Made by a program: the position numbers and the translations under genes. The notes beneath the pieces were generated by a model. It had not been told where the DNA came from, did no database searches, and saw only the letters and a program-made list of their open reading frames with translations. DNA of 12,751 bases from assembly GCA_023132135.1 (NCBI GenBank), contig JAGLYR010000014.1:1-12751 (forward strand). Direction: 5' to 3'. The DNA is from Candidatus Eiseniibacteriota bacterium. GTDB taxonomy: Bacteria > Arandabacterota > Arandabacteria > JAGLYR01. Positions 1 to 12,751 of the stretch are shown here, in pieces; position 1 is the first letter of the stretch; each line of letters opens with the position of its first letter.

Positions 1-221
1 GGACAAACAACTCCGGCGTTGACAGGGGGGTTTTCTTCGACTCGGCGAATGCCGCCGGAGATTGTCGTTGGGCTCACACTGATGGCACGTGCAAGTTGGC
101 ACCCGTTCCGGCCAAGGTATTGCACCCAAACGTAGGCGAGCACGGCCCGGGCTCTCGCCACTTTCCGTGTGCGGCTACCTCCCAGGACTGCCTCCCAGCT
201 GACTCCCAACTGACTCCCAAC
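1..221 (-). pseudogene. C-terminal fragment of a Y1 (IS200-like/REP-associated) transposase, cut by the window edge
   Basis: Reading the minus strand from 221 towards 1 gives an open frame with the segment [19 protein letters not shown] followed by [20 protein letters not shown]. This matches the C-terminal tail typical of large Y1_Tnp (IS200-like) transposases: an (S)R..R.VV.ARA.L.Y..V.ELG helix, then a DnaA/TrpR-like helix-turn-helix of the form LAR.L..S...IS.A.RR. No HUH or tyrosine catalytic part is present, because upstream of 221 the frame meets a stop at 222-224 and the sequence becomes an ORF6N gene fragment. The fragment runs off the left edge, so its natural end is not visible. It is a relic joined to unrelated DNA at about 222-230. 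Family assignment rests on recognised motifs, not on a search. Confidence 0.6.
188..220. repeat. 11-bp tandem repeat, three units, at the relic junction
   Basis: Three adjacent 11-bp units lie at 188-198, 199-209 and 210-220. The last two are identical (CTGACTCCCAA) and the first differs at two positions. The array sits just inside the Y1 transposase fragment, next to its junction with the ORF6N fragment. It may mark slippage or end-joining at that breakpoint. Confidence 0.7.
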
Positions 222-229
222 TCACTGCA

Positions 230-409
230 CCGGATGATCTCGACGTTGACCTGGACTGCGCGCGTGCTTCGCAGCACGCTCGACAGCATCGCCACACCCT
301 GTTCGGTGAAGACCCTTGGGAGCTTACGGATCCCTCCCCAGCTTGATGTTCCAGATTGGAACTTCAAGTTGTCGAACTCGTCCTTCGTGAGCCGAAACAT
401 GAAGTCGCC
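230..409. repeat. 180-bp direct repeat, left copy (ORF6N core)
   Basis: This segment matches 3096-3275 at a constant offset of 2866 bp with no indels. I found one mismatch, A at 326 against G at 3192. Identity stops sharply at both ends: left of 230 lies transposase DNA rather than ORF6N, and right of 409 the ORF6N reading continues here but not in the other copy. Confidence 0.9.
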
Positions 410-451
410 CGGGAACCTGTCCAGGTTCCGGCTCACCGCCTTGTTCAGGAA
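230..451 (-). pseudogene. ORF6N-domain protein, internal fragment (copy 1)
   Basis: The minus strand encodes [18 protein letters not shown], then [33 protein letters not shown] and [19 protein letters not shown]. This is the core of the ORF6N domain found in phage anti-repressor-like and KilA-N-type proteins (family pattern LN.AVKRN..RFP.DFMF.LT..E...L, then [21 protein letters not shown]). The usual first 35-40 residues are missing: upstream of about 451 the frame no longer resembles the family. The C-terminal half is replaced at 229/230 by Y1 transposase DNA. A formal frame runs on to 74, but its last 50 residues are out-of-frame transposase sequence, so I treat it as broken. ORF6N proteins are common as scattered accessory genes; their biochemical role is not firmly known. 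Confidence 0.75.
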
Positions 452-548
452 TGCCGGTTGCCGGCACAGCTGCTCAGAAACTCTCACGAGAACCTCGGGT
501 CAGTGCAAATGACAGGATCGCGTCCACGGCAGTAGGGGATGGCCCTGC

Positions 549-620
549 ATGAAGCATACGATTTTGCACGCCATTGTAAGTCTATGGCTGATAGTGCCCG
601 CCTTCTTGTCATTCTTGTAA
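549..620 (+). CDS. Possible 23-residue hydrophobic peptide resembling an isolated signal peptide
   Basis: ATG at 549 opens 23 codons ending at TAA 618-620. The product begins MKHTILHAIVSLWL and is a basic start followed by a hydrophobic stretch, like a secretory signal peptide with no mature protein behind it. A purine-rich AGGGG lies at about 533-537, eleven bases before the start. It sits between the ORF6N fragment and the promoter of the beta-helix gene. It could be the stub of a deleted secreted-protein gene, a small membrane peptide, or chance. The rest of 452-626 holds nothing else I can support. Confidence 0.2.
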   Translation: MKHTILHAIVSLWLIVPAFLSFL

Positions 621-626
621 TGATTA

Positions 627-655
627 TTGACATCCTTGAGAAAATGGAGTATTCT
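627..655 (+). promoter_or_regulatory. Sigma70-like promoter for the beta-helix gene
   Basis: A perfect -35 box TTGACA (627-632) is separated by 17 bp from TATTCT (650-655, five of six matches to TATAAT). Transcription would start near 662, giving an untranslated leader of about 178 nt before the ATG at 840. I recognise no known riboswitch in that leader. It contains GC-rich complementary segments but no clear terminator. Confidence 0.65.
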
Positions 656-839
656 TATTGGCGTTCATAGGCCGCGCTCTCCCGGAGTGTCGAGGCTGTG
701 ACGGTCCGCTCGCCCCAATGCCACGCATCAGCCGCTCCCATCGATTGGGCGACGGAGACCCTCTGCCCAACTCGGGCCTCTCTCCCAGCGGGGCGGGCAC
801 ACCTTTGACGGACAACCTTCCATCCAGGAGGTCAGAGTC

Positions 840-2606
840 ATGAGGCTGATACTGTCTGTATCGTTCGCAATCTGTGCCGTGCTGCCCACGGGGGAGGTCA
901 ATGGCGACACCTGCCGCGTCCCCACAGACTATCCGACAATCCAGGAAGCGATCGATGCCGCCCAGTCCGGAGACACTGTGCTGGTGGAGCCGGGCACGTA
1001 CTATGACTGCACACATCCGGACACTGAAGGTCGGCTCAACTGCGTGATCATGAAATCGGGTGTGACGCTCCGAGGCGAGACCGGGGATCCTGACGATGCG
1101 ATCGTCGATGCGACAGGGGTGGGTCGAGTCATCATGTGCTGGGCGGTCGACCACACCGCCACCATCGAGGCGCTCACGATCACCGGGGGCGATGCTTCAG
1201 AGCAGCCGGATATCTACCTGTACGGCGGCGGGATCTGCTGCCGGTCCTCTGCCCTTACGATTCACAACTGCAAGATCCTGGGAAACTGGGCCGTCCAGGG
1301 GGGAGGGATCCTCTGTGCAAGCTATGATGAGGAGGACATCCCCCAGATCACCGACTGCACGATCTCATGGAATACTGCCGAAAGCGGTGGTGGTCTGCAC
1401 TGCTACGGCGACTACGGGCCTACGATCAGCGGTTGCACGATCACCAAGAACGAGGCCGAGTTCGGTGGCGGGATATACACATGGACTTGCGATCCGGACG
1501 TCATCGGCTGCACGATCTCGAAGAACCAAGTCTACGGTGCGTCATCCACAAGTGATGGTGGTGGCCTCTACTGCACCCAGGGATCCGCCCCCTACATCGA
1601 GGGTTGTACCATCTCCGAGAATTCAGCCGAAGGAGCCGGCGGGGGGATCTGCTGCGACGAGTCTTCGTATCCGACAATCATCGGCTGCACAATCACGATC
1701 AACACTGCCGACGACTACGGCGGGGGAATGTGGTGCATGAGTAGTTCCTGCCCCGAGATCACAGAGTGTACAATCTCCGCAAACCAGGCACAGTACGCAG
1801 GGGGCGGGATCGGCTGCGGCTATTCTTCTGACCCTGTGATCACTCGCTGTGTGCTCGCCAGGAACATAGCTGAGTACGGGAGCGGCGGCGGGCTATACTG
1901 CTACCAGGGGTGTCTGATCACGATCGGAGGGTGCACGTTCTCCGACAACAGCGCCCAGGACAACGGCGGTGGGATTTCCTGCTATGATGGAGCAGCTACG
2001 GTGGACAGCACGATCATTGCGTTCAGTACGGACGGGGAAGCGGTGTACTGCAACGTTCCCGAGAGTGTAATCCTCACCTGCTGTGATGTGTATGAGAATA
2101 AGGACGGGGACTGGACTGGATGCATCGCAGGGCAGGAGATGGACCCTCGCAACTTCTCCGACAACCCTCTCTTCTGCGACCGACCGAATGACGATTACAC
2201 GATCGCCGTGGAGTCCCCGTGCACGCGGGACAACTCACCCGACGGTTGTGGACTGATTGGGGCTCTCGACGTCGCGTGTTCGATCGCATCCGTCCCGGAA
2301 ACCGAAGCGGCGATCCCCGGAACCTTCTTCCTGGGCCCGGCGATCCCCAACCCCTTCAACCCGGTGACGGAGATCAGCTACGGCATTCCGGCTGGCGAAG
2401 ATCGTGCACGAGCTGTCGTCAACGTCTATGACGTCCGCGGTCGACAGATCCGGACACTGGTCGACGCGAGCCACTCGCCGGGCATCTACAGAGTGATCTG
2501 GGACGGCAGCGACCGGGACGGAGTGCCGGTCGCGAGTGGTGTGTACTTCTACCGGATCACGTGGAACGGGAAGAGCGAGACGACGCGGATGGTGTTGCTG
2601 AAGTAG
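840..2606 (+). CDS. Secreted right-handed parallel beta-helix (PbH1) protein with FlgD/Por-type C-terminal domain
   Basis: The 588-aa product starts with a signal peptide (basic MRL, hydrophobic to about residue 18, likely cleavage near GEVNG-DT). Residues about 26-56 carry the entry motif of secreted beta-helix proteins (PTIQEAIDAAQSGDTVLVEP). Residues about 110-430 are rungs of 26-31 residues, most with a GGG..C turn and a GCTIS.N.A segment. About 35 cysteines recur at fixed rung positions, suggesting a disulfide or metal ladder in an oxidising compartment. Residues 496-588 form a FlgD Ig-like/T9SS-type C-terminal domain (PNPFNPVTEI, VYDVRGR, G.Y...WDG.D..G.PVASGVYFYR), typical of surface-secreted proteins in FCB-type bacteria. 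The SD AGGAGGT (826-832) fixes the ATG, and a promoter lies at 627-655. No catalytic lyase residues are identifiable, so the role may be polysaccharide binding or degradation, or structural. Confidence 0.9.
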   Translation: MRLILSVSFAICAVLPTGEVNGDTCRVPTDYPTIQEAIDAAQSGDTVLVEPGTYYDCTHPDTEGRLNCVIMKSGVTLRGETGDPDDAIVDATGVGRVIMCWAVDHTATIEALTITGGDASEQPDIYLYGGGICCRSSALTIHNCKILGNWAVQGGGILCASYDEEDIPQITDCTISWNTAESGGGLHCYGDYGPTISGCTITKNEAEFGGGIYTWTCDPDVIGCTISKNQVYGASSTSDGGGLYCTQGSAPYIEGCTISENSAEGAGGGICCDESSYPTIIGCTITINTADDYGGGMWCMSSSCPEITECTISANQAQYAGGGIGCGYSSDPVITRCVLARNIAEYGSGGGLYCYQGCLITIGGCTFSDNSAQDNGGGISCYDGAATVDSTIIAFSTDGEAVYCNVPESVILTCCDVYENKDGDWTGCIAGQEMDPRNFSDNPLFCDRPNDDYTIAVESPCTRDNSPDGCGLIGALDVACSIASVPETEAAIPGTFFLGPAIPNPFNPVTEISYGIPAGEDRARAVVNVYDVRGRQIRTLVDASHSPGIYRVIWDGSDRDGVPVASGVYFYRITWNGKSETTRMVLLK

Positions 2607-2680
2607 CACGATTACCCGGCTGAGATTTTGAATCGTAGGGCGTGTCCGCGATCGGTATTCTGGCGACACAACACCTATTT

Positions 2681-2834
2681 CTAGTCCCACTGCTTCGGGG
2701 GCCGCCCGGCTTTGCCCTTCGTGAAGTCTCGACCGGTGAGCTTCTCGACTAGCTTGACGAACGAATCACCGCACTCCCCGCTGCGTCACGTGGTGCGGGT
2801 AGTCCGGCACTACAACACGAGCGATCCTTCCCAT
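2681..2834 (-). pseudogene. RAYT/Y1 transposase relic: N-terminus joined to C-terminus by internal deletion
   Basis: On the minus strand an ATG at 2834 (purine-rich AAGGTAGAGGG just upstream) starts MGRIARVVVPDYPHHVTQRG, the hallmark N-terminus of Y1_Tnp REP-associated transposases (family: RIARVV.PG.PHHVTQRG). After GVR the frame hits TGA at about 2766. In another frame, from about 2770 to the TAG at 2681-2683, it reads GDSFVKLVEKLTGRDFTKGK and ends GRPPKQWD, the typical C-terminal tail of the same family (G...F...LE..LGR.L....PGRP). Roughly 150-200 residues, including the HUH motif partner residues and the catalytic tyrosine, are therefore deleted, with the two ends abutted out of frame near 2766-2772. 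It cannot encode active enzyme. The downstream flank (2607-2680) has an imperfect GTGTC...GACAC inverted pair at 2642-2669 that could be the old transposon end. Confidence 0.72.
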
Positions 2835-2921
2835 CCCTCTACCTTACTCTCGCATCACACCGCAGTCCAGCAAGGAATCGGCGTTATGTCCCGAATTATC
2901 CACCTGGGAATTCCGAACGCT

Positions 2922-3275
2922 CTACAAGTCAGAGCGAAACCCGATCCTGGGCGGCGGTTTCTTGGGCGGGGCCATGAGCTCGCGGATTGCGTCAAACACC
3001 ACCCTGAACTGGGCATCGTACCGCTTCTCGAGCTCAGCGAGCTTCCGGGCGAGGTTCGCGTTCGAGGCAACCATCCGGCGAAGCCGGACGAACGCCCGGA
3101 TGATCTCGACGTTGACCTGGACTGCGCGCGTGCTTCGCAGCACGCTCGACAGCATCGCCACACCCTGTTCGGTGAAGACCCTTGGGAGCTTGCGGATCCC
3201 TCCCCAGCTTGATGTTCCAGATTGGAACTTCAAGTTGTCGAACTCGTCCTTCGTGAGCCGAAACATGAAGTCGCC
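2922..3275 (-). pseudogene. ORF6N-domain protein, N-terminally truncated fragment (copy 2)
   Basis: The readable product begins at an internal methionine (ATG at 3266) and reads [13 protein letters not shown], then [15 protein letters not shown]. It continues past the shared block into a natural family C-terminus: AFVRLRRMVASNANLARKLA, a coiled-coil-like EKRYDAQFRVVFDAIRELM, and a proline-rich end with RIGFR. The stop at 2922 is therefore probably authentic. The first 50 or so residues of the family are missing: upstream of 3275 the frame stays open but no longer matches ORF6N sequence. The start has no good Shine-Dalgarno, so expression is doubtful. Copy 2 carries the C-terminal half that copy 1 lacks, and copy 1 carries N-terminal sequence that copy 2 lacks. 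Confidence 0.75.
3096..3275. repeat. 180-bp direct repeat, right copy (ORF6N core)
   Basis: This is the partner of 230-409, same orientation, 179 of 180 positions identical by my alignment. Left of 3096 it continues into genuine ORF6N C-terminal coding sequence. Right of 3275 it changes to the promoter region of the MATE gene. Confidence 0.9.
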
Positions 3276-3311
3276 GGCAACCCTGGAATCCGTTTTCGAC
3301 TCCCCAACTGC

Positions 3312-3340
3312 TTGACCCCTCCGCTTTCCCCCCTTATATA
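3312..3340 (+). promoter_or_regulatory. Sigma70-like promoter for the MATE transporter gene
   Basis: TTGACC (3312-3317), a 17-bp spacer and TATATA (3335-3340) give a near-consensus promoter. The start point would be near 3347, about 43 nt before the ATG at 3390. It begins 37 bp after the end of the ORF6N repeat, so the rearranged DNA stops just short of it. Confidence 0.6.
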
Positions 3341-3389
3341 GAGAAGGTAGGAATGCCGTCTTCTCACACCGCAGAGAACAAGGAACTCC

Positions 3390-4781
3390 ATGAAACGAGC
3401 AACTGAGGCCATTCTAACCGAAGGACCAATCGGGAAGACGCTCGCGCGGCTCACCTTTCCCATGATCCTCGGCCTCCTGAGCATGACGCTCTTCAACCTG
3501 GTCGACACATTCTTCATCGGCCAGCTCGGGAAGGACCCACTGGCCGCCATGGGTTTCACCTTCCCCGTCATCATGATGGTCCATAGCATCGCCCTCGGGT
3601 TGGGGATCGGCGCATCGTCGGTCGTCTCCCGGGCGATCGGCCGCCGGGACGTCCGGGACGTCCGGCGCCTTTCCACACACGCTCTCGTTCTCTCCGTCGC
3701 CATCGTCGCTCTCTTCATCATCCTGGGCGAGCTCACCATCGATCCGCTCTTCCGGCTCCTCGGGGCGCCCCACCGGCTTCTCCCTCTGATTCGCGAGTAC
3801 ATGCAGATCTGGTACGTCGGCGCCCTCTTCGTCGTCGTCCCCGTGGTGGGCAACAACCTCATCCGCGCCACGGGTGATACGAAGACACCCGGACTCATCA
3901 TGGCATTCTGCGCTGCGCTCAATGCCGGCCTGGATCCTCTTCTCATCTTCGGGCTCGGGCCTTTTCCGGCGCTCGGCATCGCGGGCGGGGCGTTGGCCAC
4001 CGTCCTCGCGCGCGCGATCGGGCTCCTCCTCTCGCTTCACATCCTCGTCCGGAGGGATCGGCTCGTCGGGATTGATGCCCTGGAGCCGGGCCGGCTGCTC
4101 GAATCCTGGAAGGCACTTCTCGCTATCGGGGTGCCGGCGACGCTCACCCAGCTCGTCCAGCCCGTGTCCATGGGTGTCATCACGCGCATGGTGGCGGGAT
4201 TCGGGACAGCCGCGGTCGCGGGCTTCGGGGTGGCCACGCGCGTGGAGATGCTCGTCCTCCTGGTCGTTTTCGCCCTGTCCGGCGTGCTGGTTCCCTTCGC
4301 CGGACAGAACTGGGGCGCCGGCCGAACGTACCGGATCGCGAGGAGCATGCTCGGCTCATACGCCTTCTCCATGGTCTGGGGCGTCCTCATGTTTCTCCTC
4401 TTCCTCGTCATCGGCAGAGACCTGGCAGGTCTCTTCAATCGCGATCCCGGAGTCATCCATGCAGCCGGGTCGTACTTCGACATCATCTTCCCCAGCCTCG
4501 GGTTCTACGGCATCCTGTTCCTCTCCATCTCCGTCCTGAACGCCATGCACAGCCCGCTATGGGCCACGGCGCTTTCGCTCACGCGGATGATCGGGCTCTA
4601 CGTGCCGCTCGCCTGGTTGGGGATGATGCTCTTCGGACTGAAGGGGCTTTTCCTGGGAGGTACCCTGGCCAATGTCCTGACCGGCGCTCTCGCGGCAGGA
4701 CTGGTCTACCGGAGGATCCGCCGGGAATCGGCGATGGGTATCGCGGACCCGCTCCGCCCATCTACCGGTACAGTCTCTTGA
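3390..4781 (+). CDS. MATE family multidrug/Na+-coupled efflux transporter
   Basis: The 463-aa integral membrane protein has the length and layout of MATE transporters: about twelve hydrophobic segments in two homologous halves. The first half holds the family signature FNLVDTFFIGQLG, followed by LAAMGFTFPVIM and the cytoplasmic GIGASSVVSRAIGRRD loop. The second half repeats the theme (LAIGVPATLTQLVQPVSMGV, then VAGFGVATRVEML and VPFAGQNWGAGR). It resembles the MepA/DinF-like branch more than plant-type MATEs. The expected role is export of cationic drugs or metabolites across the inner membrane driven by H+ or Na+; the substrate cannot be told from sequence. AAGGA at 3380-3384 supports the ATG at 3390. 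Its last 20 bp overlap the 3' end of the convergent cysteine-rich gene. Confidence 0.93.
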   Translation: MKRATEAILTEGPIGKTLARLTFPMILGLLSMTLFNLVDTFFIGQLGKDPLAAMGFTFPVIMMVHSIALGLGIGASSVVSRAIGRRDVRDVRRLSTHALVLSVAIVALFIILGELTIDPLFRLLGAPHRLLPLIREYMQIWYVGALFVVVPVVGNNLIRATGDTKTPGLIMAFCAALNAGLDPLLIFGLGPFPALGIAGGALATVLARAIGLLLSLHILVRRDRLVGIDALEPGRLLESWKALLAIGVPATLTQLVQPVSMGVITRMVAGFGTAAVAGFGVATRVEMLVLLVVFALSGVLVPFAGQNWGAGRTYRIARSMLGSYAFSMVWGVLMFLLFLVIGRDLAGLFNRDPGVIHAAGSYFDIIFPSLGFYGILFLSISVLNAMHSPLWATALSLTRMIGLYVPLAWLGMMLFGLKGLFLGGTLANVLTGALAAGLVYRRIRRESAMGIADPLRPSTGTVS

Positions 4782-5598
4782 CCTCTCCCCAGCTTGTCCC
4801 TTCCGTCTCCGTTGCACCGAGGCAGCTGATGTACACATTTACCAGGAATTCCGTGCGGAAGCCGGTATTGTAGAGGTAGTTGTGACAACCCGGCGGGATG
4901 GCAGGGTAGTTCGTGCATCCATACCCTGCGCCGCTCACCCACATGGGTCCGGGCGTGCCGTAGATGTCGCAGTAGGGGACGACATTCTGGTAGACGTACG
5001 AATGCCCGCTGCAGCGCCACTCGGTCTCACAGCCGGCATCGATGTTCCACGAGTTGATGTCTGAATAGACAGTCCAATGATTCATCTCCCAACCCGTCTC
5101 GGCGATGAGCATCACTATGAACTTGCTCAAACCCAACTCTCCACAAGGGCACAGGGGAATCTGGCCGAAGTCGAAACGCTGCCACGGAGTACAGACATCC
5201 ACATTGTGGCCGTAGATCCCGGCTAAAGGCGGTCCGACCGGGCAACATTGCTCATTCGCACAGTAGATTTCCATGTTGGCAAATCCGCGGCCGGTGAAAC
5301 GCTTGAGACCCCAGTAGACATAGTCCAGGTTACGGCAGTCACCGGGGCAATCGGCCAGATCAAAGCAGGTTCCGATCTGGACGAGCCCCTGGTCAGTGAA
5401 GGTCCCGTAGCAGTATCCCGACCAGTAAAACACCCACCCCGAGCAGAAGTTGTAGTACGAGAGATGGCACTGGTCCTGGGCCGGGCTGAACTCGCGGACG
5501 GGAACAGCGCCGTACTCAGCAGTCTTGATGGGGATTGCATGGACCACGCTTGCCAACAGCAGCGCGAGTGCGGCGAACATCAATAGCTTCCTGACCAT
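4762..5598 (-). CDS. Secreted cysteine-rich protein of unknown function
   Basis: I chose the ATG at 5596-5598 because GAGGAG (5606-5611) sits just upstream and the product then begins with a clear signal peptide (MVRKLLMFAALALLLASVVH, cleavage after HA). The frame also stays open to 5718, but the added 40 residues are arginine-rich and span a promoter and a palindrome. The mature part of about 256 aa is rich in Cys (18, an even number), Tyr, Trp and Gly, with pairs such as CC and CPC, and no membrane anchor or C-terminal sorting domain. This suggests a disulfide-stabilised periplasmic or extracellular protein. I recognise no family. It has its own promoter (5690-5718) and its tail overlaps the convergent MATE gene by 20 bp. 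Confidence 0.8.
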   Translation of the reverse strand: MVRKLLMFAALALLLASVVHAIPIKTAEYGAVPVREFSPAQDQCHLSYYNFCSGWVFYWSGYCYGTFTDQGLVQIGTCFDLADCPGDCRNLDYVYWGLKRFTGRGFANMEIYCANEQCCPVGPPLAGIYGHNVDVCTPWQRFDFGQIPLCPCGELGLSKFIVMLIAETGWEMNHWTVYSDINSWNIDAGCETEWRCSGHSYVYQNVVPYCDIYGTPGPMWVSGAGYGCTNYPAIPPGCHNYLYNTGFRTEFLVNVYISCLGATETEGTSWGEVKRLYR

Positions 5599-5619
5599 GG
5601 CCCATCTCCTCGGACGCAA

Positions 5620-5639
5620 GGGCGACGCATGCGTCGCCC
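5620..5639. repeat. Perfect 20-bp palindrome in the leader of the cysteine-rich gene
   Basis: GGGCGACGCA joined to TGCGTCGCCC is fully self-complementary. It lies 8 bp upstream of the Shine-Dalgarno of the cysteine-rich gene, inside the transcript predicted from the 5690-5718 promoter. The flanked form AAGGGCGAC...GTCGCCC recurs at 12692-12714, so it is probably one member of a dispersed REP-like family. In RNA it could form a stem close to the ribosome site. Confidence 0.7.
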
Positions 5640-5689
5640 GCTTCTCCCGACTGACGGTACTTGTGAATCGGGAACCGACGACCGCCTCA

Positions 5690-5718
5690 ACTGTACCACT
5701 GAATTCAGTTTCTTGCAA
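5690..5718 (-). promoter_or_regulatory. Promoter of the cysteine-rich gene with an internal palindromic operator candidate
   Basis: On the minus strand TTGCAA (5718-5713), a 17-bp spacer and TACAGT (5695-5690) form a good sigma70-like promoter starting just after the DNPH1-like stop codon. The spacer contains the perfect 12-bp palindrome ACTGAATTCAGT (5698-5709), the classic position for a repressor dimer site. The promoter is inferred from consensus; the regulator is unknown. Confidence 0.5.
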
Positions 5719-5723
5719 GGATA

Positions 5724-6176
5724 TCAGAGAGGGAACAACGCGGCCAGGAACTCCCGCACAAGCTCGGCGACGGTATGATCGTCATAGTGCCTGACGGTGA
5801 TGAAGGGTGAGGTGTTCCCGTAGATAAGGGCGGAGAGGATCTTGCCTTTGAGGGATTCGTGCCGAAGACACAGGACAGGCTTGGCGCAGTGGAGAGCTTC
5901 TGAGATCTCGTAGCCGACGCCGAAGGACGGGGTCGAGACCTCGGCGATCATGGCAACGGACCCGGCGATCCAGTCGAGGTCGCGGCGGAAGATGTGGCGG
6001 TGCTTCTCGAGGGTAAGGTTTGCGAGATCATCGGCAGGGTCGAGGACGGGTTTGGAGAGGACTTCGAAGCCTGCCGCCTCTATCGCATCGCCGATCAGAC
6101 GGAGATGTGAGGCAAACTCGCGGCCGGCGGACATCGAGCCGGCCAAGTATACTCCATGAACGCGATCAGGAGGCAT
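5724..6176 (-). CDS. DNPH1/Rcl-like nucleoside (nucleotide) 2-deoxyribosyltransferase family enzyme
   Basis: The 150-aa protein has the family fold markers in order: VYLAGSMSAGRE at residues 9-20 (nucleotide-binding loop, compare IYFCGSIRGGR in Rcl), D66/D68 before the second core strand, and AEVSTPSFGVGYEISEA at 78-94. In that last motif E90 corresponds to the catalytic glutamate nucleophile. The length fits DNPH1 (about 145-175 aa). Family members cleave or exchange the N-glycosidic bond of deoxynucleosides or deoxynucleoside 5'-monophosphates. The GS..AGRE loop favours the DNPH1-like monophosphate hydrolase side, but I cannot settle this. The cytoplasmic enzyme would act in nucleotide salvage or sanitation. 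Its start codon abuts leader repeat A, and there is no conventional SD apart from the GGAC at -12. Confidence 0.82.
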   Translation of the reverse strand: MPPDRVHGVYLAGSMSAGREFASHLRLIGDAIEAAGFEVLSKPVLDPADDLANLTLEKHRHIFRRDLDWIAGSVAMIAEVSTPSFGVGYEISEALHCAKPVLCLRHESLKGKILSALIYGNTSPFITVRHYDDHTVAELVREFLAALFPL

Positions 6177-6236
6177 AAGAACAAGTCCGTAGTGCGTAGT
6201 CCCTAGTCCAAGGAGAAGGGCATCATACCCTCACCC
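6177..6236 (-). repeat. Leader repeat A (heptad-containing) directly upstream of the DNPH1-like gene
   Basis: Read on the minus strand this is a GGGTGAGGGTATGATG block, CCCTTCTCCT, four 7-bp units of the form NGGACTA (one diverged), and GGACTTGTTCTTATG. The last ATG is the start codon. The 36 bp at 6201-6236 match 9205-9240 with a single mismatch. Related copies precede uppP and the TPR gene. Confidence 0.8.
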
Positions 6237-6244
6237 CCTCGCCT

Positions 6245-7072
6245 CTACATCACCTGAAGCAGCACCAGCCCCCCACACCCAATCGCCCAACAGTAATAGC
6301 TATACCTGTGTAGCATCCCTTTCCTAATGTGCTTCATTATGAGCCAGACAGCCAGGCAGCCGCTGATGTACGCCGCCAGGAACCCGAGGATAGCGGGGCC
6401 AACAGGTAGATCGCCCATGCCGGTCTCCCCGGGCCTGAGGAAACTAACCAGACCGGCTCCCAGGACGACGGGGATCAGCAGCAGGAAGGAGAACTCGGCG
6501 GCAAGCTTGGGATTGAGTCCCCGGGCAAGTCCCATCGTGATCGTCATCCCCGACCGCGAGATCCCGGGAAACACAGCCACAGCCTGGGCCAGCCCCACCA
6601 ACGTGCCCGATGCGAAGCCGAGCGGCCTCTCCGACACCGGGCGGATCCGCGACAGCTGCAGAACGACGCCGGTCACAAGCAGAAACATCAGAGCCATTCG
6701 CGGATCCGAGAACACCCGGTCAAGATGTTCCCCCAAAAGGAGACCCGCAACCGCGCCCGGCACAGTTCCCCACACAATCAGAGCGACGAGACGGAAAGAC
6801 TCCTGCTCCCATGCCGCCCCCCACCCCACGCGCCGCCCCAGAGCCTGGAAAAGGAGACGGATCCCCGGGACAATCCGGTCCCGCAGCGTTCCCCGGATCA
6901 TCGTGAGGACGGAACACACCGTGGCCAGGTGGACCAGAACCTCGAGACTGGCCCCCGACGTCTCGACGCCGAAGATGGCCTTGGCGATCACGAGGTGGCC
7001 GGAGCTGGAGACCGGCAGGAACTCGGTCAGGCCCTGGATCAGGCCGAGGATCAGTGCGTCGAGATAGGTCAT
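6245..7072 (-). CDS. uppP: Undecaprenyl-diphosphatase (bacitracin-resistance type)
   Basis: The 275-aa polytopic membrane protein carries both UppP/BacA signatures: QGLTEFLPVSSSGHLVI at residues 13-29 (E17 and H26 equivalent to the catalytic Glu and His) and FPGISRSGMTITMGL at 168-182 (R173, phosphate-binding arginine). It dephosphorylates undecaprenyl diphosphate to recycle the C55 lipid carrier for peptidoglycan and surface glycans, with the active site facing the periplasm. Length and about eight membrane helices are normal for the family. It lies 125 bp downstream of the UbiA gene on the same strand, so the two polyprenyl-lipid enzymes could share a transcript. A hairpin-forming repeat and leader repeat B lie between them. 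Confidence 0.96.
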   Translation of the reverse strand: MTYLDALILGLIQGLTEFLPVSSSGHLVIAKAIFGVETSGASLEVLVHLATVCSVLTMIRGTLRDRIVPGIRLLFQALGRRVGWGAAWEQESFRLVALIVWGTVPGAVAGLLLGEHLDRVFSDPRMALMFLLVTGVVLQLSRIRPVSERPLGFASGTLVGLAQAVAVFPGISRSGMTITMGLARGLNPKLAAEFSFLLLIPVVLGAGLVSFLRPGETGMGDLPVGPAILGFLAAYISGCLAVWLIMKHIRKGMLHRYSYYCWAIGCGGLVLLQVM

Positions 7073-7130
7073 AGGAATAAGTCCGTAGTCCCTAGTCCAG
7101 AGTCCCTAGTCCAAGGAAAAGACATCAAGG
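7073..7130 (-). repeat. Leader repeat B directly upstream of uppP
   Basis: On the minus strand this is GATGTCTTTTCCT, five NGGACTA-type heptads, and GGACTTATTCCTATG, where the ATG is the uppP start. It lacks the GGGTGAGGGT part of copies A and C. The only Shine-Dalgarno-like sequence is the repeat's own GGA about 12 bases before the start. Confidence 0.8.
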
Positions 7131-7213
7131 GATTCCGGGGACACGATCCCGATTTCGCAGGCCCTCGGCGCCGTCCACGACTTCGCCCGAAATCGGGTCA
7201 TGTCCCCGGAATC
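7131..7213. repeat. Long imperfect inverted repeat overlapping the 3' end of the UbiA gene
   Basis: The left arm 7131-7157 (GATTCCGGGGACACGATCCC... to TTCG) and the right arm 7188-7213 are reverse complements apart from a small bulge, with a 30-bp loop. The UbiA stop codon (7198-7200) and its last residues lie inside the right arm. The ATTC.GG.GACAC core resembles 2656-2670 beside the RAYT relic, which suggests a REP-type element. As RNA it could stop transcription or protect the 3' end, but there is no U-tract. Confidence 0.7.
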
Positions 7214-8052
7214 CCGCTGCCGATCAGAATGCACACGATCCCGACAAGCATATCGATCTTCAACAGCCCGCTCAGCATACCCAGTCTTCTCTCCGAAGGT
7301 CCAGAGAGAATCGCTATCATGACATACACCAGGGGAAGGTCGACACCGATGATGACCATTACCAGGTAGATGGCGTTGTAGTATCCCAAGGCGAAGGGAA
7401 GGAGTGTGGCTCCAACGAGGACGCCAAACACAACCGCTGCAATGGCCAGCGCCTTCTCACTTCCGAGCTGAACGGCCAGGCTTCGAACACCAGCCTTGGC
7501 ATCCCCCCTCTCGTCCTGGACGTCCTTGATGATCTCTCTGCCCAGGTGAAAGAGGAAGGCCAGTACGGCGGGGATGAGACTCCGGAGAGGATCCAACCCC
7601 GCGAATCCCCCCAGAACAAACGCCGACGCGCTGACCCCACTGACCACCACGTTGCCCGCAAAGCCGGTTCTCTTGAGATGCGAACTGTAGAGCACCAGGA
7701 GCACAACCCAACACGTGACCAGCGCAAAACCGCCGTTCCCGACCCGGAAGCTCAGCACCCACCCAAGCAGAAACAGCAATCCGGCGAAAAGAACCGATCC
7801 ACCGGCTGTGACCTGCCCCGAAGGAATCGGCCGATTCCCTTTGCCGACCCGGTCGGTTTCCCGGTCGAAGAAGTCATTGATCGCATTGCCGCCCGCGGCA
7901 ATCAGGATGGCCGACGCAATGGCCGGACAGACGGTCTCAGCGGAAGCGCAGTGGCTGACCGCAGCACCGACGCCAACAGAGATTCCAGCGATCAGGAGAT
8001 TGGCCGGACGGGTCAGTCGCAGGTAGGACATGGTCGGTTGAGGACGGTTCAT
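7198..8052 (-). CDS. UbiA-family prenyltransferase, similar in motifs to DGGGP synthase
   Basis: The 284-aa polytopic membrane protein has the two Mg2+-diphosphate motifs of the UbiA superfamily: N59-D60-x2-D63-x3-D67 followed by GNRPIPSG, and D177-x2-D180-x3-D184 in GREIIKDVQDERGDAKAGVR. The spacing, the PIPSG and the GREIIKD wording are close to archaeal-type (S)-2,3-di-O-geranylgeranylglyceryl phosphate synthase, which adds a second prenyl chain to an ether lipid precursor. Related enzymes make menaquinone, hemes, chlorophylls or decaprenyl-phosphoribose, so the acceptor is uncertain. The ATG overlaps the TPR gene's stop (ATGA, 8049-8052) with AGGAAG upstream, implying translational coupling. 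The stop codon lies in an inverted repeat arm (GIPGT end), so the C-terminus may have been reshaped. Confidence 0.88.
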   Translation of the reverse strand: MNRPQPTMSYLRLTRPANLLIAGISVGVGAAVSHCASAETVCPAIASAILIAAGGNAINDFFDRETDRVGKGNRPIPSGQVTAGGSVLFAGLLFLLGWVLSFRVGNGGFALVTCWVVLLVLYSSHLKRTGFAGNVVVSGVSASAFVLGGFAGLDPLRSLIPAVLAFLFHLGREIIKDVQDERGDAKAGVRSLAVQLGSEKALAIAAVVFGVLVGATLLPFALGYYNAIYLVMVIIGVDLPLVYVMIAILSGPSERRLGMLSGLLKIDMLVGIVCILIGSGIPGT

Positions 8053-9167
8053 CGGGACTTCCTGAAGAGCTCCTCGCTTTTCCTGTACGCTTCCTTGGCC
8101 TGCCAGGTAAGTCCCTTCTTGTCGTAGACCACGCCCAGGAAATAGTAGCTTCTCCCGTCCGTCGGGTCGATAGCGATTGCCTTCTGCAGCTCACTGACGG
8201 CCTCGTCCACGGCGTCCATCTTGTTGTACGCGACTCCAAGATAGTAATGAGCCCTGGCGTCGTTGGGGTTGATTTCAAGAACCTGGTCCAGCTCCCGCAC
8301 CGCCTTCTCGTATCGCCCCCGTTTGACAAAGGCCAGTGCCAGGCGGTAGCGCGCCCGGACGTTCTTGGGATCCAGATCAATAGCCGAGCGGAATTCGCTG
8401 ATGGCCACTTCCACGTCTCCCTGTTCCATCTGCGCCATTCCCAGGTTGAAGTGGGCTTCCGCACTGGAGGAATCCACATCTATGGCCTTCCGGAACTGCT
8501 CGATGGCGTCCTTCTGCATGCCGGCATCGCCGTAGACAGCGCCCAGGTTGCAGTACCATTCAGCCGTATCGGGAGCAATTGCTATGGCCTTCCTGAACTC
8601 GATGATGGCCTTGTCGTACCAGCCCTTCCGGTCGTACGCGAAGCCGAGGTTGTTGTGCGCCTTCGCGTTTCCATGATCCAGATCGGCGCACCGTTCGAAC
8701 TCCGTGATCGCGTCGTCTGTGCGGTCGTTGTTGAGGTAGCTCACACCCAGGCGGTAGTGCGCTTCCGCATTCTCGGGGTCCAGCGCCGTGGCTTTCTGGA
8801 ATTCCTCTACGGCGCGATCCACCTCGTCTTCCAGCTCCAGCACTTCGCCCATGTGATACCGGGCCTCCACCATCCGCGGGCTGATCTCCAGCGCCTTGCC
8901 AAAACAGGTCTTCGCCCGTCCCAGCTGGTTGCACAGGATGTTGAGCCGCCCGCACACCACGTGCAGGTCTGCCCTGTCCTCGGCAAGCCTGAGCGCCTCT
9001 TCACACGTCGAGCGCGCCTCGTCAAGGAGGTTGTCCTTCTCGCAAGCTTCAGCCAGAGCCACGAGCGTATCCACATTCTTCGGGTCGGCCTTCGCCCGCT
9101 TCCTGAGCTCAGCAACCTCTTTGCCGGTAGCCGCCTTGCGTCTTGGAATCCTGGAGAATCTAATCAT
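8049..9167 (-). CDS. Tetratricopeptide-repeat (TPR) protein
   Basis: The 372-aa protein is almost entirely TPR: about ten consecutive 34-residue units with the W/L-G-Y/F-A-P pattern (AEAHYRLGVSYLNNDRTDDA, AKAHNNLGFAYDRKGWYDKA, ARAHYYLGVAYNKMDAVDEA and others), each ending A...P. The basic N-terminus (MIRFSRIPRRKAATG) has no signal peptide or membrane segment, so it should be cytoplasmic, perhaps membrane-associated through its basic end. TPR superhelices scaffold protein-protein contacts. The tight coupling to UbiA suggests an assembly role for a membrane lipid enzyme, but that is inference from position. It starts directly after leader repeat C. Confidence 0.92.
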   Translation of the reverse strand: MIRFSRIPRRKAATGKEVAELRKRAKADPKNVDTLVALAEACEKDNLLDEARSTCEEALRLAEDRADLHVVCGRLNILCNQLGRAKTCFGKALEISPRMVEARYHMGEVLELEDEVDRAVEEFQKATALDPENAEAHYRLGVSYLNNDRTDDAITEFERCADLDHGNAKAHNNLGFAYDRKGWYDKAIIEFRKAIAIAPDTAEWYCNLGAVYGDAGMQKDAIEQFRKAIDVDSSSAEAHFNLGMAQMEQGDVEVAISEFRSAIDLDPKNVRARYRLALAFVKRGRYEKAVRELDQVLEINPNDARAHYYLGVAYNKMDAVDEAVSELQKAIAIDPTDGRSYYFLGVVYDKKGLTWQAKEAYRKSEELFRKSR

Positions 9168-9240
9168 CAGAACAAGTCCCTAGTCCTCAGAAACAGTCCC
9201 TAGTCCCTAGTCCAAGGAAAAGGGCATCATACCCTCACCC
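9168..9240 (-). repeat. Leader repeat C directly upstream of the TPR gene
   Basis: On the minus strand this is GGGTGAGGGTATGATG, CCCTTTTCCT, three NGGACTA-type heptads, a TTTCTG insertion, two more heptads, and GGACTTGTTCTGATG, the final ATG being the TPR start. It is the longest copy and is nearly identical to copy A over 36 bp (9205-9240 against 6201-6236). Confidence 0.8.
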
Positions 9241-9242
9241 TA

Positions 9243-9263
9243 CCCTCTCCCAGAGGGAGAGGG
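9243..9263. repeat. REP-like hairpin between the slipin and TPR genes
   Basis: CCCTCTCCC (9243-9251), AGA, then GGGAGAGGG (9255-9263) is a perfect 9-bp stem with a 3-nt loop, preceded by CCCTCACCCTA. This wording is widespread as an intergenic repeat in many Gram-negative genomes. It lies beyond the 3' end of the minus-strand slipin gene and could end or stabilise that transcript, but no U-run follows. Confidence 0.65.
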
Positions 9264-9303
9264 AAAACACCGACCTTCTTACTCTGCGTATTCTGTGGCC
9301 AAG

Positions 9304-9333
9304 GGTTCGCGGTTCGCGCCCTCGCGCCCTCGC
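9304..9333. repeat. Short tandem repeats just 3' of the slipin gene
   Basis: Two copies of GGTTCGC (9304-9317) are followed by two copies of GCCCTCGC (9318-9333). They end 7 bp from the slipin stop codon. This is another 7/8-bp tandem motif in the same intergenic gap as leader repeat C. Confidence 0.6.
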
Positions 9334-9340
9334 CTTGTCG

Positions 9341-10114
9341 CTAGTCACCCGACTCGAGTTTCTCCCTCTCCTTCTTCGCCTTCTCCATGAACGGCGTCAG
9401 CAGATCCACGGGCACCGGGAAGATTATCGTCGAGCTATTCTCCGACGACACTTCCACCAGGGTCTGGAGAAAGCGGAGCTGGAGCGCGGCCGGATAGTCG
9501 GAGATGATCTTGGCCGCGTCCGTCAGCCGTCGGGAAGCCTGGTATTCACCCTCGGCGGCGATCACTTTGCCGCGGCGCTCCCGCTCCGCCTCAGCCTGAC
9601 GCGCCATGGCTCTCTGCATCTCCTGGGGAAGGTCCACGTGCTTGATCTCCACGTTGGACACCTTGATCCCCCACGGATCCGTGCTCTCGTCGAGGATTCC
9701 CTGGATCTGCTGATTGATCTTGTCGCGCTCGGCAAGGAGCTCATCCAGCTCCACCTGCCCCAGAATACTCCGGAGCACCGTCTGCGCCAGCTGGGAGGTG
9801 GCGAACAGGAAATCCTCGACCTCCACAATGGCCTTCGGCGCTTCCATCACCCGGAAGTAGACGACGGCGTTGACCTTGATTGAGACGTTGTCCCGGGTAA
9901 TCACATCCTGGGGCGCCACATCCAGCACGATGGTCCGCAGACTGACCTTGACCATCCGGTCCACCAGCGGAATCAGCAGAATCAGGCCGGGACCTTTCTG
10001 GCCGACCAGGCGACCCAGCCGGAAGATGACACCTCGCTCGTATTCCTTGAGGATCCGGATCGCGTTCATCAGAATGAACAGGACCACGATTCCGAGAGTA
10101 ATGAAGAATGTCAT
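9341..10114 (-). CDS. Slipin (stomatin/prohibitin/SPFH family membrane protein)
   Basis: I prefer the second ATG (10114-10112): GGAGGA at 10126-10121 touches the first ATG (10120) with no spacer but is 6 nt from the second, giving 257 aa. Residues 1-20 are one hydrophobic anchor. The SPFH core follows, with [43 protein letters not shown] and [19 protein letters not shown] charged coiled-coil ([20 protein letters not shown]) and a short tail come last. Slipins form membrane-anchored oligomeric rings or microdomains. Slipin genes are characteristically paired with nfeD, and in Pyrococcus the NfeD protease cleaves its partner stomatin near the C-terminus. Here nfeD lies 99 bp upstream on the same strand, so a functional pair is likely. 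Confidence 0.93.
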
Positions 10115-10180
10115 GATCATTCCTCCAAGTCAGTTCACCTGCATCAGCAGGGGCACCCGCAAACCCGTTGGTCTCGCATC

Positions 10181-10207
10181 GTTGACAGACATCCGCCAAT
10201 TGTCAAC
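10181..10207 (-). promoter_or_regulatory. Inverted repeat / weak internal promoter candidate before slipin
   Basis: GTTGACA (10181-10187) and TGTCAAC (10201-10207) form a 7-bp inverted repeat with a 13-bp spacer in the gap between nfeD and slipin. Read on the minus strand, the second arm gives a perfect -35 TTGACA, but the box 17 bp on (AACGAT) is a poor -10. It could be an operator or a weak promoter giving extra slipin. Confidence 0.3.
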
Positions 10208-10213
10208 AGGCAC

Positions 10214-11512
10214 TCAGTCTCCTGCCCGGGGAATCACCCGCCGGACCTTTGCTCGCATCCGATGCATCTCGATGACTTCGATCGGGTCTCCCTTCCGAAT
10301 GGGTTCCTCACTCCAGACCGTCCAGATCTCGCCCCGGACACGTCCCTGTCCCCGGGGATTGATGTCACTGCTGGCAACCCCCACTTCCCCCAGCATACCT
10401 TCAGTTCCCGTCGTCGCCTTCCGCCGATGAACGCTAATCGCCATCGTAACCGCCAGGACAAAGAGAGCAGAGGTCACCAAGACCACCGGCAGAATCACCT
10501 TCCAGGACACCCGCAGGAACGGCATCGGTGATTCGAACAGCATTATCGATCCCAGCGTCATCGCCACAATACCGGCGACGGTCAACAGTCCGTAACTCGT
10601 CACCTTGACCTCCGCGATAAACAGCACCAGAGCGAAAAGGATGAGCAGCACTCCGGCATAGTTGACGGGCAGCATCTGAAATGCGAAGAACGCAAGAATG
10701 ATAGCAATTCCGCCCGCGACGCCCGGGAGAATTGCCCCGGGGTTCGACAACTCGAAAAACAAACCGTAGAAACCGAGCATCAGCAGGATGTAGGCAATGT
10801 TGGGGTTGGCCAGAAGCGACAGCACACGGTGCCGGAATCCCATTTCGATCCGCACGATCTCCGACTCTGCCACCCAGAGCACCGTCGAATCCCCATTCAC
10901 CACCACTGTCCGGCCCTCCAGTGAGTCCACCAGAGCAGCGAAGTTCTCGCAGATGAGGTCGATGACGTTGAGATCGAGAGCCTCCGTTTCCATGGCCGAC
11001 ACGGACTCCCGGACCGCCTGCTCTGCCCATTCCATATTCCGGCCCCGCTGCTGGGCCACCGTCTTGGCGAAGGCGACCGAGTCGTTGACCATCTTCTTCG
11101 CCATCTCCTCGTCGATTTCCCCACCCCCCACATTCACCGGGTGAGCTGCGCCGATGTTGGTACCCGGAGCCATCGCCGCCACATGCGCTGCCATCGTGAC
11201 AAAGACCCCCGCAGACGCCGCCCGGGCGCCCGGCGGAGATACATAGACAACGATGGGCAGATCCGCATTCAAGATCTCCTTGACCATGTCCCTCATGGCC
11301 GTCTCAAGACCGCCGGGCGTATCCAGCTCCACAATGAGACAGGAAGCACCGGCATCGGCGGCTCTCTCGATCTGCTGCGAGAGGAAATCGCTGGTCGCCG
11401 GGGAAATGACATCCTCAATACGAATCACGCGGACGGGTCCCGCCCCGCTCGCGGCAGAGGCGAGGACCATGATCAACACCACAACCAGAGTGATCACATG
11501 AAATGTTCTCAT
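10214..11512 (-). CDS. NfeD-family membrane-bound serine protease (ClpP-class)
   Basis: The start at 11512 is favoured over 11539: AGGAAAAG lies just before it and the product then begins with a signal peptide/anchor (MRTFHVITLVVVLIMVLASA). The upstream nine codons are repeat sequence. The 432-aa protein is the long NfeD form. A ClpP-like protease domain spans residues about 25-230, with LDTPGG (64-69), ARAASAG around nucleophile S100, and catalytic K140 in KKMVND. Several membrane helices follow at about 230-375. A C-terminal OB-fold NfeD domain lies at about 378-432 (GVASSDINPRGQGRVR... GDPIEVIE). The protease is expected to cut the paired slipin or other membrane proteins. It lies between the HD gene and slipin on one strand. 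Confidence 0.93.
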   Translation of the reverse strand: MRTFHVITLVVVLIMVLASAASGAGPVRVIRIEDVISPATSDFLSQQIERAADAGASCLIVELDTPGGLETAMRDMVKEILNADLPIVVYVSPPGARAASAGVFVTMAAHVAAMAPGTNIGAAHPVNVGGGEIDEEMAKKMVNDSVAFAKTVAQQRGRNMEWAEQAVRESVSAMETEALDLNVIDLICENFAALVDSLEGRTVVVNGDSTVLWVAESEIVRIEMGFRHRVLSLLANPNIAYILLMLGFYGLFFELSNPGAILPGVAGGIAIILAFFAFQMLPVNYAGVLLILFALVLFIAEVKVTSYGLLTVAGIVAMTLGSIMLFESPMPFLRVSWKVILPVVLVTSALFVLAVTMAISVHRRKATTGTEGMLGEVGVASSDINPRGQGRVRGEIWTVWSEEPIRKGDPIEVIEMHRMRAKVRRVIPRAGD

Positions 11513-11567
11513 ATCTTTTCCTGATTCCCTATTTCCCATTTCCTATTTCCTACTTCCTACTTCCCGC
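11513..11567 (-). repeat. GGAAATA-type heptad array filling the HD-nfeD gap
   Basis: The entire 55-bp gap is, on the minus strand, six consecutive 7-bp units of the form GGAA(A/G)TA with small variations, then AGGAAAAG before the nfeD ATG. Every unit carries a GGA, so the transcript has a ladder of Shine-Dalgarno-like triplets seven bases apart. The sequence differs from leader repeats A-C, but the period and position (immediately before a start codon) are the same. Confidence 0.75.
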
Positions 11568-12116
11568 CTAAAGACCCAGATCGTCTGCGGTTTCCTGCAT
11601 TGCCTTCAGGGCCACCCCCACGAACTCATCGAGACTGAGTCCCAGTTCTTCGCATGACCGAATCTGGTCGCGGTCGGCACCCGCCGCAAACCGTTTCTCC
11701 TTGAAGCGTTTGAGGATGAAACCCGGATCCAGTTGTTTCAGCTCCCGCGATGGATGCATCAGGGTCGCTGCCACAATGAGTCCCGTTACAGGATCCGAAG
11801 CATAGATCGCCCGATCCATCATGGACGTGCAGGGCCGTTGCCCGCAGTGAGCCAGAATCGACTGGGTCACTTCCTCCGGCAGATCGTACTCCGCCAGCAT
11901 CTCGACCGTGCGGGTCCCGTGGCGTTTTGGGTCCTTCACGGTTTCATCGTAGTCCAGATCGTGCAGAAGACCCGCCATGGCCCAGGCGGTCCGGTCTTCA
12001 CCCAATCGCTCTGCCAAGGCACCCATCACCGCCTCAGTCGCGAGCATGTGCTTCCGCAGATTCCTGTTCTGCACGTGTTCGTCAATCAGCCGGAGGGCGT
12101 CATTCCTTGACATCAT
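11568..12116 (-). CDS. HD-domain metal-dependent phosphohydrolase
   Basis: The start was set at 12116 (MM; the second ATG at 12113 is equally possible) because GGAGGT at 12126-12121 lies just upstream. The open frame to 12218 adds a Trp-rich stretch that looks non-coding. The 182-aa protein shows the HD signature: H23 in RKHMLATEAVM, H52-D53 in GLLHDLDYD, H66 in KRHGTRTVEML, H90, and D108 in IYASDPVTGL. These residues bind the metals for phosphomonoester or phosphodiester hydrolysis in the HDIG group. It has no signal peptide. The substrate is unknown; small stand-alone HD proteins often act on nucleotides or second messengers. It is first in an apparent operon with nfeD and slipin. Confidence 0.85.
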   Translation of the reverse strand: MMSRNDALRLIDEHVQNRNLRKHMLATEAVMGALAERLGEDRTAWAMAGLLHDLDYDETVKDPKRHGTRTVEMLAEYDLPEEVTQSILAHCGQRPCTSMMDRAIYASDPVTGLIVAATLMHPSRELKQLDPGFILKRFKEKRFAAGADRDQIRSCEELGLSLDEFVGVALKAMQETADDLGL

Positions 12117-12221
12117 TGCGACCTCCCAGTGTCTCGCCTTCATCGGCATCCCCCCCCACCATTTCCCAACCCGCCAACTGCCCGGGATTCTCCAACACCC
12201 GATTCTTCGTATATTCACTGT

Positions 12222-12251
12222 AGCTTAGAGAACTTCGGACCTACATGTCAA
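12222..12251 (-). promoter_or_regulatory. Tentative promoter for the HD-nfeD-slipin operon
   Basis: On the minus strand a perfect TTGACA (12251-12246) is followed after 18 bp by TAAGCT (12227-12222), a weak -10. Its position, about 100 bp before the HD start in the divergent gap with rpmB, is sensible. The weak -10 keeps this tentative. Confidence 0.3.
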
Positions 12252-12289
12252 CCGGAAACGAGCGGAGCGTCATTGGCCGGGAAAAAAGC

Positions 12290-12318
12290 TTGCACCCGAA
12301 TCCAGGAACGGATATAGT
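12290..12318 (+). promoter_or_regulatory. Sigma70-like promoter of rpmB
   Basis: TTGCAC (12290-12295), a 17-bp spacer and TATAGT (12313-12318) closely match the sigma70 consensus. Transcription would start near 12325, about 57 nt before the rpmB ATG. This also argues that translation cannot begin at the in-frame ATG at 12331, which would be almost at the 5' end of the RNA. Confidence 0.6.
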
Positions 12319-12381
12319 GTCGAGTTCGGGTTGTCAGGCTGCACAGTGTACAGATACGGAATCACGAAGGGAAACCTGCTC

Positions 12382-12612
12382 ATGGCGAATCGATGTGATA
12401 TCTGCGGCAAGGGTCCGGTCACCGGACACCGGATTTCTCACGCCCATAATCTCAACAAGCGCCGGTGGATGCCGAACCTCCAGAGGGTCAACGCCATCGT
12501 GGACGGCAAAAAGAAGAAGCTCCGCGTCTGCACCCGCTGCCTCCGTTCCGGCAAGGTTGTGAAGGCTCCGCCTGGGCGTGGGATTGTGCCTGCGGAGACC
12601 GAGTCGGCGTAG
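12382..12612 (+). CDS. rpmB: 50S ribosomal protein L28, zinc-binding form
   Basis: The 76-aa product starts MANRCDICGKGPVTGHRISH and continues RRWMPNLQRVNAIVDGK, the standard L28 layout with its basic loop KKKK. Four cysteines (C5, C8, C50, C53) form the CxxC...CxxC zinc site of the C+ form; many bacteria carry cysteine-free paralogues used in zinc starvation. It belongs to the large ribosomal subunit near the E site. GAAGG (12366-12370) is about 11 nt upstream, a slightly long spacing. An in-frame ATG at 12331 would add 17 residues absent from the family. rpmB stands alone here, with no rpmG next to it within the window. Its stop codon sits in the loop of a small hairpin. Confidence 0.96.
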   Translation: MANRCDICGKGPVTGHRISHAHNLNKRRWMPNLQRVNAIVDGKKKKLRVCTRCLRSGKVVKAPPGRGIVPAETESA

Positions 12613-12620
12613 CGACTCGG
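12599..12620. terminator. Hairpin spanning the rpmB stop codon
   Basis: CCGAGTCG (12599-12606) and CGACTCGG (12613-12620) form a perfect 8-bp stem with a 6-nt loop that contains the rpmB TAG. No U-tract follows, so it could affect termination of translation or mRNA decay rather than act as a classic terminator. Confidence 0.45.
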
Positions 12621-12629
12621 CAGCGTGGG

Positions 12630-12641
12630 AATCCATGGATT
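12630..12641. repeat. Perfect 12-bp palindrome
   Basis: AATCCATGGATT reads identically on both strands. It is the second of five palindromes between the rpmB stop and the window end. With no loop it is more suited to protein binding than to an RNA stem. Confidence 0.5.
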
Positions 12642-12644
12642 ACA

Positions 12645-12682
12645 GCGAAGGCTCCCGGCGCGCATGCGCCGGGAGCCTTCGC
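12645..12682. terminator. 17-bp perfect stem-loop downstream of rpmB
   Basis: The left arm 12645-12661 and right arm 12666-12682 are exact reverse complements (GCGAAGGCTCCCGGCGC and its complement) around a GCAT loop. It is the strongest hairpin in the window and the likeliest 3' end of the rpmB transcript. It lacks a U-run, so it may work with Rho, as a bidirectional block, or as a REP-type element. Confidence 0.6.
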
Positions 12683-12693
12683 GCGCGAAACAA

Positions 12694-12714
12694 GGGCGAC
12701 CCACCGGGTCGCCC
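12694..12714. repeat. REP-like palindrome, second copy of the AAGGGCGAC family
   Basis: GGGCGACCC (12694-12702), loop ACC, then GGGTCGCCC (12706-12714). With its AA prefix it shares AAGGGCGAC...GTCGCCC with the palindrome at 5618-5639, indicating a dispersed family. Confidence 0.6.
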
Positions 12715-12733
12715 CTACGGATCACACCCGTCG

Positions 12734-12751
12734 TCCCCGCGGAAGCGGGGA
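12734..12751. repeat. GC-rich stem-loop at the window edge
   Basis: TCCCCGC (12734-12740), GGAA, GCGGGGA (12745-12751): a 7-bp stem with a stable GNRA-type tetraloop. The wording resembles the dispersed TTCCCGCGNAAGCGGGAA repeats seen in many bacteria. It may continue past the window. Confidence 0.5.

Follow-up and report, generated by a model that had tools for sequence, protein, structure and literature searches.

The sequences in front of the DNPH1-like gene, uppP and the TPR-repeat protein gene of a Candidatus Eiseniibacteriota contig are probably copies of a lineage-specific, and most likely non-autonomous, mosaic spacer repeat which has displaced the native leaders of these genes. This reading draws on the number of copies in the genome, the grammar of the repeat modules, the anchoring of one repeat end at ORF edges, the native position of the uppP start codon and the poor Shine-Dalgarno (SD) pairing of the leaders. 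The window, i.e., the whole stretch of 12,751 nucleotides that was analyzed, is contig 46 of a fragmented 3.4 Mb assembly in 345 contigs, in which many copies of the family lie at contig ends. Motifs were counted in the genome with the reversed sequence as control, the further analysis covered 88 stretches around motif matches, and genes were called with a home-made hexamer caller which misses some starts (that of the DNPH1-like gene was put 42 nt downstream).

Results

The leaders of the three genes, all on the minus strand, align end to end, and the last 15 columns of the alignment, ATG included, are mostly invariant with a gap of 0 between tail and ATG. Their 3' ends, GGACTTGTTCTT, GGACTTATTCCT and GGACTTGTTCTG, each directly followed by ATG, share the form GGACTT-R-TTC-Y-N with the start codon next. 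This alignment, together with the reversed controls, confirmed the claim of the initial annotation that a single element precedes three genes at identical spacing to the ATG. In each copy the order is head ATGCCCTTYTCCTT (ATGTCTTTTCCTT in copy B), heptads, GGACTTRTTCYN and start codon (Table 1). The heptad counts of 4, 5 and 5 given in the annotation also hold: copy A has 4 (one of them GCACTAC), copy B has 5, which include GGACTCT and end on GGACTTA, and copy C has 3+2, interrupted by the degenerate tail GTTTCTGA. Copy C reads as two units, the second head of which would have been deleted. The common upstream block is CCTTYTCCTT, found in all three copies (TCTTTTCCTT in copy B), and the additional segment said to be shared by copies A and C was recovered as GGGTGAGGGTATG followed by ATGCCC (repeat D3; 46 nt, 93%). 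The module GGCGAGGGGGTGAGGGTATG has 15 occurrences in the genome, 14 of which directly precede an ATGCCC-like head, and in the window it makes up, together with copy A, the entire 68-nt spacer from the uppP stop to the DNPH1-like start. The stop codon and the last codons of UbiA are supplied by the inverted-repeat module upstream of copy B. The window contains a fourth edge-to-edge heptad spacer, which differs in sequence from copies A to C.

Table 1. Repeat copies, accompanying modules and adjoining genes in the window.
Feature	Position	Strand	Description	Basis
Copy A	6177..6223	-	Head ATGCCCTTCTCCTT, heptads GGACTAG GGACTAC GCACTAC GGACTTG, tail TTCTT; adjoins ATG (6176-6174) of DNPH1-like gene; between uppP and DNPH1-like gene	Sequence, alignment, repeats D1-D3 (junction: sequence, alignment)
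Truncated second module	6224..6244	-	GGCGAGGGGGTGAGGGTATG; upstream of copy A head	Sequence
DNPH1-like gene	5724..6176	-	Nuc_deoxyrib_tr, PF05014	
Copy B	7073..7125	-	Head ATGTCTTTTCCTT, five heptads, tail TTCCT; adjoins uppP ATG (7072-7070); between UbiA and uppP	Sequence, alignment
Inverted-repeat module (I2)	7129..7215	-	Arms of 21 nt separated by 45 nt; immediately upstream of copy B	
uppP	6245..7072	-	BacA, PF02673; start codon at same position as in relative	
Copy C	9168..9227	-	Head ATGCCCTTTTCCTT, 3 heptads, degenerate internal tail, 2 heptads, tail TTCTG; adjoins TPR gene ATG (9167-9165); between slipin/Band 7 gene and TPR gene	Sequence, alignment
Hairpin module	9228..9267	-	TTTTCCCTCTCCCTCTGGGAGAGGGTAGGGTGAGGGTATG; upstream of copy C head, 3' end GGGTGAGGGTATG	
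TPR-repeat protein gene	8049..9167	-		
Distinct heptad array	11513..11567	-	GGAAGTA/GGAAATA; from HD-domain gene stop to NfeD start codon	

Exact copies of the head block ATGCCCTTYTCC number 87 in the genome and those of the double heptad GGACTAGGGACTA number 60, against 0 for either in the reversed control; the tail with its ATG (GGACTTNTTCNNATG) has 20 exact copies and, with up to one mismatch, 52 against 8 in the reversed control. The unit of the family is composed of the head ATGCCCTTYTCCTT, two to five heptads GNACNNN and a tail ending in TTCYN, and the heptads come in two flavours, GGACTAG and GCACGAA, both of which fit the GNACNNN consensus. Head-to-head distances peak at 33, 40, 47 and 54 nt, which are steps of 7 nt, and the units therefore differ by whole heptads. 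Three kinds of hairpin module (CCCTCTCCCTCTGGGAGAGGGTAGGGTGAGGGTATG, GCCGCCCCCTCCGGGGGCTTCAACCCCTCC and GGGCGACCCACCGGGTCGCCCC) are found on the left side of the chains, and none of the chains scored lies inside a gene. Since the tail leads into another repeat module with an ATGCCC head in 60 of the 107 arrays, the ATG that follows it marks the junction of two modules in most cases. The tail+ATG motif was absent from all seven class relatives and present in three of 60 genomes, its own included, while 14 matches to the tail-head junction in the genome contig collection, scattered over unrelated genomes, are read as chance. The best explanation of the family is a lineage-specific, high-copy mosaic spacer repeat which fills the gaps between genes.

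Chains of the family point at start codons in 52 out of 89 cases and at the stop codons of opposite-strand genes in the other 37. In six of the 52 same-strand chains (A, B, C, C116, C153, and C327) the start codon lies exactly at the tail+ATG, i.e., at 0 nt, where 0.3 to 1 would be expected (Poisson 2e-6 to 7e-4); three of these six (A, C116, and C153) use a start upstream of the one chosen by the gene caller. The fixed phase reported initially is thus beyond chance. The stops of converging opposite-strand genes are concentrated between -23 and +12 nt of the tail end, and five opposite-strand ORFs enter the repeat and stop within it at -16. As same-strand starts and opposite-strand stops are both tightly placed, the rule is "ORF edge" and not "start codon", and it concerns one defined end of the repeat. 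This right (tail) end is closer to an ORF edge than the left end in 42 of the 55 chains with two neighbours (p 1e-4); the median distance is 27.5 nt for the right end and 130 nt for the left (Wilcoxon p 6e-5). Of 56 right ends, 24 have an ORF edge no more than 20 nt away, where uniform placement expects 10.5 and gave a maximum of 19 in 5000 simulations. Scored against start codons, as had been proposed, the genome copies are not start-specific (52/89), but neither are they random. The alternative offered in the initial annotation, a repeat tolerated only at such positions, comes close to these data, except that the sites are ORF edges, stops too, and not starts alone. Between tandem gene pairs the chains run in the sense direction 28 times versus 11 (p 0.009). 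Apart from this bias nothing hints that the downstream gene is affected, and the bias itself may only mirror selective tolerance.

The anti-SD duplex energies of the three leaders are -3.2, -3.6, and -4.5 kcal/mol, compared to medians of -6.3 kcal/mol for other ATG genes and -3.1 kcal/mol for random ATGs. The three leaders in the window pair with the anti-SD at a near random level, in agreement with the earlier statement that these genes have no other good SD, and the flush genes as a group show weaker pairing than other genes (p 0.03). Folding of the heptad module gave no significant RNA structure (z -1.1 to -1.9), an Rfam search of the element gave 0 matches, and no sigma-70-like promoter site was found in the element. 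A known RNA family or structured cis-regulatory RNA was ruled out by these Rfam and folding results, and a promoter or terminator role was ruled out with no promoter-like site and a single weak terminator-like match (copy C).

It is improbable that array and tail replace the SD or bind an RNA-binding protein of the S1, Csp or CsrA type, by which unrelated genes would be co-regulated and heptad number would tune the output. About a dozen genes do start, with no good SD, at a distance of about 8 nt or less from a heptad array, the sense bias in tandem spacers (28:11) would fit, the anti-SD energy of the flush genes is slightly better than that of random ATGs (p 0.047), and a like proposal was made for TAACTGA arrays ending 1 nt before starts (PMC4679880). 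Most copies, however, lie away from start codons with 37 of the 89 chains facing stops, the pairing of the window leaders is little above that of random ATGs, the tail differs among the flush genes, and the RNA fold is not significant. The suggestion that the element supplies the ribosome site is not supported, given the tails entering a new head (60/107), the chains facing stops (37/89) and the near random anti-SD pairing; a common target for an RNA-binding regulator is likewise unsupported, given the 37 chains that face opposite stops and the folding and Rfam results. As for tuning of expression by slippage in heptad number, the copies do vary in 7-nt steps, but nothing links the number to expression.

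The head itself is not a conserved peptide, because its ATG, intact in 80 of 96 aligned heads, is about as conserved as the other head bases and because the middle position of its second codon is more variable than the third. A micro-ORF formed by head and first heptad (MPFSLD-stop) was ruled out, as the substitutions have no synonymous bias. Gene starts at the tail are of two sorts, those within a head (C287, MSFSL...; C189, MPFSF...) and those at the gene's own codon. The starts of C287 and C189 are exaptations of the head, whereas those of C116, C153 and C327 resemble the uppP case and are plausibly the genes' own starts after the tail. The uppP start codon coincides with that of its relative in genome G002, where AGGAG precedes the start, relatives have an SD in front of the gene, and no DNPH1-like orthologues were found in the class relatives. 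Where testable the start codons in the window thus look native: this is the case for uppP, for which a start elsewhere is argued against, and it is likely for the other two genes.

Still less probable is a general exaptation, in which the downstream starts, and in places the first codons, would derive from the ATG of the head and the phase would be inherited from the repeat. Such an origin fits MSFSL in C287 and MPFSF in C189, which arise from an intact head, the ATGCCC start of C14 and the ATGCC of gene A (DNPH1-like), and the bases after the ATG of flush non-head genes match the head at 3.5/9 versus 2.3/9 elsewhere (p 0.01, n = 6). It does not fit uppP, the start of which is that of its relative, nor gene C (TPR), C116, C345 and the Hdr gene, which have no similarity to the head.

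Discussion

The three leaders are most economically explained by a repeat that spreads through spacers and whose effects are passive, and not by a dedicated translation switch. The family, composed of the head ATGCCCTTYTCCTT, a slippage-variable GNACNNN array and a TTCYN tail, chained with hairpin modules, would copy itself into intergenic spacers by a process that is probably non-autonomous, and its tail end would settle at an ORF edge in either ORF direction, before same-strand starts or around opposite-strand stops. In the window three genes would have had their native leaders replaced by the repeat; the ATG behind the tail, a module junction in most copies, would here be the gene's own start codon, and the three genes would be translated with no SD through weak, coupled or leaderless initiation. 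Mobility, the replacement of an older leader and a passive effect on expression are what we infer from the distribution and structure of the copies. Mobility machinery was not found in the (incomplete) assembly, the sole Y1 transposase match in the genome being a short broken fragment at C145. Spread driven by a RAYT was not supported in this assembly, where Y1 (Y1_Tnp) is represented by this fragment only. A target-site duplication of NATG is unsupported; ATG is present at both ends, but the base in front of it is not the same on the two sides, and ATG is missing from many right ends. No known insertion chemistry accounts for the exact 0-nt ATG junction, which counts against the spreading repeat. 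A purely neutral spacer, moreover, need not show the 28:11 sense preference, and this also counts against it.

Heptad arrays are, to our knowledge, widespread in bacterial spacers with no agreed origin. A comparison genome which shares only the domain with the source (G231) has 20 GGGACTA arrays with two neighbours. Five unrelated genes of this genome are followed by an array that starts 5 nt past their stop codon; about half of the 20 arrays begin at -1 to +8 nt from a stop, and another three to four extend across it. The paired left-right test was not significant (p 0.10). As these arrays begin some 5 nt behind the stops of unrelated genes, the fixed phase is a property of the repeat class. 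Chance combined with assembly, i.e., a repeat of high copy number that carries its own ATG and sometimes precedes an ORF, with arrays shaped by short reads, is highly improbable: the 345 contigs, the many copies at contig ends and gene starts taken from a simple script would allow it, but six exact offsets in 52 were found where 0.3 to 1 is expected (Poisson 2e-6 to 7e-4), the window copies are internal to the contig, and edge anchoring is seen in G231 as well.

TAACTGA heptads occur in marine Beggiatoaceae, some Cyanobacteria and Bacteroidetes (MacGregor, 2015; PMC4679880), where the arrays mostly stop just before start codons, with 1 nt as the largest class and few SDs, and they close reading frames. 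These arrays and those of G231 contradict the premise of the initial annotation that ordinary intergenic repeats are never in phase with unrelated genes. Our family is like the TAACTGA arrays (2-6 units) in being intergenic, of high copy number and split by variant heptads, in the 7-nt direct repeats found in many spacers, and in the downstream genes, which have no SD in the window and pair more weakly than other genes in the flush group (p 0.03). It is unlike them in its GNACNNN unit (GGACTAG, GCACGAA) and in its head and tail modules and hairpin chaining, neither of which is reported in the passages of that paper considered here. Chains here face a start in 52 of 89 cases, as against 147/170 in Table 1 of PMC4679880, and the majority do not lie just before the facing start, with about a dozen near-flush starts.

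The GGGNATC heptads of Xanthomonas and Nostoc, which fold as G-quadruplexes in vitro and often lie near or overlap stop codons (Rehm, 2015; PMC4692102), are likewise intergenic, present in many copies and closer to the adjacent ORF at one end whatever the orientation of that ORF (42/55 here, p 1e-4). Their G-tracts, however, are uninterrupted, whereas here many heptads are GCACNNN units (GCACTAC, GCACGAA) and break the tracts, GGACTTG units also occur, and the arrays are flanked by a head and a tail. The arrangement of leader, tandem repeats and tail recalls the BrickBuilt MITE/minisatellite of Porphyromonas gingivalis (PMC4596501), which is also species-specific and intergenic; BrickBuilt has a 23-nt unit and inverted-repeat ends and lies 49-591 nt from coding sequences, in contrast to the 7-nt units and 0-nt junctions found here. 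REP/BIME elements with RAYT transposases (PMC2817692, PMC3733652) also consist of short modules joined in spacers at high copy number; unlike these, the heptad module is not palindromic (the accompanying modules are), and no intact RAYT was found in our genome.

The start-codon phase, interpreted elsewhere as a translation signal, is matched by one at stop codons and is found again in an unrelated lineage, which turns the question into how the arrays find the edges of genes. There is a modest chance that the heptad arrays of unrelated phyla owe their placement, at fixed distances from starts or stops, to a process which recognises ORF edges; if true, this would imply that copying or insertion is coupled to translation or to the ends of mRNAs. 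In the organism studied here, genes appear to have lost their SD to a spreading repeat, and the first codons of some genes come from the repeat.

Repeat-encoded protein ends and related arrays

The head of the repeat carries an ATG and encodes the N-termini of two genes on other contigs of the source genome: by eye, from sequence, the gene beginning MSFSL looks like a methyltransferase and the one beginning MPFSF like a secreted protein. The inverted repeat in the window covers the 3' end of UbiA, and thus the final UbiA residues, GIPGT, are repeat-encoded.

Coordinates of repeats, duplicates and associated genes
Feature	Location	Strand	Remark
Heptad array of differing sequence (GGAAGTA/GGAAATA/GGGAATC)	window 11513-11567	-	between HD-domain gene and NfeD
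Inverted repeat, 21-nt arms (GGGATTCCGGGGACA...)	window 7129-7215		overlapping UbiA gene end
ORF6N-domain gene stretches, near-identical	window 74-487 and 2922-3266	-	two
Gene with N-terminal MSFSL	C287 (L181)		encoded by repeat head
Gene with N-terminal MPFSF	C189 (L146)		encoded by repeat head
Y1 transposase match	C145:6435-6716 (L217)		single one in source genome

The second heptad array takes up all of the gap between the HD-domain gene and NfeD, from the stop codon of the one to the start of the other. The source genome has seven further GGAAATA arrays, most of them preceded by CCCACAGGAAATAG. The Y1 transposase match is disrupted by stops or frameshifts. The ORF6N-domain stretches flank a beta-helix protein gene on both sides.

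In the unrelated genome G231 (stretches L296-L315) GGGACTA arrays start 5-8 nt after a stop codon, often with RRGCA or GAACA immediately 5'; the window tail, when reverse-complemented (AGAACAAGTCC), contains AGAACA, which resembles this flank.
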